From Egicoccus sp. AB-alg2 (GTDB lineage: Bacteria; Actinomycetota; Nitriliruptoria; Nitriliruptorales; Nitriliruptoraceae): a DNA stretch of 64,000 nt. Within the stretch, counting starts at the first letter, position 1, and every line of letters begins with the position of its first letter. Made by a program: the position numbers and the translations under genes. The notes under the pieces are model-generated. The model saw nothing but the letters and a program-made list of their open reading frames with translations. It searched no databases and was not told the origin of the DNA. Location: NCBI RefSeq assembly GCF_041821065.1, contig NZ_JBGUAX010000008.1, forward strand, positions 62,001 to 126,000, written 5' to 3'. Below, piece by piece: positions 1-64,000 of this stretch.

Positions 1-1
1 G

Positions 2-361
2 GAGTGGCAGGAGTTCCAGCAGGCCTACCGCGACGCCAACCCCGACGCGTTCGACACCCCCACCCTCCAGGCCGTCCTCTACTACAACAGCTTCAAGTCC
101 CTGCTGTTGGCGCTCGAGGAGAACGACGGCGTCGTCGAGGAGGACGAGGGCGCGTCGCTGCGCGAGACCATGTCGAACCTGCAGTGGGACTCGCCGATCG
201 GTTCGCTCCAGCTCAACGAGAACCGCCAGGCCGAGACCTCCATCTTCATCTACGAGGTCGTCGACGAGGGTGGCGAGCAACTCGGCACACAGCTCGTGAG
301 CACGGCCGAGGGCGTCCAGCAGGGAAGCGAGAACTGGGCGCGGCTGGACGGCTGCCCATGA
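2..361 (+). CDS. ABC transporter substrate-binding protein, branched-chain amino acid type (3' end only)
   Basis: This is the C-terminal 119 residues of a protein that starts upstream of the window; the open frame begins at base 2. The sequence has the character of the second lobe of a type I periplasmic binding protein of the LivK/amide family: a Tyr-rich helix (LYYNSFKSLLLALEEN) followed by a segment running through SPIGSLQLNENRQAETSIFIYEV, where such proteins have the G-x-(L/V)-x-(F/L)-(D/N) strand. Its stop codon overlaps the ATG of the following LivG gene (ATGA at 358-361), so the two are translationally coupled. The family role is extracytoplasmic capture of a branched-chain amino acid, amide or urea-like ligand. 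The ligand cannot be deduced from this fragment. Confidence 0.8.
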   Translation, partial: EWQEFQQAYRDANPDAFDTPTLQAVLYYNSFKSLLLALEENDGVVEEDEGASLRETMSNLQWDSPIGSLQLNENRQAETSIFIYEVVDEGGEQLGTQLVSTAEGVQQGSENWARLDGCP

Positions 362-1140
362 GTTCCCTCGACACCACGTCCGGTCGCGACGGCTCGGCCC
401 TCCACCTGACGGGCGTGTCCAAGCGGTTCGGTGGTGTGCAGGCGGTGGCCGACGTCGATCTCGACGTCGGCCACGGCCACCGGGTGTCCGTCATCGGGCC
501 GAACGGGGCCGGCAAGTCCTCCCTGTTCAACACCATCGCCGGCGAGTACAAGCCCACGGCCGGGCGCATCGAGATGCTCGGCGAGGACGTCACCGGCTGG
601 TCGATCCAACGGCGCGCGCACGCGGGGCTGGTCCGCACGTTCCAGACCTCGCGGCTGTTCACGGGCGTCTCGGTGGCCGACAACCTGTACCTGGCGCTGT
701 GCGGGCTGCCACGGTCGGTCAACCGGCTGACCAACGCCGACCGAGACGACGACCGGCGGGCCCGGGCCCGCGAGCTGGCCGAACGGGTCGGTCTGCGCGC
801 CAGACTGGACGCGGTCGTCGGCGATCTTTCGCACGGCGAGCAGCGGCAGCTCGAGCTCGCCATGGCCCTCGGCGGGAACGCCCGGGTGCTGATGCTCGAC
901 GAGCCGGCCGCGGGTCTCTCACCCAGCGAGCGAGGCCTGCTGACCTCGCTGCTGGAGGACCTGGATCGGGAGATCACCCTGCTGCTGATCGAGCACGACA
1001 TGGACATCGCCCTGCGGGTCGCCGAACGCGTCGTGGTGATGGCCGACGGACAGAAGGTCCTCGAGGGCACGCCGGCCGAGGTCCGCTCCAGCGCCCTCGT
1101 GCGCAGCATCTACCTGGGAGGCGACCTGCATGCCAGCTGA
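358..1140 (+). CDS. livG: Branched-chain amino acid ABC transporter ATP-binding protein LivG
   Basis: A 260-residue ABC ATPase. The Walker A motif GPNGAGKSS lies at about residues 47-55, a signature LSHGEQRQ follows, then Walker B LMLDEP and the H-loop LLIEHDMD. The Q-loop context VRTFQTSRLF and the EHDMD ending are typical of LivG. The start is the ATG that overlaps the previous stop; the frame is open further upstream, but that would overrun the binding-protein gene. It overlaps livF by 11 bases. LivG and LivF form the ATPase pair of a high-affinity importer at the inner face of the membrane. The permease genes livH and livM are not between the binding protein and livG, so they must lie upstream or elsewhere. 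Confidence 0.93.
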   Translation: MSSLDTTSGRDGSALHLTGVSKRFGGVQAVADVDLDVGHGHRVSVIGPNGAGKSSLFNTIAGEYKPTAGRIEMLGEDVTGWSIQRRAHAGLVRTFQTSRLFTGVSVADNLYLALCGLPRSVNRLTNADRDDDRRARARELAERVGLRARLDAVVGDLSHGEQRQLELAMALGGNARVLMLDEPAAGLSPSERGLLTSLLEDLDREITLLLIEHDMDIALRVAERVVVMADGQKVLEGTPAEVRSSALVRSIYLGGDLHAS

Positions 1141-1843
1141 GCCCGAGAACCGGCTCGTGGTCTCCGACCTCGACGTCTACTACGACCAGGTCCACATCCT
1201 GCAGCAGGTCTCGTTCGAGATCGGCGACGACGCGGTGGCGATGGTGGGCCGCAACGGGATGGGCAAGACCACCCTGGCGAAGGCCATCATGGGGCTCGTC
1301 CCGGCACGTGGCGGCTCGATCGAGTTCGGTGGCCGGTCGCTGCGCGGGCGCTCGCCGTACCAGATCGCCAACGCCGGTATCGGCTACGTGCCACAGGGCC
1401 GCCGGATCTGGCCGAGCCTGAGCACCCACGAACACCTGGTGATGGTGGGTGCGAAGCCGGCCGACCGGTGGAACGTGGACGCCGTGTACGACCTGTTCCC
1501 CCGACTCGCCGAGCGGCGGCGCGTCGGCGCGGCCAATCTGTCCGGTGGCGAGCAGCAGATGCTGGCGATCGGCCGGGCCCTGCTGACCAACCCACGTCTG
1601 CTGGTGATGGACGAACCGTCCGAGGGACTGGCACCGGCCATCGTCGAGCACCTCGTCAACACCCTGCGCACACTGATCGGCGAGGGGCAACGGGTGTTCC
1701 TGATCGAGCAGAACCTCGCCTTCGCGACGGCGCTGGGCGACCACGTGCTCGTCATGGTCAATGGCCGGATCGCGACCGAGATCTCGTCGCAGGAACTGCT
1801 CCACGACGAAGAGAAACAGAATCAGTACCTCGGGGTCGCCTGA
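1130..1843 (+). CDS. livF: Branched-chain amino acid ABC transporter ATP-binding protein LivF
   Basis: A 237-residue ABC ATPase with Walker A GRNGMGKTT near residue 43, the Q-loop region GYVPQGRRIWPSLS (typical of LivF), signature NLSGGEQQM, Walker B LLVMDEPSEGLAP and the H-loop region VFLIEQNLAFA (Q replaces the usual H next to the strand, as in other LivF proteins). It overlaps the end of livG, so both ATPases are made in a coupled way. Only 466 bp of gene-free sequence follow, and no strong terminator hairpin was seen directly after the stop. The transported substrate is not shown by the sequence. Confidence 0.93.
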   Translation: MPAEPENRLVVSDLDVYYDQVHILQQVSFEIGDDAVAMVGRNGMGKTTLAKAIMGLVPARGGSIEFGGRSLRGRSPYQIANAGIGYVPQGRRIWPSLSTHEHLVMVGAKPADRWNVDAVYDLFPRLAERRRVGAANLSGGEQQMLAIGRALLTNPRLLVMDEPSEGLAPAIVEHLVNTLRTLIGEGQRVFLIEQNLAFATALGDHVLVMVNGRIATEISSQELLHDEEKQNQYLGVA

Positions 1844-2309
1844 GCGGCGAAACGGGCCGAGTCATGGCTCGTTGTCGTCTCGGATGGTCCCGAGGGTAAA
1901 GAGCGCGTCGGAGCCGGTCGCGCCCGGTTCATTTCGTCCTGCCGCGACGCCGCGCGAGGCGCTGCGATAAGGAGTCGCTGCGTCGGGCGCCACCGTCCCG
2001 GGTTGCGCGGACGCCGAAATCCGGCGACGAGGGGGTGCCAGTCGTCCGGAACGCCGAGTGCGGCGCGCGCCGGGGTCATCGGTGTCAGCGAACTCCTCGG
2101 TTACGAAGCCTTGACGTCTAGTTCCAATCGGCTAGTTTGTTGGTCACTCCGCGAAAAAATGGATCGGCGGAGATGTGCCGCGGAAATTCGGTATGACGAC
2201 GGCTCCGTCGTCGCGTGTTCCGAATGCCTGCTTGGGAGGGCGCCACCGCCTCGGCGGTCGAGAACGAGGCCGATCACCCGTGTCGCGGGTACCCAGGGAG
2301 AGATGTTCG
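1844..2309. other. Gene-free region between livF and the ThuA/dehydrogenase gene
   Basis: No convincing gene is seen in these 466 bases. The segment around 2101-2160 is clearly more AT-rich than its surroundings and holds the promoter candidate annotated at 2111-2138. A weak hairpin (CTCGG/CCGAG near 1878-1893) could help end the liv transcript but has no T-run. The long 5' leader that would result (about 165 nt before the ATG at 2310) has no riboswitch fold I recognise. Confidence 0.5.
2111..2138 (+). promoter_or_regulatory. Candidate sigma-70-type promoter for the secreted ThuA/dehydrogenase gene
   Basis: TTGACG (2111-2116) is a near-consensus -35 element. It is separated by 16 bases from TAGTTT (2133-2138), which fits a TANNNT -10. 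It sits in the most AT-rich part of the intergenic region, about 170 bases upstream of the start codon. There is no experimental support. Confidence 0.4.
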
Positions 2310-5300
2310 ATGAAACGCTCGACGCTTCGCGCCGTATGCCAGCTGCTGATGATCGCCTCGCTGGTGCTGTCGACGATGGGCACCGCCGTCGCGCAGGAGG
2401 AACCACCACCCGAGGAGCCGCCGGAGGAGGAGTACGCCGTCCTCTTCTTCCATCTCACGACCGGGTTCCGCCACGACTCGATCCCCGCGGCCATCGCTGC
2501 GGTCGAGGAACTGGGTGCGGAACACGGGTTCAGCGTGACGGCGACCCAGGACCCGACCGTCTTCGACGACGAGTCGCTTCGTGAGTACGCCGCCGTGGTC
2601 TTCTTCACCGACGGCGAGAACACGCTCGACCACGCCCAGCGGACGGCCTTCGAGCGCTACATGCACCGCGGTGGTGGGTTCGTCGGGTTGCACTCGACGT
2701 CCAACATGGACACCACCGACTGGCCCTGGTGGGAGGACCTGCTCGGCGGTGCCTTCTTCGCCAGCCACCCGCCGACCCAGGACGCCACGCTGGTCGTCGA
2801 GGACGGCGAGCACCCGTCCACGCTGCATCTGCCGGACACCCTCGAGTGGGCGAACGACGAGTGGTACGACTTCACCGCCAACCCGCGTGACGGTGGCGCC
2901 CACATCCTGCTGACCGTCGACGAGTCGACGTACGAGGGCGGTCAGATGGGCGACGACCACCCGATCGCCTGGTGCAACGAGTTCGACGGCGGGCGCACCT
3001 TCTACACCGCGCTCGGCCACTACGCCTTCCACTACGAGCAGGCCGCGCTGCGCCAGCACATCCTCGGCGGCATCCAGTGGGCGGCCGGCGTCGCGGACGG
3101 CGACTGCGGCGAGGCCCGCGAGGGTCCGCCGACCGAGGCGTCGTTCGAGCGCGTCGCGCTGGACGACAACACCGCCAACCCGATGCGCCTGGCCGTCACG
3201 AACGACGGTCGGTTGATCTACGTCGAGCTCGCCGGCACCGTCAAGGTCTACGACCCCGACACGCAGGCCGTGACCCAGGCGGCCCAGATTCCGGTCTACC
3301 GCGACCAGGAGAACGGCCTGCTCGGCATCGCGCTCGCGCAGGACTTCGACGACACCGGCCACCTGTACCTGTTCTACAGCGACCCGGACGAGGAGCAGCA
3401 GCACGTCTCGCGGTTCACCTTCGACGACCTGTCGAACACGATCGACCTGGACTCCGAGGTCGTGCTGCTCGAGATCCCGCACCAGCGCGTCGAGTGCTGC
3501 CACTCGTCGGGTGACCTCGACGTCGGGCCCGACGGGGCGCTGTACATCTCGACCGGTGACGACACCAACCCCTTCGGCTCGCAGAACTTCGCGCCGATCG
3601 ACTACCGCGAGGGCCGCGACCCGTGGGACGCCGCCCGGACCTCGGGCAACACCGCGGACCTGCGCGGCAAGATCCTGCGGATCGTGCCGATGGACGAGCC
3701 GGGCGACACGCCCGGACTCGGATCCACCTACACGGTGCCCGACGACAACCTGTTCACCGAGGCGAACGACACCTACCACGACCTGTTCCCGGACGGCGCC
3801 TACGACCCGGACCTCGCCCTTCCCGAGATCTTCGTCATGGGACTGCGCAACCCGTTCGCGATCGCGGTCGACCAGGTGACCGGGGACCTGTGGTTCGGCG
3901 ACGTCGGACCGGACTCGAACCCCTCGGGTGGCCACCACCCCGACCGTGGCCCGCGCGGTTACGACTCCTGGACCCGCACGAGCGAGGCGAGCAACTACGG
4001 TTGGCCGTTCTGCTACGTGTCGCACGAGCCGTACCGGCAGTGGGACTTCGCGACCCAGACCCCCGGTGACTGGTACGACTGCGAGGGCGGCGCGACCAAC
4101 GACTCGCCGCGCAACGACGGCCTGGACCAGCTGCCGCCGGCCACGCCGCGGACGTTGTGGTACCCGTACTGCCCGTACACCGCGGAGCCGCCCTTTCCCG
4201 AGGTCCCCGGTGGCAACGTCGACGGTGGTCAGAACTACGGCTGTGGTCGGTCCGCCTTCATGGGCGACGTGTACAACTTCGACCACGAGGCCGAGGAGCC
4301 CGCGGAAGGGGCCTTCCCCGAGATCTTCGACGGCAAGTCGTTCGTGATGGAGTGGGAGCGCGACGTCCTGGCGACCATCGACGTCGACGACGACGGCCAG
4401 TACGTCGAGGGATCCTTCGAGGAGTTCGGCCACCGCTGGCGCTTCAGCGACGAGACCCGCATCCGGAAGCCGCACGACATGCAGTTCGGGCCTGACGGCA
4501 GCATGTACCTCATCGAGTGGGGCGACGACTTCAACTTCGCCGGTGGCGGCGTCAACGCGGACTCGGGCCTGTACCGGATCAGTTACGTCAAGGGTGGCCG
4601 GACGCCGGTCGCGAGTGCGTCGGCGACCCCGGACTCGGGCCAGCCCGACCTGGAGGTGAGCTTCTCCTCCGAGGGCAGCTACGACCCGGACGGCGAGGAC
4701 GTCACGTACCTGTGGAGCTTCGGTGACGGCACCACCAGCACCGAGGCGAACCCCACGCACACCTACACCGAGATGGGGGTCTTCAACGCCCAGCTCACGG
4801 TGACCGACACCACGGACCGGTCGAGCAGTTCGACGGTGACCATCACCGTCGGCAACACCCGACCGGAGGTGACGATCGAGTTCCCGGAGCACGGACAGGT
4901 GTTCGACTGGGGCGACGAGATCCCGTTCCTGATCACCGTCGAAGACGCGGAGGAGGGCACGACCGGCGACGGCGACATCGACTGTTCGCAGGTCACCGTG
5001 CAGCGCGGCCTGTGGCACTCGTCCGGAGGCGCCGCCCACGTCCACCCCGGCCCGTCACAGAACACCTGTGAGGGGACGCTCACCACGCAGGCCGACGCCG
5101 ACCACGGCGACGACGCGCACATCGCGACCGTGGTCACGGCCAGCTACACCGACGACGGCGGTGACGTGGGCGTGCCCCTGACGGGCGGGACGACCCACCT
5201 GCTGCAGCCACGGCTGAAGCAGGGGCACTTCACGAGCGAGGAATCCGACGACCTGACGCGCGCGCCCAGCGGCGACACCGAGTGCTGTGGGGACGCGATC

Positions 5301-7013
5301 GCCGGCTCCGATGGTGCGTGGGCGATGTACCAGCCCTACCACCTCGGCGACGTCGCGCAGATGCGGCTGCGCGTGGCGTCACTCGACGACACGACCATCG
5401 AGGTGCGCCGCGATGCGCCGGACGGCCCCGTGCTCGGGACCGTGGACGTCGCGGCGACGGCCGAGGTCGAGCGGGTCGATGGTCCGGACGGCTTCGGCAG
5501 TGCGGTGCGGTTGCATCCAAACGGTCCGAACTCGTTCGTGGACCTGCCCGACGACCTCGTGAACGATCTCGAGGACTTCACGATCAGCACCTGGGTGCAC
5601 TGGAACGGCAGCCAGACCTGGGCCCGGATCTTCGACTTCGGGACCAACACGAGCAACTACATGTTCCTGACGCCGGCGGCGGCGGGTGCGGGACTGCGCT
5701 ACGCCATCACCACGGGTAGTGGCGAGCAGATGATCAACGCACCCTCGGCGCTGCCCACGGACGGCTGGCAGCACGTGGCGGTGACCCTGTCGGGGACGAC
5801 CGGCACCCTGTACCTCAACGGCGAGGCCGTCGGCACCAACACCAACATGACCCTGTCGCCCTCGGATCTCGGGAGCACCGACCAGAACTGGATCGGTGAG
5901 TCCCAGTGGGGCGCCGACCCGATCCTCGACGGTGCGGTGGACGACTTCCAGATCCACGACCGTGCGCTGACGGCGGACGAGGTCGCGGCCCTCATGGAGC
6001 CTCCGGGCGCCGACGCGAGTGGCGGCAACGTGGCCTGGTACCGCTTCGAGGAGGCCGGCGGCGCTCGCGCCGACGACTCCTCCGGTCAGGGCAACCACGG
6101 CACGATCGTCCAGGCCGCCGGAGCCGCGACCTACACCGACGTGCACGTCGACCTGGAACCGACGAACGAGACGCTCGAGCTGTACCTGGTGTTCCCGGGT
6201 GCCGAGGCGCGCGTGAACTTCCTCGAGATGCTCACGGCCGCCGAGCCGGAGCCGCCCTCGATCGAGGTCACGCTGGACCCCGCCGAACCCGACGGTCAGG
6301 ACGGCTGGTACACGGCGAGCGTGCTGGGCACCTTGTCGTCGGACGATCCGGAGGCACACCTCGAGTGGCGCGTCGCGGGTGGAGACGACTGGACCGCCTG
6401 GGCCGAGCCCGTCGCCTTCGACCAGGACGGCGAGCACGAGATCGAGGCCCGCGCGACCGGCGACGGTGGCTCGTCCGAGATCGTGACGGTGGCGTTCCGG
6501 ATCGACGCGACGCCACCGGAGACGCTGGCCACGGTCGAGGGGGAGCAGGACGGCGACGTGTACGTCGACGCCGCGTCCGTCATCCTCACGGCGCAGGACG
6601 CGACCTCCGGCGTGGCCACGACCGAGGTCCGTGTCGACGACGGCGACACCGTCGTCTACGACGATCCCGTGGTCCTCGCGGAGCCCGGCGAGTACACGGT
6701 CGAGTACCGCTCGATCGACGTCGCCGGCAACGCCGAGGACTGGCAGTCGCTCACGGTGACGGTGATGGTCGCCTGCACCGGCACGGTGGTCGTCGCCGGC
6801 ATCGACTCGGGCGTGCGCGAACGGGCGGTCGACCTCGCGAACTGCATGGCCGACCGGATCGGGCCGCGCAGTGACCACCGCAACCACGGGCACTTCGTCG
6901 ACCACGTGAAGGCCGTCGCCGACACGCTGGTGGACGAGGGGACCATCACGCGGGCGGAAGCCCGCCAAGTGCACACCGCTGGAGCACGGTCCAACACCGG
7001 GGGGCCGCGCTGA
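2310..7013 (+). CDS. Secreted multidomain protein: ThuA-like + PQQ glucose/sorbosone dehydrogenase + PKD + CBM6-like with nested LamG
   Basis: A 1567-residue exported protein. The start at 2310 is preceded by AGGGAGAG and opens directly into a Sec signal peptide (basic start, hydrophobic core, cut near TAVAQEE, about residue 29). Domains in order: ThuA-like, Pro-rich linker to about residue 265 (begins AVLFFHLTTGFRHDSI); a beta-propeller of the GSDH (PQQ glucose/sorbosone dehydrogenase) family, about 280-750, with HSSGDLDVGPDGALYISTGD; PKD, about 766-850 (WSFGDGTTS); a CBM6-like jelly roll starting near 968; a LamG/concanavalin-like domain at about 1052-1270; the rest of the jelly roll to about 1308; then two Ig-like/OmpL47-type repeats and a Cys-containing tail. 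Its likely role is binding and oxidising extracellular carbohydrate, consistent with the sugar genes downstream. It is followed at once by a strong hairpin terminator, so it is probably monocistronic. The substrate is unknown. Confidence 0.88.
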   Translation: MKRSTLRAVCQLLMIASLVLSTMGTAVAQEEPPPEEPPEEEYAVLFFHLTTGFRHDSIPAAIAAVEELGAEHGFSVTATQDPTVFDDESLREYAAVVFFTDGENTLDHAQRTAFERYMHRGGGFVGLHSTSNMDTTDWPWWEDLLGGAFFASHPPTQDATLVVEDGEHPSTLHLPDTLEWANDEWYDFTANPRDGGAHILLTVDESTYEGGQMGDDHPIAWCNEFDGGRTFYTALGHYAFHYEQAALRQHILGGIQWAAGVADGDCGEAREGPPTEASFERVALDDNTANPMRLAVTNDGRLIYVELAGTVKVYDPDTQAVTQAAQIPVYRDQENGLLGIALAQDFDDTGHLYLFYSDPDEEQQHVSRFTFDDLSNTIDLDSEVVLLEIPHQRVECCHSSGDLDVGPDGALYISTGDDTNPFGSQNFAPIDYREGRDPWDAARTSGNTADLRGKILRIVPMDEPGDTPGLGSTYTVPDDNLFTEANDTYHDLFPDGAYDPDLALPEIFVMGLRNPFAIAVDQVTGDLWFGDVGPDSNPSGGHHPDRGPRGYDSWTRTSEASNYGWPFCYVSHEPYRQWDFATQTPGDWYDCEGGATNDSPRNDGLDQLPPATPRTLWYPYCPYTAEPPFPEVPGGNVDGGQNYGCGRSAFMGDVYNFDHEAEEPAEGAFPEIFDGKSFVMEWERDVLATIDVDDDGQYVEGSFEEFGHRWRFSDETRIRKPHDMQFGPDGSMYLIEWGDDFNFAGGGVNADSGLYRISYVKGGRTPVASASATPDSGQPDLEVSFSSEGSYDPDGEDVTYLWSFGDGTTSTEANPTHTYTEMGVFNAQLTVTDTTDRSSSSTVTITVGNTRPEVTIEFPEHGQVFDWGDEIPFLITVEDAEEGTTGDGDIDCSQVTVQRGLWHSSGGAAHVHPGPSQNTCEGTLTTQADADHGDDAHIATVVTASYTDDGGDVGVPLTGGTTHLLQPRLKQGHFTSEESDDLTRAPSGDTECCGDAIAGSDGAWAMYQPYHLGDVAQMRLRVASLDDTTIEVRRDAPDGPVLGTVDVAATAEVERVDGPDGFGSAVRLHPNGPNSFVDLPDDLVNDLEDFTISTWVHWNGSQTWARIFDFGTNTSNYMFLTPAAAGAGLRYAITTGSGEQMINAPSALPTDGWQHVAVTLSGTTGTLYLNGEAVGTNTNMTLSPSDLGSTDQNWIGESQWGADPILDGAVDDFQIHDRALTADEVAALMEPPGADASGGNVAWYRFEEAGGARADDSSGQGNHGTIVQAAGAATYTDVHVDLEPTNETLELYLVFPGAEARVNFLEMLTAAEPEPPSIEVTLDPAEPDGQDGWYTASVLGTLSSDDPEAHLEWRVAGGDDWTAWAEPVAFDQDGEHEIEARATGDGGSSEIVTVAFRIDATPPETLATVEGEQDGDVYVDAASVILTAQDATSGVATTEVRVDDGDTVVYDDPVVLAEPGEYTVEYRSIDVAGNAEDWQSLTVTVMVACTGTVVVAGIDSGVRERAVDLANCMADRIGPRSDHRNHGHFVDHVKAVADTLVDEGTITRAEARQVHTAGARSNTGGPR

Positions 7014-7018
7014 GCGAA

Positions 7019-7058
7019 GACGGTGGCTGCGGGATTCTCCCGTCCCGCGGCCACCGTC
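7019..7058 (+). terminator. Hairpin terminator after the ThuA/dehydrogenase gene
   Basis: A 16-bp stem (7019-7034 with 7043-7058, one G-T wobble) closes an 8-base loop, starting 6 bases after the stop codon. There is no T-tract, as is common in high-GC actinobacteria. It lies between a plus-strand gene and the end of the minus-strand ROK gene at 7143, so it may serve both directions. Confidence 0.75.
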
Positions 7059-7142
7059 GGCCTCCGACCGGTCGCGCCCCACGGCGCGGCTGGTCGGGGC
7101 CGACGGCGAGCAGCTGCCGGGGCTGGTCGGGTGCGGGCCCGG

Positions 7143-8384
7143 CTAACCGACGTGCAGCCCGGGGTCCGACAACAGCTCCGCGAAGGCCAGCTCCGCCGCA
7201 CCGACCAGCGGGGCACTCCCGCCGAGCGCACTGGGGACGATGCGCACCAACTCGCCCGGCGGATCCAGCACCCGGGTGGCGAGCCCCTCGCGAACGGAAC
7301 GTTCGATGAGCGGGAACGTCTGGCGGTACAGGCCGCTGAGCACCACGAGCGAGGGATTGAGCAGGTTGACGAGGTTCCCGACGCCGATGCCGAGCCAGCG
7401 GCCGACGGCCTCCGCCGCGCCGAGCGCGGCCTCGTCGCCGGCCTCCGCGCGCGCCAGCAGCTCCGGGACGGCGACGGCGCCCGGGGCGTGCGGGTCCATG
7501 CCCGCCTCGCGTAGCAGGGCCGTCTGCCCGGCCGCCGTCTCCCAGCAGCCTCGGGCGCCACAGCCACAGCGCCGGCCCTGGGGATCGATCAGCATGTGGC
7601 CGGCTTCGCCGGCGTACCCGGCGGCGCCGAGCAGCGGCACGCCGTCGCTGATGACGCCGACGCCGATGCCGATCTCCCCGGAGACGAAGACGAGGTGGTC
7701 GACCCCGCGGCCCGCGCCGCGACGGTGCTCGGCCAGGGCCCCCAGATCGGCTTCGTTGGCGACGTGGACCGGCACGGGTCCGGGCAGGCGGGGCCGCAGG
7801 GCCGCGCGCAACGACGCGGCCAGCGGGACGTCGCGCCAGCCGAGGTTCGGCGCGAGATGGACGAAGCCGTCGCTGCGTCGCGTCACGCCGACCACCGCGA
7901 CCCCCACGGCCGTGAGCGTGCCGCCGGACAGCGTCTCCAGCAGCGGGCCGGCCGCGGTCGCGAGATCGGCGACGAGGTCCTCGGGTGCGTGCTTCTGGGG
8001 GTCGTGGGGGACCGTGGCCGTGGAGACGACGTGGCCGCCGATCCCGACGGTCGCCACCGTGGCGGCGTCCGCCGCGAGTTCGATCGCCAGGACGTGGGCG
8101 CCCTCGGCCCGGGGGTGCACGACCGGTGAGGGGCGGCCGGGCCCGCTCGAGGCTGTGCCACCCACCTCGGTGACCAGGCCGAGGTCGACGAGTTCCGCGA
8201 CCAGGGCGCCGATCGTCGACCGGTTCAGCCCGATGGCCGCGGTCAGCTCGGACCGGGACGTCCCGCCGTGGAGATGGACGTGGCGCAGCACCGCCGAGAG
8301 GTTGGCGCGGCGCAGTCCGCTGGCGCGGGCGCCGCGGCCGGAGACCGGGCGCGGCCCGACCGCGCCGGTGCCGTGTTCGTGCAC
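7143..8384 (-). CDS. ROK-family transcriptional repressor (XylR/NagC type)
   Basis: A 413-residue protein with an N-terminal winged helix ([31 protein letters not shown]) followed by an actin-like ROK sugar-binding domain. The ROK signature is complete: the GHM motif within [10 protein letters not shown] and the zinc-binding Cys cluster [10 protein letters not shown]. The start is a GTG at 8384 with AGGAG 8 bases upstream; longer frames would run into xylA. It is transcribed divergently from xylose isomerase across a 111-bp gap that holds a partly palindromic site. ROK repressors of this layout normally sense a sugar and control the adjacent sugar genes, so a xylose-responsive repressor of xylA is the simplest reading. 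The effector itself is inferred from context. Confidence 0.9.
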
Positions 8385-8428
8385 CCGCCGAACTCCTCTG
8401 CCGTGAAGGGTGAGCTTACTGCCCGGGA

Positions 8429-8457
8429 GGCTTATTGTGGTTCTGAACAACAAAGCC
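8429..8457. promoter_or_regulatory. Candidate ROK operator and xylA promoter region
   Basis: The stretch has outer arms GGCTT and AAGCC around a centre containing TTGT and ACAACAAA. This resembles the TTTGTT...AACAAA pattern of XylR-type ROK operators, though the symmetry is imperfect. A possible -10 (TATTGT, 8433-8438) lies inside it, so a bound repressor would block the polymerase. It is centred about 55 bases upstream of the xylA ATG. Confidence 0.4.
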
Positions 8458-8495
8458 GTGGTGGCCCCACGGCACGATGGATCCCGGAGGTCCCC

Positions 8496-9827
8496 ATGAC
8501 GGAAGCATTCTTCTCCGACGTCGCCGGCCGTGTCCCGTTCGGTGGCCTCGGAGGCGACGAGGACGTCGCGTACCGAGTCTATGACCCGGATCGCATCGTG
8601 GCCGGCAAGCGGATGGAGGACCACCTACGCATCGCCGTCTGCTACTGGCACTCGTTCGCCTGGTCGGGTGCCGACGTCTTCGGCGACGGGACCCTGGACC
8701 GGCCGTGGCTCCAGGACTCGGCGTCGCTCGACGCGGCCCGCCGCAAGATGGACGCGGCCTTCGAGTTCTTCACCAAGCTCGGGGTGCCGTTCTTCACCTT
8801 CCACGACGTCGACATCGCCCCGCAGGGCGAGCGGTTCTCGGACTTCGCGCGCAACCTGGAGACCATGGTCGAGGAGGCCGAGAAGCGCATGGCCGAGACG
8901 GGCGTGCGCCTGCTGTGGGGGACCGCCAACCTCTTCTCGCATCCCCGGTACGCCGCCGGCGCCGCGACCAACCCCGACCCGGCGGTGTTCGCCCACGCGG
9001 CGGCGCAGGTCCGTCACGCGCTCGAGGCGACACACCACCTCGGCGGTCAGAACTACGTGCTCTGGGGGGGTCGAGAGGGCTACGAGAGCCTGCTCAACAC
9101 CCGTCTGGCGCACGAGGAGCGGCAACTGGCCCGCTTCCTGACCATGGTGGCCGAGCACAAGCGCGACATCGGCTTCGAGGGGCCGCTGCTGATCGAACCG
9201 AAGCCGGCGGAGCCGACCAAGCACCAGTACGACCACGACGCGGCGACGGTGCACGGGTTCCTGGCACGGTACGACCTGCTCGACGAGTTCCGGCTGAACC
9301 TCGAGGTCAACCACGCGACGCTCGCGGGACACAGCTTCCACCACGAGGTCGCCTACGCGGTCGAGCACGGCCTGTTCGGAAGCATCGACGCCAACCGCGG
9401 TGACGAGCAGAACGGGTGGGACACCGACCAGTTCCCCAACTCGGTGGACGAACTGTCGCTGGCGATGTACGAGATCCTGCGCGGTGGCGGGTTCACGACC
9501 GGAGGCTGCAACTTCGACACGAAGCTGCGCCGCCAGAGCATCGACCGGACCGACCTGTTCCACGGGCACATCGGCGGCATCGACACGCTCGCGCGTGCCC
9601 TGCTCGTGGCCGCGGAACTGCACGAGCGTGAGACCCTGTCGGCCGCCCGCGCGTCCCGGTACGCGGACTGGGACGGTGAGCTCGGTGCCGGCATCCTGGA
9701 GGGCCGCGAGACGTTGGCCAGCCTGGAACGCCGGGTGTCGGCGGGCGAGATCGTCCCGACCGGCCGGTCGGGCCGTCAGGAACTCCTGGAGAACCGCGTC
9801 AACGCGGCCATCTGGTCCGTCTCGTGA
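8496..9827 (+). CDS. xylA: Xylose isomerase
   Basis: A 443-residue group II-size xylose isomerase, which interconverts D-xylose and D-xylulose in the cytoplasm using two divalent metals. Catalytic and metal motifs are present: FHDVD with His103 and Asp106, [16 protein letters not shown] (Glu and Lys metal and hydride-shift residues), [32 protein letters not shown] and NFDTKLRR. The ATG at 8496 has GGAGG 6 bases upstream. Upstream and divergent is a ROK repressor; downstream is a strong bidirectional hairpin, so the gene is probably a single-gene unit. No xylulokinase gene is found in the window. Confidence 0.95.
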
Positions 9828-9834
9828 GGCGCGC

Positions 9835-9866
9835 GGTGGTCCGGCGGTCGTCGTCGCCGGACCACC
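9835..9866. terminator. Bidirectional hairpin terminator between xylA and the LacI-type gene
   Basis: A perfect 12-bp stem (9835-9846 with 9855-9866) with an 8-base loop lies between the stop codons of two convergent genes, 8 bases after xylA and 19 bases beyond the end of the minus-strand regulator. No T-run is present. Confidence 0.75.
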
Positions 9867-9884
9867 CGCCGACCGCGGCGAGCG

Positions 9885-10925
9885 TCAAGCCGTGACCAGT
9901 TTGGTGCTGTCCCGCAGGATGACCTCGCCACGGACGCGCACCAGACGCGGGCCGCTGGGGTCGGGGTCCAGCGCCATCTGCGCCGCCTGACGGCCCATCT
10001 CCCGTAGCGGCAGCGCGACGGTGGTCAGCGCCGGGGTGACGTCGCGCAACGTCTCGATGTCGTCGAACCCGGCGACCGCCACGTCGTCGGGCACCGACAG
10101 GCCGTGCTCGCGCAGCGCCGCCATCGCTCCGACCGCCATCACGTCGTTGACCGCGAAGACGCAGCCCGGGCGTGCGCCCGCGGCGAGCAGGCGGCTCATG
10201 GCGTCGTGACCCCCGTCGCGCGTGAACGTGCCGTCGACCACGGGGACCTCGCCGCCCACGCCGCCGTCGCGGAGCCCCTCGCGGAAGCCGCGGACGCGGT
10301 CGCGGGCGGTCAGCAGGCCCTCGGGGCCGCCCAGCATCGCGAACGACCGGTGCCCGAGATCCACCAGCGCCCGGGCGAGGTCGCGTGCCCCCGCCCGGTT
10401 GAGCGGCTGCACCGTGTCCACGCCGAGGCGGTCCTGGCTGACCGCGGCGACCCGCCCGCCCGCGCGCCGGTAGGCGTCGATCTCGCGCGCGACCCTCGCC
10501 TGGTAGGCGCGGTCGTCCCAGCGGCTACCGACCATCACGATCGCCCGGGCCCGGTGGGCACGCAGGGTCGCGAGATACTCCAGTTCCCGTTCGCGGCGCT
10601 GCCGGGTGCTGGCGAGCACCACGGTGGTGTCCAGGTCCTCGGCCGCCTCGGTGACGCCGGCCGCGATGGCCGCGAAGTACGGATCCGAGATGTCATGGAC
10701 GACCAACCCGACGAGGTTGCTCGCCCCACGCGCCACGGCTTGAGCCTGCGCGTTGGGGGAGTAGCCGAGCAGCTCCGCGGACCGCAGCACCCGCTCGCGG
10801 AACGCCGCCCCGACCGTGCGACCCGTGGATCCGTTCAGGACCCGGGACGCGGTCGCCAGCGACACCCCCGCGTGGCGGGCGACGTCCGCCAGCGTCACCG
10901 AACCGTTGCCCGTCGTGCTCATCAT
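9885..10925 (-). CDS. LacI-family transcriptional regulator
   Basis: A 346-residue regulator. Residues about 10-58 form the LacI helix-turn-helix and hinge (VTLADVARHAGVSLATASRVLNGS); the rest is a type I periplasmic-binding-protein-like sensor that ends by naming an operator-binding dimer core (VCVFAVNDVMAVGAM, VAVAGFDDIE). It is the last gene of a three-gene minus-strand operon and its ATG overlaps the stop of the DUF6807 gene (ATGA). Two near-identical LacI-type palindromes lie in the divergent promoter region at the head of this operon, so it most likely represses both its own operon and the ABC importer on the other side. The inducer is probably the imported sugar or an early catabolite. 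Confidence 0.9.
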   Translation of the reverse strand: MMSTTGNGSVTLADVARHAGVSLATASRVLNGSTGRTVGAAFRERVLRSAELLGYSPNAQAQAVARGASNLVGLVVHDISDPYFAAIAAGVTEAAEDLDTTVVLASTRQRRERELEYLATLRAHRARAIVMVGSRWDDRAYQARVAREIDAYRRAGGRVAAVSQDRLGVDTVQPLNRAGARDLARALVDLGHRSFAMLGGPEGLLTARDRVRGFREGLRDGGVGGEVPVVDGTFTRDGGHDAMSRLLAAGARPGCVFAVNDVMAVGAMAALREHGLSVPDDVAVAGFDDIETLRDVTPALTTVALPLREMGRQAAQMALDPDPSGPRLVRVRGEVILRDSTKLVTA

Positions 10926-11782
10926 CGCCCCTCGTCCGTGCCGTCCGGGAGACGCCACCCGTCGGCCACCAACACCTCGAACTCGCGCTGCACCACGGCT
11001 CCCGGCGTCAGGACCACGGGATCCACGAACGCCAGGGCGGAGCACACCCCCGGGTAGCCCGCCACGCGGACGAACCAGGGATCGGCGCGCGTCACCTCGT
11101 CCATCGCGACGACCGCGACCGTCCACCGCCGCCCTGCGGTATCGCTGCCGTGGGCGGCGACCCAGTCGGCGACCGACCCGTGGACGGCCTGTTCGCCCTC
11201 CGCCGCCGGGGTGCGGACCCGCACCGGCTCCGGACCCGTCGGCAGACGCCAGAAGAAGCCACCGTAGCCGGCGCCGACCCGACCGTTGGTCGCCGGCGAG
11301 CCCAGCGGCAGGTCGGCGTCCGTGGTGTTGTGCAGCGCGAACGTCACGCCCAGACGCCAGGCACCCTCGTGGCTCTCGCGGACCTCGAGGTGGCGCTGCT
11401 CACGCAGTCGTCCCCGACCGTCGGGGCCGACCCACCGGAACTCGGCCTCGAGGCGGCGCTCATCGGCGGTGAGGGCGTCGACGGCCACGTGCCCGTGGTC
11501 GTCGCGCCACGTGTAGCCGCGGTCGCGGAGGTAGGTCCGCCCGCCCCAGAAGTTGACGCCGCCGACGTCCTGCAGGGTCACGGAGGCGCCGAGGTGCCAG
11601 CGGTGGTCCTCTGGATGGGTGTCCGTCACGACGACGCCCGCGGGAGTGGTGACGGGGTGCAGGTAGGGCCGCGGTGACCACTCGGGTGCGGTGTCGTTGC
11701 CGCTGCGCAGCTCGGCCCCGCCCCGGCCCGTGGCCGTCAGGCGGGCGAGGACGTCGGGGACCGGTGCACGGGTGCTGGTCAC
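10922..11782 (-). CDS. DUF6807 (PmoA-like) family protein
   Basis: A 286-residue protein recognised by its DUF6807 sequence features: RPYLHPVTTPAGVVVTD near the N-terminus, the HRWHLG motif, GGVNFWGGRTYL and the C-terminal VAGYPGVCSALAF. The family has a beta-sandwich fold, is common in sugar catabolic clusters of actinobacteria and planctomycetes, and has no firmly assigned reaction. The 'methane oxygenase PmoA' name often attached to it is misleading. The start is a GTG overlapping the upstream oxidoreductase stop (GTGA, 11779-11782), and its own stop overlaps the lacI-type gene. Context suggests that it works on the substrate taken up by the neighbouring importer. Confidence 0.8.
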   Translation of the reverse strand: MTSTRAPVPDVLARLTATGRGGAELRSGNDTAPEWSPRPYLHPVTTPAGVVVTDTHPEDHRWHLGASVTLQDVGGVNFWGGRTYLRDRGYTWRDDHGHVAVDALTADERRLEAEFRWVGPDGRGRLREQRHLEVRESHEGAWRLGVTFALHNTTDADLPLGSPATNGRVGAGYGGFFWRLPTGPEPVRVRTPAAEGEQAVHGSVADWVAAHGSDTAGRRWTVAVVAMDEVTRADPWFVRVAGYPGVCSALAFVDPVVLTPGAVVQREFEVLVADGWRLPDGTDEGR

Positions 11783-12957
11783 GAGGCAGCCTTGGTGGTG
11801 GAGTCGGCGGCGGCCCGCGCCCACGGCAGGCCGAGATCGGCGTAGGAGGCACGTTCCCGTGCGCTTCGCTGGACGGTGACGTCGATGCCGTCGACCACGA
11901 CGCGGGGACCCGCCTCGTCCTCGACCCAGCGCGCGTACGGCGGGTCGATCGGCCGCGGCTCCGGCGCGTGACGCACGGCGTCGATCACCTGGGCGAAGCC
12001 CAGCGTGCGCTCGACGGGCGCGAGCAGCGTCGTGCGCTGGTCGCCGAGGTGGTCGAGGAGGTTGTCCAGCAGGTCCACGTCGTCGTGCACGACCTCGCGC
12101 TCGACGCCGTCGAGGGCCGTGCGCAGCCGGTGGGTCTTGTAGAAGACCTGCATCCACCCGCGGCTGCCCTGCAGGAGCAGGTAGGGCTCGACATGGCTGG
12201 GCGAGCACAACGTCACGGCGACCGACAGCCGGGTGCCGCGGCTGGTGGTGCCGGTCAGGCAGGAGGTGTCGTCGGCCTCGATGTCGTTGGCGTGGAACAG
12301 CTCGAGGTGCAGGTTCCGGAAGCCGCCGTCGACGCCGTCGCTGCCGTCGATGCGCAGCGCCGTGGCCGTGGCGTGCGCGAACGGGTTGGTCAGGGCCCCG
12401 TCGACCACGGGGCGGCCATCGAGCATCCGCCGGCCGGCCCAGGCGGCCCGCGCGTAGTAGGCGTCGCCACGGATCCAGGCGCCGGCCACACCGATGCCGT
12501 GCAGTTCACCCAGGGCACCGTCGGCGACCAGGCGCCGGGCGGCCTCGACCGCCTCGGAACCGAAGCTCTGGAACCCGATCTGGCAGGCCACCCCGGCGGC
12601 GACGGCCGCGTCGCGCAGGACCAGGTGCTCGTCACGGGTCGGCGCGGGCGGCTTCTCCAGCAGCACGTGCACGCCGGCCGCCATCGCCTGTGTCGCCAGC
12701 TCCAGGTGAGTGTGGATCGGGGTGCACAGGATCGCGATGTCGGGTGCGTGCCGTTCCAGCGCCGCCGCGAGCGTGTCGCTGCGCGGGACGTCCGCGAGTT
12801 GTCCGGCGAGGTCAGCCGTCGGCGGGCGCGGGTCGCAGACGCCCACCAGCCGGGCCCGCCCCGCCGCCGCCTGCCGCGCCAGGTTGCGCAGGTGCCAGCG
12901 ACCGTGACCGTGCACGCCGGCCAGCACGACCCGGGCAGGTGTGGGGACGTGGACCAT
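11779..12957 (-). CDS. Gfo/Idh/MocA-family oxidoreductase
   Basis: A 392-residue NAD(P)-dependent sugar oxidoreductase. The N-terminal Rossmann fold starts VVLAGVHGHGRWHLRNL, and the EKP motif (VLLEKPPAP) that carries the catalytic Lys follows. The C-terminal half is the alpha/beta substrate domain. The ATG at 12957 is preceded by GGAAAGG. It is the first gene of a coupled minus-strand operon (oxidoreductase, DUF6807, LacI regulator) and is divergent from an ABC sugar importer. Members oxidise, reduce or epimerise sugars, inositols or their keto derivatives; the substrate here is not known. Confidence 0.88.
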   Translation of the reverse strand: MVHVPTPARVVLAGVHGHGRWHLRNLARQAAAGRARLVGVCDPRPPTADLAGQLADVPRSDTLAAALERHAPDIAILCTPIHTHLELATQAMAAGVHVLLEKPPAPTRDEHLVLRDAAVAAGVACQIGFQSFGSEAVEAARRLVADGALGELHGIGVAGAWIRGDAYYARAAWAGRRMLDGRPVVDGALTNPFAHATATALRIDGSDGVDGGFRNLHLELFHANDIEADDTSCLTGTTSRGTRLSVAVTLCSPSHVEPYLLLQGSRGWMQVFYKTHRLRTALDGVEREVVHDDVDLLDNLLDHLGDQRTTLLAPVERTLGFAQVIDAVRHAPEPRPIDPPYARWVEDEAGPRVVVDGIDVTVQRSARERASYADLGLPWARAAADSTTKAAS

Positions 12958-13009
12958 CGCGGGCGAACCTTTCCGTGCGAAGGATGCCACCCACCGCACA
13001 CGCTGTCTC

Positions 13010-13023
13010 GGAAATCGCTTTCC
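13010..13023. promoter_or_regulatory. LacI-type operator (minus-strand promoter side)
   Basis: GGAAATCGCTTTCC is a palindrome of the GGAAANCGNTTNCC type with the central CG typical of LacI-family operators. It lies 53 bases upstream of the minus-strand oxidoreductase start and just downstream of a TTGACA in minus orientation (complement of 13048-13053). Repressor binding here would therefore shut the minus operon, which includes the LacI-type gene itself. Confidence 0.7.
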
Positions 13024-13097
13024 CAGCTTTGCGGCCACCAACGTGGGTGTCAAGTCACGTTTTCCCGTTTTCCCGCGAATCGGCGGGATTCAGGGTC

Positions 13098-13127
13098 TTG
13101 ACAGGTTCCGTCCGCCGCTGTTAGAAA
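13098..13127 (+). promoter_or_regulatory. Promoter for the ABC sugar importer
   Basis: A perfect -35 hexamer TTGACA (13098-13103) is followed after 18 bases by TAGAAA (13122-13127) as a -10. A LacI-type operator begins 15 bases beyond the -10, close to the expected transcription start, which fits classical repression. Confidence 0.6.
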
Positions 13128-13142
13128 CCGCACTGCCGGGTC

Positions 13143-13156
13143 GGAAAACGCTTACC
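13143..13156. promoter_or_regulatory. LacI-type operator (importer promoter side)
   Basis: GGAAAACGCTTACC matches the other site in this intergenic region at 11 of 14 positions and has the same central CG. It sits immediately downstream of the plus-strand promoter. The two operator centres are 133 bases apart, so DNA looping by a LacI-type tetramer is possible but not shown. Confidence 0.7.
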
Positions 13157-13232
13157 AGCGCACTCGGGGTCGCGGAGAGGCGGCCCTCGCAGAAGAGACC
13201 GATCCTGCATCAGTCACCGGGAGGACGACTCG

Positions 13233-13277
13233 ATGGGCACCAGCCGCGAGGCCCGCAGGCACGAGGCCGTGTCGTGA
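13233..13277 (+). CDS. Possible 14-codon leader ORF coupled to the permease
   Basis: An ATG at 13233 has a strong ribosome binding site (GGGAGGA, 13219-13225). It reads 14 codons (MGTSREARRHEAVS) and stops with a TGA that overlaps the GTG start of the permease gene (GTGA, 13274-13277). The permease GTG has only a weak Shine-Dalgarno match of its own, so the short frame may serve to load ribosomes for it. A chance frame, or an alternative permease start, cannot be excluded. Confidence 0.4.
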   Translation: MGTSREARRHEAVS

Positions 13278-14257
13278 CCGCGACCGGCTCGGTCGAGCAG
13301 GCCACCGACACGCAACCGGCGGCGCCCCCGCGGCCGCCGGCGCCGGCGGTCCCCCCGCGTCGCCGGCGCCGGACCGGCCGCGTCGCCGAGGACCGGCGTG
13401 CCGCCTGGCTGTTCCTGTCGCCGTGGTTCGCGGGGCTCGCCCTCATCACCATCGGGCCGATCCTCGGGTCGCTGTACCTCTCGTTCACCGACTACAGCCT
13501 GCTGACCGCACCCGAGTGGACCGGGCTCGACAACTACCGGCGCATGCTGGACGACCCCCGGTTCTGGACCTCGCTGCGCGTGACCTTCACGTACGTCTTC
13601 GTGTCCGTCCCGCTGCAGCTCGGCTTCGCCCTGCTCCTCGCGATGGTGCTCAACCGCGGCGTCCGGGGCCTGCCCATCTACCGCTCGATCTACTACCTGC
13701 CGTCGCTGCTCGGCAGCAGCGTGGCGATCGCCATCCTGTGGCGGCGCGTCTTCGGTGCCGAGGGGCTGGTCAACTCCGTGCTCGCGATCGTGGGGATCCA
13801 GGGGCCGGGCTGGGTCTCGCACCCCGACTGGGCGCTGTCGAGCCTGATCGTGCTGAACGTGTGGACCTTCGGTTCGCCGATGGTCATCTTCCTGGCCGGG
13901 CTGCGGCAGATCCCCACGATGTACTACGAGGCGGCCCAGGTCGACGGCGCGGGCGCCTGGCAACAGTTCCGCAGGATCACGCTGCCGCTGCTCACGCCGA
14001 TCATCTTCTTCAATCTGGTCCTGCAGCTGATCAACGCCTTCCAGAGCTTCACCCAGGCGTTCATCGTCAGCGGCGGCACCGGGGGACCGGCCGATTCGAC
14101 GCTGTTCTACACGCTCTACCTCTACCAGCGCGGGTTCGGCTCCTTCGACATGGGTTATGCGTCGGCGCTCGCCTGGGTGCTGCTGTTGATCGTGGCGGGT
14201 CTCACCGCCGTCAACTTCCTGGCCTCCAAGTACTGGGTGTTCTATGGCGACGAGTGA
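13274..14257 (+). CDS. ABC sugar transporter permease, MalF/UgpA type
   Basis: A 327-residue inner-membrane permease with six predicted membrane segments. The N-terminus is Pro- and Arg-rich (about 45 residues) before the first helix (AAWLFLSPWFAGLALITIG). The EAA loop that contacts the ATPase is EAAQVDGAGAWQQFRRITLPLL. The chosen GTG start gives a normal length, but it lacks a strong ribosome site and overlaps a short upstream frame. It overlaps the next permease by 14 bases. With that permease and the lipoprotein at 15237 it forms a CUT1-type sugar importer. No ATPase gene is in the operon. Confidence 0.92.
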   Translation: MTATGSVEQATDTQPAAPPRPPAPAVPPRRRRRTGRVAEDRRAAWLFLSPWFAGLALITIGPILGSLYLSFTDYSLLTAPEWTGLDNYRRMLDDPRFWTSLRVTFTYVFVSVPLQLGFALLLAMVLNRGVRGLPIYRSIYYLPSLLGSSVAIAILWRRVFGAEGLVNSVLAIVGIQGPGWVSHPDWALSSLIVLNVWTFGSPMVIFLAGLRQIPTMYYEAAQVDGAGAWQQFRRITLPLLTPIIFFNLVLQLINAFQSFTQAFIVSGGTGGPADSTLFYTLYLYQRGFGSFDMGYASALAWVLLLIVAGLTAVNFLASKYWVFYGDE

Positions 14258-15116
14258 GCTCACCCTGCCCCGCGCCGCCGCCGGACGTCCCCGGCGTCGC
14301 CGCAAGTGGCCGATCCATCTCGGTCTGATCCTGTTCGGTCTCGTGCTGCTCTACCCGCTGCTGTGGATGCTGGCGAGCTCGTTCAAGCCGACCGCGGAGA
14401 TCTTCACCCAGCCCGGCCTGATCCCGTCGCAGTGGCGGCTGGAGAACTACCCCGAGGGCTGGGAGGCGCTGCGTCACCCCTTCAGCCGCTACCTGATGAA
14501 CTCGGCCATGGTGGTGATGGGCGCGGTCGTGGGCAACCTCGTCGCCTGCTCGCTGGCGGCCTACGCCTTCGCGCGCCTGGAGTTCCCGGGCAAGAAGCTC
14601 TGGTTCGCGGTCATGCTCGGCACGATCATGCTGCCGATCCACGTCATCATCGTGCCGCAGTACATCCTGTTCTCGCAGCTGGAGTGGATCAACACCTTCT
14701 ACCCGCTGATCGTGCCGAAGTTCCTGGCCACGGACGCCTTCTTCATCTTCCTGATGGTGCAGTTCATCCGGGCCCTGCCACGCGAGTTGGACGACGCCGC
14801 CCGCATCGACGGGTGCGGGCACTTCGGGATCTTCCTGCGGGTGATCCTGCCGCTGTCCGTGCCGGCGCTGGCGACCACGGCGATCTTCACGTTCATCTGG
14901 ACCTGGAACGACTTCTTCAGCCAGCTGATCTTCCTGACCAGCCCCGATCTCTACACCGTTCCGGTGGCGCTGCGGACCTTCGTGGACGCCACCAGCGCGA
15001 CCCCGTGGGGGCCGCTGTTCGCGATGTCGATCGTCGCGATCGGCCCCATCTTCGGGTTCTTCCTCGCCGGGCAGCGCTACCTCGTCCAGGGGATCGCGAC
15101 GACCGGCATCAAGTGA
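14244..15116 (+). CDS. ABC sugar transporter permease, MalG/UgpE type
   Basis: A 290-residue partner permease with an Arg-rich cytoplasmic start, six membrane segments and the EAA-loop equivalent ELDDAARIDGCGHFGIFLRVILPL. The ending FFLAGQRYLVQGIATTGIK is typical of the MalG group. It begins inside the end of the MalF-like gene. Together they make the membrane pore of a carbohydrate importer that is probably under control of the LacI-type protein encoded on the other side of the divergent promoter. Confidence 0.92.
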   Translation: MATSELTLPRAAAGRPRRRRKWPIHLGLILFGLVLLYPLLWMLASSFKPTAEIFTQPGLIPSQWRLENYPEGWEALRHPFSRYLMNSAMVVMGAVVGNLVACSLAAYAFARLEFPGKKLWFAVMLGTIMLPIHVIIVPQYILFSQLEWINTFYPLIVPKFLATDAFFIFLMVQFIRALPRELDDAARIDGCGHFGIFLRVILPLSVPALATTAIFTFIWTWNDFFSQLIFLTSPDLYTVPVALRTFVDATSATPWGPLFAMSIVAIGPIFGFFLAGQRYLVQGIATTGIK

Positions 15117-15236
15117 CCCGCACGCCCGTCCGGGCCGGACGGCGACGTCACGGCCCTGGCCCGACCCGCGCCTCCATCCGGGCGCGAACCCCCGGCTCCG
15201 CCGACGCGGAGCAGACCGAAGCAAAGGGAGAGCAAG

Positions 15237-16640
15237 GTGCACGCATTGGGAGAACGCTCTGCACGCCGATCGGCGAGACGGGCCACGGCCCTCGTCGGCG
15301 GCCTCGCGCTGCTGGTGACCGCCTGCGGTGGCGGTGACGGCGGTGGCCCGGCCGGCGGCGCCGAGGCGGCGGCCGACCAGGAGTCGACGAACGACGCCGG
15401 CAACGACACGGGGGACGGCGGCGAGGACGGCGGCGAAGGCGGCGAAGGCGGCGAACAGGTGACGTTGCGGTTCTCGTGGTGGGGCTCCGACGCCCGGCAC
15501 GAGGACACGCAGGAGGTCATCGACCGCTTCGAGGCCAAGTACCCCCACATCACCGTCGAGGGGGAGTTCACCGGCTGGGGCGACTACTGGGACCGGCTGG
15601 CCACGACCGTCGCCGGTGGGGACGCGCCCGACATCATCCAGCACGAATCGCGCTACCTGCGCGAGTACGCCGACCGGGGCGCACTGCTCGACCTCAACGA
15701 GGTGGCGGACACGCTCGACCTGTCCGAGCTCGACCCGCTGGTCGCCGACTCGGGCACCGTCGAGGGCGCCGTCTACGGCGTGCCCACGGGCATCAACGCC
15801 TACACGCTGTTCGCGGACCCGCAGGCCTTCGAGGAGGCCGGAGTGGAGATGCCCGACGACACCAGCTGGACCTGGGAGGACTTCGTCGGACTCGCGGCGC
15901 AGATCAGCGCGAACAGCGACTACTACGGTGCCCAGGACAAGGGCTACAACGAGACCGACCTGCAGATCTTCGCCCGGCAGCGCGGCGAGGACATGTACAC
16001 CGAGGACGGCCAGCTCGGCTTCAGCGAGCAGACGGCCGCGGACTGGTGGCAGCTGGGTCTGGAGATGCAGGAGACCGCCGGCACCCCCAACGCCTCCATC
16101 ACGACCGAGGTGCAGGCCGGTGGCGTCGACCAGTCGCTGATCGCGACCAACCGCGGCGCGATGGCGTTCTTCTGGACCAACGAGCTCGGTGCCCTGACCG
16201 ACACCTCCGGACGTGACCTGGAGCTGCTGCGCTACCCCGGCGAGTCCCAGCACGAGCAGCCCGGCATGTTCTTCAAGCCGGCGATGTTCTACTCGGTCGC
16301 GTCGACCACGGCGCACCCGGAGGAGGCGGCGCTCTTCCTCGACTTCCTGCTCAACGACGAGCAGGCCGCGGACGTCATCAAGAGCGACCGCGGGCTGCCC
16401 GCCAACACCCGGATCCGCGAGCACGTCCTCGCGGACCTGAGCGACGCCGAGCAGCAGGCGGCCGACTTCCTCGCCGAGATCGAGGACGAACTGGCCACCC
16501 CGCCGCCGGTGCCGCCGGTCGGCGCGGGCGAGATCGTCTCGATCGTGCAGCGCATCAACGAAGAGGTGCTGTTCGGCCGGTTGAGCCCCGACGAGGCCGC
16601 GGCGCGGTTCCTCCAGGAGGCCAACGCCGCCATCGGCTGA
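15237..16640 (+). CDS. ABC sugar transporter substrate-binding lipoprotein (family 1)
   Basis: A 467-residue lipoprotein. The lipobox LVTAC puts the modified Cys at residue 30, followed by a 50-residue Gly/Asp/Glu-rich linker before the mature domain (VTLRFSWWGSDARHEDTQEVIDRFEAKYP). Solute-binding family 1 signs include the repeated GGDAPDII motif and aromatic residues suited to sugar stacking. The start is GTG 15237 with AAAGGGAGA upstream. It lies 120 bases after the permeases and is followed by a strong hairpin, a common arrangement for making more binding protein than permease. The ligand is unknown. Confidence 0.92.
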   Translation: MHALGERSARRSARRATALVGGLALLVTACGGGDGGGPAGGAEAAADQESTNDAGNDTGDGGEDGGEGGEGGEQVTLRFSWWGSDARHEDTQEVIDRFEAKYPHITVEGEFTGWGDYWDRLATTVAGGDAPDIIQHESRYLREYADRGALLDLNEVADTLDLSELDPLVADSGTVEGAVYGVPTGINAYTLFADPQAFEEAGVEMPDDTSWTWEDFVGLAAQISANSDYYGAQDKGYNETDLQIFARQRGEDMYTEDGQLGFSEQTAADWWQLGLEMQETAGTPNASITTEVQAGGVDQSLIATNRGAMAFFWTNELGALTDTSGRDLELLRYPGESQHEQPGMFFKPAMFYSVASTTAHPEEAALFLDFLLNDEQAADVIKSDRGLPANTRIREHVLADLSDAEQQAADFLAEIEDELATPPPVPPVGAGEIVSIVQRINEEVLFGRLSPDEAAARFLQEANAAIG

Positions 16641-16648
16641 CCCCGACC

Positions 16649-16689
16649 ACGGCGGGGGTCGTGCGCGCCCCGACCGCGACCCCCGCCGT
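16649..16689 (+). terminator. Hairpin after the sugar-binding lipoprotein gene
   Basis: A perfect 13-bp GC stem (16649-16661 with 16677-16689) with a 15-base loop starts 9 bases after the stop. Because the next gene begins only 33 bases later on the same strand, this could be a partial terminator or an mRNA-protecting stem rather than a full stop. Confidence 0.6.
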
Positions 16690-16721
16690 CTCCACCCACC
16701 CGATCGACCCGAGGAGCCCGC

Positions 16722-18095
16722 GTGACGACCGACGCCGCCCCGCCCCGGCGCTATCTCGTCGTCGGCACCGGGCACCGCGCCGAGCTGTTCCTCGAGGCGC
16801 TGCGCACCACGCACCGCGACGTCGGCCGCGTGGTCGCGCTGTGCGACACCAATCCGACCCGCATGGCACACCACGCCGCCGCGTTCGGTGACGAGGTGCC
16901 CGCCACCTACCGTGCCGACGACTTCGCCCGCGCCCTGGACGAGCAGCGTCCGGACGGCGTCGTGGTGTGCAGCGTGGACGCCACCCACCACCGCTACGTC
17001 GTCCCCGCGCTGGCGGCCGGCTGCCACACCGTCGTGGAGAAGCCGCTGACCACCACGGCCGAGGCGTGCCGCGCCATCGTGGCCGCTGCCGAGCGCGGTC
17101 CCGGGCGGCTCACGGTCACCTTCAACTACCGCTACGCGCCCCGCAACAGCCGCGTGAAGCAGCTGTTGCTCGAGGGCGCGATCGGCAGGCCCACGTCGGT
17201 GCACTTCGAATGGGTGCTCGACACCGTGCACGGCGCCGACTACTTCCGCCGCTGGCACCGCGACAAGGCCAACTCCGGCGGCCTGTTCGTGCACAAGGCG
17301 ACCCACCACTTCGACCTCGTCAACTGGTGGCTCGACGACGTGGCCGACACCGTCAACGCCCAGGCCGCGCTGCGCTTCTACGGCGACGTCAACGCCCGCG
17401 AACGCGGACTGGGCGAACGTCCGGCCCACGGTCGCGACCTGTTGGACGACCCGTTCGCGATCGACCTGGCCGGTGACGACCGGTTGCGGGCGCTCTACCT
17501 CGACGCGGAGGCCGAGGACGGCTACCGCCGCGACGTGGACGTGTTCGCGCCCGGCATCACGATCGAGGACAACCACGCCGTGCTGGTCCGCTACCGCCGC
17601 GGTGCCTTCCTGAGCTACGCGCTCAACGCCCACAGCCCCTGGGAGGGCTACCGCGTCGCGATCAACGGCACCCGGGGACGCCTCGAGCTCGACGTCGTCG
17701 AGCGGGCGGAGATCCTCCACGGCCAGGCCGCGGACGTCGTCAACGGCCGCCGCCGCGAGGTGGACCCCAGCGCCGTCGAGGTGGCGGACACGTCCGCGGT
17801 CCGCCGGCGCGGCACGCGGCTGGTGCTGCAGCGCCACTGGTCGCCCGCCGAGGTCGTCGACGTCGTGGAGGAGGGCGGCGGCCACGGCGGCGGCGACCGC
17901 CGCCTGCTCGACGACGTGTTCCGCGGCACGGATCCGGCCCGTGACCCGCTGGGCCGCGCGGCCGGCCACCTCGACGGCGTGCGCAGCGTGCTGGTGGGTG
18001 TGGCCGCCAACGCCTCGGCCGCCGCCGACGGCGCCCCGGTCCGCCTCACCGACCTCGACGTCCCGGTGGACCCGCCGGTGTCCGCCCCCACCTGA
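16722..18095 (+). CDS. Gfo/Idh/MocA-family oxidoreductase
   Basis: A 457-residue oxidoreductase, longer than the usual 340-400. The Rossmann start is YLVVGTGHRAELFLEAL, the EKP motif is VVEKPLTTT, and FNYRYAPRNSRVKQLL with HHFDLVNWW makes up the substrate side. The start is a GTG with GAGGAG upstream. The C-terminal extension (from about residue 350) includes the RRRGTRLVLQRHW and acidic or Gly-rich segments that other members also carry. It follows the importer and precedes a second, unrelated-looking Gfo/Idh gene. The reaction is probably oxidation or reduction of a sugar hydroxyl or keto group. Confidence 0.87.
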   Translation: MTTDAAPPRRYLVVGTGHRAELFLEALRTTHRDVGRVVALCDTNPTRMAHHAAAFGDEVPATYRADDFARALDEQRPDGVVVCSVDATHHRYVVPALAAGCHTVVEKPLTTTAEACRAIVAAAERGPGRLTVTFNYRYAPRNSRVKQLLLEGAIGRPTSVHFEWVLDTVHGADYFRRWHRDKANSGGLFVHKATHHFDLVNWWLDDVADTVNAQAALRFYGDVNARERGLGERPAHGRDLLDDPFAIDLAGDDRLRALYLDAEAEDGYRRDVDVFAPGITIEDNHAVLVRYRRGAFLSYALNAHSPWEGYRVAINGTRGRLELDVVERAEILHGQAADVVNGRRREVDPSAVEVADTSAVRRRGTRLVLQRHWSPAEVVDVVEEGGGHGGGDRRLLDDVFRGTDPARDPLGRAAGHLDGVRSVLVGVAANASAAADGAPVRLTDLDVPVDPPVSAPT

Positions 18096-18169
18096 GCCCC
18101 CGATCTCCCCGGCCTCGCCCGACGACGCCGGACGACGCCAGCACCGACCACAGCGAGAGAGCACCACGA

Positions 18170-19324
18170 ATGACGACCACGACGCTTCCCATCATCCTCA
18201 ACGGTGTGACCGGTCGCATGGGCTACCGCCAGCACCTGGTGCGCTCGCTGCTCGCCCTACGCGACGAGGGCGGCCTGCCGCTGCGTGACGGGGTCCGCCT
18301 GCTGCCCGAGCCGATCCTCGTGGGACGCAACGAGCACAAGCTGCGCGACATCGCCGAGCGGCACGGCATCGCCCGCTGGACCACCGACCTCGACGGCGTC
18401 CTGGCGGACCCGGACGTGCCGGTCTACTTCGACGCCCAGGTCACCCAGGCCCGCGAGAAGGCGATCAAGGCGGCCATCGCCGCCGGCAAGCACGTCTACA
18501 CGGAGAAGCCGACGGCCGAGAGCCTGGACGGTGCACTGGAGCTTGCCCGTCTCGCCGCCGACGCCGGCGTGAAGAACGGGGTCGTGCAGGACAAGCTGTT
18601 CCTGCCCGGCCTGATCAAGCTCAAGCGGCTGATCGACGGCGGCTTCTTCGGCCGGATCCTGTCGGTGCGCGGCGAGTTCGGCTACTGGGTCTTCGAGGGC
18701 GACTGGCAGGAGGCACAGCGCCCGAGCTGGAACTACCGCCGCGAGGACGGCGGCGGCATCGTCGTGGACATGTTCTGCCACTGGTCCTACGTGCTGCACG
18801 AGTTGTTCGGACGGGTCGAGGCCGTCACCGCCAAGGCCATCACGCACGTGCCCGAGCGCATCGACGAGCACGGCGAGCGTTACGCTGCCACCGCCGACGA
18901 CGCCGCCTACGGCATCTTCGAGTTGGCCGGCGGGATCGTCGCGCAGCTCAACTCGTCCTGGTGCGTACGGGTCTACCGCGACGAGTTGGTCGAGTTCCAG
19001 GTCGACGGCACCCACGGCAGCGCGGTCGCCGGCCTGCGCGAGTGCCGCATCCAGCACCGCGCCACGACCCCGAAGCCGGTCTGGAATCCTGACCTGCCCG
19101 TCACCGAACGTTTCCGCGACCAGTGGCAGCTGGTGCCCGACAACGCCGAGTTCGACAACGGCTTCAAGGTCCAGTGGGAGCAGTTCCTGCGCCACGTCGT
19201 CGAGGACGCCCCCTTCCCCTACGGCTTCCTCGCCGGCGCCCGCGGCGTGCAGCTGGCGGCCCTGGGACTGCGCTCCTCCGACGAGGGCTGCCGCGTCGAG
19301 GTGCCGGAGCTGGAGCTGGCATGA
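18170..19324 (+). CDS. Gfo/Idh/MocA-family oxidoreductase
   Basis: A 384-residue oxidoreductase with a slightly unusual nucleotide-binding start (PIILNGVTGRMGYRQHLVRSLLAL), then the EKP motif (VYTEKPTAE) and a C-terminal domain with GGGIVVDMFCHWSYVLHELFG, where the HWxY His is in the usual catalytic position. The ATG at 18170 is preceded by GCGAGAGAG. Its stop overlaps the ATG of the DUF993 gene (ATGA). The order Gfo/Idh, DUF993, TIM-barrel isomerase recurs in actinobacterial sugar clusters, so these three probably act in sequence on one substrate. Confidence 0.88.
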   Translation: MTTTTLPIILNGVTGRMGYRQHLVRSLLALRDEGGLPLRDGVRLLPEPILVGRNEHKLRDIAERHGIARWTTDLDGVLADPDVPVYFDAQVTQAREKAIKAAIAAGKHVYTEKPTAESLDGALELARLAADAGVKNGVVQDKLFLPGLIKLKRLIDGGFFGRILSVRGEFGYWVFEGDWQEAQRPSWNYRREDGGGIVVDMFCHWSYVLHELFGRVEAVTAKAITHVPERIDEHGERYAATADDAAYGIFELAGGIVAQLNSSWCVRVYRDELVEFQVDGTHGSAVAGLRECRIQHRATTPKPVWNPDLPVTERFRDQWQLVPDNAEFDNGFKVQWEQFLRHVVEDAPFPYGFLAGARGVQLAALGLRSSDEGCRVEVPELELA

Positions 19325-20553
19325 CCACGATCACCCTGCCCCGCCCCGACGGTCGTTACGAGCGGTTCGAGCTGTCACCGCCACCAGCGCTGCCGGTCCC
19401 GCCCGGCCCACCGCGCTCACGGGTCGTCTACGCCGCCGCCCACGTCGTGGCCGACCCGCTGAGCGACACGACCCCGGACGCGCCGGCCCGGCTGAACTGG
19501 GACGCGACGCTGGCGTTCCGCCACCATCTGTGGGACCTCGGGCTCGGTGTCGCCGACGCGATGGACACCGCCCAGCGCGGCATGGGTCTGACCTGGGACA
19601 CGTGTGCGGAGCTGATCCGCCGCTCGGCCGCGGAGGCGGCCGGCCGCGGCGCCCGGATCGCCGTCGGCGTCGGCACCGACCACGCGGCCGCCGACCTGCC
19701 CGACACCAAGGCGGTCCTGGACGCCTACCGCGAGCAGCTCGAGGTCGTGGTGCCCACCGGCGCCACGCCGATCCTCATGGCCAGCCGGCAGCTCGTGCGT
19801 GCCGCCCGCGGACCCGAGGACTACCTCGAGGTCTACGGCCAGCTGCTCGACGACCTGCCCGACGGCGCGATCCTGCACTGGCTCGGGCCCATGTTCGACC
19901 CGGCCCTGGCCGGCTACTGGGGCGCGGCCGACGTCGCCGTCGCCACCGACCACGTGCTGGCGCTGATCGAGCGGCACGCCGACCGCGTCCAGGGCGTCAA
20001 GGTGTCGCTGCTCGACCTCGACCACGAGGTGGACCTGCGCCGCCGGCTGCCCGAGGGCGTCCGGCTGTTCACCGGCGACGACTTCCACTACCCGGAACTG
20101 ATCGAGGGTGACGCGCAGGGGTACTCCGACGCGCTGCTGGGGATCCTGGACCCGATCGCACCGGTCGCGGCCGCGGCGCTGCAGGCGCTCGACGCCGGCG
20201 ATCGGGACCGCTACCGCGAATTGCTGGCCCCGACCGTGCCGCTGGCCAGGCACGTGTTCGGCGCACCGACGAAGTACTACAAGGTCGGCATCGTCTTCCT
20301 CGCCTGGCTCGCCGGTCACCAGGCGGCGTTCGCCATGGTCGGTGGGCTGGCGTCCGGCCGCAGCCTGCCGCACCTCGCGGAGACGTTCCGGCTGGCCGAC
20401 CGCGCGGGGCTGCTGCCCGACCCCGAGCTGGCCGCCGCGCGGATGCGGGCGCTGCTGGTCGTGCACGGCCTCGACGGCGGTGCCGTGAGCGGCGGAATCG
20501 GCCCCATGATGCCCTTGGAGGGGCCGATTGCGGTCTCGGAGGAGGGGACGTGA
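19321..20553 (+). CDS. DUF993 family protein (dihydrodipicolinate synthase-like aldolase)
   Basis: A 410-residue protein of the DUF993 family, a TIM barrel related to class I aldolases of the DHDPS type. It shows the conserved WDATLAFRHHLW, DTAQRGMGLTW, QGVKVSLLD (a Lys in the barrel position used for Schiff bases) and KYYKVGIVFLAWLAGHQ stretches. Start and stop both overlap the neighbours by 4 bases, so it is strictly co-translated. No reaction is established for the family; a lyase or aldolase step on a keto-sugar is the reasonable guess from fold and context. Confidence 0.82.
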   Translation: MTTITLPRPDGRYERFELSPPPALPVPPGPPRSRVVYAAAHVVADPLSDTTPDAPARLNWDATLAFRHHLWDLGLGVADAMDTAQRGMGLTWDTCAELIRRSAAEAAGRGARIAVGVGTDHAAADLPDTKAVLDAYREQLEVVVPTGATPILMASRQLVRAARGPEDYLEVYGQLLDDLPDGAILHWLGPMFDPALAGYWGAADVAVATDHVLALIERHADRVQGVKVSLLDLDHEVDLRRRLPEGVRLFTGDDFHYPELIEGDAQGYSDALLGILDPIAPVAAAALQALDAGDRDRYRELLAPTVPLARHVFGAPTKYYKVGIVFLAWLAGHQAAFAMVGGLASGRSLPHLAETFRLADRAGLLPDPELAAARMRALLVVHGLDGGAVSGGIGPMMPLEGPIAVSEEGT

Positions 20554-21461
20554 GCGCCGCCGACACCGCGACGAACGTCGACGCGCCGCTGGGCGCGCCG
20601 GCACGCGTGCCGACCCCGCCCGCGGGCGACCCGCGCCTCGCGCGCCTGGCGCTGAACCAGAAGACCACCGACGGTTGGGACCTGCAGGACCTGGTCGCCG
20701 GCTGCCTCGACGCGGGTCTGCCGGCGGTCGGGCTGTGGCGCGAGCCCGTCCAGGCCCACGGCGTCGAGCGCGCCGCCGCCCTGGTCCGCGAGGCCGGGCT
20801 GCGCGTGTCGTCGCTGTGTCGCGGCGGGTTCCTCACCACCGACGACCCCGCCGGGCGGCAAAACGCCCTGGCCGACAACCGGCATGCCATCGACGAGGCC
20901 GCGACCCTCGGCGCCCCGTGCCTGGTCATGGTGGTGGGCGGGCTGCCGGCGGGCTCGACCGACCTGCGGGGCGCGAGGGCCCGCGTCGCCGCCGCTCTCG
21001 AGGACCTCGTGCCCCACGCCCTGGACCGCGGGGTCCAGTTGGCGCTGGAGCCGCTGCACCCGCTGTTCTGCGCCGACCGGGCCGTGCTGTCGACCCTCGG
21101 GCAGGCACTGGACCTCGCCGCCCCCTATCCGGCGGAAGCGGTCGGCGTGGTCGTCGACGCCTACCACGTCTGGTGGGACCCGCAGCTGGACGCACAGATC
21201 GCCCGGGCGGCCGGCCGGATCGCCAGCTACCAGGTGTGCGACTTCGTCCTGCCGCTGGCCGACGACCCGCTGCTGTCGCGCGGGATGATGGGGGACGGGT
21301 TCGTCGACTTCGCGTCCCTGTCGCGCGCCGTGGCCGCGGCCGGCTACGACGGCGACGTCGAGGTGGAGATCTTCGACCGGGCCCTGTGGGACGCCGATCC
21401 GCGGCAGGTCGTGGACACGGTCAAGCGTCGCTACGTGGAGCTGGTGGAGCCGTCGCTGTGA
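20550..21461 (+). CDS. Sugar phosphate isomerase/epimerase family protein (AP endonuclease 2-like TIM barrel)
   Basis: A 303-residue xylose-isomerase-like TIM barrel. Metal-binding residues are suggested by LALEPLHP (Glu), VVVDAYHVWW (Asp, His), YQVCDF and VEVEIFDRALW (Glu). The GTG start overlaps the DUF993 stop. The first 25 residues are Ala/Pro-rich and may be non-conserved. Members isomerise or epimerise sugars and keto-sugars, or cleave 3-keto-glycosides. It sits in the middle of a coupled catabolic operon; the substrate is unknown. Confidence 0.82.
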   Translation: MSAADTATNVDAPLGAPARVPTPPAGDPRLARLALNQKTTDGWDLQDLVAGCLDAGLPAVGLWREPVQAHGVERAAALVREAGLRVSSLCRGGFLTTDDPAGRQNALADNRHAIDEAATLGAPCLVMVVGGLPAGSTDLRGARARVAAALEDLVPHALDRGVQLALEPLHPLFCADRAVLSTLGQALDLAAPYPAEAVGVVVDAYHVWWDPQLDAQIARAAGRIASYQVCDFVLPLADDPLLSRGMMGDGFVDFASLSRAVAAAGYDGDVEVEIFDRALWDADPRQVVDTVKRRYVELVEPSL

Positions 21462-22432
21462 GCCGGGTGCTGATCACCGGTGCGGCCGGGCGCCTCGGGC
21501 GCTCGACGGTCGCCTGGTTCCTGGCGCGCGGCCACGACGTCGTGGCCGTCGACCGGGTGGCACTCGATGCGACCAGCGAAGCGGCCGGTCACGCCGGCGC
21601 CGCACCGCGGACGGTGGTGGCCGATCTCACCGACGCCGACCGGGCCGCGCAGGTCGTCGCGGAGGCCCGTCCCGACGCGATCGTCCACCTCGCCGCCATC
21701 GCGGTGCCCTTCAGTGCCCCCGAGCCGACGATCTTCGCCGTCAACACCGCGATGGCGTTCAACGTCTGCCAGGCCGGCGCCGACGTCGGGGTCGACGCGG
21801 TCGTGGTGGCCTCCAGCCCCACGCCGATCGGCTACGGCAACCCACGCGGGTGGACGCCGCGGTACCTGCCGCTCGACGAGGACCACCCGCTCGAGCCGTG
21901 GCACGCCTACGGCCTGTCGAAGGTCGTCCTGGAGGAGACCGTCCGTGCCTTCGCCCGCGCCGCGGGCGACCGGACCCGCTTCCACGCCGTGCGCCCGTGC
22001 TACGTCATTGCACCGGAGGAGTGGGCCGGCGCGCCCACCCAGCAGGGCCACACCGTCCGCGAACGGTTGCTCGATCCCGCCCTGTCGGCCGTGGCGCTGT
22101 TCAACTACGTCGACGCCCGCGACGCCGCGGCGCTGTTCGAGTGCCTGGTGACGGCGGGCGACGAGGTCCCGAACGGCGAGGTGTTCTTCGCCGCCGCGCC
22201 GGACGCGCTGGCCACCGCCCCGCTGGCCGAGCTGCTGCCGGCCTTCCATCCGGGCACGACCACCGCGGCCACGGCCCTGACCGGCGACGCGCCGGCCTTC
22301 ACCGCGGCCAAGGCGCAACGCCTCCTCGGCTGGACGGCCCGCCACACCTGGCGGCACGAACTGCACGACACCACCGACCTGCTCACGACGGCGCGCGCGG
22401 CCGCGCCGACGGCACCCGCCCAGGAGGGCTGA
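21458..22432 (+). CDS. NAD-dependent epimerase/dehydratase family (extended SDR), possible uronate dehydrogenase
   Basis: A 324-residue extended short-chain dehydrogenase. The nucleotide-binding motif is GAAGRLG near residue 8, the catalytic segment is ASSPTPIGYGNPRGW with YGLSK (Tyr and Lys of YxxxK), and DEDHPLEPWHAYGLSK is typical of sugar SDRs. The GTG start overlaps the previous stop. Because KdgD, an enolase-superfamily sugar-acid dehydratase and a semialdehyde dehydrogenase follow, oxidation of a uronate to an aldaric acid is an attractive role, but the sequence is not close enough to known uronate dehydrogenases to name it. Confidence 0.83.
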   Translation: MSRVLITGAAGRLGRSTVAWFLARGHDVVAVDRVALDATSEAAGHAGAAPRTVVADLTDADRAAQVVAEARPDAIVHLAAIAVPFSAPEPTIFAVNTAMAFNVCQAGADVGVDAVVVASSPTPIGYGNPRGWTPRYLPLDEDHPLEPWHAYGLSKVVLEETVRAFARAAGDRTRFHAVRPCYVIAPEEWAGAPTQQGHTVRERLLDPALSAVALFNYVDARDAAALFECLVTAGDEVPNGEVFFAAAPDALATAPLAELLPAFHPGTTTAATALTGDAPAFTAAKAQRLLGWTARHTWRHELHDTTDLLTTARAAAPTAPAQEG

Positions 22433-22435
22433 CCC

Positions 22436-23353
22436 ATGTTGCACGACGGCGTGCTGTTCTTCCCGGTGACCCCGTTCGACGAGACCGGCGCGGTCGCCAC
22501 CGACGTCCTCGCCAAGCACGTCTCCGACCGGCTGGCACACGACCCGGGCGGCGTGTTCGTCGCCTGCGGGACCGGCGAGTTCCACGCCCTGGACACCGAC
22601 GAACACGCCATCGCGACCCGGGCCGCCGTCGAGGTGGTCGCCGGCCGGGTCCCCGTGGTGGCCGGTACCGGCGGGCCGCTGCCGCTGGCGCGCACCTGCG
22701 CCCGGCAGGCGCAGGCGGCCGGCGCCGACGCGCTGCTGCTGCTGCCGCCCTACCTGGTCGGTGGCCCCGCGCGGGGCGTCGTGGACTACGTCATGGGTGT
22801 CGCCGACGCCAGCGACCTGCCGGTGATCCTCTACCAGCGCAGCCAGGTTCGTTTCGACGTGGACGGGCTGCGCCGCCTCGCCGCCCACCCCAGGGTGATC
22901 GGGCTGAAGGACGGCACCGGGGACTTCGACCTCCTGCAGCGGCAGCTACTGGCGCTGCGGGCCGATCTCGGCGACGCGCTCGGCCACGACTTCCTGCTGT
23001 TCAACGGGTTGCCGACCGCGGAGTTCACGATGCCCGCCTATCGTGGCATCGGGATCACGCGCTGGTCGTCGGCGGCGTTCGCCTTCGTGCCGGAGCTGGC
23101 CCGCGCGTTCCACGACGCACACGTCGGCGGTGACGTGGCGCGCGAGCGCGAGCTGCTGAGCCGTTTCTACGCCCCGCTCGTGGTCCTGCGCGACCGGGTC
23201 CCCGGCTACGCCGTGTCGCTGGTCAAGGCCGGCGTACGGCTGCGTGGCCTCGAGGTGGGGCCGGTCCGTGCCCCACTGGCCGAGCCGACCGCCGAGGACC
23301 TGGCCGAACTCGAGCGCCTGATCGCGCTCGGCCTCGAGCTCGCCGATGGCTGA
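22436..23353 (+). CDS. kdgD: 5-dehydro-4-deoxyglucarate dehydratase (KdgD)
   Basis: A 305-residue DHDPS-superfamily enzyme that decarboxylates and dehydrates 5-keto-4-deoxyglucarate to 2,5-dioxopentanoate (ketoglutarate semialdehyde). Family-specific stretches are clear: LFFPVTPFDETG, ACGTGEFHAL, LLLPPYLV, the Schiff-base Lys158 in GLKDGTGDFDL, Tyr133 in LYQRS, FNGLPTAEFT and YAVSLVKAGVRLRGLEVGPVRAPL. It begins 3 bases after the SDR gene and overlaps the next gene by 8 bases. With the following two enzymes it forms the hexarate-to-2-oxoglutarate route. Confidence 0.92.
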   Translation: MLHDGVLFFPVTPFDETGAVATDVLAKHVSDRLAHDPGGVFVACGTGEFHALDTDEHAIATRAAVEVVAGRVPVVAGTGGPLPLARTCARQAQAAGADALLLLPPYLVGGPARGVVDYVMGVADASDLPVILYQRSQVRFDVDGLRRLAAHPRVIGLKDGTGDFDLLQRQLLALRADLGDALGHDFLLFNGLPTAEFTMPAYRGIGITRWSSAAFAFVPELARAFHDAHVGGDVARERELLSRFYAPLVVLRDRVPGYAVSLVKAGVRLRGLEVGPVRAPLAEPTAEDLAELERLIALGLELADG

Positions 23354-24455
23354 CCGACTCGCGATCGAGGAGCTGAGCACGCGACACCTCGTGCTCGAGC
23401 TGGCACGACCGTGGGGTCCGGACGTGCCCCACAACCACCTGATCGTGGTCGACGTCACGCTGTCCGACGGCAGCGTCGGGACCGGCGTGAGCTGGACACC
23501 GCGCGTCGGTCCCGAGGCCGTGCAGGCACTGCTCGACCACGACGTGCGGCGGGTGGTGGCCGGCATGCCGGCCGAGCCCGAACTGGTCTGGGACCGCCTG
23601 TGGGAGCGCCTGCACGAGGGTGGCAGCGGTGGCCTGACGACCATCGCGATGGCCGGCCTCGACCTCGCCCTGTGGGACGCCCGCGGCAAACGCCAGGGCC
23701 GCAGCCTGGTGGACCTGCTCGGACGCCGGCACGACGAGGTGCCGACCTACGGCAGCGGGATCAACCTCCACTACCCGCTGGACGACCTGCTGTCGCAGGT
23801 GCAGGGCTGGGTCGACGACGGCCAGACCGCCGTCAAGATCAAGGTCGGGCGGCCGCGGCTGTCCGAGGACGTGCAGCGGGTGGCGGCCGTCCGCGAGGTG
23901 CTCGGCCCCGACCGTGCGCTGATGATCGACGCGAACCAACGCTGGGACCTGCCCACGGCCAGACGTGCCATCGACGCCCTGGCGCCCTACGACCTCCACT
24001 GGGTCGAGGAGCCGCTGCTGGCCGACGCGACCTGGGCCTACGCGCAGCTGCGCCGGTCCGTGGACGTGCCGATCGCGCTGGGCGAGAACGCCCACACCGT
24101 CCACCGGTTCCGCGACCTGCTGGACGCCGGTGCGGTCGACGTGGTGCAGCCGAACGTGGTCCGCGTCGGCGGCATCACCCCGTTCCTGCGCATCGCCGAG
24201 ATGGCCGCCACCTATGGCGTCGGCCTGGCCCCGCACCTGCTGCCCGAGCTTTCCGGGCAGCTGGCACTCTGCCTGCCGGGACCGACCTGGGTCGAGGACG
24301 TCGACCGCGCGTCCTTCGCGGCCCTCGGCGCACTCGCGGAACCCTGCGGTGTCACCTGCGTCGCCGGCCGGCTGACCGCCGCGACCGGACCCGGACTCGG
24401 CCTGTGCTTCGTCGACCGCCTCCCGGACCCGACGACCGACCCCCGAAAGGCCTGA
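23346..24455 (+). CDS. Mandelate racemase/muconate lactonizing-type enolase superfamily enzyme (probable sugar-acid dehydratase)
   Basis: A 369-residue enolase-superfamily protein of the mandelate racemase subgroup. All key residues align: the KxK bases Lys164/Lys166 (VKIKVG), metal ligands Asp195 (MIDAN), Glu221 (VEEPL) and Glu247 (LGENA), and the general base His297 (LAPHLLPE). Numbering is essentially that of mandelate racemase. Placed between KdgD and a ketoglutarate semialdehyde dehydrogenase, it is probably the aldarate (glucarate, galactarate or similar) dehydratase that makes the KdgD substrate. The stereochemistry is not readable from sequence. It overlaps kdgD by 8 bases. Confidence 0.87.
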   Translation: MADRLAIEELSTRHLVLELARPWGPDVPHNHLIVVDVTLSDGSVGTGVSWTPRVGPEAVQALLDHDVRRVVAGMPAEPELVWDRLWERLHEGGSGGLTTIAMAGLDLALWDARGKRQGRSLVDLLGRRHDEVPTYGSGINLHYPLDDLLSQVQGWVDDGQTAVKIKVGRPRLSEDVQRVAAVREVLGPDRALMIDANQRWDLPTARRAIDALAPYDLHWVEEPLLADATWAYAQLRRSVDVPIALGENAHTVHRFRDLLDAGAVDVVQPNVVRVGGITPFLRIAEMAATYGVGLAPHLLPELSGQLALCLPGPTWVEDVDRASFAALGALAEPCGVTCVAGRLTAATGPGLGLCFVDRLPDPTTDPRKA

Positions 24456-24456
24456 C

Positions 24457-25968
24457 ATGACCTCGACCGAGATCCCCGCGGTGGTCACCGGGGACGCCGG
24501 CATCGCGCTGGCCGACGTCACCGCCGCCGCCCGGACGGCGGCCGGCTGGCTCGCGGAGACCAGCCTCGACGCGCGTGCGGAGCTGCTGGAGGCGGTCGCC
24601 GACGCGCTCGACGCCCACGTCGACGAGCTGGTCGCGATCGCCGACCGCGAGACCGCCCTGGGCACGACCCGCCTGACCGGGGAGGTGGCCCGCACGACCG
24701 GGCAGCTGCGGCTGTTCGCGTCCGCCGTGCGCGAGGGCAGCCACCTCGAGGTCACGATCGACCACGCCGACCCCGACGCCACGCCGCCGCGGCCGGACCT
24801 GCGCCGGATGCTGGTCCCGCTCGGACCCGTGGCCGTGTTCACCGCCTCCAACTTCCCGTTCGCCTTCAGCGTCGCCGGCGGCGACACCGCTTCCGCGCTG
24901 GCCGCCGGCTGTCCCGTCGTGGTCAAGGCCCACTCCGGCCACGCCGAGCTCTCGCGCCGCACGGCCGGGGTCGTGGCGGACGCGCTGCGCGCCGCCGGCG
25001 CACCCGCGGGGGTCTTCGCGCACGTCGAGGGCCGCGAGACCGGCGTGGCGCTGGTCCAGGACCCGGCGATCCGGGCGGTCGGCTTCACCGGGTCGCTGGG
25101 CGGCGGCCGGGCGCTGTTCGACCTGGCCGCAGGTCGCCCCGACCCGATCCCGTTCTACGGCGAGCTCGGCAGCATCAACCCGGTCGTGGTGACCCGCGCG
25201 GCCGCCACGGCCCGCGGGCGGCAGCTGGCGGCCGGACTGACCGGCTCCTTCACGATGGGGGTCGGCCAGTTCTGTACGAAGCCCGGCGTGCTGCTCGTCC
25301 CGGCCGACGTCGGCTTCGAGGACGCCGTCGTGGCGGCCGTGACCGACGCGGGCGGGCGACCGCAGCGGATGCTGACGACCCGGATCGCCGAGCAGTTCCG
25401 CGACGGCACGGCCGCGCTGGCCGACTCGGCGGCGGTCCAGACCCTGGTCGGCCCGGGCGAGACCGTCGAGGGCGCCGCCACGCCGCAGGTCTTCGCGACC
25501 GACGTCGCGGCCCTGCTCGCCGACACCGACCACCTGCTGGAGGAGCGTTTCGGCCCCGCCTGCCTGCTGGTGCGCTACCTCGACGAGGAGGAACTGCACG
25601 CGGCCATCGAGGTGCTGCCGGGCAGCCTGACCGCCACCATCCACGCGGAGCCCGACGAGGACGTCGCCGACCTGGCGCGTCGTCTGCGCGAGCTCGCTGG
25701 GCGGGTGCTGTTCGGCGGCTGGCCGACCGGCGTCGCCGTCACCTGGTCGCAGCACCACGGCGGTCCGTGGCCGGCCACCACCGCGCCGCTGCACACGTCG
25801 GTCGGCGTCTCCGCGATCCGTCGCTTCCTGCGACCGGTCACGTACCAGGACGCCCCTGCGTCGGCGCTGCCGGCCGCGCTGCAGGAGGCCAACCCGCTGG
25901 GGGTTCCACGTCGCGTGGACGGGCACCTCGAGGTACCCGGCGCCGGCGGTCCGTCGGACGCGACCTAG
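24457..25968 (+). CDS. 2,5-dioxovalerate (alpha-ketoglutarate semialdehyde) dehydrogenase, aldehyde dehydrogenase family
   Basis: A 503-residue NAD(P)-dependent aldehyde dehydrogenase. The nucleophile is Cys273 in GQFCTKPG, a motif characteristic of KGSADH-type enzymes, with the general base Glu236 in YGELGSINP. TASNFPFAFSVAGGD and the nucleotide-binding Lys (VVVKAHSGH) are also as in that group. It starts one base after the enolase-type gene, and its reaction (semialdehyde to 2-oxoglutarate) completes the hexarate pathway. A -10-like TAGGCT overlaps its stop codon and probably starts the next transcript. Confidence 0.9.
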   Translation: MTSTEIPAVVTGDAGIALADVTAAARTAAGWLAETSLDARAELLEAVADALDAHVDELVAIADRETALGTTRLTGEVARTTGQLRLFASAVREGSHLEVTIDHADPDATPPRPDLRRMLVPLGPVAVFTASNFPFAFSVAGGDTASALAAGCPVVVKAHSGHAELSRRTAGVVADALRAAGAPAGVFAHVEGRETGVALVQDPAIRAVGFTGSLGGGRALFDLAAGRPDPIPFYGELGSINPVVVTRAAATARGRQLAAGLTGSFTMGVGQFCTKPGVLLVPADVGFEDAVVAAVTDAGGRPQRMLTTRIAEQFRDGTAALADSAAVQTLVGPGETVEGAATPQVFATDVAALLADTDHLLEERFGPACLLVRYLDEEELHAAIEVLPGSLTATIHAEPDEDVADLARRLRELAGRVLFGGWPTGVAVTWSQHHGGPWPATTAPLHTSVGVSAIRRFLRPVTYQDAPASALPAALQEANPLGVPRRVDGHLEVPGAGGPSDAT

Positions 25969-25971
25969 GCT
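25966..25971 (+). promoter_or_regulatory. -10-like element for glycerate kinase
   Basis: TAGGCT overlaps the stop codon of the aldehyde dehydrogenase gene, 47 bases before the glycerate kinase start. The same TAGGCT or TAGCGT element is found a short way upstream of several other genes in the window. No clear -35 was seen. Confidence 0.35.
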
Positions 25972-26018
25972 GCGCCGCACCCCACCGGTGGGGCGTCGCG
26001 AACAGCAACGAGGTGGTC

Positions 26019-27122
26019 GTGCGGGTCCTCATCGCGCCCGATTCGTTCAAGGGCACGCTGACGGCGACCGAGGCCGCCGTCGCGATCGCGGACGGGTGGC
26101 GCGGCGCACGGCCGGACGACGTCGTGGAGCGGTGCCCGCTGTCGGACGGTGGTGACGGCCTGCTCGAGGTGGTGGCCGCCGGCGGTGGGTGGACGTGGCA
26201 CTCGGCCGAGGTCGAGGACCCGCTGCGGCGGGCCTGTCGGGCCCGGTGGCTGCGCCGCGAGCGCCGCGCGGTCGTGGAGTCGGCTGCCGCCTGCGGCCTG
26301 CACCTGCTGACCGAGGCGGAACGGGCGCCGCGGCGGCTGTCGACGTTCGGCGTCGGCCAACTGCTCGACGCCGCGGTCGACGGTCGCGTCGAGCAGGTCT
26401 TCGTCGGCCTCGGTGGGTCGGCCACCTCCGATGGCGGTCTCGGCCTGCTCGCCGCGCTGGGTGTCGACCTGCGCGACGCCGCCGGGACGGCGGTGGGCGC
26501 CGCCGGGGCGCCGGACCTCGACCGGGTCGACCGCGCCCTGCCCGGCCCCGCGGCGAGGTGGCGGGCCGTCGACCTGGTCGTGGTCAGCGACGTCACGACC
26601 ACGCTCCCCGACGCCGCGCGCGTCTTCGGGCCGCAGAAGGGCGCCTCGCCGCAGGACGTGGAGGTGCTCACGCGCGGACTCGGACGGTTGGCGGACGCGG
26701 TCGAGCGCGGGTTCGCGCTGCCCGGGCTCCGAGACCAACCGGGCACCGGCGCCGCTGGTGGCCTGGGGTTCGCCTTGGCCGCCCTCGGCGCTCGGGTCGT
26801 CGACGGCGCCCGCCACGTCGCCGAAGTGGTCGGGCTCGCCGAGCGCGTGGCCTCGGCCGACCTCGTGGTGGTCGGTGAGGGGCAGCTGGACGCGACCTCA
26901 CTGCAGGGCAAGGTCGTCGGCGCGACCGCCGCGCTCGCCCGCGAGCACGGCGTGCCGGTGGCGGCGGTGGTCGGGCGGGCCGTCGACCGGCCGGCCTCGC
27001 TGGTCGCCGTCGAGGAGGCGTCGCCGGCGGGCCCGGGCCCGGAGCCGGGGGCGGACGTCCGTCGGGCCGCGGGCCGGTTGGCCGCCACACTGACGAGGGC
27101 CGGCGGTTCGGGACCGGAGTGA
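26019..27122 (+). CDS. Glycerate kinase (GlxK/GarK family)
   Basis: A 367-residue glycerate kinase, which makes 2- or 3-phosphoglycerate from glycerate and ATP. The N-terminus MRVLIAPDSFKGTLTA, PLSDGGDG, VGLGGSATSDGGLGLLAALG and DLVVVGEGQLDATSLQGK are diagnostic. The GTG at 26019 was chosen because ACGAGG lies about 6 bases upstream and the protein then begins exactly as the family does; an in-frame GTG two codons earlier is possible. It is the last gene of the sugar-acid run and may have its own promoter. Glycerate could come from tartronate-semialdehyde routes or from glycosyl-glycerate hydrolysis by the GH63-like enzymes further on. Confidence 0.92.
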   Translation: MRVLIAPDSFKGTLTATEAAVAIADGWRGARPDDVVERCPLSDGGDGLLEVVAAGGGWTWHSAEVEDPLRRACRARWLRRERRAVVESAAACGLHLLTEAERAPRRLSTFGVGQLLDAAVDGRVEQVFVGLGGSATSDGGLGLLAALGVDLRDAAGTAVGAAGAPDLDRVDRALPGPAARWRAVDLVVVSDVTTTLPDAARVFGPQKGASPQDVEVLTRGLGRLADAVERGFALPGLRDQPGTGAAGGLGFALAALGARVVDGARHVAEVVGLAERVASADLVVVGEGQLDATSLQGKVVGATAALAREHGVPVAAVVGRAVDRPASLVAVEEASPAGPGPEPGADVRRAAGRLAATLTRAGGSGPE

Positions 27123-27533
27123 TCATTTCGGACTGGACCAAACGGATCTGACCGAGTAAGGCGGGGTGGCCGAGCGGTCCATGGCCTGTTCTGGTCACTC
27201 TCCGTGGCTGCACCTGCGCACATCGGGCTTGACGCGCTAGTGCGAGTCGGCATACGACTATGGCGGCTGGACCGAACGTTCGGGCGCTCCAGCTGCCGCA
27301 TGACACGGCCCTGTCGGAGGGTCGCGCGTGTCGGCGGTCGGTGAACCGGGGGGTGAACGCCGGCCGAGGGGAGGAGACTGGGAGCGCGGGGCACCGGCTG
27401 CCGCACCAGGGGCGCGCTGGGAGCGCATCGATCACCGCGGGGGAGTGGCGGTGAACGATGCCGGCGTCCCCTGGGACGGCTGCCGGCGTCCCCGGCCCTG
27501 GCCTGCCCATGCCCGAGACTGGGAGCAGGTCAG
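27123..27533. other. Gene-free region with a tRNA-like fragment
   Basis: No convincing gene is seen in these 411 bases. Bases 27165-27179 (GGTGGCCGAGCGGTC) match the acceptor/D-arm boundary of serine tRNAs exactly, but no anticodon stem or T-arm (GGTTCGAATC) follows, so it is a fragment or a coincidence. TTGACG at 27229-27234, followed by an AT-richer stretch around 27252-27261, is a weak promoter candidate for the peptidase gene. Short frames at 27260-27454 and 27328-27567 have no family resemblance or ribosome site and are not annotated. Confidence 0.4.
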
Positions 27534-30374
27534 ATGGAACGAACGCATTCGCGCCTCGCGGCGGTGACGGTCACCGCCGCGATGGTCGCCCTTCTGGTGC
27601 CGGTGGCATCGGGAACGGAGGCGGCGGCGCAGTCCACGGTGCCGGCATCGGGGTTCCTCACGGGCCCCAACGACGGGGCACCCGAGGACATCGCCACGAG
27701 CTACTTCCGCGAGGAGGCGGCCACCTACGGACTGTCCAGCAGCGACGTCGCCGACCTGGCGGTGCGCTCGAGCTACGTCAGTCGTCACAACGGCGTCACG
27801 CACGTCAACCTCAACCAGCGGTACGAGGGACTCGAGGTCTTCGGTGCCGACACGACGGTCAACATCGCGGCCGACGGCAGCGTCGTGTTCGTGGGTGGTG
27901 CGTCGGTCAGCGGGCTCGCCGCGGCGCCGACGGACGCGGATCTGACCGCGGCCGACGCGGTCGAGGCCGCCGCCGAGGCCCTGGACCTCGACGAACCCGA
28001 GGACCTGCGCACGCTGCGGCGCCGGACCGGGCCGGCCCGGGAGACGGTGCTGAGCGACGGCGGCATCTCCGACGAGCCGATCCCGGCCCGCCTCGGGTGG
28101 CAGCCCACCGACAAGGGCCTGCGGCTCGCCTGGCAACTGGTCATCGACGACGCCTCGGACGTCCACCTGTGGAACGCCACGGTGGACGCGAAGACCGGTG
28201 AACTGCTCGACGTCGACGACTGGACCTCGCACGACCACGAGGACGACCTGACCGCGACGCTCTCGCGCGCAGGTGGGCCGTCGTCGTCGGCCTCGTCCGC
28301 ACTGGCCGCGCTCGCGCCGCCGAGCCGTGTCGAGGACGGGTCGAGCTACCGGGTCTTCGCCTTCCCGGCGGAAACGCCCAACGACGCCCCCACGACCCTG
28401 GTGACCGAACCGGCCGACGCCGAGGCGTCGCCGTTCGGCTGGCACGACACCGACGGTGCGCACGGGGCGGAGCACACGACCACGCGTGGCAACAACGTGC
28501 ACGCGTACTTCGACCAGGACGCCAACAACCAGCCCGACCCCGGGTTCGACCTGGACGGCGGGGCCGGCCTGACCTTCGACCACGAGCCCGACCTGCACGA
28601 GCACGCACAGAACTACCGTGAGAGCGCGCTCACCAACCTGTTCTACTGGAACAACCTGTTCCACGACCTCGCGTGGCGCTACGGCTTCGACGAGGCGTCG
28701 GGCAACTTCCAGCAGAACAAGTACGGCGCGACGCAGGCCAACGGCAACCCCGTCCCCGGTGGCGACCACGTCCGCGCCGAGGCCGCTGACGGCGGTGGCA
28801 CCAACAACGCGAACTTCTCCACGCCGGCCAACTACGGCGGCACGCCGCGCATGCAGATGTTCCTGTGGCCGGGCAACCAGTTCGGTTCCCAGAATCAGAT
28901 CATCGTGGACGGCGTCGGCGAGTTCGGCGCCGGCTGGGCGCGGTTCGCACCGGCCCCGACCGCCGCGGGCCTGTCCGACCGGGAGATCGTCTACGCCGGC
29001 ACCGGCTGCAGCGCGGGGCTGTACCCGACCGAGCTACCCGCCGGACCGTGGATGGCGATCGTCGACGGTGGCACGACGGGTGGGCTGTGCACCAACCCGA
29101 TCCGTGCGCAGGTGGCCCAGTCCCTGGGCGCCGACGCGCTGGTCGTCGCCCACAACACCACGGCGGCGGCGCCCATCCTGACCGGGGCCATCACCCTGCC
29201 GCGGGTCGAGATCCCGGTCGTCAGCATCACGCAGGCGGACGGGAACACCATCAAGGCCGCCGTCGCCGACGGGTCGACCACGGGCGCGGTGCGCAAGCAC
29301 CCCGACCACCCCGGCATCCGCGACGGTGACCTCGAGGCCGGCATCATCATCCACGAGTACGGCCACGGCGTGTCGAACCGGCTCACCGGTGGTCCCGGGA
29401 TCAACTGCCTGTCGGGCAACGAGCAGGCCGGTGAGGGCTGGAGCGACTACCTCGCGATCGCCCTGCTGATCGACCCCGAACTCGACGACCCCGAGGGGCC
29501 GCGTGGCATGGGCCCCTACGCCCTGTTCCAGGACTCGCGTGAGGGCAACGGCATCCGCCCGCGCCCGTACTCGCGCAACTGGGACATCCAGCCCTTCAGC
29601 TACGACAGCATCAAGACCGGCGGGTGGCTGAACGGCACCTCGCTGGCGCTGCCGCACGGCCTCGGGCACGGCTGGGCCGCGGTGCTGTGGGACATGACCT
29701 GGGATCTCATCGACAAGCACGGGTTCAACCCCAACGTCTACGAGGACTGGAGCACCGGCGGGAACAACCTCGCCTACCAGCTCGTCATGGACGGGATGAA
29801 GTTCCAGGGCTGCGGCCCCGGTCTGGTGGTGGCCCGCGACGCGATCATCGCCGCGGACGCCGCCCTCACCGGTGGTGACAACGCCTGCACCCTGTGGGCG
29901 TCGTTCGCCCGTCGCGGTCTGGGCTACAGCGCCGTGCAGGGCACGACCAACCGCAACGACAACGACGAGGCGTTCGACACCCATCCGGCGTGTCAGAACG
30001 GCTTCCAGTCACCGGTCCGTGCCGGTGCCGGTCAGCTCAACACGGTCGGCGCCGGCTCGACCGTGCCGATGCGGTTCGACCTCGGCGCCAACCGTGGCAA
30101 GGACGTCCTCGCCACCAACTCCCCGTACTCCCGGCAGGTCGACTGCGACACGCTCGCCGTCGTGAGCCAGGACCCGAACTTCACCACCCCACGTGCCGCG
30201 CCAGTCGCGGCCGACAGCCCCGGCAACGCGAGTCTGTCGGTCACCAACCGCGGGATCTACTCCTTCAACTGGAAGACCGCCGAGGGTTGGGTCGACACCT
30301 GTCGTGAGTTCGTGCTGACGCGGGACGACGGCCAGCAGCACCGGGCCTTCTTCCGGTTCGTCGAGGCGGACTGA
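27534..30374 (+). CDS. Secreted M36 (fungalysin) zinc metallopeptidase with PA domain
   Basis: A 946-residue exported pre-pro-peptidase. A signal peptide occupies residues 1-33 (cut near GTEAAAQ). A fungalysin/thermolysin propeptide (FTP) region, with NLNQRYEGLEVFGADTTVNI and LAWQLVIDD, covers about 45-250. The M36 catalytic domain has the zinc motif HEYGH at His607-Glu608-His611 and the third ligand Glu634 in AGEGWSDYLAI. A protease-associated (PA) domain is inserted at about 458-584, just before the zinc motif, and may restrict substrate access. The C-terminus (about 830-946) is a small beta-rich domain. The ATG is preceded by GGGAG and AGG. It probably degrades extracellular protein for nutrition. 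It stands alone, with a hairpin after it. Confidence 0.92.
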   Translation: MERTHSRLAAVTVTAAMVALLVPVASGTEAAAQSTVPASGFLTGPNDGAPEDIATSYFREEAATYGLSSSDVADLAVRSSYVSRHNGVTHVNLNQRYEGLEVFGADTTVNIAADGSVVFVGGASVSGLAAAPTDADLTAADAVEAAAEALDLDEPEDLRTLRRRTGPARETVLSDGGISDEPIPARLGWQPTDKGLRLAWQLVIDDASDVHLWNATVDAKTGELLDVDDWTSHDHEDDLTATLSRAGGPSSSASSALAALAPPSRVEDGSSYRVFAFPAETPNDAPTTLVTEPADAEASPFGWHDTDGAHGAEHTTTRGNNVHAYFDQDANNQPDPGFDLDGGAGLTFDHEPDLHEHAQNYRESALTNLFYWNNLFHDLAWRYGFDEASGNFQQNKYGATQANGNPVPGGDHVRAEAADGGGTNNANFSTPANYGGTPRMQMFLWPGNQFGSQNQIIVDGVGEFGAGWARFAPAPTAAGLSDREIVYAGTGCSAGLYPTELPAGPWMAIVDGGTTGGLCTNPIRAQVAQSLGADALVVAHNTTAAAPILTGAITLPRVEIPVVSITQADGNTIKAAVADGSTTGAVRKHPDHPGIRDGDLEAGIIIHEYGHGVSNRLTGGPGINCLSGNEQAGEGWSDYLAIALLIDPELDDPEGPRGMGPYALFQDSREGNGIRPRPYSRNWDIQPFSYDSIKTGGWLNGTSLALPHGLGHGWAAVLWDMTWDLIDKHGFNPNVYEDWSTGGNNLAYQLVMDGMKFQGCGPGLVVARDAIIAADAALTGGDNACTLWASFARRGLGYSAVQGTTNRNDNDEAFDTHPACQNGFQSPVRAGAGQLNTVGAGSTVPMRFDLGANRGKDVLATNSPYSRQVDCDTLAVVSQDPNFTTPRAAPVAADSPGNASLSVTNRGIYSFNWKTAEGWVDTCREFVLTRDDGQQHRAFFRFVEAD

Positions 30375-30412
30375 CGCCACCTGGCGCAGGCCGCTGGCCT
30401 GCCTATCCTGAC

Positions 30413-30445
30413 GCGGGGTGGGGACCGACATGGTCTCCACCCCGC
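30413..30445 (+). terminator. Hairpin after the M36 peptidase gene
   Basis: A 14-bp stem with one G-T wobble (30413-30426 with 30432-30445) and a 5-base loop starts 39 bases after the peptidase stop. A -10-like TATCCT at 30404-30409 lies just before it, so the same stem may instead be the first thing transcribed in the leader of the next gene. Confidence 0.6.
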
Positions 30446-30466
30446 GCCACCCGTCACGAGGCAGGC

Positions 30467-31060
30467 ATGCGGTACCCCGACGCTCGGCCCACCGCCCGGC
30501 CCACCCGACCGCGGCGTCACGTCATGGCGCTGGCGGCAGTCGTGATGCTGGGGCTGGCCGTGACGGCGTGCGGCGGGGACGCGGGAACGGATGCGCCGGC
30601 CCCCGGGGCCGACGAACCGTCTCCGGACGATCCCGCGGCGCTGCCGGAGGACCAGACGTCGGGCGACGACGTTCCCGCGTCGGGCGAGGACGAGCCCGCG
30701 TCGGGCGACGGGCCGGCACCCACCGTCGACGACGGCGACCCGGCCAGCGACCTGCCCGAGGGGGCGACGCTGGTGACCGAGGACGACGACGGTCGCACCA
30801 TCCCGCTGACCGTCGGGGACCTGCTGGTCGTGCGGTTGTCCAGCGCGTGGTCCTGGGACCAGGCCGGCGCCACCGGCGCGCTGGAGATCACGCCCGTCGA
30901 CCACTTCGCCGACCCCGGCTACGCCGAGTGGCACGTCACCGCCGGCGCGGCCGGTCCGGCCGAGCTGGCCTTCGACGGCAGCCCGAACTGCGCCGACGAG
31001 CAGGCATGCCCACCCCGCACCGTCACCGTGTCCCTGGACGTGCTCGAGGCGAGCGCGTAG
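30467..31060 (+). CDS. Small lipoprotein with a chagasin-like beta domain
   Basis: A 197-residue predicted lipoprotein with a lipobox of LAVTAC type (Cys35), then an acidic, Pro-rich, repeated linker (PASGEDEPASGDGP) to about residue 95. The C-terminal 100 residues form a beta-sandwich-like domain (IPLTVGDLLVVRLSSAWSWDQAG, GYAEWHVTAGAAGPAELAF). The spacing of this domain resembles the chagasin/I42 peptidase-inhibitor fold, but the key loop motifs are not clearly conserved, so this is only a fold suggestion. The start is supported by GAGGCAGG. It lies directly downstream of the secreted M36 peptidase, which makes a protective or inhibitory role conceivable. Function unknown. Confidence 0.72.
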   Translation: MRYPDARPTARPTRPRRHVMALAAVVMLGLAVTACGGDAGTDAPAPGADEPSPDDPAALPEDQTSGDDVPASGEDEPASGDGPAPTVDDGDPASDLPEGATLVTEDDDGRTIPLTVGDLLVVRLSSAWSWDQAGATGALEITPVDHFADPGYAEWHVTAGAAGPAELAFDGSPNCADEQACPPRTVTVSLDVLEASA

Positions 31061-31146
31061 GCGGCCCCAGCGCCGGATGAATTCGGCAGCGGCTGTTGCT
31101 GGATAGCCCATCAGCACGGCGGCTGGCGGTGACCTCCGCGTCGCCA

Positions 31147-31394
31147 GGCATCCGGCACCTACGGCGGTTTCCGACGTGCTGACCTCCGGGGCGGACCGCG
31201 CGCCCGCCCACTCCCTGAGCATGGCCAGGTTTCCGGCGCTCCGGCGGTTGGACCGGGCCGCGCGCCCGCCCACTCCCTGAGCATGGCCAGGTTTCCGGCG
31301 TTCCGGCGGTTGGGCCGGCCGAGCTCCCGACCCACTCCCTGAGCATGGCCAGGTTTCCAGCGTGCCGACGTCCGGGGCGGACCGCGCGCCCATG
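31147..31394. repeat. Four-unit 62-bp tandem repeat
   Basis: Units start at 31147, 31209, 31271 and 31333. Units 2-4 share CACTCCCTGAGCATGGCCAG followed by GTTTCC exactly. Their second halves come in two versions: GCGNTCCGGCGGTTG in units 2 and 3, and a GACNTCCGGGGCGGACCGCG type in units 1 and 4. Unit 1 is degenerate in its first half. The block sits in the 440-base gap between the lipoprotein gene and a convergent small gene, and no frame through it looks coding. The pieces between the conserved blocks are themselves repeated, so this is not a CRISPR array. The rest of the gap (31061-31146 and 31395-31500) shows nothing I recognise. Confidence 0.8.
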
Positions 31395-31500
31395 CGATGG
31401 TCGACCAGGAGAACCCGCCCGTAGGGGGCCAACCAGCCGACTCGACGAGGGTGACGATGTGGGGTGGCGGTTACCGCGGTCGGGTGCGTGTTCACCTCGG

Positions 31501-31896
31501 TCAGGAGCCGCTGGCGACGACCGATCGCTCCAGCACGGCGATGAGCTCGTCATGGTCGGTGGGGGTGATCAGCTCGTCGAGGTCCACCGGCCGATCATCG
31601 AGACGTAGCCGCAGCAGCCCGAGGCCGATCGCTTCCTCTGCGGCCGCGATCAGCAGCTCCGCATCGAGAAGGCGGGGCTCGCGCATCCGGAACCCGTCGC
31701 TGTGGCGGACCGCATCCGCAGGCTGTACGAGACCGCAGAACACCGGACCGGGACCGGCGTTGTAAGCCGCCACCTCGCCGTGGATACGGGTACGGACCAC
31801 GTCTCGGACGCTCACCTCGTCAGGCAGGTCGGCGACCCGGGCACCACCGAGCACGTGCCCTGCCCGGCTCTGGTCTCGCATCATGATCTCGGCCAT
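31501..31896 (-). CDS. Conserved hypothetical protein
   Basis: A 131-residue soluble, acidic protein (from MAEIMMRDQS). The central segment reads LPDEVSVRDVVRTRIHGEVAAYNAG, then FCGLVQPADAV, then RLLDAELLIAAAEEAIGLGLLRLRLDDRPVDLDELI. This layout recalls a small uncharacterised actinobacterial family with a 'VRDLI..RV..EV..YN' helix and a 'DDRQV..LDE' ending, but I cannot name it. The ATG at 31896 is preferred because a -10-like TACGCT (complement of 31904-31909) ends 7 bases before it, suggesting a leaderless mRNA. A GTG at 31926 would add 10 residues. No functional partner is evident nearby. Confidence 0.6.
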   Translation of the reverse strand: MAEIMMRDQSRAGHVLGGARVADLPDEVSVRDVVRTRIHGEVAAYNAGPGPVFCGLVQPADAVRHSDGFRMREPRLLDAELLIAAAEEAIGLGLLRLRLDDRPVDLDELITPTDHDELIAVLERSVVASGS

Positions 31897-32100
31897 GGGC
31901 ACCAGCGTAGGTCGTCGCCGCTCCACACCGGCTCGTAGGGGCGGAGGTCGAATCCGGGCGGCAGGTGACCCGGTAAGAAGCGCCCGGATCCACTTGGTCG
32001 CCCGCGGCGGTTATCGCCCGGTTGGCGATTGACCGGTGCGTTCTCCGATGCGTCGTGTGCTCGAGTCTTCGCGTCCGGCATGATGGAGGGCCGACATCGG

Positions 32101-32658
32101 ATGACGAGAGCGGCTGTGGCAGACGCCGAGTGGCCCGAGGTGTTGCTGACGGAGCGCACTCGGCTTCGCCCGGTTCGGGTGGACGACGCTCCAGCCGTGT
32201 TCGCGTCGTACGCCGCGGATGAGCGTGTCACCCGATTCTTGACCTGGGCGCCGAACAAGACCGTCGACGACGTGCGCGCCTTCCTCGCGCGTCTGATGGA
32301 AGACATCTTGCGCGGGAGACAGTTCGCTTGGGCCATCCAGAGCCGAGGTGACGAGCGGCTCATCGGGATGGTGAACGCGCGCGTGCAGGCCCACATGGTC
32401 GAACTGGCCTACGTGCTGGCCTACGACCGGTGGGGGCAGGGCTTGATGTCGGAGGCGGTGGCCGCTGTCGTGGAGGCGGCACAGCGCAAGCCCCAGGTGT
32501 TTCGGATCTGGGGGTACCACGATGTCGACAACCCGGCATCGGGCCGCGTGATGCAGAAGGCCGGGCTCGAGCACGAAGGTCGCCTTCGGCGCTGGGCGTT
32601 GCACCCGAACGTCTCGCGCACGCCCCGCGACGTCGAGGTCTACTGCTGGGTGCGGTAG
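32101..32658 (+). CDS. GNAT-family N-acetyltransferase (RimJ/RimL type)
   Basis: A 185-residue acetyltransferase of the RimJ/RimL-like GNAT group. LLTERTRLRPVRVDDAPAVFASYA opens the fold, the acetyl-CoA-binding loop is YDRWGQGLMSEAV (R/Q-x-x-G-x-G/A pattern), and the C-terminal VDNPASGRVMQKAGLEHEGRLRRW is the classic N..S..vm.KaG.e.EG motif. The ATG at 32101 has GGAGGG 10 bases upstream; the frame is open further up without a better start. It probably acetylates an amine on a protein N-terminus or small molecule. Neighbours give no hint of the substrate. Confidence 0.85.
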   Translation: MTRAAVADAEWPEVLLTERTRLRPVRVDDAPAVFASYAADERVTRFLTWAPNKTVDDVRAFLARLMEDILRGRQFAWAIQSRGDERLIGMVNARVQAHMVELAYVLAYDRWGQGLMSEAVAAVVEAAQRKPQVFRIWGYHDVDNPASGRVMQKAGLEHEGRLRRWALHPNVSRTPRDVEVYCWVR

Positions 32659-32760
32659 CACTTCAGCGCCGCCCGCCATGCTCAGCGCCGGCAGGAGCGG
32701 AGCAGCCGGTGCTGTCGTGGCCGCGGTAGCGTCGGGCCGAGCAGCAGACGTGGGGGCCGC

Positions 32761-33404
32761 GTGCACCTTGATCCAGACATCCGAGCCTTCTACGAACGTG
32801 GGGCGGAGGCCGACCGATTACGTGGAGGGTTCCCGTCGGGTCCGTTGGAACTCGAGCGGACGAAAGAGCTCATCGATCGCTCCCTGCCCGACGGCAGCCT
32901 GCAGATCTTGGGCGTCGGTGGTGGCCCTGGGGTGTATGCCTCGTGGCTGATGGATGGCGGCCACGCGGTCTGCTTGGTGGACCCTGTTCCGTTGCACGTC
33001 GAGCAAGCGGCCGCGGCTGGCGTGGATACGGCACTCGGTGATGCTCGTCGTCTGACTCAGCCGGACGCCTCGGTCGACGTGGTGCTGATGCTCGGTAGCC
33101 CATGGTTGCGGAAGCGGTCGCAAACGGCGCGTTCCGGGGCGGGGCAACGGTGTTCACCAACGCCTACTTCCACCTCCCGAGCGAGCTCGCCAGCGAGGTC
33201 GAAGCCGCCGGCTTCCAGGAGGCAGAGGTCTTCAGCATCGAGGGCCCAGGTTTCCTGGTCCACAACTTCGAGGAGCGCTGGGCAGACCCGGCGCGCCGCG
33301 AGACCCTGCTGGCCACCGCCCGTCTCGTGGAGACGGAACCAGAGATGCTGGCCGCGGCCAGCCACCTGCTGACCGTTGCGAGGAAGCCTGAGACGATTCG
33401 CTGA
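32761..33404 (+). pseudogene. Class I SAM-dependent methyltransferase, internally deleted and frameshifted
   Basis: The first frame (from GTG 32761) encodes about 113 residues of a methyltransferase with the SAM motif LGVGGGPGVYASWL, ending at VDVVLMLGS. From 33102 the next frame encodes the C-terminal 100 residues of the same family (VFTNAYFHLPSELASEVEAAGF, EGPGFLVHNFEERWADPARRE, AASHLLTVARKPE). The middle segment that intact relatives carry between these parts (the PLYHL, VLRPGG and following region, roughly 60-70 residues) is missing and the frame changes at the junction near 33100. Two separately functional proteins are unlikely. A -10-like TAGCGT lies at 32727-32732. Confidence 0.75.
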
Positions 33405-33527
33405 TCGCGCGGCAAGCGCTACCTGCCGGTCGTGTCGGATGCCTCCCGACGTTTTGCGCTCACCCGTTGAGCCCGCACCCCTTCTGCGCACCACTCGGGC
33501 CTGTCTCCACGACACCCGCTGCCGAAC

Positions 33528-34961
33528 TCAGCGCCCGACCAACGGCAGACCCGTGATGGCCTCGATCATCTCGCTGGCGCGGGTGGCAGCGGCCGCCGGC
33601 GTGAGCCGGCCGGTCAGAACCGCCTCGCACATCGCCTGCAGTTGCACCGACACGCGCACGTACGCCGCCGTCTGTGGTCGCACGGCGGCCTGGTCGACCA
33701 GCGACGACGTCAGCGCCAGCAGCGGCGAGTCCCCGGTCGTGCGCTGCACGGCCGACCGGCGCGGCGGAATGCGTCCCGTGTGGCGCGCCATGCGCACCAC
33801 ACGGTCGGTGTCGACGAGGTGCTCGAGTGCGCGCATGGCCAGCTTCGGATTGGCCGCCTGCCGCAGGATCACGTACGTCATGCTGCCCAGGACGCACGCC
33901 GGCGCCCCGCGCGGTCCCGCCGGCACCGCCACGAAGCCGACGTGGTCCCACAGCCGGTCCACGGGGACGTTCATCGAGTCGGCGATGGTCCCGGCCTCGT
34001 AGCTGCCGCCGAAGCTGAACGCCGCCGCACCCTCGGCGAGCAGTCGGGCGGGACGGTCCCACGGCCACCGGACCGCGTCCCGCGAGAGCAGCCCCCCGGT
34101 CACCAGCGACTGCAGGAAGGTCAGTGCCTCGACGGTGTTGGGCGAGTCCAGCCGGATGCCGTCGTCGCCGAGCACCTCGGCGCCGTTGGCCGCGAGCAGG
34201 GCGACGAGGCAGTACGTGGTCGTCTCGTCGGCGCGGGTGCCACCCGGCAGCGCGATCGGGTGGGTGATCCCGAGTGCGGCGGCGTCGCGGGCGGCGGCGG
34301 CGAGTTCCTCCCAGGTCGTGGGCGCGGCCCGGCCGAGCCGGTCCAGGACGTCGCGGCGGTACCAGAGTCCGGCGACGTCCGCGTCGGCGCAGACGCCGTA
34401 GGGCCGCTGCTCGTGCAGGCCCGCCTTCACGCACGCGTCGAGGAAGTCGCGGTCGTGCTCGTCGTGCATCCAGCCCTGGTCCAACTCGTCGAGCGGGTAC
34501 AGGAAGCCGGCCGCGGCCAACTCCGCGACCCACACGGCGTCCAGCAGCGCCACGTCGGGAGCCCGGCCCTCGGCCACGGCGCGGGTCAGCGTCGCGTGCA
34601 GCGCGGGCCGGGCGACGGTCGCCACGTTGAGCGTGACCTCCGGTGGTGGCGACTCGCGCACGATGCGGTCCCAGGCGCCCTCGGTGAGCAGGACCCGCAG
34701 CTCCGGCCCGTCGCTGCGCCGATGCTGCCAATGCGGGTTGACGTACGTGCCGCTGCCGCGCCGGCGCAGGACGACGCCTTCGTCGGCGAGTTCCTTGAGG
34801 GCGCGGTTGACCGGGCTACGGCTGATGGCGAAGCGCTCGCACAGGTCGTGCTCGGTGGGCAGCTGGCCGTCGGCGCCGTACGCGCCGTGGAGGATCTCTT
34901 CGAGCAGCAGCGTCTTGAGCTGGTAGTAGATCGGTACCGGCTGCGAGGGGTCGATGGTCAC
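33528..34961 (-). CDS. GntR-family regulator fused to an extracellular solute-binding-protein-like domain
   Basis: A 477-residue predicted cytoplasmic regulator. Residues 1-75 are a GntR winged helix (PIYYQLKTLLLEEILHG, QLPTEHDLCERFAISRSPVNRAL, GVVLRRRGSGTYV). From about residue 85 to the end the protein resembles a type II, MalE-like family 1 sugar-binding protein (APDVALLDAVWVAELAAAGFLYPLDEL, YGVCADADVAGLWYRRDVLDRLG, TTWEELAAAARDAA, AFSFGGSYEAGTI). There is no signal peptide or lipobox. The GTG at 34961 has GAGGA 6 bases upstream. It is divergent from a glycosidase/ABC-importer operon whose promoter carries a matching inverted repeat, so it probably senses the imported sugar and represses that operon. 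GntR proteins usually carry FadR, HutC or LacI-like sensor domains, so this combination is uncommon. Confidence 0.88.
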   Translation of the reverse strand: MTIDPSQPVPIYYQLKTLLLEEILHGAYGADGQLPTEHDLCERFAISRSPVNRALKELADEGVVLRRRGSGTYVNPHWQHRRSDGPELRVLLTEGAWDRIVRESPPPEVTLNVATVARPALHATLTRAVAEGRAPDVALLDAVWVAELAAAGFLYPLDELDQGWMHDEHDRDFLDACVKAGLHEQRPYGVCADADVAGLWYRRDVLDRLGRAAPTTWEELAAAARDAAALGITHPIALPGGTRADETTTYCLVALLAANGAEVLGDDGIRLDSPNTVEALTFLQSLVTGGLLSRDAVRWPWDRPARLLAEGAAAFSFGGSYEAGTIADSMNVPVDRLWDHVGFVAVPAGPRGAPACVLGSMTYVILRQAANPKLAMRALEHLVDTDRVVRMARHTGRIPPRRSAVQRTTGDSPLLALTSSLVDQAAVRPQTAAYVRVSVQLQAMCEAVLTGRLTPAAAATRASEMIEAITGLPLVGR

Positions 34962-35070
34962 GGTCGGTCCTCGTTGACGTCGGCGGCCGGCACCGCGCGC
35001 CGTTGCCCCGCCCCGAACCCGGGTTGTACCGGATGCCGCGACGTGACACGCCGGTGGCGCGACATCGGAC

Positions 35071-35098
35071 TTGACGCCACCCGCCGCCCGACTAAGTT
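35071..35098 (+). promoter_or_regulatory. Promoter of the second sugar operon
   Basis: TTGACG (35071-35076), a 16-base spacer and TAAGTT (35093-35098) make a good sigma-70-type promoter pointing at the GH63-like gene. Its -10 overlaps the first bases of the inverted repeat annotated next. Confidence 0.6.
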
Positions 35099-35118
35099 TG
35101 TCACAAAGACATGACAAA
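35097..35118. promoter_or_regulatory. Inverted-repeat operator, probable GntR-SBP regulator site
   Basis: A perfect inverted repeat TTTGTCA-N8-TGACAAA spans the end of the -10 and the expected start of transcription. It lies between the divergent GntR-fusion gene and the glycosidase operon. Arms of this size, placed over the transcription start, fit dimeric repression. An in-frame ATG at 35111 lies inside the right arm and is therefore unlikely to be the glycosidase start. Confidence 0.65.
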
Positions 35119-35179
35119 GAGGCAATCGGCGGTGGCGGGGAGGGCGCCACGGCCGGGCCCGGGCGGGAGCATGCACGCG

Positions 35180-36535
35180 ATGACGATGGCGGACGTCGAT
35201 CTGGCGGCGGCGGCACGACAGGTGCTGGACGCGAACTGGATGGGGCACGCCACGCGTCCGTCACCGCGTCTGTACCCGCACCAGTGGAGCTGGGACTCCG
35301 CATTCATGGCGATGGGGCAGGCGACCCACGATCCGGCGCGCGCGCAGCAGGAGCTGCGCAGTCTGTTCGCCGCCCAGTGGAGCAATGGTCTCGTACCCCA
35401 CATCGTCTTCAGCGAGGGTCAGGGCCGCTACTTCCCGGGGCCGGACTTCTGGCAGAGCCCACGCTGCCCGTACGCGCCGCGCCGGCCGCTGACCTCGGGC
35501 ATCGTCCAGCCGCCGGTGCACGCGATCTCGGCGTGGCGGGTGTTCCGCCAGCTGCCGGACGCGGACGAGGGGCGCGCCTTCCTCGCCGAGCTGTTGCCGC
35601 GGCTGGCGGCCTGGCACGCCTACCTGTACCGCGAGCGGGCCGACGAGCACGGCTTGGTGGAGATCTGGCATCCCTGGGAGTCGGGGATGGACAACTCGCC
35701 GCTGTGGGACGAGGCGCTGGCACGCATCGAGCCGGCGCCCGGCGAGGTACCGCCCTACGAGCGGATCGACCTCGACTACGCCGACGTTACCCACCGGCCG
35801 ACCGACCGCGAGTACGACCGTTACGTCTATCTCGTCGCCCTGATGCGCGAGGCCGCCTACCTCCCCGACCGGATCCGGCCGCGGTTGCCGTTCGCGGTCC
35901 AGGACGTGCTGTTCAACGCACTGCTGGTCCGCGCCGACCGTGACCTGGCACACATCGCCCGGGAGGTGGGCGCGGACCCACGCCCGTTCGAGGAGTGGGC
36001 AGACTGGACCGCCACGGGCATCGACGCCCGGCTGTGGGACGAGGCACGAGGCCTGTACCTCGACTTCGACGTCCGCGCGGGCCGAGCGATCGACGTGCGC
36101 TCGGGAGGTGGGTTCGCGCCGCTGCTGGCCGGCGTACCCGACGAGGTGCGGGCGCGGCGGCTGGTGGAGACGCTGGACCGCTTCGCCGTCGCGCATGACG
36201 GCGAGGGTTTGCTCGTGCCGAGCCTCGACCTCGACGACCCGCGCTTCGAACCCGCCCGCTACTGGCGGGGGCCGGTGTGGCCGGTCGTGCAGTGGGTCGT
36301 GCAGGCCGGGCTCGAGGAGTACGGCTTCCGAAGCCGGGCGGCGCGCGTCCGGGCCGGGCTGACCGGTCTGGTCGATCGCTCCGGCTTCTGGGAGCACTAC
36401 GACCCCACCAGCGGTCGGGCCAACGGTGGGGAGCAGTTCGCCTGGACGGCGGCGATCGTCCTGGACGTGCTGCAGGCCGGTTCGGGGGACCGGCCGGCGG
36501 GGGAACCGACGATCCCGGACGGCTCCGGGACCTGA
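35180..36535 (+). CDS. GH63-like glycosidase (possible glucosyl- or mannosylglycerate hydrolase)
   Basis: A 451-residue (alpha/alpha)6-barrel glycosidase. LYPHQWSWDSAFMAMGQA, NGLVPHIVF, YFPGPDFW, TSGIVQPPVHAISAW, EIWHPWESGMDNSP and PARYWRGPVWPVVQWV are characteristic of GH63-type enzymes. The N-terminal half recalls the bacterial hydrolases of mannosylglycerate and glucosylglycerate, which have about this length. The ATG at 35180 is chosen from ribosome-site spacing (GGGAG, 10 bases) and from alignment with the paralogue at 41088; in-frame ATGs at 35111 and 35171 are alternatives. There is no signal peptide, so it acts on an imported substrate. It is the first gene of the operon. The substrate assignment is an inference. 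Confidence 0.8.
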   Translation: MTMADVDLAAAARQVLDANWMGHATRPSPRLYPHQWSWDSAFMAMGQATHDPARAQQELRSLFAAQWSNGLVPHIVFSEGQGRYFPGPDFWQSPRCPYAPRRPLTSGIVQPPVHAISAWRVFRQLPDADEGRAFLAELLPRLAAWHAYLYRERADEHGLVEIWHPWESGMDNSPLWDEALARIEPAPGEVPPYERIDLDYADVTHRPTDREYDRYVYLVALMREAAYLPDRIRPRLPFAVQDVLFNALLVRADRDLAHIAREVGADPRPFEEWADWTATGIDARLWDEARGLYLDFDVRAGRAIDVRSGGGFAPLLAGVPDEVRARRLVETLDRFAVAHDGEGLLVPSLDLDDPRFEPARYWRGPVWPVVQWVVQAGLEEYGFRSRAARVRAGLTGLVDRSGFWEHYDPTSGRANGGEQFAWTAAIVLDVLQAGSGDRPAGEPTIPDGSGT

Positions 36536-36596
36536 CGAAGAACGGCGAACGCGACCGGCGGGCACCCGGCCCGCCACGGAACATCGGGAGAGAACG

Positions 36597-38015
36597 ATGA
36601 CGCATCTCAGCACCAGCGCGCCCCCGGGCGTGCGCCGATGGCGGGGGCTCGCCGCCGCGCTGGCCGGAGCCCTGCTCCTGGCCGCCTGCGGCGGTGGCTC
36701 GACCGCCGACCTCGAGCCCGACGAGCTCGCGGGGGAAGCCGACGCCGACGAGGACGCCGACGAAGGCGACGGGGACGCGACCGCCGGCGCCGGTGGCGAC
36801 CTCGACCTGACCCTGCTGTCCACCCAGCTGCGGCCGGTCGAGGAGGCCGAGGCCGTCCGCAACGTCGTGCTGGCCGACTTCCCCGGCACGGTGGAGTTCA
36901 TCGGTGAGGACGACGGCCCGTTCGTGGACCGCATCCTCGCCGAGGCCGAGGCGGGCAGCGGCTCGGTCGACGTCATCGGCGCCCTCCACGGCGACTTCGG
37001 CACGTTCGCGGCCGAGGACGTCCTGATGGACCTCTCCGATCTGCTCGAGGAACTGTCGGCCGACCGCGAGTTCCCGGACAGCCTCGTCGAACTGACCCGG
37101 TTCGGCACCGACGCCGTCTACTACATCCCCTGGGTGCAGGCCACCTACGCGATGGTCGCCAGCACCGAGGCGATCGAGTACCTGCCCGACGGCGCCGACC
37201 TGCAGGCGCTGACGTACGACGAACTGCTGGAATGGGCCCGTGTGCTCGAGGAGGAGACCGGCGCGCCGCAGTTCGGGCTGCCGGCGGGCGAGGACGGGCT
37301 GCTGCACCGCTTCTTCCAGGGCTTCCTGTACCCGGCGTTCACGGGTGGGCTGAACACGACGTTCACCAGCGACGCCGCGGTCGAGGGCTGGAGCTGGCTG
37401 CAGGACGTCTGGGAGCACACCAACCCGCAGTCCACGACCTACGGCTTCATGCAGGAGCCGCTGCTGTCCGGTGAGGTGATGGTCGCCTGGGACCACACGG
37501 CGCGGCTGATCGGCGCGCTCGAGGAGCGGCCGGACGACTTCGTCGCCTTCCCGTCACCCGTTGGGCCCGAGGGGCTCGCCTTCATGCCCGTCGTCGGTGG
37601 ACTCGGCATCCCGGCGACCTCGCCGGATCCCGAGGGGGCCAGGCAGCTGATCGAGTACCTGACCCGGCCCGACGTCGCCGCGCTGACCCTGCGCGAGACG
37701 GCGTTCTTCCCCGGCACGGGTGACGAACTGCCCGACGACCTCGAGGGCGGGGTCGGGGCGCTGGCCGAAGTGGTCGCGGCCCAACAGGACAGCCCGGATG
37801 CGCTGCCCTCGCTGCTGCCGATCGGCCTCGGCGACCAGGGCGGCGCCTACAACAAGGTCTTCCAGGACAGCTTCCGCGCGATCATCCTGCAGGGCAGCGA
37901 CCCCGCCGGCGTGCTCGAGTCGGAAGCCGCCAACCTGCAGTCCGTCCTGGACGCCGCGGGCGCGGCGTGCTGGGAGCCGGATCCCGACACGGGCGACGTC
38001 TGCCAGGTCGGCTGA
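36597..38015 (+). CDS. ABC sugar transporter substrate-binding lipoprotein (family 1)
   Basis: A 472-residue lipoprotein with lipobox LLLAAC (Cys31) and a highly acidic 40-residue linker before the binding domain (LDLTLLSTQLRPVEEAEAVRNVVL). Family 1 features include IDVIGALHGDF-like turns and the LLSGEVMVAWDHTARL and GGLGIPATSPDPEGARQLIEYLTRP segments. The ATG has GGGAGAGA upstream. It is the extracytoplasmic receptor of the second importer. A perfect GC palindrome follows the stop, probably setting a higher level of binding protein than of permease. The ligand is likely the glycoside cut by the flanking glycosidases. Confidence 0.9.
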   Translation: MTHLSTSAPPGVRRWRGLAAALAGALLLAACGGGSTADLEPDELAGEADADEDADEGDGDATAGAGGDLDLTLLSTQLRPVEEAEAVRNVVLADFPGTVEFIGEDDGPFVDRILAEAEAGSGSVDVIGALHGDFGTFAAEDVLMDLSDLLEELSADREFPDSLVELTRFGTDAVYYIPWVQATYAMVASTEAIEYLPDGADLQALTYDELLEWARVLEEETGAPQFGLPAGEDGLLHRFFQGFLYPAFTGGLNTTFTSDAAVEGWSWLQDVWEHTNPQSTTYGFMQEPLLSGEVMVAWDHTARLIGALEERPDDFVAFPSPVGPEGLAFMPVVGGLGIPATSPDPEGARQLIEYLTRPDVAALTLRETAFFPGTGDELPDDLEGGVGALAEVVAAQQDSPDALPSLLPIGLGDQGGAYNKVFQDSFRAIILQGSDPAGVLESEAANLQSVLDAAGAACWEPDPDTGDVCQVG

Positions 38016-38021
38016 CCCTTC

Positions 38022-38051
38022 CCGGGCCGCGGCGCGCGCGCCGCGGCCCGG
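38022..38051 (+). terminator. Perfect palindromic hairpin after the binding-protein gene
   Basis: A 30-base perfect GC-only palindrome begins 7 bases after the stop codon and can fold into a stem of about 13 bp. The permeases continue downstream on the same strand, so it is probably a partial terminator or mRNA-stabilising stem. Confidence 0.65.
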
Positions 38052-38138
38052 ACCCACGCGTCCCTCGGGCGGGGCCCCTCCGCGCACCTCCCGCCCCGCC
38101 CGGGGGGCGCACCACGCCGGAGTCAGGGAGAGCCTGCC

Positions 38139-39080
38139 GTGGCCGCCACCGACACCCCCGACCGCACCAGGCGACTGGGGCACCTGGGCCTGGCGCCCTA
38201 CGTGCTGTTGCTGCCGTCCCTCGTGTTCCTCGCCGTCTTCTTCGCGCGTCCGATGGTCGACGCCTTCACGCTCGCCTTCGAGGATCCCTCCGGTGGGTTC
38301 GGCCTCGAGCCGATCCGGCAGATGATGGCCGACTCGCGCTTCGGTGAGGCGCTGCGGACGACCTTGATCCTGCTGGTGGCCATCGTGCCGGTGCAGTTCG
38401 TGCTGGCGATGTCGATGGCACTGGTCATCAACGCCAAGCTCAAGGGCCAGAGCGTCTGGCTCTACATCTACGCCATCCCCCTGGCCGTCTCCGAGCTGGC
38501 GGCCGGCATCATCTGGCTGTCCATCTTCACCCAGCGCGGCTGGCTCAACAGTTGGCTGATCCAGACCGGCCTGCTGGAGCAACCCTTCGACTTCCTCGGC
38601 TACCAGAACCGCGGCTGGCTGATCGCCGCGATCGTGCTGGCCGAGGCCTGGCGGGCGACGTCGATCATCATGATCATCCTCGTCGCCGGCCTGCAGTCGA
38701 TCCCGAGCGACTACCTCGAGGCCGCGGAGATCTACGGCGCGAACCTGTGGAAGCGCATCCGGTACGTGATCCTGCCGATGCTGCGCCCGAGCCTGCAGGT
38801 GGCCCTGATCCTGCGCACGGTGCTCGCGCTGCAGGTGTTCGCCATCGTCATCGCCCTGGCGGGCGCGTCCATGACCGTGCTGTCGGCCGAGGCCTACAAG
38901 TGGCAGGTGACCTACCGCGGCCCGAACGTCGCCGCCGCCTACGCGGGTCTCATCCTGCTGCTGTCGTCGTCCGCCGCGGCGCTGTTCCTGTGGCTGCTGC
39001 CGGCGTCGCCGCGGTCGGGTCGTGGCGCGCTGAACCGCGCCGCCCGGCCCGAACCCGAGCGTGAGGAGGTGTCGAGATGA
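38139..39080 (+). CDS. ABC sugar transporter permease, MalF/UgpA type
   Basis: A 313-residue inner-membrane permease with six membrane segments starting YVLLLPSLVFLAVFFARPMVDAF. The EAA loop is EAAEIYGANLWKRIRYVILPMLRP. The GTG start has CAGGGAGAG upstream. Its stop overlaps the ATG of its partner permease (ATGA, 39077-39080). It forms a heterodimeric pore with that protein, driven by the ATPase encoded at 39979. Confidence 0.93.
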   Translation: MAATDTPDRTRRLGHLGLAPYVLLLPSLVFLAVFFARPMVDAFTLAFEDPSGGFGLEPIRQMMADSRFGEALRTTLILLVAIVPVQFVLAMSMALVINAKLKGQSVWLYIYAIPLAVSELAAGIIWLSIFTQRGWLNSWLIQTGLLEQPFDFLGYQNRGWLIAAIVLAEAWRATSIIMIILVAGLQSIPSDYLEAAEIYGANLWKRIRYVILPMLRPSLQVALILRTVLALQVFAIVIALAGASMTVLSAEAYKWQVTYRGPNVAAAYAGLILLLSSSAAALFLWLLPASPRSGRGALNRAARPEPEREEVSR

Positions 39081-39967
39081 CCGCGACCACCGACCCGGCG
39101 CAAGGCGAGGCACGCGCGGACGAGCGGCCGCTGCAGGTCCGTACGCCGCCGCGCAGCCGCCGGCACACCCTCGGTCGTGTCGGTGCCTACGTGGCCGCGA
39201 CGTTGCTGGCACTGTGGGTGCTGGTGCCGCTCGTGCTCATCACGTTCGTCACGTTCGTCCCGCGCGAACGCGTCCGCGACTTCCCGAAGACGTGGTGGCC
39301 GCAGGAGTGGTCCGCGGACACGTTCCTGTTCTTCTGGAATTCGGCCGGGGTGCGGCCCGCCCTGTGGAATTCGATCGTGATCGCGCTGATGACGGTGCTG
39401 ATGGCGATGGCCATCGGCGCCCCGGCCGGCTACGCCCTCGCCCGCTTCACGTTCCGCGGCGCCAACGCCTACCGGATCACGGTCCTGTCGACGCGGGCCT
39501 TCCCGATCGTCATCCTCTCCATCCCCCTGGCGGTGACGTTCCTCATCTGGGGCATCGCCGACACCCGCCTGGCCGTCGCGCTCATGCACACGGCGCTGGC
39601 GTTGCCGTTCGTGGTCCTCATCACCAGCAGCATCTTCCTGAGCGTGTCGAAGGACCTCGAGGAGGCCGCCCAGACGCTCGGGTGCACGCCGTTCCAGGCG
39701 TTCCTGCGGGTGTCGCTGCCGCTCACGCTGCCGGGCCTGACCGCGGCCGCCATCTTCACGTTCGTGCTGAGCTGGAACGAGGTGTTCGCGGCCTCGATCC
39801 TCACGCTGCGCAACCCGACGTTGCCGGCGCTCGTGCTCGACGCCCTGACGGTCTCGCCGCTGCCGTTCCAGTTCGCGGCCGGGTTCTTCCTGATGGCGCC
39901 GTCGCTGATCTTCCTGTTCCTGATCCGCAAGTACCTGCTCGGCCTCTGGGGCCGCGTCGAACGCTGA
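39077..39967 (+). CDS. ABC sugar transporter permease, MalG/UgpE type
   Basis: A 296-residue permease with a basic cytoplasmic N-terminus of about 40 residues, six membrane segments and the EAA loop EEAAQTLGCTPFQAFLRVSLPLTLPG. It ends with the typical RKYLLGLWGRVER. It is translationally coupled to the MalF-like gene and lies 11 bases before the ATPase gene. Confidence 0.93.
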   Translation: MTATTDPAQGEARADERPLQVRTPPRSRRHTLGRVGAYVAATLLALWVLVPLVLITFVTFVPRERVRDFPKTWWPQEWSADTFLFFWNSAGVRPALWNSIVIALMTVLMAMAIGAPAGYALARFTFRGANAYRITVLSTRAFPIVILSIPLAVTFLIWGIADTRLAVALMHTALALPFVVLITSSIFLSVSKDLEEAAQTLGCTPFQAFLRVSLPLTLPGLTAAAIFTFVLSWNEVFAASILTLRNPTLPALVLDALTVSPLPFQFAAGFFLMAPSLIFLFLIRKYLLGLWGRVER

Positions 39968-39978
39968 GGAGGCCACCG

Positions 39979-41091
39979 ATGGCCGAGATCCGCATCGAGG
40001 GCGTGACCAAGGTCTTCGACAAGAAGACCCGCGCGGTCGACGACGTCGACCTGACCATCGAGGACGGTGAGCTGCTGGTGCTGCTGGGGCCGTCCGGCTG
40101 CGGCAAGACCACGCTGCTGCGGATGATCGCCGGGCTCGAGTACCCGACCGCCGGCCAGATCCGCATCGGCGGGCGCGACATCACCGACCTGCCGCCGCGC
40201 AAACGCGACCTGGCGATGGTGTTCCAGAGCTACGCCGTGTTCCCGCACCTGACCGTCGCCGGCAACATCGGCTTCGGGCTCAAGATGCGCGGCGAGCCGA
40301 AGGCGGAGATCCGCCGCAAGGTCCAGCGTGTCGCGGAACTGGTCGAGCTCGAGGACTACCTCGGCCGGCACCCGGCCCAGCTGTCGGGCGGCCAGCGGCA
40401 ACGCATCGCGGTCGCACGCGCCGTCGTGATGGAGCCGGCCGTGCTGCTGATGGACGAGCCGCTGTCGAATCTCGACGCACTCCTGCGGCTGAACTTCCGG
40501 GCCGAGCTCAAGGAACTGGTGCGTGAGCTGCGGACCACGACGGTCTACGTGACGCACGACCAGGTCGAGGCGCTCAGCCTCGGGGATCGGATCGCCGTCA
40601 TGCGCAAGGGCCGGGTCATGCAGGTGGACGACCCCACCAGCGTCTACGACCAGCCGGCACACCGCTTCGTCGGCGGCTTCATGGGCAACCCGCCCATGAA
40701 CTTCCTGCAGGCACGCTGCGAGCAGGAGGACGGCGACCGCGTGGCCCGCGTCGGCGACCACGCCATCGCGCTGCCCGACCACGTGGCGGCCGCCGGTGGT
40801 GAACAGGTGCTGATCGGCGTGCGGGCGGAGAACCTCACCATCGCCGACGGGCCCGGACACAACGCCTTCGCCATGCAGACGGCCGTCGTCGAGCCGCTCG
40901 GGTCGCACGCGCTGGTCACCGGCCGGGTCGGGGACGAGATCTGCAAGCTGCAGGCACCGATGGACTTCTTCGTCGAACCGGGCACCCGCCTGTGGGTGCA
41001 GGCACAGGAGGGCAAGCTGCGCTGGTTCGACCCGGAGAGCGGGCTGCGGCTGGACCCACTGCCCGACGCGAGCCCGGCGGCGACCGCGTGA
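39979..41091 (+). CDS. ABC sugar transporter ATP-binding protein, MalK/UgpC/MsiK type
   Basis: A 370-residue CUT1-type ATPase. Walker A is GPSGCGKTT, the Q-loop is MVFQSYAVFPHLTV, the signature is LSGGQRQR, Walker B is VLLMDEPLSNLDA and the H-loop is VYVTHDQVEA. After about residue 240 comes the MalK-type regulatory OB-fold domain (HRFVGGFMGNPPMNFLQ, VLIGVRAENLTI). The start has GAGGAGG at good spacing. It energises the permeases just upstream. As the only sugar-importer ATPase in the window, it may also serve the first importer (13274-16640), as shared MsiK-type ATPases do in streptomycetes. Confidence 0.94.
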   Translation: MAEIRIEGVTKVFDKKTRAVDDVDLTIEDGELLVLLGPSGCGKTTLLRMIAGLEYPTAGQIRIGGRDITDLPPRKRDLAMVFQSYAVFPHLTVAGNIGFGLKMRGEPKAEIRRKVQRVAELVELEDYLGRHPAQLSGGQRQRIAVARAVVMEPAVLLMDEPLSNLDALLRLNFRAELKELVRELRTTTVYVTHDQVEALSLGDRIAVMRKGRVMQVDDPTSVYDQPAHRFVGGFMGNPPMNFLQARCEQEDGDRVARVGDHAIALPDHVAAAGGEQVLIGVRAENLTIADGPGHNAFAMQTAVVEPLGSHALVTGRVGDEICKLQAPMDFFVEPGTRLWVQAQEGKLRWFDPESGLRLDPLPDASPAATA

Positions 41092-42239
41092 CCACGACGT
41101 CGGAGATCCCCCTGACCGCCGACGGCGCCCGCAGCCTGCTCGAGCGCAACTGGCGAGCGGACGGCTACACCAGCCCCAACCTGGAGACCTATCCCTGGCA
41201 GTGGTTGTGGGACTCGTGCTTCCACGCGATCGTCTGGGCCCGCCTCGGCGACCCCCGCGCCTCGACCGAGCTGCGCAGCGTCTTCCTGCACCAGCGTGCC
41301 AACGGCTTCGTCCCCCACGTCGGCTACCAGCACGATCCGGCTGCCGCGCGCGAACTGTGGGGCATCGACGGGTCCTCGACGATCACCCAACCGCCGATGT
41401 ACGCCCACGCCGCCCGGCGCCTGCAGGCCGAGGGTGTCGAGGTGCCCGACGACCTGCTGCGCCGCATCGAGGACGCGCTGCAACACCTGTGGGACGTGCG
41501 GCGGGCCGGCAACGGCCTGCTGTCCTGCTACCACCCGTGGGAGGCCGGCACCGACGACTCGCCGCGCTGGGACGCCTGGACCGAGCCGCCGTTCGACCGG
41601 TTCGGGCGGTGGAAGCGGCGGAAGCGGGAACTGGTCGACGCGCTGGTGCTCGACGAGCACCGGGCGGCGGTCGACTCCCGCGCCTTCGTCGTGCAATCGG
41701 CCTCGTTCAACGCCATCACGGCGTTCAACGCCTTCGAGTTCGCCGCGCTGACCGGCAGCGACCTCTGGCGTGCCCGGGCAGCGACGCTGCGTGACGCGCT
41801 CGAGGCACGCTGGGACCCGCGCCTGGCGACGTGGACCGACGCCGCGCCGGTCGAGCACGCCAGCGGGGCGGTGCGCACGCTCGAGGCGCTGTTGGGGGTC
41901 CTCGTGACCCGCGACCGCGGCCGTGCCGGCACGGTCTTCTCGCAGCTGTTCGACCCGCAGGCCCACGGCGCCGCCTACGGGCCGCGTGGACTGCACCGCG
42001 ACGAACCGGCCTACGACCCCGACGCCTACTGGCGCGGCGCCAACTGGCCCCAGCTCGTCTACCTGTTCTGGGTCGCCGCCGAGCGGCAGCAGCGACCCGA
42101 CGTCGCCGCCCGACTGGCGGCTCTGCTGCGCGAGGGCGCCCGTGCCAGCGGCCATGCGGAGTACTGGAACCCCGACACCGGCGCGGGTCGAGGCGCCGCT
42201 CCGCAGTCGTGGACGGCCCTGTGGCTGGTCACCCCATGA
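41088..42239 (+). CDS. GH63-like glycosidase, second paralogue
   Basis: A 383-residue cytoplasmic (alpha/alpha)6-barrel protein related to the one at 35180 but shorter. YPWQWLWDSCFHAIVWARLGD, NGFVPHVGY, STITQPPMYAHAARR, LSCYHPWEAGTDDSPRWD and PDAYWRGANWPQLVYLFWVAA show the shared motifs. The PGPDFW segment of the first paralogue is absent, so the substrate pocket probably differs. The GTG start overlaps the ATPase stop and its own stop overlaps the alpha-galactosidase ATG, so it is tightly coupled in the operon. Likely a glycoside hydrolase of imported oligosaccharides or glycosyl compounds. Confidence 0.8.
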   Translation: MTTTSEIPLTADGARSLLERNWRADGYTSPNLETYPWQWLWDSCFHAIVWARLGDPRASTELRSVFLHQRANGFVPHVGYQHDPAAARELWGIDGSSTITQPPMYAHAARRLQAEGVEVPDDLLRRIEDALQHLWDVRRAGNGLLSCYHPWEAGTDDSPRWDAWTEPPFDRFGRWKRRKRELVDALVLDEHRAAVDSRAFVVQSASFNAITAFNAFEFAALTGSDLWRARAATLRDALEARWDPRLATWTDAAPVEHASGAVRTLEALLGVLVTRDRGRAGTVFSQLFDPQAHGAAYGPRGLHRDEPAYDPDAYWRGANWPQLVYLFWVAAERQQRPDVAARLAALLREGARASGHAEYWNPDTGAGRGAAPQSWTALWLVTP

Positions 42240-43591
42240 CCTTCCACGACGTCGACGAGGTGGTCGTCGACCCGCAACGCGGCCGCGTGCACGAACACGG
42301 CTGGCAGTCGTGGAGCCCGGTCGGCACCCACCCGCTGCACGTCACCACGCCGCGGCCGGAGACGGACGTCCTGCACACGATGCGGTTCCGGCCGGAGACC
42401 CCGGCCCCGGCCGCCGGCGCCCAGGGCGAGGGGCTGCTGGTCGTCGACCCCGGCACCGGCGCGCCGGTTCGGCTGTACGCCACGGTGGACGCCTCCGAGA
42501 CCGTCGCATCGATCCGGACGCGGCTGGTGGGCGACCGGCTGGTCGTGTCCGCCGACGGGCCGGTCGTACGCGACCAGATCGAGGCCGACCTGCAGACGGC
42601 GCTGGCCACCTTCGGCGACCGCTTCGCGGCCGCCAACGACCTGCCGGCGCCGCGTGCGGCGCCGACCGTCTGGTGCTCCTGGTACCACTACTTCCTCGAC
42701 GTCACCGAGGCCGACCTGGCGGAGAACCTGGCCGGCATCGTGGACCACCGCCTGCCCGTCGACGTGGTGCAGCTCGACGACGGCTGGCAGGCGCGCGTCG
42801 GGGACTGGCGGCGTCAATCCGACCGGTTCCACTCGGTCGCGGCCGTCGCCGACCGCATCCGCGACGCCGGCCTGCGCGCCGGTATCTGGGTCGCGCCGTT
42901 CACCGCCGTCGCCGACAGCGAACTCGTCCGCGCCAACCCCGGCTGGCTGGTCGACGCCGACGCCGGCCACAACTGGGACCAGCCCCTGCGCGCGCTCGAC
43001 CTGACGCACCCGGGCGTGCAACAGGAACTCGACGACGTCTTCGGCCGGCTGCGGGAGTGGGGCTTCGACTACGTGAAGCTCGACTTCCTCTACACCGGGG
43101 CCGTGCCCGGCGCCCGTCACGACGACGTGACCGGCATCGCGGCCTACCGCGACGGCCTGCAGCGCATCCGGGCGGCCGTCGGCGAGGACACCTACCTGTT
43201 GGCCTGCGGCGCGCCGGTCCTGCCGAGTGCCGGGCTGGTCGACGCCATGCGCGTCTCGCCCGACACCTACCACCCGGCGGTCGGGACCGACGCCGTCCAG
43301 CACCTGCGCAGCGTGCCCAACACGGTCGCCCGCGCCTGGCAGCACGGGCGCTTCTGGGTCAACGACCCCGACTGTCTCGTGCTGCGCCCGTCGGCGCCCT
43401 GGCGTGAGGAGTGGGCCGAGGTCGTCGCCCGCCACGGCGGGCTGCGCGGGTTCTCGGACCGTGTCGCGGACCTGGACGACTGGGGGCTGCGGACCGCCCA
43501 CCGGCTGCTGGGCGAACCGCCCTTGCCCGTTCCCTTCGACGCCGTCGCCGACGCCGCGCCGAAGGCGTCCCCGCTCCCGCCCGGTCCGTGA
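42236..43591 (+). CDS. GH36-family alpha-galactosidase-like hydrolase
   Basis: A 451-residue retaining glycosidase of the GH36/melibiase type. TVWCSWYHYFLDVTEADL opens the TIM barrel and VVQLDDGWQARVGDW is the sugar-binding segment. The nucleophile is Asp283 in DYVKLDFLY and the acid/base is Asp343 in RVSPDTYHP. The N-terminal beta-domain is shorter than in the large GH36 enzymes. There is no signal peptide, so it acts on imported alpha-galactosides (for example galactosyl-glycerol or raffinose-type sugars). The ATG overlaps the previous stop. Confidence 0.87.
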   Translation: MTFHDVDEVVVDPQRGRVHEHGWQSWSPVGTHPLHVTTPRPETDVLHTMRFRPETPAPAAGAQGEGLLVVDPGTGAPVRLYATVDASETVASIRTRLVGDRLVVSADGPVVRDQIEADLQTALATFGDRFAAANDLPAPRAAPTVWCSWYHYFLDVTEADLAENLAGIVDHRLPVDVVQLDDGWQARVGDWRRQSDRFHSVAAVADRIRDAGLRAGIWVAPFTAVADSELVRANPGWLVDADAGHNWDQPLRALDLTHPGVQQELDDVFGRLREWGFDYVKLDFLYTGAVPGARHDDVTGIAAYRDGLQRIRAAVGEDTYLLACGAPVLPSAGLVDAMRVSPDTYHPAVGTDAVQHLRSVPNTVARAWQHGRFWVNDPDCLVLRPSAPWREEWAEVVARHGGLRGFSDRVADLDDWGLRTAHRLLGEPPLPVPFDAVADAAPKASPLPPGP

Positions 43592-43616
43592 GGCCCATCC
43601 CACGAAGGAGCCGCGC

Positions 43617-44669
43617 TTGCCACAGGTCGTGCAGTTCACCGCCCCGTACCGGGTGACGCTCGCGGACGCCGAACCGTTTCCGCTGCGTCCCGGCCACGTC
43701 CGCGTGCGGACGTGGTACTCGGGCATCTCCGCGGGGACGGAGCTGACCGCCTACCGGGGCTCCAACCCGTACCTCGCCAAGACGTGGGACGAGGCGCGCC
43801 GGCTGTTCGTCGACGGCACCCCCCGTTTCTCCTACCCGCTGACCGGCTGGGGCTACCAGGAGGTCGGCGAGGTCGTCGAGGTGGCCGACGACGTCGCCGC
43901 GCTCGGCCCCGGCGACGTCGTCTTCGGCATCTGGGGTCACGTCTCCGAGGCCGTCGTGCCGGTCGAGAAGGTCGACCGACAGCGACTGCCCGCCGGGCTC
44001 GATCCCGTCCACGGTGTGTTCTCGCGTCTGGGGGCGATCGCGCTGAACGCCGTGCTGGGTGCCGAGGTCCACCTCGGCGAGGACGTCGCCGTGTTCGGGC
44101 AGGGCGTGATCGGGCTGCTGGCGACCCGCCTGACCGTGCTCAGCGGCGGCCGGGTGCTGGCCGTGGACGCCATCCCCGGCCGCCGGGAGTTGGCCCTGGG
44201 CATGGGCGCTGCGGAGGTCTTCGCCGTCGACACGCCGGGCGGGGCCGCCTCGGCCATGCGCGACCACACCGGCGGCCGCGGCGTGGACGCGGCCATCGAA
44301 CTGAGCGGCAGCCACCACGCCCTGCACGAGGCGGTGCGCAGCGTCGGCGCCGACGGCACCGTGGTGGCCGCCGGCTTCTATCAGGGTGAGGCCAGCGGCC
44401 TGCGGTTGGGGGAGGAGTTCCACCACAACCGCGTGCGGATCGTCGCCAGCCAGATCGGTGGCACCCCGTCGGCGCTGGGCCCCCGGTGGGACCACGCGCG
44501 GTTGGTGGCCGTGTTCATGGCCGCCGTCGGCGACGGCCGCGTGGAGGTGGCGCCGCTGGTCAGCCACGTGGTCGACGCGGCGGACGTCGCGGACGCCTTC
44601 GCGCGACTGGACACCGACCCCGCCTCGGTCCTGCAGATGGTGCTGCGGTTCCCGGGGGCGCCGGCGTGA
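43617..44669 (+). CDS. Medium-chain (zinc-type) alcohol/polyol dehydrogenase family protein
   Basis: A 350-residue medium-chain dehydrogenase. The GroES-like domain starts RVRTWYSGISAGTELTAYRG, and the nucleotide-binding domain shows VAVFGQGVIGLLATRL followed by the Asp (VLAVDAIPGRR) that favours NAD. The usual first zinc-ligand Cys (GxCGTD) is replaced by SGISAGTE, as in a subgroup found in sugar clusters that may work without catalytic zinc. The start is a TTG at 43617 with a perfect AAGGAG 6 bases upstream. It probably oxidises a sugar or polyol product of the glycosidases. Its stop overlaps the next gene. Confidence 0.85.
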   Translation: MPQVVQFTAPYRVTLADAEPFPLRPGHVRVRTWYSGISAGTELTAYRGSNPYLAKTWDEARRLFVDGTPRFSYPLTGWGYQEVGEVVEVADDVAALGPGDVVFGIWGHVSEAVVPVEKVDRQRLPAGLDPVHGVFSRLGAIALNAVLGAEVHLGEDVAVFGQGVIGLLATRLTVLSGGRVLAVDAIPGRRELALGMGAAEVFAVDTPGGAASAMRDHTGGRGVDAAIELSGSHHALHEAVRSVGADGTVVAAGFYQGEASGLRLGEEFHHNRVRIVASQIGGTPSALGPRWDHARLVAVFMAAVGDGRVEVAPLVSHVVDAADVADAFARLDTDPASVLQMVLRFPGAPA

Positions 44670-45724
44670 GAGCCTGGCCCGACCACCGGCCGCGCGTGCC
44701 CGAGGACCCGCGCCGCCACGGCATCGCCGTGCTCGGCTGCGGCGAGATCGCCCGGACGGCTCACCTGCCGGCCTACGAGCGCTACGGCCTCCGGGTCGTC
44801 GGGGTGTGGAGCCGCAGCGCGTCGTCGACCGACGGCATCCGCGACCGGTTCCCCTCGATCGAGCGGGTCCACACCTCACCGGAGGAGCTGCTCGCCGACG
44901 ACGAGGTGACGGTCGTCGACCTCGCGACGCGTGCGGAGCACCGGCTGCCGTGGCTGCGGGCCGCCGTCGAGGCCGGCAAGCACGTGTTGGCCCAGAAGCC
45001 GCTGACGACCGATCTCGAGGCGCTCGCGCCGATCCTCGACCTCGCCGAGGCGCGCGGCGTGCGGATCGCCGTCAACCAGAACGCCCGCTGGGCCCCGGTC
45101 TGGCGTCTGGCGACCCTGCTGGTCCGGGAGGGGGCCATCGGCGACGTGGTCGGCGTCACCCACCTGCACGACAAGCCGTTACCGCCGATCGCCGGCACCC
45201 ACTTCGACGAGCTGCCGCACATGCTGATCGTCGACTACCTGATGCACTGGCTGGACATCACCCGCTGCTGGCTCGAGGGCAAGCAGGCCGAGGTGGTGCG
45301 CGCCTTCGACCACCGCGTCCCCGGTCAGCCCGGGCACGCGCGCAACCCGTGGTCGGCGCAGGTCGACGTCGTCTGTGCCGACGGGGCGAGCGCCAGCGTG
45401 CGGGTCGTCGGCGACGGGCAGACCACCCGGCCCTCGTGTCCGTTCTGGATCCACGGCACCGCGGGCACCCTCCGTGGCAGCATCCTCGGCGACGACCACC
45501 TCGTGCTGGACCGCGACGGCGAGGTGGCACGGGTCGTGCCCGAGGGCGCCTGGTTCGTGGACGGCTTCGCCGGCACCATGGGCGAGCTGCTGTGCGCGAT
45601 CGACGAGGACCGCGAACCCGAGCACGCCGCCCGCCACAACCTCGCCTCGCTCGAGCTCGTGTTGGCAGCCCGGGCCTCCGCCGAGCAGGATGGCGCGCCC
45701 CGGCGGACGGGGTTGGTGTTCTGA
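44666..45724 (+). CDS. Gfo/Idh/MocA-family oxidoreductase
   Basis: A 352-residue oxidoreductase with the Rossmann motif IAVLGCGEIARTAHLPAY, the catalytic-Lys motif in the form AQKPLTTD (Gln for the usual Glu), and the substrate-side segment HMLIVDYLMHWLDITRCWL. The GTG start overlaps the upstream dehydrogenase (GTGA). It likely acts with that dehydrogenase on a monosaccharide or its keto form. The EKP to QKP change is seen in some active members and does not by itself suggest loss of activity. Confidence 0.87.
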   Translation: MRAWPDHRPRVPEDPRRHGIAVLGCGEIARTAHLPAYERYGLRVVGVWSRSASSTDGIRDRFPSIERVHTSPEELLADDEVTVVDLATRAEHRLPWLRAAVEAGKHVLAQKPLTTDLEALAPILDLAEARGVRIAVNQNARWAPVWRLATLLVREGAIGDVVGVTHLHDKPLPPIAGTHFDELPHMLIVDYLMHWLDITRCWLEGKQAEVVRAFDHRVPGQPGHARNPWSAQVDVVCADGASASVRVVGDGQTTRPSCPFWIHGTAGTLRGSILGDDHLVLDRDGEVARVVPEGAWFVDGFAGTMGELLCAIDEDREPEHAARHNLASLELVLAARASAEQDGAPRRTGLVF

Positions 45725-45741
45725 GCGGCGGAGGAGTGGCG

Positions 45742-46962
45742 ATGACCGCACCGATCGGTGTGTCCGACGCGGACCGGTTGCAGGCCGAGACCGAGCGGCT
45801 GCTGCGCTTCGGCACGGACGGCCGCCATCCGGCCGGCGGGTTCGCGTGGCTGCGCGACGACGGCAGCCCGGACCTCGACCGCGACGTGGAACTGTGGATC
45901 ACGTGCCGGATGACGCACGTCTACGCGCTGGGGCACCTGCTGGGCTTCGACGGCGCCGTCGAACTCGTCGACCACGGCCTGGCTGCCCTGGACGGTCCGC
46001 TCCGCGACCATCAGCACGGCGGGTGGCATGCCGCCGTCGGCCGTGACGGTCCGACGTCGTCGACGAAGGGCGCCTACGAGCACGCCTTCGTCGTGCTGGC
46101 CACCTCCTCGGCGCAGGCAGCCGGCCGGCCGGGTGCCGGGGACCTGCTCGCCGACGCGCTCGAGGTGCAGGAACGCCACTTCTGGGACGACACCGACGGT
46201 GCGGTGGTGGACGCCTACCTCGACCCGGCGTTCGAGACGCTCGAGGACTACCGCGGCGCGAACGCCAACATGCACACCGTCGAGGCCTACCTGGCGGCCG
46301 CGGACGTCACCGGCGACCGCGTGTGGCTGGAGCGCGCGGACCGGATCGTGCACCGGTTCGTGCACGGCGCCGCGGGCGGGCACGGCTGGCGCCTGCCGGA
46401 ACACTTCGACCCGGAGTGGCGCCCCCGTCTCGACTACAACCGCGACGAGCCGGCGCACCCGTTCCGTCCCTACGGCGCCACCGTCGGGCACGCCTTCGAG
46501 TGGGCGCGGCTCGCCCTGCACCTCGAGGCCGCCCGCGGCGAGACGGCGACGCAACTGCGCAGCGACGCCGAGGCGCTGTTCGACCGCGCGGTCGAGGACG
46601 GCTGGGACGCCGACGGTGCGCCAGGCTTCGTCTACACGACCGACTGGGACGGCACCCCGGTGGTCCGCAACCGCCTGCACTGGGTCGTCACCGAGGCCGT
46701 CAACGCGGCCGCCGCGCTGTACCTCGCCACGGGCGAGGAGCGCTACGCCGACTGGTACCGCACCTGGTGGGACTACGCCGAGGCGCACCTGATCGATCGC
46801 GAGGCGGGCTCCTGGCACCACGAGCTGGCGCCGGACAACCGTCCGGCCGCCAGCGTGTGGGCCGGCAAGCCGGACCTGTACCACGCCGTGCAGGCGACGC
46901 TGGTCCCGCGCCTGCCGCTGGTTCCGTCGCTGGCGAGCGCCCTTGCCGCGGGCCGCGCCTAG
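45742..46962 (+). CDS. AGE-family sugar isomerase/epimerase (YihS-like)
   Basis: A 406-residue (alpha/alpha)6-barrel protein of the N-acylglucosamine 2-epimerase superfamily, closest in layout to the YihS-type aldose-ketose isomerases (mannose or sulfoquinovose isomerase). Shared segments are ITCRMTHVYALGHLLG, HGGWHAAVG, NANMHTVEAYLAAADVTGD, HGWRLPEHFDPEWRPRLDYNRDEP, GHAFEWARLAL, LHWVVTEAVNAAAALY, GSWHHELAPDN and VWAGKPDLYHAVQA. The ATG has GGAGGAG at 5-base spacing. It lacks partners of a sulfoquinovose pathway nearby, so mannose-fructose type isomerisation of a glycosidase product is the simpler guess. It is the last gene of the operon. Confidence 0.83.
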   Translation: MTAPIGVSDADRLQAETERLLRFGTDGRHPAGGFAWLRDDGSPDLDRDVELWITCRMTHVYALGHLLGFDGAVELVDHGLAALDGPLRDHQHGGWHAAVGRDGPTSSTKGAYEHAFVVLATSSAQAAGRPGAGDLLADALEVQERHFWDDTDGAVVDAYLDPAFETLEDYRGANANMHTVEAYLAAADVTGDRVWLERADRIVHRFVHGAAGGHGWRLPEHFDPEWRPRLDYNRDEPAHPFRPYGATVGHAFEWARLALHLEAARGETATQLRSDAEALFDRAVEDGWDADGAPGFVYTTDWDGTPVVRNRLHWVVTEAVNAAAALYLATGEERYADWYRTWWDYAEAHLIDREAGSWHHELAPDNRPAASVWAGKPDLYHAVQATLVPRLPLVPSLASALAAGRA

Positions 46963-47396
46963 ACCACGGCCGCCGGGGCGTCGGAGGAGGTGTTCGCCTC
47001 CGCGTCATCATCGACCGGCACGGCGCCGGTACCGCCCGCCGGCCCGTCGACGGGCACCGGCCGGTACAGCTGCACCGGGATGCGGTCGCTGCCGGCCGCG
47101 AGGTGGGCGGCCAGGACGTGGCGGCCCTTCAGCAGGTACAGCCGGCGGTCGTGCAGCAGCGACACGTAGGAGGCCTCCAGCGGGTGCACCGTGCGGCCCG
47201 CGTGCCAGCGGACCTTCGCCGGGTCGATGTGGGGATCGCGGACGAAGACCTCCAGGCCGTAGCGAGGCACCAGCACGCGCACGCCGTTGGTGACCCACTC
47301 ACCGGTGGGCCAGCGCGCCTCGTCCAGGACGTGGACGCGTCCGGGGAGGTAGTCGGGAAGCAGCGTCGGCAGCTGCGACGGCACGTGCAGGTTCAA
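46959..47396 (-). CDS. Hypothetical protein
   Basis: A 145-residue protein I do not recognise. It has a beta-rich pattern (VRVLVPRYGLEVFVRDPHIDPAKVRWHAGRTVHPLEASYVSLLHDRRLYLLKG is split over several short strands) and an acidic, Ala-rich, apparently disordered end. The start is taken as TTG 47396 because GCGAGGA lies 6 bases upstream; a GTG 4 codons later (47384) is possible. Its stop overlaps the stop of the convergent isomerase gene by 4 bases. No signal peptide or membrane segment is seen. Confidence 0.55.
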   Translation of the reverse strand: MNLHVPSQLPTLLPDYLPGRVHVLDEARWPTGEWVTNGVRVLVPRYGLEVFVRDPHIDPAKVRWHAGRTVHPLEASYVSLLHDRRLYLLKGRHVLAAHLAAGSDRIPVQLYRPVPVDGPAGGTGAVPVDDDAEANTSSDAPAAVV

Positions 47397-47574
47397 CGTT
47401 GGTCCTCGCGGTGCGGGACGGGCTCGGGAGGAGGCAGGTCGCGGGTTCGGGTACCGCGGACCGGCGGGATCGAAGCGCGCCCGGGTTCCGGAGACGTTTC
47501 GGGCCGGCGACGACGCGGCGACACGCGCGTGCACGCCTGCGGGGACGAACTCGGACGGTGGCGGGGTCGCGTCG

Positions 47575-50500
47575 CTAGCTCGCGCACCGGATCCCGCGGC
47601 CGAGCGTACGCGATGCCAACGCCTCGATCACGGGAACGACGTCGGGCAGTGGTGCGCTCTCGTCGTCCCCGTAGCACTCCAGCAGCCACCGGCTGCCGTC
47701 CGGGGTCGTCTCCGCGATCCCGACGACCCAGTCGAAGCCTTCCTCGGCCAGGACCGCCCGTTCCTGGGGATCGGCGCGGGGGTCGTCGGCGTCGACCGCG
47801 AAGCCGCCACCGTTGCGGAACGCCTCGGCGGTGGTCGGATATTCCGTGATGGGGTACTCGCCGTCCTCGGCCATCGGCTTCAACGGCTCGCCGACGCGCC
47901 GGCGCCGCACGTGGCGGGAGTGGGTCGCCAGCACGTCGTTCCCGGGCTTGGCGACGCTGAGCACCCACCGGTTGAGGTCGAACATCGCCACCGCCACGGC
48001 GCCGACCTGCTCCAGGCGCGTGGGTGCGTCGTCCGCGTCGTCGACCGCGCGGCTCCAGCGGCCGAGCGCCGCCTCGAGGGACCGCCGGTGGCCCCGGCTG
48101 CGGGCGCGGCGGCCGCCGGCCGCCGTCTCCGCGGCATGGGCGAGCCGTGACGGCGGTGGCGGGCTCCCGGAGCCGTCGTCGACGACCACCGCCAGCCCTG
48201 TCGCCTTCGCGCGGTATTGCGCGACGTCCGCCCGGGCGAGCAGGTCGGTCAGCGTCGTGTCGGCAGGTCCGGCCGTGGCGACGCCGATCGCGACCTGCGG
48301 TTGCGGTGGTGGGCTGTCGGCGAGCAGTTCGGTGAACCGGGCGACCAGCGCCATCGCCTCCTCGGCGCCCCCGGCCAACACGACGCAGAACTCGTCGCCG
48401 CCCAGCCGCGCGGCCAACGATTCCGCATGCGTCAACGAGACGCGGCTGAGCGCGTCGCCCACGGTGACCAGCAGGTCGTCGCCGGCCGCGTGCCCGTGGA
48501 CGTCGTTGATCTCCTTGAGCCCGTTGACGTCCAGCATGATGGCCGTGACCGGCTGGGCCGGCCCGGCGACCAGCAGCGCCGCCGCGAAGTCCTCCAGCGG
48601 GCGGCGGTTGGCCAGGCGCGTCAGCGGGTCCTCGCCGGCCAACCGCGACAGGTGCCCGTAGTGCTCCGCCCGCGAGATGGCGAGCCCGACGAAGCCGGCG
48701 ACCGCGGTCAGGTACGGCACGTCGGCGGCCGAGAAGGACGGCTCCGCGGCGGACGTGGTGACGTACAGCTCGCCCCACACGGCGCCTTCGACGACGATCG
48801 CGACACCAGCCGCGGAGCCCAGGCCGGCGCGGCGGAGGCGGTCGCGCTCGTCGGCGTCGATGGCGGGGTCGTCCGCGGCGCGCAGGATCACCGAGCGCTC
48901 GAGCAGCAGCCGCGAGGTCACCGGCAGGTCGCGCAGCAGGTAGTGCTCGTCGCGTGGGCGCCGCTCGGCGTCCCCCCGCAACTCCCCGACGTTGACGAGG
49001 GTGCGCAGCGCGGCCCCCTCCCGGTCCCAGCGCGAGATCGACAACGAGAGGCCGCCGAGCGCGCTCAGCGCCTCGTCGGCACAGATCTCCAGGACGTCGA
49101 GGAGTTCGCCGCTGGCCCCGATGGCGCGGGCAACGCCGACCAGGCCACGCAGGCGCTCACCCGCGTCGTCACGTCCGCGCAGGCGCTGCTCGACCTCGCG
49201 CACCGCGGGCACCGGCGCCGACGACACCGCCGTGCAGTACCACCACGTGCGCAGCCGACCGGCCAGGTCCGCCGCCAGGTCCGCGTCGTCGGGCGCCAGT
49301 TCCCGCAGCGCCTCGCCCAGGTCGCGGCGGACGCGGCGGGCGACCGCCAGACGGGCGACCGCCGCGGCCAGCGCGCCGGGGTGGGCGTCGGCCCGCAGCA
49401 CGGGCGCCTGCGACAGGTGCGCCTCGAGCTCCCGCCAGGCGGGCACGGCATGGGCGGTGCGCACCACCTGCAGCAGTTCGCCGGCCCCGACGAGCGTCGC
49501 CAGGAGCACGACGACGTCGATCTGCGTCCGCGACAACGACAGCGCCGCGCCCACCACCCGGGCGGCCTCGACGGTGTCGGCCCGAAGGGACCCGGCACGA
49601 GGGTCGCCCGCGACGACCACCGCCGCGGCCGCCGCGGCGAGGTCGAGGGCGCGTGGCCCCACCAGCGGCTGTTCGCGACGGGGCGGTTCGACGCGGCCGG
49701 CCGCGACCCTCGTGTGGGTCGTCTCCGCGTCGGCGGGCGCGGCGAAGAGCACGCCCTGGCCCAACTCGCAGCCCCATTCGCGCAGGGTGGCGATCTGTTC
49801 GGGCCGGTCGATGCCGTCGGCGACGACCTCCAGCCCGAGCGAGCCGCCGAGTCCGATCGCGGCCTGCACGACCAGCGCCCGGCCCCGCGTCGGGCCGGTG
49901 GCCGTGCCGACCGCCGAGACGAAGCCGCGGTCGAGCTTCAGCATCGTCACCGGAGCGGACGCCAGCCGGTCGACCGTGGTCATGCCGGTCCCGAAGGCAT
50001 CCAGCGCGATGCCGATGCCCAGGTCGGCGAGCGCGTACAGCGGCAGTGGCGCGGCGCCCTCGGCGTCGAAGGCCGTGTGCTCGCTGACCTCCACGACCAG
50101 GGCGCCGGCCGGCAGGGCCGTGGCCGCGAGCACGCGCCGGACCAGGTCGACGAACACCGGCGACGCCAGCGCCGACGACGACACGTCGAGGTGCAACCGC
50201 AGCCCCGCGAGCGTCGACGCACGCCGCCAGGTGGCCAGCTGGGTGCACGCGCGCACGAGCGTCTCGGCCGCGACGGCCGTTGCCAGCCCGTAGCGTTCGG
50301 CGACCGCCGTCGGGTCCAGGTCCGTGCCGTCGGCACGCACCGTCGCCTCGACGGCCACCGGGCGCGCGGACGCGAGCTCGACGACCGGCTGGTAGACGAC
50401 GGACAGACCTTCACCGGCCAGCAGCTGCGCGAGCCGCGCGGCCTCGGGGGCGTGCTCCGCCGGACGATCGCCCTGCCACGTCAGCAGGGTCGCCTGGACG

Positions 50501-50592
50501 GCGGCACGCAACTCGCGCGGGACCGGCGCCTCGCGCCGGCCGTGCACCGTCCCGCCCCTCAACGCCGCCCCTCGCTGACCGTTTCCGGACAT
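47575..50592 (-). CDS. Cyclic-di-GMP signalling protein: degenerate EAL domain - GAF - GGDEF - C-terminal sensor-like domain
   Basis: A 1005-residue protein whose EAL-type domain is at the N-terminus (about 60-290), before the GGDEF domain, the reverse of the usual order. The EAL site is altered: EAT at 82-84, DAFGTG at 198-203 instead of DDFGTG, ADGID at 258-262 instead of AEGVE, and Asp136 for the usual Asn, so phosphodiesterase activity is doubtful. A helical linker follows, then a GAF-like domain (about 430-600) and an apparently intact diguanylate cyclase domain with GGDEF at 731-735 and MLDVNGLKEINDVHGH; no RxxD inhibitory site precedes it. The last 200 residues form another sensor-like domain. 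No membrane segments. An in-frame GTG at 50547 has a better ribosome site (GAGGGG) than the ATG at 50592. It is divergent from kaiC. Confidence 0.87.
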   Translation of the reverse strand: MSGNGQRGAALRGGTVHGRREAPVPRELRAAVQATLLTWQGDRPAEHAPEAARLAQLLAGEGLSVVYQPVVELASARPVAVEATVRADGTDLDPTAVAERYGLATAVAAETLVRACTQLATWRRASTLAGLRLHLDVSSSALASPVFVDLVRRVLAATALPAGALVVEVSEHTAFDAEGAAPLPLYALADLGIGIALDAFGTGMTTVDRLASAPVTMLKLDRGFVSAVGTATGPTRGRALVVQAAIGLGGSLGLEVVADGIDRPEQIATLREWGCELGQGVLFAAPADAETTHTRVAAGRVEPPRREQPLVGPRALDLAAAAAAVVVAGDPRAGSLRADTVEAARVVGAALSLSRTQIDVVVLLATLVGAGELLQVVRTAHAVPAWRELEAHLSQAPVLRADAHPGALAAAVARLAVARRVRRDLGEALRELAPDDADLAADLAGRLRTWWYCTAVSSAPVPAVREVEQRLRGRDDAGERLRGLVGVARAIGASGELLDVLEICADEALSALGGLSLSISRWDREGAALRTLVNVGELRGDAERRPRDEHYLLRDLPVTSRLLLERSVILRAADDPAIDADERDRLRRAGLGSAAGVAIVVEGAVWGELYVTTSAAEPSFSAADVPYLTAVAGFVGLAISRAEHYGHLSRLAGEDPLTRLANRRPLEDFAAALLVAGPAQPVTAIMLDVNGLKEINDVHGHAAGDDLLVTVGDALSRVSLTHAESLAARLGGDEFCVVLAGGAEEAMALVARFTELLADSPPPQPQVAIGVATAGPADTTLTDLLARADVAQYRAKATGLAVVVDDGSGSPPPPSRLAHAAETAAGGRRARSRGHRRSLEAALGRWSRAVDDADDAPTRLEQVGAVAVAMFDLNRWVLSVAKPGNDVLATHSRHVRRRRVGEPLKPMAEDGEYPITEYPTTAEAFRNGGGFAVDADDPRADPQERAVLAEEGFDWVVGIAETTPDGSRWLLECYGDDESAPLPDVVPVIEALASRTLGRGIRCAS

Positions 50593-50772
50593 ATCGGCTG
50601 ATGGGGACGGGAGTCGAGCGGTTCGCGCACCGGTCGAATGACCAGGTCGGCCCTCGCACGCGCCGGCACGGGACATGGGCGGCTGGTGCGCTGTCGCGGT
50701 GGGCCGGGGCGCGCGGCCGCACGTCCGGTCGCGCACGCCCGAGCGGCCGGCGGGCCTCGCCGCGCACGCGTC

Positions 50773-50778
50773 TAGGCT
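50773..50778 (+). promoter_or_regulatory. -10-like element upstream of kaiC
   Basis: TAGGCT, the same hexamer as seen before the glycerate kinase and globin genes, lies 67 bases before the kaiC start in the 253-base divergent region. No clear -35 is visible. The rest of 50593-50845 shows no gene I can support, although the kaiC frame is open through part of it. Confidence 0.35.
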
Positions 50779-50845
50779 CGCTCGCGGCGGCCGCCGCCGC
50801 GTACGAGAGCCGTGCGTCGGGGTGCGGCAATCCGATGGGTCTTCG

Positions 50846-52348
50846 ATGGCAATCGCCCCGGTCCGCAAGGTGCCCACGGGGATCCCGGGCTTCGACGTCA
50901 TGGCGCACGGCGGCCTGCCGGCCGGTCGCACCACGCTGGTCGCCGGCAGCGCCGGTTCGGCCAAGACCCTGTTCGCGTCGCAGTACCTCGCCGGCGGGAT
51001 CATGGCCCACGACCAGGCGGGCGTCTTCGTCACCTTCGAGGAGACGCCGCTCGACGTGCGCCGCAACCTCGTGTCGTTGGGGTGGGACGTCGAGGCCTGG
51101 GAGGCGGCCGGCAAGTGGCGCTTCGTCGATGCCTCGCCGGACCCCGAGCAGGATGTCACGCTGACGGGCGCCTGGGACTTCGGTGCGCTGATGGCGCGGA
51201 TCCGCCGGGCGGTGGAGTCGATCGGCGCGACCCGCGTCGTCGTCGATTCCCTCGGCGCGGTCTTCAGCGAGTTCTCCCAGAGCGGGCGCGTCCGGCGCGA
51301 GCTGCGGCGACTCGTACGCGGGCTGCGGGACCTTGACGTCACGTCGGTCATGACGGTCGAGCGCACCTCGGAGTACGGCGACCTCAGCCGCTGGAACGTG
51401 GAGGAGTTCGTCACCGAGGACGTGATCGTGCTGCGCAACATCCTCGAGGACGAGGCTGCGCGCCGGACGATGCAGATCCTGAAGTTCCGGGGTACCACCC
51501 ACCGCAAGGGTGAGTTCCCGTTCGCGATCATCAACGATCGTGGCATCGTCGCCCTGCCACTGGCCAACTCCGCGCTGATCGACCTGCGATCGAGTTCGGA
51601 ACGCATCGACTCCGGCAACGACGTGCTGGACGGCATGTGTGGTGGCGGGCCGTTCCGCGACTCGATCAGCCTCGTCTCCGGGGCCACCGGCACGGGCAAG
51701 ACCCTGACGGTCACGGAGTTCATGAAGGGTGGGTCCCGCAGCGGTGACCGATGCCTGCTGTTCGCCTTCGAGGAGTCGCGCGCGCAGCTGATCCGCAACG
51801 CCGCCGGCTGGGGCGTGGACTACGAACGGATGGAGCGCGACGGGCTGCTGCGCATCGTCGCCGCCTATCCGGAGACGGCGTCCCTGGAGGAGCACCTCGT
51901 CTCCATAACCGACGCGGTGAACGACTTCCAGCCGCAGCGCTTCGCCCTCGACTCGCTGTCCGCCCTGGAGCGGGCGGCCACGTTGCGCGGGTTCCGGCAC
52001 TTCGTGATCGGCGTCACCTCGATGCTCAAGGAGCGCGGGGTCACCGGGATGTACACGGCCACGACGCCCAGCCTCATGGGCGGCGCGTCCGTCACCGAGT
52101 CGCACATCTCCACGCTGACCGACGCGATCATCCTGCTGCGCTACGTGGAGCTGGCCGGCGAGGTGAAGCGCGCGATCTCGGTGCTGAAGATGCGCGGATC
52201 CATCCACGACCGCGAGATCCGCGAAATCACCATTGACGGCTCCGGCATGCACATCGGCGAGCAACTCACCAACGTGTCGGGTGTGCTCTCCGGGGCGCCG
52301 CGGCAGTTGGGACCGGACGAGCTCGAGGTCGTGGGTCGCCAGGCCTGA
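50846..52348 (+). CDS. kaiC: Circadian clock protein KaiC-like autokinase/ATPase
   Basis: A 500-residue double-domain RecA-like ATPase. CI domain: Walker A GSAGSAKT (34-41) and the catalytic Glu pair 65-66 (TFEETPLD). CII domain: Walker A GATGTGKT (279-286) and Glu pair 309-310 (AFEESRAQ). The CII phosphorylation segment VTESHISTLTDAIILLRYVE keeps Ser422-Thr423, the counterparts of Ser431-Thr432 of the Synechococcus protein, and Thr417 for Thr426. The protein ends soon after the A-loop region (VSGVLSGAPRQLGPDELEVV) and lacks the C-terminal tail that binds KaiA. The ATG at 50846 is chosen because KVPTGIPGFD then lies at the usual N-terminal place; its ribosome site is weak and a start further up is possible. 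kaiB follows 34 bases later. Confidence 0.9.
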   Translation: MAIAPVRKVPTGIPGFDVMAHGGLPAGRTTLVAGSAGSAKTLFASQYLAGGIMAHDQAGVFVTFEETPLDVRRNLVSLGWDVEAWEAAGKWRFVDASPDPEQDVTLTGAWDFGALMARIRRAVESIGATRVVVDSLGAVFSEFSQSGRVRRELRRLVRGLRDLDVTSVMTVERTSEYGDLSRWNVEEFVTEDVIVLRNILEDEAARRTMQILKFRGTTHRKGEFPFAIINDRGIVALPLANSALIDLRSSSERIDSGNDVLDGMCGGGPFRDSISLVSGATGTGKTLTVTEFMKGGSRSGDRCLLFAFEESRAQLIRNAAGWGVDYERMERDGLLRIVAAYPETASLEEHLVSITDAVNDFQPQRFALDSLSALERAATLRGFRHFVIGVTSMLKERGVTGMYTATTPSLMGGASVTESHISTLTDAIILLRYVELAGEVKRAISVLKMRGSIHDREIREITIDGSGMHIGEQLTNVSGVLSGAPRQLGPDELEVVGRQA

Positions 52349-52382
52349 CGCCATGGCGGCCGGCGACGGGGGAGGAGGGCGC

Positions 52383-52709
52383 ATGGACCGACCACCGCAG
52401 GTCCAGCTCCGATTGCGCCTGTACGTCAATCGGCACGCGCCCGAGTCGGCCACGGTCGAGGCCAACCTGCGTGCCCTCTGCGACGGCGCCGGGCTGGAGT
52501 ACGACGTCGAGGTGTTGGACGTGGACGAGCACGCCGATGCGGCCGAGGCGGACCGGATCATGCTGACGCCGACGCTCCTCCGGCTCACCCCGCCGCAGCT
52601 GCGGGTGGCCGGCGACCTGACCGACGTCGAGGCGGCACTCGACGGCCTGGGGCTGCGGATCTGGGCGCGCAACCACCGACGACCGGTCGTGAACGACGGA
52701 TCCGTGTGA
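52383..52709 (+). CDS. kaiB: KaiB-like clock protein
   Basis: A 108-residue protein with the thioredoxin-like KaiB pattern: LRLRLYVNRHAPESATVEANLRALC, then YDVEVLDVDEHADAAEADRIM, the cis-Pro motif TPTLLRLTPP and the ending RVAGDLTDVEAALDGL. Canonical KaiB is about 100 residues. The ATG at 52383 has GGGGAGGAGG just upstream; an in-frame ATG at 52353 is less well placed. It is in the same operon as kaiC, in the order C then B, and its 3' end faces the receiver gene 7 bases away. Known KaiB proteins switch fold to bind KaiC; whether this one does is not shown. Confidence 0.83.
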   Translation: MDRPPQVQLRLRLYVNRHAPESATVEANLRALCDGAGLEYDVEVLDVDEHADAAEADRIMLTPTLLRLTPPQLRVAGDLTDVEAALDGLGLRIWARNHRRPVVNDGSV

Positions 52710-52716
52710 GACGGCG

Positions 52717-53139
52717 TCAGCCGCTCGTGTCGTCGGTCTGCCGGCTGGCCGCCGCACGGGCGATCTCGGCGCACAACTCGTCGTTGCGGTAGGGCTTGGC
52801 GATGAACGAGGTGTAGGCACCGGCCCCGGCGAGATGGTCGGCGACCTCGCTCTGGTCGAAGCCGCTGAAGAACACCACGGGCAGGTCGGGCTCGGCCTCC
52901 CGCAGGCGGGGGAAGGCGTCGTGCCCGGTCATCTCCGGCATCATCACGTCGAGGAGCACGACGTCGACGCTTCCGCCCCGTTCACGTACGAGGTCGACCG
53001 CCTGCCGGCCGTTGTCCGCGAGCACGACGTCGTAGCCGGCATGGCGCAGGATCAGCGACGTGACGTCGCGGACCATGGCGTCGTCGTCGACGACCAGCAC
53101 GGTCGTCGACGACACGGCGGTCGGCCCGACGTCGGTCAC
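52717..53139 (-). CDS. Single-domain response regulator (CheY-like receiver)
   Basis: A 140-residue stand-alone receiver with the acidic pocket VVDDD (18-20), phospho-acceptor Asp64 (LLDVMMPEMTG), Ser92 (VVFFSG) and Lys115 (IAKPYRND). There is no output domain. The GTG start overlaps the stop of the histidine kinase gene by 4 bases, so the kinase is very likely its phosphodonor. It converges on kaiB, which places it beside a Kai system, but a direct link is only inferred from position. Confidence 0.9.
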   Translation of the reverse strand: MTDVGPTAVSSTTVLVVDDDAMVRDVTSLILRHAGYDVVLADNGRQAVDLVRERGGSVDVVLLDVMMPEMTGHDAFPRLREAEPDLPVVFFSGFDQSEVADHLAGAGAYTSFIAKPYRNDELCAEIARAAASRQTDDTSG

Positions 53140-54692
53140 GTGCCCGCCCGCGGCACCGGCAGCAGGACGCGGAAGCGGGTGCCGCGCCCGGGGACGCTGT
53201 CGACGTCGATGGCGCCGCCGTGGGCCGCCACGATGCCCGAACTGGCGGCCAGCCCCAGCCCGCGGCCGGCGAACTTCGTGCTGAAGAAGGGGTCGAAGAG
53301 CCGCTCCCGGACGTCGTCCGGGATGCCGGGGCCGTCGTCCTCCACCTCGATGACGACGTAGCGGCCGGGGCGCAGCGCGCCGGTCGGGTGGGTCTCCGCC
53401 TGACGCGGCCCGACCGTGGTCGTCCGGGTCCGGACGTGGACGTGTCCCGGGCGGTCGCCGATCGCCTCGCCAGCGTTGATGACGAGGTTCATCAGGACCT
53501 GGCGCAGTTGGGTCGGGTCGGCGTGCAGGGTGGGGAGGTCCGGTCCGGCGTCGACCGTGAGCTCGGTCGTGCGGGGGATGCTGGACTGCAGCAGGCGGGC
53601 CATCCCCGTGACCAGTTCGTCCAGGTGGACGCGGCTGAACTCGATGCTGCCGCGACCGCCGTAGGCCAGCATGGAGCGCGCCAGTTCGGCCGCGCGCCCC
53701 GTGGCCTCCAGGATCTGCGACAGCGCGTGCTCGACCAGTTGGGGGTCGTCCAGACGGTCGCGGGCGATCGTGGCCCAGCCCTGCATGCCCACCAACAGGT
53801 TGTTGAAATCGTGCGCGACCCCGCCGGCGAGGGTCGCGAGGCTCTCCGCCTGCTGCAGGTTGCGCAGCCGCTCCTCGCTGCGACGTTCCCGCGTGATGTC
53901 GCGGGCGATGACGACGTGCCCGACGATGTCGGCGCCGTCGTCGAGCATGGGTGCTGCCGTGACCGCCAGCAGCAGTGGCTCCCGGTCGCGTTCCAGGCGG
54001 AACTCGTCGCGCACCTGGGCCCGGGCCTCGGTCGCGGTCCGCAGCAGTGCCTCGACCTGCTGGCGTGTGCCGTCACGGAGCAGTTCGTGCAGCGGCCGTC
54101 CCTCGGCCTCGGCGACGCTCACGCCCAGCACCTGTTCGCCGGTGTCGTTGAGCGTGACGACGCGGCCCTCCGGGGTCACGCTGAGGATCGCATCCGGAGC
54201 GTGGTGGACCAGCGCCGCGAGGTACTGCTCGGAGACCGTCGTCGGTTCGGCCTGCGGCGGTGCGGGGCTCGGGCCCAGGACGTCGCGGTTGATCGCGTCC
54301 AGCGCCCGCCGGACGCGGCGTCGACGGACCGCGGTGGACGCCGCCCGGTCCAGCGTGAGACGCAGCTGCCGACCATCGGGGGGGCCGGCCACCACGACCA
54401 CGTTGGTGAGTTCCGGCGCCAGCGCCAGCCGGGTCCGCGCCGTCGTGACCTGCTCGGGCGGGACGACCAGCGCCAGGCCGATGGCGCTGTCGGCACGACG
54501 GATGCTGCGAGCCGCCGACAGCGGCCGGCGGCAGGAGCTCCCGATGGCGACCAGTTCCGGACGCGGCTGCGCGTGACGGAGCAGGTCCAGGCACTGCTCC
54601 ACGTCGGCGACGAAGCGCAATCCGCCGTCCGTCCCGGCCGCCGCCTCGGCGACGGTGCCGGTGTCGGGTTCGAGGAGCAGGATGCGGGTCAT
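53136..54692 (-). CDS. Soluble PAS-containing histidine kinase (NtrB-like)
   Basis: A 518-residue kinase without membrane segments. An N-terminal pseudo-receiver-like region starts RILLLEPDTG (about 1-130); a PAS domain lies at about 160-275 (APDAILSVTPEGRVVTLNDTGEQVLG). The dimerisation and phosphoacceptor domain carries His294 in GGVAHDFNNLLVGMQGWA, and the ATPase domain has N-box LMNLVINAGEAI, G1 VEDDGPGIP, F-box FDPFFSTK and G2 GRGLGLAAS. This H-box form is typical of hybrid or NtrB-like kinases. It lies between an acyl-CoA dehydrogenase and the receiver in one minus-strand operon. It senses a cytoplasmic signal, perhaps redox or a ligand bound by PAS. Confidence 0.9.
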   Translation of the reverse strand: MTRILLLEPDTGTVAEAAAGTDGGLRFVADVEQCLDLLRHAQPRPELVAIGSSCRRPLSAARSIRRADSAIGLALVVPPEQVTTARTRLALAPELTNVVVVAGPPDGRQLRLTLDRAASTAVRRRRVRRALDAINRDVLGPSPAPPQAEPTTVSEQYLAALVHHAPDAILSVTPEGRVVTLNDTGEQVLGVSVAEAEGRPLHELLRDGTRQQVEALLRTATEARAQVRDEFRLERDREPLLLAVTAAPMLDDGADIVGHVVIARDITRERRSEERLRNLQQAESLATLAGGVAHDFNNLLVGMQGWATIARDRLDDPQLVEHALSQILEATGRAAELARSMLAYGGRGSIEFSRVHLDELVTGMARLLQSSIPRTTELTVDAGPDLPTLHADPTQLRQVLMNLVINAGEAIGDRPGHVHVRTRTTTVGPRQAETHPTGALRPGRYVVIEVEDDGPGIPDDVRERLFDPFFSTKFAGRGLGLAASSGIVAAHGGAIDVDSVPGRGTRFRVLLPVPRAGT

Positions 54693-54696
54693 CGCG

Positions 54697-55866
54697 TCAC
54701 AACAGCGGTAGGTCGAGCAGGGAACGGCCCAGCCAGCTCTTCAACAGGTCGGTCGACGGGGACATGACGTGCGCCGCCCGTGCGTCGCGCAGGGCGCGGG
54801 TCAGCGCGCCGTTCGCCTGGTAGGCGGCCCCACCGGTGAGGGTGAGCGCCTCGTTGGCGACGTGGACGGCCGCGTCCGCGATCTCCGCCTTGGAGGCGAA
54901 CAGGGCGTTGCGGGCGGCCGGGTCGCCGCGATCACCCGACGCGGCGGCGTGGTGGAGCAGTTGCCGGCTGCGTTCCACGGTCGCCCACAGGCCACCGAGA
55001 CGGTGCGCGATCGTCTCGCTGGTGCCGATCGGCTCGCCGGTGTGGTCGTACGCGCGCTTGCGCAGGTGGTCGATGGTGCCCTCGAGGGCCGCACGGGCGA
55101 CGCCGAGGTAGGTGCCCGCCATCGCGACGATGAAGTACGGCGCGATCACCTCGAAGACGTACCAGGTCTCGTCGCCGACGGCGCCGAGCAGGTTCTCCAC
55201 CGGCACCGGCGCGTCTTCCAGCAGCAGCCCGCGCGAGCTGTTGCCCCGCATGCCGAAGCCGTTCCAGGCGCCCTGCCAGCTGGCGCCCGCCGTGCCGGCG
55301 TCCAGCAGCAGGCAGGAGAACGTGCCGGGGTCGAGTTCCGCGTCCTCGCCCACGACGCTCAGCACGTACGAGTCGGCCTCGCCGCCGCTGGTCACGAACG
55401 ACTTGCGGCCGTTGACGACGAAGTGCCCGTCGGCGCGCCGGTACGTCACCCGCGGCAGGTAGAAGTGGACGCCCGTCCCCGGCTCCGACAACGCCAGCGA
55501 GGTGACGTGTTCACCGGCGGCGATGGCAGCGAGGTAGCCCTTGCGCTGGTCCTCGGTCGCTTTCACGTCGATGACCTTGGCCGCGACGCAGTGCATGCCG
55601 AACACCAGGCCCGTCGAGGCACAGACGCGGCCGAGTTCCTCCGTGACCAGCGCCAGGGCCAGCAGCCCCTCGCCGCGGCCGCCCACCTCGGCGTCCACGT
55701 TCAGGCCCAGCAGGCCGGCGTCACCGAGCGTCTGCATCGCACGCCGTGGCCAGCGCGCGTCCCCGTCGACGTGTTCGACCTCCTCGGCGACGACCGAGGT
55801 GGCGATGTCACGTGCTGTCTCGGTCAGCAGCGACAGTCGGGCCGGAAGGCCCGCCGCTTCACGCAC
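54697..55866 (-). CDS. Acyl-CoA dehydrogenase family protein
   Basis: A 389-residue FAD-dependent dehydrogenase. The N-terminal helical domain (LTETARDIATSVVAEEVEHVDGDARWP), the middle beta-domain with LALSEPGTG (in place of the usual TEPxxGSD) and VNGRKSFVTSGGEADSYVL, and the C-terminal helical domain with ALTLTGGAAYQANGALTRALRDARAAHVM are all present. The GTG start has GGAGGA 8 bases upstream. The variant SEPGTGVHFYLP motif suggests a substrate outside classical fatty acids. It heads an operon with a histidine kinase and a receiver, only 4 bases upstream of the kinase gene. Confidence 0.88.
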   Translation of the reverse strand: MREAAGLPARLSLLTETARDIATSVVAEEVEHVDGDARWPRRAMQTLGDAGLLGLNVDAEVGGRGEGLLALALVTEELGRVCASTGLVFGMHCVAAKVIDVKATEDQRKGYLAAIAAGEHVTSLALSEPGTGVHFYLPRVTYRRADGHFVVNGRKSFVTSGGEADSYVLSVVGEDAELDPGTFSCLLLDAGTAGASWQGAWNGFGMRGNSSRGLLLEDAPVPVENLLGAVGDETWYVFEVIAPYFIVAMAGTYLGVARAALEGTIDHLRKRAYDHTGEPIGTSETIAHRLGGLWATVERSRQLLHHAAASGDRGDPAARNALFASKAEIADAAVHVANEALTLTGGAAYQANGALTRALRDARAAHVMSPSTDLLKSWLGRSLLDLPLL

Positions 55867-55905
55867 GCGCCGTTCCTCCGCATGCCGACGCCATGGCGAC
55901 CACCT

Positions 55906-55911
55906 ACCCTA
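55906..55911 (-). promoter_or_regulatory. -10-like element for the dehydrogenase/two-component operon
   Basis: TAGGGT on the minus strand lies 39 bases before the GTG start of the acyl-CoA dehydrogenase gene, in the 110-base gap after the oxidoreductase gene. It matches the TAGNNT pattern seen before several genes here. Confidence 0.35.
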
Positions 55912-55976
55912 GTCGTTCTCGGTCGAACGACCGTCACCGCCCGACGGACGGGGACGGCTCCGGCGCCGCCCGTGGC

Positions 55977-56891
55977 TCAACGCGAGGCGCCGGCGCCCGC
56001 GGTCCCGGTCGCGGTGCGGGCCAGGTCGTCCTGCGCGGCCGCCAGCACGTCCACGATGTCGGCCCCGAACCGGACGTCACACGGATGCGGCGAGCCGCCG
56101 TCGGCGGCCCTCGACAACGCGGCGACAGCGACGCCGAGCGCGTCGGTCGCCTCGTACGCGAGTCCGCCGGGCAGCTCGCGCCAGCCGGCCGGCCCGTAGA
56201 AGGCCAGTCGCCGGCCGGCCGCCGCCTCGGGCATCGTCAGGCTCAGCAGCGCCTGACTGGAGGCGCCGCCCTCGTGACGCAGCGCCAGGTGGACCGTGTC
56301 GCCCGGGCCGGCCGCCGCCCGCACCTCGTGGACCGGGCCGAGGACCGGCAGCAACAGCGACAGCACGTGCGGCCCGACGTCCCAGAGGGCGCCGTGTTCA
56401 CGCCGCCAGGGCGAGGCGCCGAACGGGTTGCCGGGCGCGTCGAGCGCCGCGAGAAGCGTCGCCTGTCCACCCAGCCAGCCGCCCTCGGCGGCGGTCTCCT
56501 CGAGCCAGCGCTGGATCGGCGGGACGAACCGCGATGTCAGGAAGACGACGCTGGCGACCCCGGCCGCCTCGGCGGCATCACGGACCGCGTGGGCCGCTGT
56601 CGCCGTCAGTGCGACCGGCTTCTCCAACAACAGGTGGCAGCCGGCACGTGCGGCCCGGACGGCCAGGTCGGCCTGGACGTCGGGGGGCACGGCGAACGCG
56701 ACCGCGTCGACCTCGGCGAACAGCGCATCGGCGTCCTCGTACGCGGTGGTGCCGTAGGCGTCGGCCACACGCGCCGCCTTGGCGGTGTCGCGACCCCACA
56801 CGCCGACGAACTCGACGTCGTCGGCCGCCGTGAGCGCGGGGGCGTGCACCTCCGCCGCCCAGTAGCCGGTGCCGACCAGTCCGAACCGCAT
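55977..56891 (-). CDS. Gfo/Idh/MocA-family oxidoreductase
   Basis: A 304-residue, short member of the family. The nucleotide-binding start is RFGLVGTGYWAAEVHAPAL, the EKP motif is LLLEKPVALT, and the C-terminal part contains HGALWDVGPHVLSLLLPVLG, where the family has its His/Asp catalytic segment. The ATG has GAGGAG upstream. It is divergent from the ICL/PEP-mutase-family gene across a 135-base gap. Some members are dihydrodiol or sugar dehydrogenases; nothing here fixes the substrate. Confidence 0.87.
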   Translation of the reverse strand: MRFGLVGTGYWAAEVHAPALTAADDVEFVGVWGRDTAKAARVADAYGTTAYEDADALFAEVDAVAFAVPPDVQADLAVRAARAGCHLLLEKPVALTATAAHAVRDAAEAAGVASVVFLTSRFVPPIQRWLEETAAEGGWLGGQATLLAALDAPGNPFGASPWRREHGALWDVGPHVLSLLLPVLGPVHEVRAAAGPGDTVHLALRHEGGASSQALLSLTMPEAAAGRRLAFYGPAGWRELPGGLAYEATDALGVAVAALSRAADGGSPHPCDVRFGADIVDVLAAAQDDLARTATGTAGAGASR

Positions 56892-56986
56892 GCCGCTCCT
56901 CACGTGCCGACGTGTGGACGGGTCAGCCAAGCAGCCGGCAGGGGCGGGCCGCGCACCGCCATCCGGCCGTCGGGAGGGTGGTGTCC

Positions 56987-56992
56987 TAGCGT
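56987..56992 (+). promoter_or_regulatory. -10-like element for the ICL/PEP-mutase-family gene
   Basis: TAGCGT lies 34 bases before the ATG at 57027. The same hexamer precedes the MFS gene and the methyltransferase pseudogene at similar distances. No convincing -35 was seen. Confidence 0.35.
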
Positions 56993-57026
56993 GCATCGCC
57001 CGGTGGCAGCGACGCGAGGAGCGACG

Positions 57027-57833
57027 ATGAGATCCGTGGAGGACCGGCGTGGGATGTTGCGCCGCCTGCACGAGCAGGGCTTGTTCGTCCTGCCGAACGC
57101 CTTCGACGTCGGCTCGGCACGCTTGCTGGCTTCGCTCGGCTTCCGGGCGCTGGCGACCACCAGCTCGGGACACGCCGCGACGCTGGGGCGACTCGACCAG
57201 CAGGTGCAGCGCGACGAACTGCTGCGCCACGCCGCAGCCCTGGCCGACGCCGTCGACGTGCCGCTGAGCGTCGACGCGGAGCGTTGCTTCGCGCAGGACG
57301 CGTCCGGGATCACCCGGACCGTCGACCTGCTCGCGGACACCGGTGCCGCCGGCTTCTCCCTCGAGGACTACGACCCGGCCACCGACCGGATCGACGACCG
57401 CGAGCAGGCCGTGGAGCGCGTGGCCGCGGCCGCGGACGCCGCGCGTCGGCACGGGCTCGTCCTGACCGCCCGTGCGGAGAACCTGCTCTACGGCGTCGCC
57501 GACCTCGACGACACCATCGCCCGCCTGCGGGCCTACCACCAGGCCGGTGCGGACGTGGTCTACGCCCCTGGGCTCACCGACCTCGAGCAGGTCCGGCGCG
57601 TCTGCGCCGAGGTGGAGGCGCCGGTCAACGTGCTGCTGCTGCCGGGCGGCCCACCCGTCGACGCGTTGGCGGAGGCCGGCGTCCGGCGCGTGTCCACCGG
57701 CGGTGCCTTGGCCTGGGCCGCGTACGGCGCCGTGGCCCGCGCCGGCCGCGAACTCCTCGGCACCGGCACGACCGGCTTCCTCACCGACGTGCTATCCCTC
57801 GACGACCGCGGCGCGGCGTTCGGCCACGGCTGA
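57027..57833 (+). CDS. Isocitrate lyase/phosphoenolpyruvate mutase family protein
   Basis: A 268-residue TIM barrel of the ICL/PEP-mutase superfamily. FVLPNAFDVGSARLLASLGFRALATTSSGHAATLGR is the typical N-terminal strand-loop, DVPLSVDAERCF carries the metal-binding acidic residues, and AGFSLEDYDP, LTARAENLLYG and GADVVYAPGL follow in family order. It lacks the KKCGH motif of true isocitrate lyases, so it is more likely a 2-methylisocitrate lyase-like, oxaloacetate decarboxylase-like or carboxyPEP-type enzyme. The ATG has GAGGAG upstream. It is divergently transcribed from an oxidoreductase and 180 bases before an MFS gene. Confidence 0.86.
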   Translation: MRSVEDRRGMLRRLHEQGLFVLPNAFDVGSARLLASLGFRALATTSSGHAATLGRLDQQVQRDELLRHAAALADAVDVPLSVDAERCFAQDASGITRTVDLLADTGAAGFSLEDYDPATDRIDDREQAVERVAAAADAARRHGLVLTARAENLLYGVADLDDTIARLRAYHQAGADVVYAPGLTDLEQVRRVCAEVEAPVNVLLLPGGPPVDALAEAGVRRVSTGGALAWAAYGAVARAGRELLGTGTTGFLTDVLSLDDRGAAFGHG

Positions 57834-57950
57834 ACCGGCACCGGGTGGGCACGAGGACGTACACGAGGCCCCGGCGGGTCCGAGGCGGGCAGGCGGGCCA
57901 CCCTGGCCGTGGGACGGCAGGCTCGAGTCGGGCGTGATGCCCGGCTTCGT

Positions 57951-57956
57951 TAGCGT
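57951..57956 (+). promoter_or_regulatory. -10-like element for the MFS transporter
   Basis: TAGCGT lies 56 bases before the transporter start, in the 179-base gap after the lyase gene. The rest of that gap shows nothing else I can name. Confidence 0.3.
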
Positions 57957-58012
57957 GGCGACGCCCCGCCGGTTCTGCGCGCTTCCGATGCTGGCTGCCA
58001 CGAAGGGACGTC

Positions 58013-59191
58013 ATGCGCCGCAGCCAGAGTTCTCGCGTCGGGGTCGCCGGCCTGCTGGCACTGGTGGCGACGTACGGCATCGGCCGGCAGGCGTTCGGGT
58101 TGTTCGTGCCGACCTTCCGGGACGAGTTCGGCCTGTCGTTGGACGTGCTGGGTTTCTACGCCAGTGCGGCCCAGGCCGGCTACCTGGTGGCCACCGTGGT
58201 CACGGGCGTCGCGACGGCGCGCTTCGGTCCGCGTCTACCGGTCGTGTCGGGCTGCCTGCTGCTGGCGGTCGGTGCGGCCATGACCGCGTCGGCGCCTGGT
58301 CCGATCCTGCTGGCCCTGGGGATCGTCGCGGCGGGCACCAGCGCCGGCGGCACATGGGGACCGTTCTCGGACGCGGTCGACGTCCAGGTCCCCGCATCCG
58401 GGAGTCGGCGCGCACTGGCGCTGGTCAACGCCGGATCGCCGGTCGGGCTGGTGGTCGCCAGCGTGCTCGTGCTGGTGGCCGGGGACCGCTGGCGGGCCGT
58501 GTGGTGGGCGTTCGCGACGATCGGGTTGGTGGCGGCCGCGTCGTCCTGGCGGGTGCTGTCACCCGGGGCAGTGGGTCCGGTTCGCGACCGAGCACGGCCT
58601 CCGCTCCGGTGGTTCCTCAACGCCCGGTCGGTGCGGCTGCTCGTCGTCACGCTGGGGGTGTCGATCACCTCGGGTGCGTACTTCGCCTACGCCCCCGACA
58701 CGGCCCAGGACGCCGGTCTGGCCGGCTGGATCGGTCCGGCGATGTGGGTGACGCTGGGACTCGCCGGCGCCGCGATCGGCGTCTTCGGCGGTGGGATCGC
58801 CGATCGGTACGGCCTGCGCGGGCCTTTGGCGGTGATGCTGATCCTGGTCGGTACGTCGACGGGGATGTTGCTGACGCCTGGATCCGTGAGCGTCGTGCTG
58901 GGGTCGGCGGCCCTGTTCGGAATCGGCTTCACCACCGGGTTCGCGCTCGTGGTGATGTGGAGTCAGCAGGTCTTCCACGACCGTCCGACGACCGGGTTCA
59001 CGCTGGTCATCGTGTGCAGCGCGGCCGGGTTCATCGTGGGGCCGAGCCTGTTCGGCCTGCTGGCCACCCACGTCGGCCGATCCGTCGCACTGCTCGCCTC
59101 GGCCACCCCCGCCCTGCTGGTCGCGCTGGTGCCCCCCTCGCGCGCCGACCGTCGCGGGGCTGACGACCCGGACCGGCCCGGCGCGGCGTGA
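58013..59191 (+). CDS. Major facilitator superfamily transporter
   Basis: A 392-residue inner-membrane protein with about 12 hydrophobic segments in two halves split by a short loop (SPGAVGPVRDRARPPLRW). The start MRRSQSSRVGVAGLLALVATYGIGRQAFGLFVPTFRDEFGLS is typical of small MFS exporters or anion symporters, and the GGGIADRYGLRGPL loop is the D-R-x-G motif in the second half. A ribosome site AAGGGACG precedes the ATG. The stop is followed immediately by an IS110 element, whose insertion may have separated this gene from former downstream neighbours. The substrate is unknown. Confidence 0.88.
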   Translation: MRRSQSSRVGVAGLLALVATYGIGRQAFGLFVPTFRDEFGLSLDVLGFYASAAQAGYLVATVVTGVATARFGPRLPVVSGCLLLAVGAAMTASAPGPILLALGIVAAGTSAGGTWGPFSDAVDVQVPASGSRRALALVNAGSPVGLVVASVLVLVAGDRWRAVWWAFATIGLVAAASSWRVLSPGAVGPVRDRARPPLRWFLNARSVRLLVVTLGVSITSGAYFAYAPDTAQDAGLAGWIGPAMWVTLGLAGAAIGVFGGGIADRYGLRGPLAVMLILVGTSTGMLLTPGSVSVVLGSAALFGIGFTTGFALVVMWSQQVFHDRPTTGFTLVIVCSAAGFIVGPSLFGLLATHVGRSVALLASATPALLVALVPPSRADRRGADDPDRPGAA

Positions 59192-60540
59192 GTAGCCCTG
59201 TGTCAAGCGGTCAGCGCGAGGTGTTGTTGCGCGGTGCGGTGGCGGGTGGGGTCGTAGGCGACGCCGTCTTGCCAGCAGCGCCAGATCACGCGCAGCCAGG
59301 CGCGGGCGAGGATGCGCACGGCGTGCTGGTGGGTCTTGCCTGCCGAGCGGTGCCGGTCGTAGATCGCGGCCGCCCAGGGCGAGGCATGTCGGGAGTCGCC
59401 GGCGAAGTCCATGACTGCGTCGCGGAGCTTCTTGTCGCAGGCCCAGCGGAACGTGACCACGTGGTGGCGGCCGGACTGTCTGGTCGAGGGGCAGGCGCCG
59501 GCCAGCGCGGCCAGGGACGCGTCGGTGGGGAACCGGCCGCGGGCGTCGCCGATCTCGACCAGCAGCTTGGCTGCGCGGACCATCCCGGAACGGGGCAGCG
59601 ACCCGAAGATGTGGGCGTCGGGGTGGACGGCGAGCTGTTCGGCGATGTCGGCCTCGAGCACCCGGATCTGTTCCACGATGGCCTGCAACGCAGCGACGTA
59701 GGCCAGTGTGGTCCGGCCGGCGGTGTCGCCGGCGTCGCCGCTGTGGCCGGCCGGTGCGGTGGTGAGCCGGTCCATCAGCGTGGCGGTCTTGGTCCGGCCG
59801 CAGTAGCGGTTGGCGGCGAGCCAGGCACCGAGACGTTTGGTCGACAGCCAGGCGGCCTTGTCGGCGGTGGGGAACCGGGTCAGGAACGTCAGGCTGATCG
59901 GCGAGTCCAGGTCGCTGAACAGCCCGACTGCGCCGGGGAAGACGATCTTGAGGTGTGCACGCAGCTGGTTGCACAGCGCCACGCGGGTTTCGACCAGGTC
60001 GGTGCGGGCGCGCACGGCAGCGCGCAGCGCCAGGGTCTGCGGGGTGTCGGGGGTCAGTGCGACCAGCCGGCCCGGGTCGGTCCGCAGCGTGTCGGCCAGC
60101 ACGAACGCGTCGAACCGGTCGTCTTTGTTCCCGGCCGAGCCGTACCGCGACCGCAGGTTCTTGACCTGCCGCGGCGTGATGACCACCACTTCGATGCCGG
60201 CGGCGAGCAGCGCGTCGACGACGGGTCCGTCGGGCCGTTCGATCGCGACCCGGTCGACGGCGTGCCGTTCGAGCTGGCCGACCAGTTTGCGGAGCCCGGC
60301 GGCGTCCATCGCGGTGTTGGAGCGGTGGACGACCTGGCCGACTACGTCCACGATGCACAGTTCGTTGCTGTCGTTGGCCCAGTCGATCCCGCCGGTCGGC
60401 GGTGCGGTCGTGAGCGTGTCATCCTGCACAGGTGTCTCCTCGCTGCGGCAACAGTGGGGATGCACCCGGTGGTGCCGGGACGTGCACGTCGGTCGCTCAC
60501 TGATCGGCGCTCTGCGGCGCTCAGCCCTGTAGCCGCTTGG
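59192..60540 (-). mobile_element. IS110-family insertion sequence (approximate ends)
   Basis: A transposase of the IS110 family with short flanks. AGCCCTGT occurs at both ends (59194-59201 and 60523-60530), and CAAGCGG just inside the left copy is inverted as CCGCTTG beside the right copy (59204-59210 and 60533-60539). IS110 elements lack long terminal inverted repeats and usually make no target duplication, so the true ends cannot be set with confidence; the right boundary may be as far as about 60660. It lies directly after the MFS gene stop. Confidence 0.6.
59203..60429 (-). CDS. IS110-family transposase (DEDD recombinase)
   Basis: A 408-residue transposase. The N-terminal RuvC-like DEDD domain shows GGIDWANDSNELCIVD, VAIERPDG and KDDRFDAFVLADTLR, and the C-terminal Tnp20-type domain shows IFGSLPRSGMVRAAKLLVEIGD and LAALAGACPSTRQSGRHHVVTFRWACDKKLRDAVMDFA, with its conserved Ser in PSTRQSG. 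The GTG start at 60429 has GAGGAG at about 7-base spacing. Both catalytic regions and the reading frame are intact, so the element may still move. Upstream non-coding sequence is where IS110 elements encode their guide (bridge) RNA. Confidence 0.92.
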   Translation of the reverse strand: MQDDTLTTAPPTGGIDWANDSNELCIVDVVGQVVHRSNTAMDAAGLRKLVGQLERHAVDRVAIERPDGPVVDALLAAGIEVVVITPRQVKNLRSRYGSAGNKDDRFDAFVLADTLRTDPGRLVALTPDTPQTLALRAAVRARTDLVETRVALCNQLRAHLKIVFPGAVGLFSDLDSPISLTFLTRFPTADKAAWLSTKRLGAWLAANRYCGRTKTATLMDRLTTAPAGHSGDAGDTAGRTTLAYVAALQAIVEQIRVLEADIAEQLAVHPDAHIFGSLPRSGMVRAAKLLVEIGDARGRFPTDASLAALAGACPSTRQSGRHHVVTFRWACDKKLRDAVMDFAGDSRHASPWAAAIYDRHRSAGKTHQHAVRILARAWLRVIWRCWQDGVAYDPTRHRTAQQHLALTA

Positions 60541-60660
60541 CACGTCCTGGGCCGCCGGACCCTGCAGAACTCACGCTGGCCCTCGAGGGGCAAGCGACGA
60601 AGGCAGTGGTCCGGCGGGCACCAGGGGCGCATCAGCAGTCAAGCTGCTGACACCCGGAAG
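60430..60660 (-). ncRNA. Possible bridge-RNA locus of the IS110 element
   Basis: This gene-free stretch lies upstream of the transposase on its own strand. In IS110-group elements the non-coding left end between the element boundary and the recombinase start encodes a structured bridge RNA that pairs with target and donor DNA. Stems are visible, for example CAGCAG/CTGCTG at 60634-60650 and GC-rich pairs near 60460-60475. The RNA was placed by position only; I cannot fold it or define its ends. Confidence 0.25.
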
Positions 60661-60794
60661 GTTGCCCAGTGAGCGACCGCCGGCGGCCGGGCGTCGCCGT
60701 ACGCGGCTGATGGTGTCCCGAAGGTTGCGCGGGCGTGCCGCCGGGGCGGTCTCCGGATCGGTGGACTCGCTGGTGCGGTGTGGCAGGCTTCCCC

Positions 60795-61301
60795 ATGCTC
60801 ATCGTGATCTCGGGTCTGCCGGCCACGGGCAAGACGACCCTCGCCGCCGCCCTGGCACGACACGCCCGGGCCGTGCACCTGTCGGTGGACACCGTCGAGG
60901 ACGCGATGCTCCGCTGTGGGCTCGAGCACGGCTGGACCACCGGGGTGGCGGCATACGAAGCCGTCAGCGCGGCCGCACGACAGAACCTCTCGCTCGGGCT
61001 CACCGTCGTGGTGGATGCCGTCAACGACAGCGAGCCTGCCCGTCAGGTGTGGCGAGACGCCGCTGCGAGCTGCGGCGTCGAGCTTCGGTTCGTGCTGCTC
61101 GTCCCGCCGGCGACCTCCGAGCATCAGCGCCGGCTTCGTGTCCGACAGCGGGGCCTCGACCTGCTCCCCGAGCCGTCGTGGCGGCAGGTCGAGGCACGAG
61201 CCGCCGGGTACGAACCGTGGCCGGACGCGCCGCTCGCGTTGCTGGCCGATGAGCCGGTCGAGACGTTGGTCCAGCGTCTCGTACACGAACTGGCGAGGTA
61301 G
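60795..61301 (+). CDS. Small P-loop kinase (AAA/zeta-toxin-like, chloramphenicol-phosphotransferase-like fold)
   Basis: A 168-residue single-domain P-loop protein. Walker A is GLPATGKTTLA at the N-terminus, then LSVDTVEDAML (Asp of the base/metal position), VVVDAVNDSEPARQVWRDAA (Walker B-like VVVDAV), and a lid region rich in Arg (HQRRLRVRQRG). Proteins of this type phosphorylate small hydroxyl compounds, nucleosides, gluconate or antibiotics. The ATG fits the family start; the ribosome site is weak. It lies downstream of the IS110 element and is convergent with the GNAT fusion gene. Confidence 0.8.
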   Translation: MLIVISGLPATGKTTLAAALARHARAVHLSVDTVEDAMLRCGLEHGWTTGVAAYEAVSAAARQNLSLGLTVVVDAVNDSEPARQVWRDAAASCGVELRFVLLVPPATSEHQRRLRVRQRGLDLLPEPSWRQVEARAAGYEPWPDAPLALLADEPVETLVQRLVHELAR

Positions 61302-61349
61302 TGGCGCACGGTCGAGCCAGCAGCCGACCGTGCTCGAACCGCGACGCTG

Positions 61350-62435
61350 TCAGGCCAGCTCCGCCAGCAGCGACGGCGCGTCCAGGGGGCGATCGACGAG
61401 ATCGGCCACCACCTCCAGCACGCCGCCGGTGTCGTCGACCCGCAGCTGCGGCAGGACGCGGCGCAATACGCGCAGGCTGGCCTCGTTGTCGGCCAGCACG
61501 CTGGCGTGCAGCGTCTGCAGCCCGGCGGCCCGGGCCTGCGCCACCAGCGCCGCGACCAGCCGTCGCCCGATCCCGCGTCCCTGCCAGGCGTCGACCACCT
61601 CGAAGGCGAGTTCGGCCGTGCCGGGCGCGTCGACGGCGTAGCGGCCGATCCCGACCGGCACCCAGCCGCGGCCATGACGAACCTCGGCGACCAGGGCCAC
61701 GTGGCGGGTGCCGTCGACGCGCGACAGCGACTCGCGCAGGGACGGACTCAGGCGGTCGACGGCGCCGAGAAAGCGCCGCTGACGGCTCTCGACCGACAGG
61801 CCGAGGAACACCCGGTCGAGCGTGACCCGCTCGTCGGCACACAGGGCGCGTATGCGCACGGCGCGGCGACCCACGGCGCGCGGCGCGCGTGTCGCGCCTC
61901 GCCGGCCGGCGCCAATCTGCACGAACCCGTCCGGGACCTCGGAGGCGCGCGTGCGCCGCAGTCGCTCGACCGACACGAACGGGGCCGGCTGCAGGTTCTC
62001 GAGCAGGCCCAGCACCTCCGGCGCATGACGCTCGTCGACGGCGAGGCTGATGCTGGTCACCGGCCCCCGGGGCCCGACGCCCGGCACACCGGTCGCCGGC
62101 CACCCGGCCCGGTGCAGCAGGTCGAGTACGGCCGTGCCGTCGCCGGCCGCGACGGCACGAACCTCCGCGACGCCGGCCGTGAGCCGCTCGTCGGCGTGTA
62201 GGCCGAGCAGGGTGCCGACCGCCACGCCCGTGGCGTAGGCGACCAGGCGCACCGGGTCGCCGACGCCCGCGACCAGCGACGTGAACACCGACACGTACAA
62301 CAGGGCCTCCACGCCGGCGAACACGGCACTCAGCAGGCGACGGCCGCGGTTGGCCAACGCCATGCGGAAGGTCCACAGGCCCAGCGACAGGGTGGCGGCA
62401 CCACCCGTCACCAGGGCGGTCGACAGGGTGCGCAC
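61350..62435 (-). CDS. Fusion of a UPF0316/DUF5698-DUF2179-like membrane region and a GNAT acetyltransferase
   Basis: A 361-residue protein. The first 90 residues contain three hydrophobic segments (TALVTGGAATLSLGLWTFRMAL, AGVEALLYVSVFTSLVAG, VRLVAYATGVAVGTLLGL) with the R-M-A-L-A-N-R-G-R motif of UPF0316 proteins, followed by a DUF2179-like segment (about 95-175). A linker leads to a GNAT domain (about 205-345) with LDRVFLGLSVESRQRRFLGAV and the acetyl-CoA loop VVDAWQGRGIGRRLVAALV. The GTG at 62435 is chosen because GGAGGTGA lies about 6 bases upstream; a GTG at 62444 is possible. It may be a membrane-tethered acetyltransferase controlled by a ligand bound to the middle domain. Confidence 0.78.
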   Translation of the reverse strand: MRTLSTALVTGGAATLSLGLWTFRMALANRGRRLLSAVFAGVEALLYVSVFTSLVAGVGDPVRLVAYATGVAVGTLLGLHADERLTAGVAEVRAVAAGDGTAVLDLLHRAGWPATGVPGVGPRGPVTSISLAVDERHAPEVLGLLENLQPAPFVSVERLRRTRASEVPDGFVQIGAGRRGATRAPRAVGRRAVRIRALCADERVTLDRVFLGLSVESRQRRFLGAVDRLSPSLRESLSRVDGTRHVALVAEVRHGRGWVPVGIGRYAVDAPGTAELAFEVVDAWQGRGIGRRLVAALVAQARAAGLQTLHASVLADNEASLRVLRRVLPQLRVDDTGGVLEVVADLVDRPLDAPSLLAELA

Positions 62436-62688
62436 GGGTCTCACCTCCGTGCCGTGGTGGGCCGGGAGGTTCCTCCCGGACGACGAACACCGCGACGTCC
62501 CGAGACTGCGGGCGGTGAGCGGCCCCGGCATCGGCAGGCCCCACCCACCTCGGCGTGCTCGACCTGGGTGACGGCTGCACCCGACATGGGTGACCCCGCC
62601 CACCGACTTCGGTGGTGCCCACCGGGGACGGTCCGGCCGGCGCCGGGGAAGGTCCACGTCGGCAACCCTCCGACGACCAGGACCTCCC

Positions 62689-62883
62689 ATGCTCAGCCCC
62701 GAAACCATGTACGTCCACCTCGAGGTGCAGCGCCGGCAGCAGGAACTCTTCGACAGCCGCCGCAGCGCCACCGCCCGCCGCGGACGCCCGAGCCGCGCCA
62801 GCCGGCGACGTGCGGCACGACACGAGCGGCCGCCACGGCCGGTGACCGGCTGGGTGTGGTCGCGGCCCCGCCGAGCCGTCTGA
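62689..62883 (+). CDS. Small Arg-rich hypothetical protein
   Basis: A 64-residue, strongly basic protein (more than 15 Arg) beginning MLSPETMYVHLEVQRRQQELFD. Many actinobacteria carry small proteins that begin in this way (a Met-Tyr/His turn, then a helix of basic and Gln/Glu residues), but I know no function. AGGA lies about 6 bases before the ATG. The other parts of the gap between the GNAT fusion and the globin gene (62436-62688 and 62884-63018) show nothing I can support. Confidence 0.5.
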   Translation: MLSPETMYVHLEVQRRQQELFDSRRSATARRGRPSRASRRRAARHERPPRPVTGWVWSRPRRAV

Positions 62884-63018
62884 GACCGCCGCCTCCCGGC
62901 GCCCCGCCGTCCGGTCCGCCTCGCGCGACCGATGCGCGGGGCGCCGGCGATGTCGCGCGACCAATCGTCTCAATGGCCGCACGGTTCCCGGCCAGCCCCG
63001 GCGTCCGGCCACCGGCCG

Positions 63019-63024
63019 TAGGCT
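63019..63024 (+). promoter_or_regulatory. -10-like element for the globin-cyclase operon
   Basis: TAGGCT lies 30 bases before the globin ATG. The same hexamer precedes kaiC and glycerate kinase. No clear -35 was seen upstream. Confidence 0.35.
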
Positions 63025-63054
63025 GAAGTAGCGCTGAGCGGCGGGAGTCCGCAC

Positions 63055-63417
63055 ATGGGGAGCATCTTCGACCGGTACGGCGGGTTCGCGGTGATCCGCA
63101 AGGTCGTGTCCGAGTTCTACGACCGCGTCCTGGACTCCCCGCAGCTGTCGTCGCACTTCGCCGGCGTCGACATGCGGTCGCTGATCAACCACCAGACGCA
63201 GTTCATCGCGTACCTCACGGGCGGGCCCGGGGCCGTCTACACCGACGACGCCCTGCGTCGCGTCCATGCCCCGCTCGGCATCACCGAACCCGAGGTCGAG
63301 GAGATGCGCCGCCTGCTGCGCGAGACCCTCGAGGACCTCGACTTCGATCCTGCCGACATCAAGACGATCGACGGGGAGATGGAGGTCCGCACCAAGCTGA
63401 TCGTGGGCGCGTCATGA
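63055..63417 (+). CDS. Truncated haemoglobin, group I (HbN-like)
   Basis: A 120-residue 2/2 globin. The family pattern is clear: IFDRYGGFAVIRKVVSEFYDRVL, the distal region LINHQTQFIAYLTGGPGAVYT, and the proximal haem ligand His71 in RRVHAPLGIT, followed by the G and H helices. Such globins bind O2 or NO and act in NO detoxification or sensing. GGGAG precedes the ATG. Its stop overlaps the ATG of the nucleotidyl cyclase gene (ATGA, 63414-63417), so the two proteins are made together, which favours a sensing role. Confidence 0.9.
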   Translation: MGSIFDRYGGFAVIRKVVSEFYDRVLDSPQLSSHFAGVDMRSLINHQTQFIAYLTGGPGAVYTDDALRRVHAPLGITEPEVEEMRRLLRETLEDLDFDPADIKTIDGEMEVRTKLIVGAS

Positions 63418-64000
63418 GCGCCGACCCCGCGACGCTGCTCGCCACGCTGCAGCGACTCGAATGGGGCGTGGCCGTCGTCTCGCCCGACGACTGGCTCGTC
63501 GAGTTCGAGAACGCGACGTTCTTCCGTTGGTTCCCGCCGACGCAGGACGACACGGAATCGCTGGCCGGCCGCCTGCCCGGACTGCGTGAGGAGCGGGCCC
63601 GGGCGCGGCTGGAGGACGGCCAGCCGTTCAAATTCGAGACCGAGGTCAAGGACGGGGTCCGCAGCGTGAGCCTGCAGGTCGTCCTGCGTCCGTTCGAGAT
63701 CGAGGACCAGCCCGCCGTGCTGGTGGAGGCCCACGACACCTCGAAGCAGAAGGAGGCCGAGTACATGCTCGACTCCTACAGCCAGCTCGCCGAACGCAAC
63801 GCCCGCGAACTGCAACGCGAGAAGGAACGGGTGGAGAAGCTGCTGCTCAACATCATGCCGCGCTCCGTGTTCGACGAGATGACGGAGTTCGGCACCGTCA
63901 CCCCGCAGCGGTTCGACGACGCGTCCATCATGATGCTCGACTTCGTGCAGTTCACGTCGATGGCGGTGTCGCGCGACCCGTCCGCCCTGGTGGCGGAGCT
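63414..64000 (+). CDS. PAS-like domain plus class III nucleotidyl cyclase (5' part; runs off the window)
   Basis: About 195 residues are present. Residues about 5-110 form a PAS-like sensor (LATLQRLEWGVAVVSPDDWLVEFENATFFRWF). A coiled coil follows (MLDSYSQLAERNARELQREK, then ERVEKLLLNIMP), with the LLNIMPRSVFDEM linker that precedes class III cyclase domains. The catalytic domain begins with MMLDFVQFTSMAV, whose Asp fits the first metal ligand. The rest lies beyond base 64000, so cyclase activity and ATP or GTP preference cannot be judged. It is co-translated with the truncated globin, suggesting a cyclase that responds to O2, NO or redox state through that partner. Confidence 0.87.
   Translation, partial: MSADPATLLATLQRLEWGVAVVSPDDWLVEFENATFFRWFPPTQDDTESLAGRLPGLREERARARLEDGQPFKFETEVKDGVRSVSLQVVLRPFEIEDQPAVLVEAHDTSKQKEAEYMLDSYSQLAERNARELQREKERVEKLLLNIMPRSVFDEMTEFGTVTPQRFDDASIMMLDFVQFTSMAVSRDPSALVAE

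Follow-up and report, generated by a model that had tools for sequence, protein, structure and literature searches.

The locus described here joins a complete two-domain KaiC to a divergent KaiB in an assembly without KaiA. Because both proteins are genuine and KaiA is missing, a timer or switch built on KaiB and KaiC only is the natural reading, and we consider it moderately probable that these genes specify a KaiBC switch or hourglass that is independent of KaiA and has two-component output, c-di-GMP output, or both. Work on KaiBC timers has so far dealt with cyanobacteria and with a small number of Proteobacteria, and here a complete KaiC is found in a non-photosynthetic-looking actinobacterial lineage. 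The points of note are gene losses in sister genomes, a second Kai set, and the P-loop of the KaiC CI domain. The locus lies in the window, which is the whole stretch of 64,000 nucleotides that was analyzed, and its features are as follows.

47575..50571, reverse strand: gene transcribed divergently from kaiC, for an EAL-GAF-GGDEF protein of about 998 aa with an intact GGDEF motif
50572..50845, no strand: intergenic region from which the EAL-GGDEF gene and kaiC diverge
50846..52348, forward strand: kaiC, ATG at 50846 and stop at 52348, 500 aa, two KaiC ATPase domains
52383..52709, forward strand: kaiB-like gene, ATG at 52383 and stop at 52709, 108 aa, thioredoxin-like KaiB fold
52717..53139, reverse strand: response regulator consisting of a receiver domain alone, with its phospho-acceptor Asp, convergent with kaiB
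53136..54692, reverse strand: soluble sensor histidine kinase, N-terminal domain of about 150 aa followed by PAS, HisKA, and HATPase_c

A preliminary description had placed a kaiC-kaiB operon at 50846 to 52709, beside signaling genes; these limits are exact, and the neighbors (EAL-GAF-GGDEF, receiver, and PAS histidine kinase genes, all on the reverse strand) are real. Below, G000 denotes the window genome, and G009, G010, and G011 belong to the same genus.

KaiC sequence and phylogeny

As had been proposed, KaiC is a full two-domain protein with both glutamate pairs and the Ser-Thr dyad. It scores 355 bits against the Pfam KaiC family, with PF06745 matched twice as tandem domains, and passes the circ_KaiC equivalog (573 bits against a cut-off of 546) and PRK09302 (643 bits against 408). 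There is a vanishingly small chance that it is instead a RecA-like ATPase of the RadA/FlaH type unrelated to Kai function, a reading that draws on nothing beyond weak secondary matches to the RadA and FlaH models (24 and 74 bits, respectively). This reading is opposed by the circ_KaiC score, by the adjacent KaiB in the operon, and by the position of KaiC in trees, which like the model scores keeps it apart from the RadA/FlaH-like ATPases; phylogeny was the check that the preliminary description had suggested.

In both KaiC trees, a quick one (n = 37) and a careful one (n = 32), the window KaiC is placed in the KaiC1/KaiC3-type clade, together with T. elongatus KaiC1, PDB 8zn5 (which we take to be a reconstructed ancestor), and a proteobacterial set. 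The R. sphaeroides (KaiC2-type) clade is split from this one with support of 100/100. The window KaiC forms a group with KaiCs from its own genus and from a single related genus in the family (100/100), and this group is joined next by one KaiC from another family of the same class (100/95); the best named matches are proteobacterial and 57-62% identical. The KaiC1/KaiC3 type was distinguished from the KaiC2 type by an S-T dyad, an Arg in the CII Walker B region, and clade position. With the CII Walker B region reading RFALDSL, Arg included, and the dyad being S431/T432, the window KaiC is classed on its sequence as KaiC1/KaiC3 type, within a tree sampling that is without any cyanobacterial KaiC3 sequence. 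KaiC is rare in the phylum: at a threshold of E <= 1e-60 it was detected in 16 genomes out of a sample of 396, and several of the KaiCs in those 16 genomes are of the KaiC2 type.

Residues were numbered by alignment to Thermosynechococcus KaiC. In this alignment, E77/E78 (TFEE), E318/E319 (AFEES), and R385 are all present, and the phosphorylation sites T426, S431, and T432 are kept (VTESHIST). The preliminary description had credited KaiC with both Walker A motifs, and this stands in full for CII, whose P-loop is the canonical GATGTGKT; the CI motif is present in the non-canonical form GSAGSAKT, in which Ala replaces the Gly preceding the catalytic Lys, a departure from GxxxxGKT. The same AK form is common to all members of the genus, a related genus, Thiodictyon, Acetobacteraceae, and other proteobacterial KaiCs, and all KaiCs in the compared set that carry it retain E77/E78. 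Because the form is shared in this way, the altered loop does not represent decay confined to the window genome. The conserved Gly-to-Ala change offers a direct test of CI ATPase rate against timing. The C-terminus is short and stops soon past the A-loop (SGVLSGAPRQLGPDELEVVGRQA); in the alignment it has neither a full KaiA-binding tail nor a coiled-coil extension of the R. sphaeroides type.

A divergent KaiB

The claim of a KaiB-like gene following kaiC is borne out by a match to PF07689 of 53 bits, against a curated cut-off of 27. The gene begins after a gap of 34 bases, and the GGGGGAGGAGGG stretch before its ATG at 52383 resembles a ribosome-binding site. KaiB falls below both equivalog cut-offs (38 against 110 bits for PRK09301, 36 against 145 bits for TIGR02654). 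Since the structurally proven KaiB of R. sphaeroides, used as a control, is also under both (94 and 93 bits, respectively), the miss reflects divergence and not exclusion from the family. At the fold-switch positions K57, G88, and D90 (S. elongatus numbering), the window KaiB has R, G, and G in a HMMER alignment to 1wwj, and the residues that are invariant among KaiBs of related operons are kept. In an AlphaFold model built on an 11-sequence alignment (pLDDT 80), the structural elements follow one another as in thioredoxin-like proteins. The PDB entries that the model matches best are those of Legionella KaiB and of fold-switched KaiB in complex with KaiC CI (4kun, 5jwr, 5jwo), with TM scores normalized by target of 0.83-0.86. 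The KaiBs of the genus and family form one group with support of 98 in a KaiB tree that is otherwise weak. Taken by its sequence features, the window KaiB is real but divergent and fast-evolving. A third KaiB-like match in the genome (C7:208086, 22 bits) is a thioredoxin (WCGPC), as is the matching one in G011.

Neighboring signaling genes

The receiver and kinase genes overlap by 4 bases. No Pfam family reaches its cut-off in the N-terminal 150 aa of the kinase (window 54240-54692, reverse strand), which are 59% conserved in G011; it is possible that they form a Kai-specific input domain. A CikA-like pseudo-receiver was considered for this region and rejected, as it has no Pfam receiver match and an hhalign probability of 1.5% against local receivers; its single-sequence model was of too low quality (pLDDT 47) to be informative. 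About 4.5 kb past the kinase gene lies an IS110-family transposase (window 59203-60543, reverse strand; DEDD_Tnp_IS110 at 119 bits, and Transposase_20).

On the other side of kaiC, a TCTAGGCT/CTAGGGT box is found at window 50770-50800, in intergenic DNA that has otherwise diverged among the three genus members that have it. The box (CTAGGCT/CTAGGGT) is perhaps a promoter element. Beyond it, the divergent EAL-GAF-GGDEF gene has an intact GGDEF motif in all three species that carry it (the window species, G011, and G009). Both G011 and G009 retain the signature residues of the EAL domain (EAL, VNVS, DDFG, AEGIE), and these are substituted in the window species only (EAT, LDVS, DAFG, ADGID). Because the EAL residues are changed and the GGDEF motif is not, the protein of the window species probably keeps its cyclase side only. 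The 4.84-Mb genome holds about 13 GGDEF genes (14 domain hits), such that a GGDEF neighbor within 5 kb is expected by chance at roughly 3-4% of places. A GGDEF/EAL neighbor recurs at several other KaiC loci, and since it is also reported in the literature, the link between KaiC and GGDEF/EAL proteins is more than chance, the functional tie being a putative one.

Conservation and loss among relatives

The neighborhood is conserved in the genus, with some losses. G011 has the same block as the window: EAL-GGDEF, kaiC, kaiB, receiver, kinase, acyl-CoA dehydrogenase, and oxidoreductase. G010 has kaiC, kaiB, receiver, and kinase without the EAL-GGDEF gene, and directly upstream carries an epimerase-family gene related to window 45796-46959. 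In G009, a single-contig genome that is 97% complete, kaiC and the EAL-GGDEF gene are both retained; at the expected place of kaiB, receiver, and kinase (L022:8245-11585), it has alcohol-dehydrogenase-like and metallo-hydrolase-like genes. No KaiB was found in G009 in a search to E 10, and the best match there to the cognate kinase is just 36% identical. The KaiC of G009 retains all key catalytic and phosphorylation residues.

KaiC is under strong purifying selection and is far better conserved than its neighbors. Within the genus its dN/dS is about 0.12-0.19, with pairs involving G009 (0.15-0.19) like the other pairs, these ratios being only relative as synonymous sites are partly saturated in such GC-rich genes. 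Non-synonymous distances are about 0.07-0.12 for KaiC and about 0.3-0.4 for KaiB, the kinase, the receiver, and the EAL-GGDEF protein.

That G009 keeps KaiC without KaiB, receiver, or kinase argues against KaiB-dependent timing being essential in the genus. Nothing else speaks as strongly against the idea that the conserved function is a clock driven by KaiB, and it favors an energy or stress switch with an optional KaiB. It is possible, although we hold it doubtful, that KaiC is mainly a KaiB-independent phospho-switch that responds to ATP/ADP or stress and controls either the kinase or the c-di-GMP enzyme; KaiB would then be a tuner that is not always needed, and no timer would be involved. 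The G009 KaiC fits such a role, being intact and of low dN/dS beside an EAL-GGDEF gene but without KaiB, receiver, or cognate kinase, as does a non-synonymous divergence of KaiB about 3 times that of KaiC. Ramlibacter likewise has kaiC without kaiB (PMC3164672), and Legionella KaiC2 has been tied to the stress response (as cited in PMC5520375). Weighing on the other side, six genomes were found with a KaiC of the window lineage, and in five of them (G000, G010, G011, G020, and G021) KaiB adjoins KaiC; KaiB also keeps the residues invariant in related operons. The close sister genomes, with exact losses of KaiB, kinase, and receiver in one and of the EAL-GGDEF gene in another, lend themselves to a natural comparison, both of the role of KaiC when KaiB is missing and of the output that is essential. 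The absence of a rhythm would strengthen the view that the older role of KaiC is energy or stress sensing.

The host genome, KaiA, and a second Kai set

The genome is actinobacterial, as the preliminary description had judged it: it contains 5 WhiB genes, and among 14 control genomes Corynebacterium alone has any. A search for KaiA gave zero PF07688 matches in this 98.5% complete genome, with the S. elongatus control positive. A KaiA or a KaiA3-like receiver chimera was also sought and rejected, as there is no KaiA domain genome-wide and the neighboring regulator is a receiver only, without a KaiA-like C-terminal domain. No SasA-type kinase with a KaiB domain was detected.

These findings bear on whether this actinobacterium could have a true circadian oscillator, one that sustains itself. 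The complete S/T dyad with T426 is what such a clock would have, and the KaiC is of the KaiC1/KaiC3 type and resembles 8zn5 and cyanobacterial KaiC more than R. sphaeroides KaiC. However, the assembly is without KaiA, the KaiA-binding tail is shortened, the receiver has no KaiA-like domain, and KaiB is lost in the sister species G009. The ATPase of Synechocystis KaiC3, moreover, is not temperature compensated (PMC6989803). A self-sustained clock is therefore very improbable here.

The window genome also has a second Kai locus, on contig C7.

L007:6176-8966 (G000 contig C7), reverse strand: kaiB_b-kaiC_b-PAS histidine kinase, with kaiB_b ending at 8655, kaiC_b at 7162-8655, and the kinase at 6176-7171

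KaiC_b is 47% identical to the window KaiC and has E77 changed to Gly and T432 to Val, with S431 kept. A KaiC of this type was not found in the three other genus members searched. A tree placement was attempted for KaiC_b, and it was left unplaced as its branch is too long (1.4). A broader proposal, which we regard as unlikely in its entirety, is that the core in the genus is KaiC, mostly with the divergent EAL-GAF-GGDEF enzyme, acting as a KaiC-driven c-di-GMP timer or switch paced by the unusual CI P-loop. KaiB would then be a tuner that evolves fast, is optional, and has been lost independently, and the KaiBC-kinase set on contig C7 a second and partly decayed one in the window species.

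Proposed mechanism

The favored KaiA-independent switch or hourglass can be outlined from what is known of the protein families, from which we infer the KaiC hexamer, its autophosphorylation, the binding of KaiB, and each step of the output. KaiC would assemble into the double-ring hexamer typical of the family and phosphorylate itself at the S431/T432 pair in CII without KaiA, tracking the ATP/ADP state of the cell. CI would hydrolyze ATP slowly, at a rate that the GSAGSAKT P-loop may alter. KaiB, probably easily fold-switched, would bind CI and push KaiC to the dephosphorylated state. The outcome would be an hourglass-like or damped timer, or a plain energy or stress switch, and not a self-sustained clock. 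The state of KaiC may be passed on to the neighboring PAS kinase with its single receiver, or turned into a c-di-GMP signal through the divergent EAL-GAF-GGDEF enzyme, or both.

Retention of the kaiC-kaiB-receiver-kinase block in G011 and G010, and of the EAL-GGDEF gene in G011 and G009, speaks for this scheme. So do the family scores, key residues, tree position, and low dN/dS of KaiC, the lack of KaiA in the assembly, the KaiB model, similar neighborhoods in Proteobacteria and in the survey of PMC3164672, and the precedent of a KaiA-less hourglass in R. sphaeroides. Against it, KaiB is fast-evolving, scores far under its equivalog cut-offs, and is absent in G009, where KaiC is intact, so that what is conserved may be something other than timing driven by KaiB. 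The non-canonical CI P-loop also counts against it, and the tie of KaiC to the kinase, receiver, and GGDEF protein is one of adjacency, with G010 having no EAL-GGDEF gene and G009 no kinase pair.

Comparison with known Kai systems

The C-B order and signaling neighbors had been taken to make the locus a candidate for an undescribed system. This is not supported, as R. sphaeroides has the order kaiC-kaiB-histidine kinase and the context was described in 2011, when clustered kaiC-kaiB outside cyanobacteria was reported to adjoin a histidine kinase or GGDEF/EAL gene almost always, with S-T or S-S sites (PMC3164672). No description of KaiBC in Actinobacteria/Actinomycetota was found in the open-license part of the literature that was searched.

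The proteobacterial KaiC1/KaiC3-like operons of Thiodictyon, Acetobacteraceae, Granulosicoccus, and Methylovulum (the "first kaiC context" of PMC3164672) contain the KaiCs 57-62% identical to that of the window. They have the same catalytic and phosphorylation residues, many also have the CI AK P-loop, and their KaiCs are adjoined by KaiB and by kinase or GGDEF/EAL (PAS-GGDEF-EAL) proteins. Their order is kaiB-kaiC, whereas in the window kaiC precedes kaiB, a kinase-receiver pair converges on the two genes, and an EAL-GAF-GGDEF gene diverges from them; the window KaiB is also far more divergent, and the host is actinobacterial.

The KaiBC of Rhodobacter (Cereibacter) sphaeroides (L039), an ATP/ADP-driven hourglass without KaiA (PMC10076222), shares the lack of KaiA, the kaiC-kaiB-histidine kinase order, and a two-domain KaiC, and its KaiB binds CI. 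In contrast, its KaiC is of the KaiC2 type in a separate clade (100/100), has an S-S dyad, and is 38% identical to the window KaiC. Because the window KaiC does not have the 50-aa coiled-coil C-terminal extension of the R. sphaeroides protein, that mechanism is not fully transferable.

Synechocystis KaiC3/KaiB3 (PMC6989803, PMC11372060), likened here by description only, offers a KaiA-independent KaiC with an S-T dyad and a second Kai set beside another KaiC in the same genome; unlike that system, the window genome has neither KaiA nor a KaiA3-like protein. The cyanobacterial KaiABC clock (T. elongatus / S. elongatus KaiC1) shares the KaiB fold and a two-tier KaiC that is about 50% identical with all key residues. 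It differs in that the window has no KaiA, an altered CI P-loop, a shortened C-terminal tail, a divergent KaiB, and no detected SasA-type kinase. Since altered c-di-GMP shifts the clock of S. elongatus (PMC13001216), a connection between Kai and c-di-GMP has precedent, in the other direction.

The window locus fits the known class of KaiC-KaiB loci with kinase or GGDEF-EAL neighbors and is not a new kind of system. Within that class it is set apart by its host phylum, the C-B order for this KaiC type, its divergent KaiB, and its particular set of neighbors.
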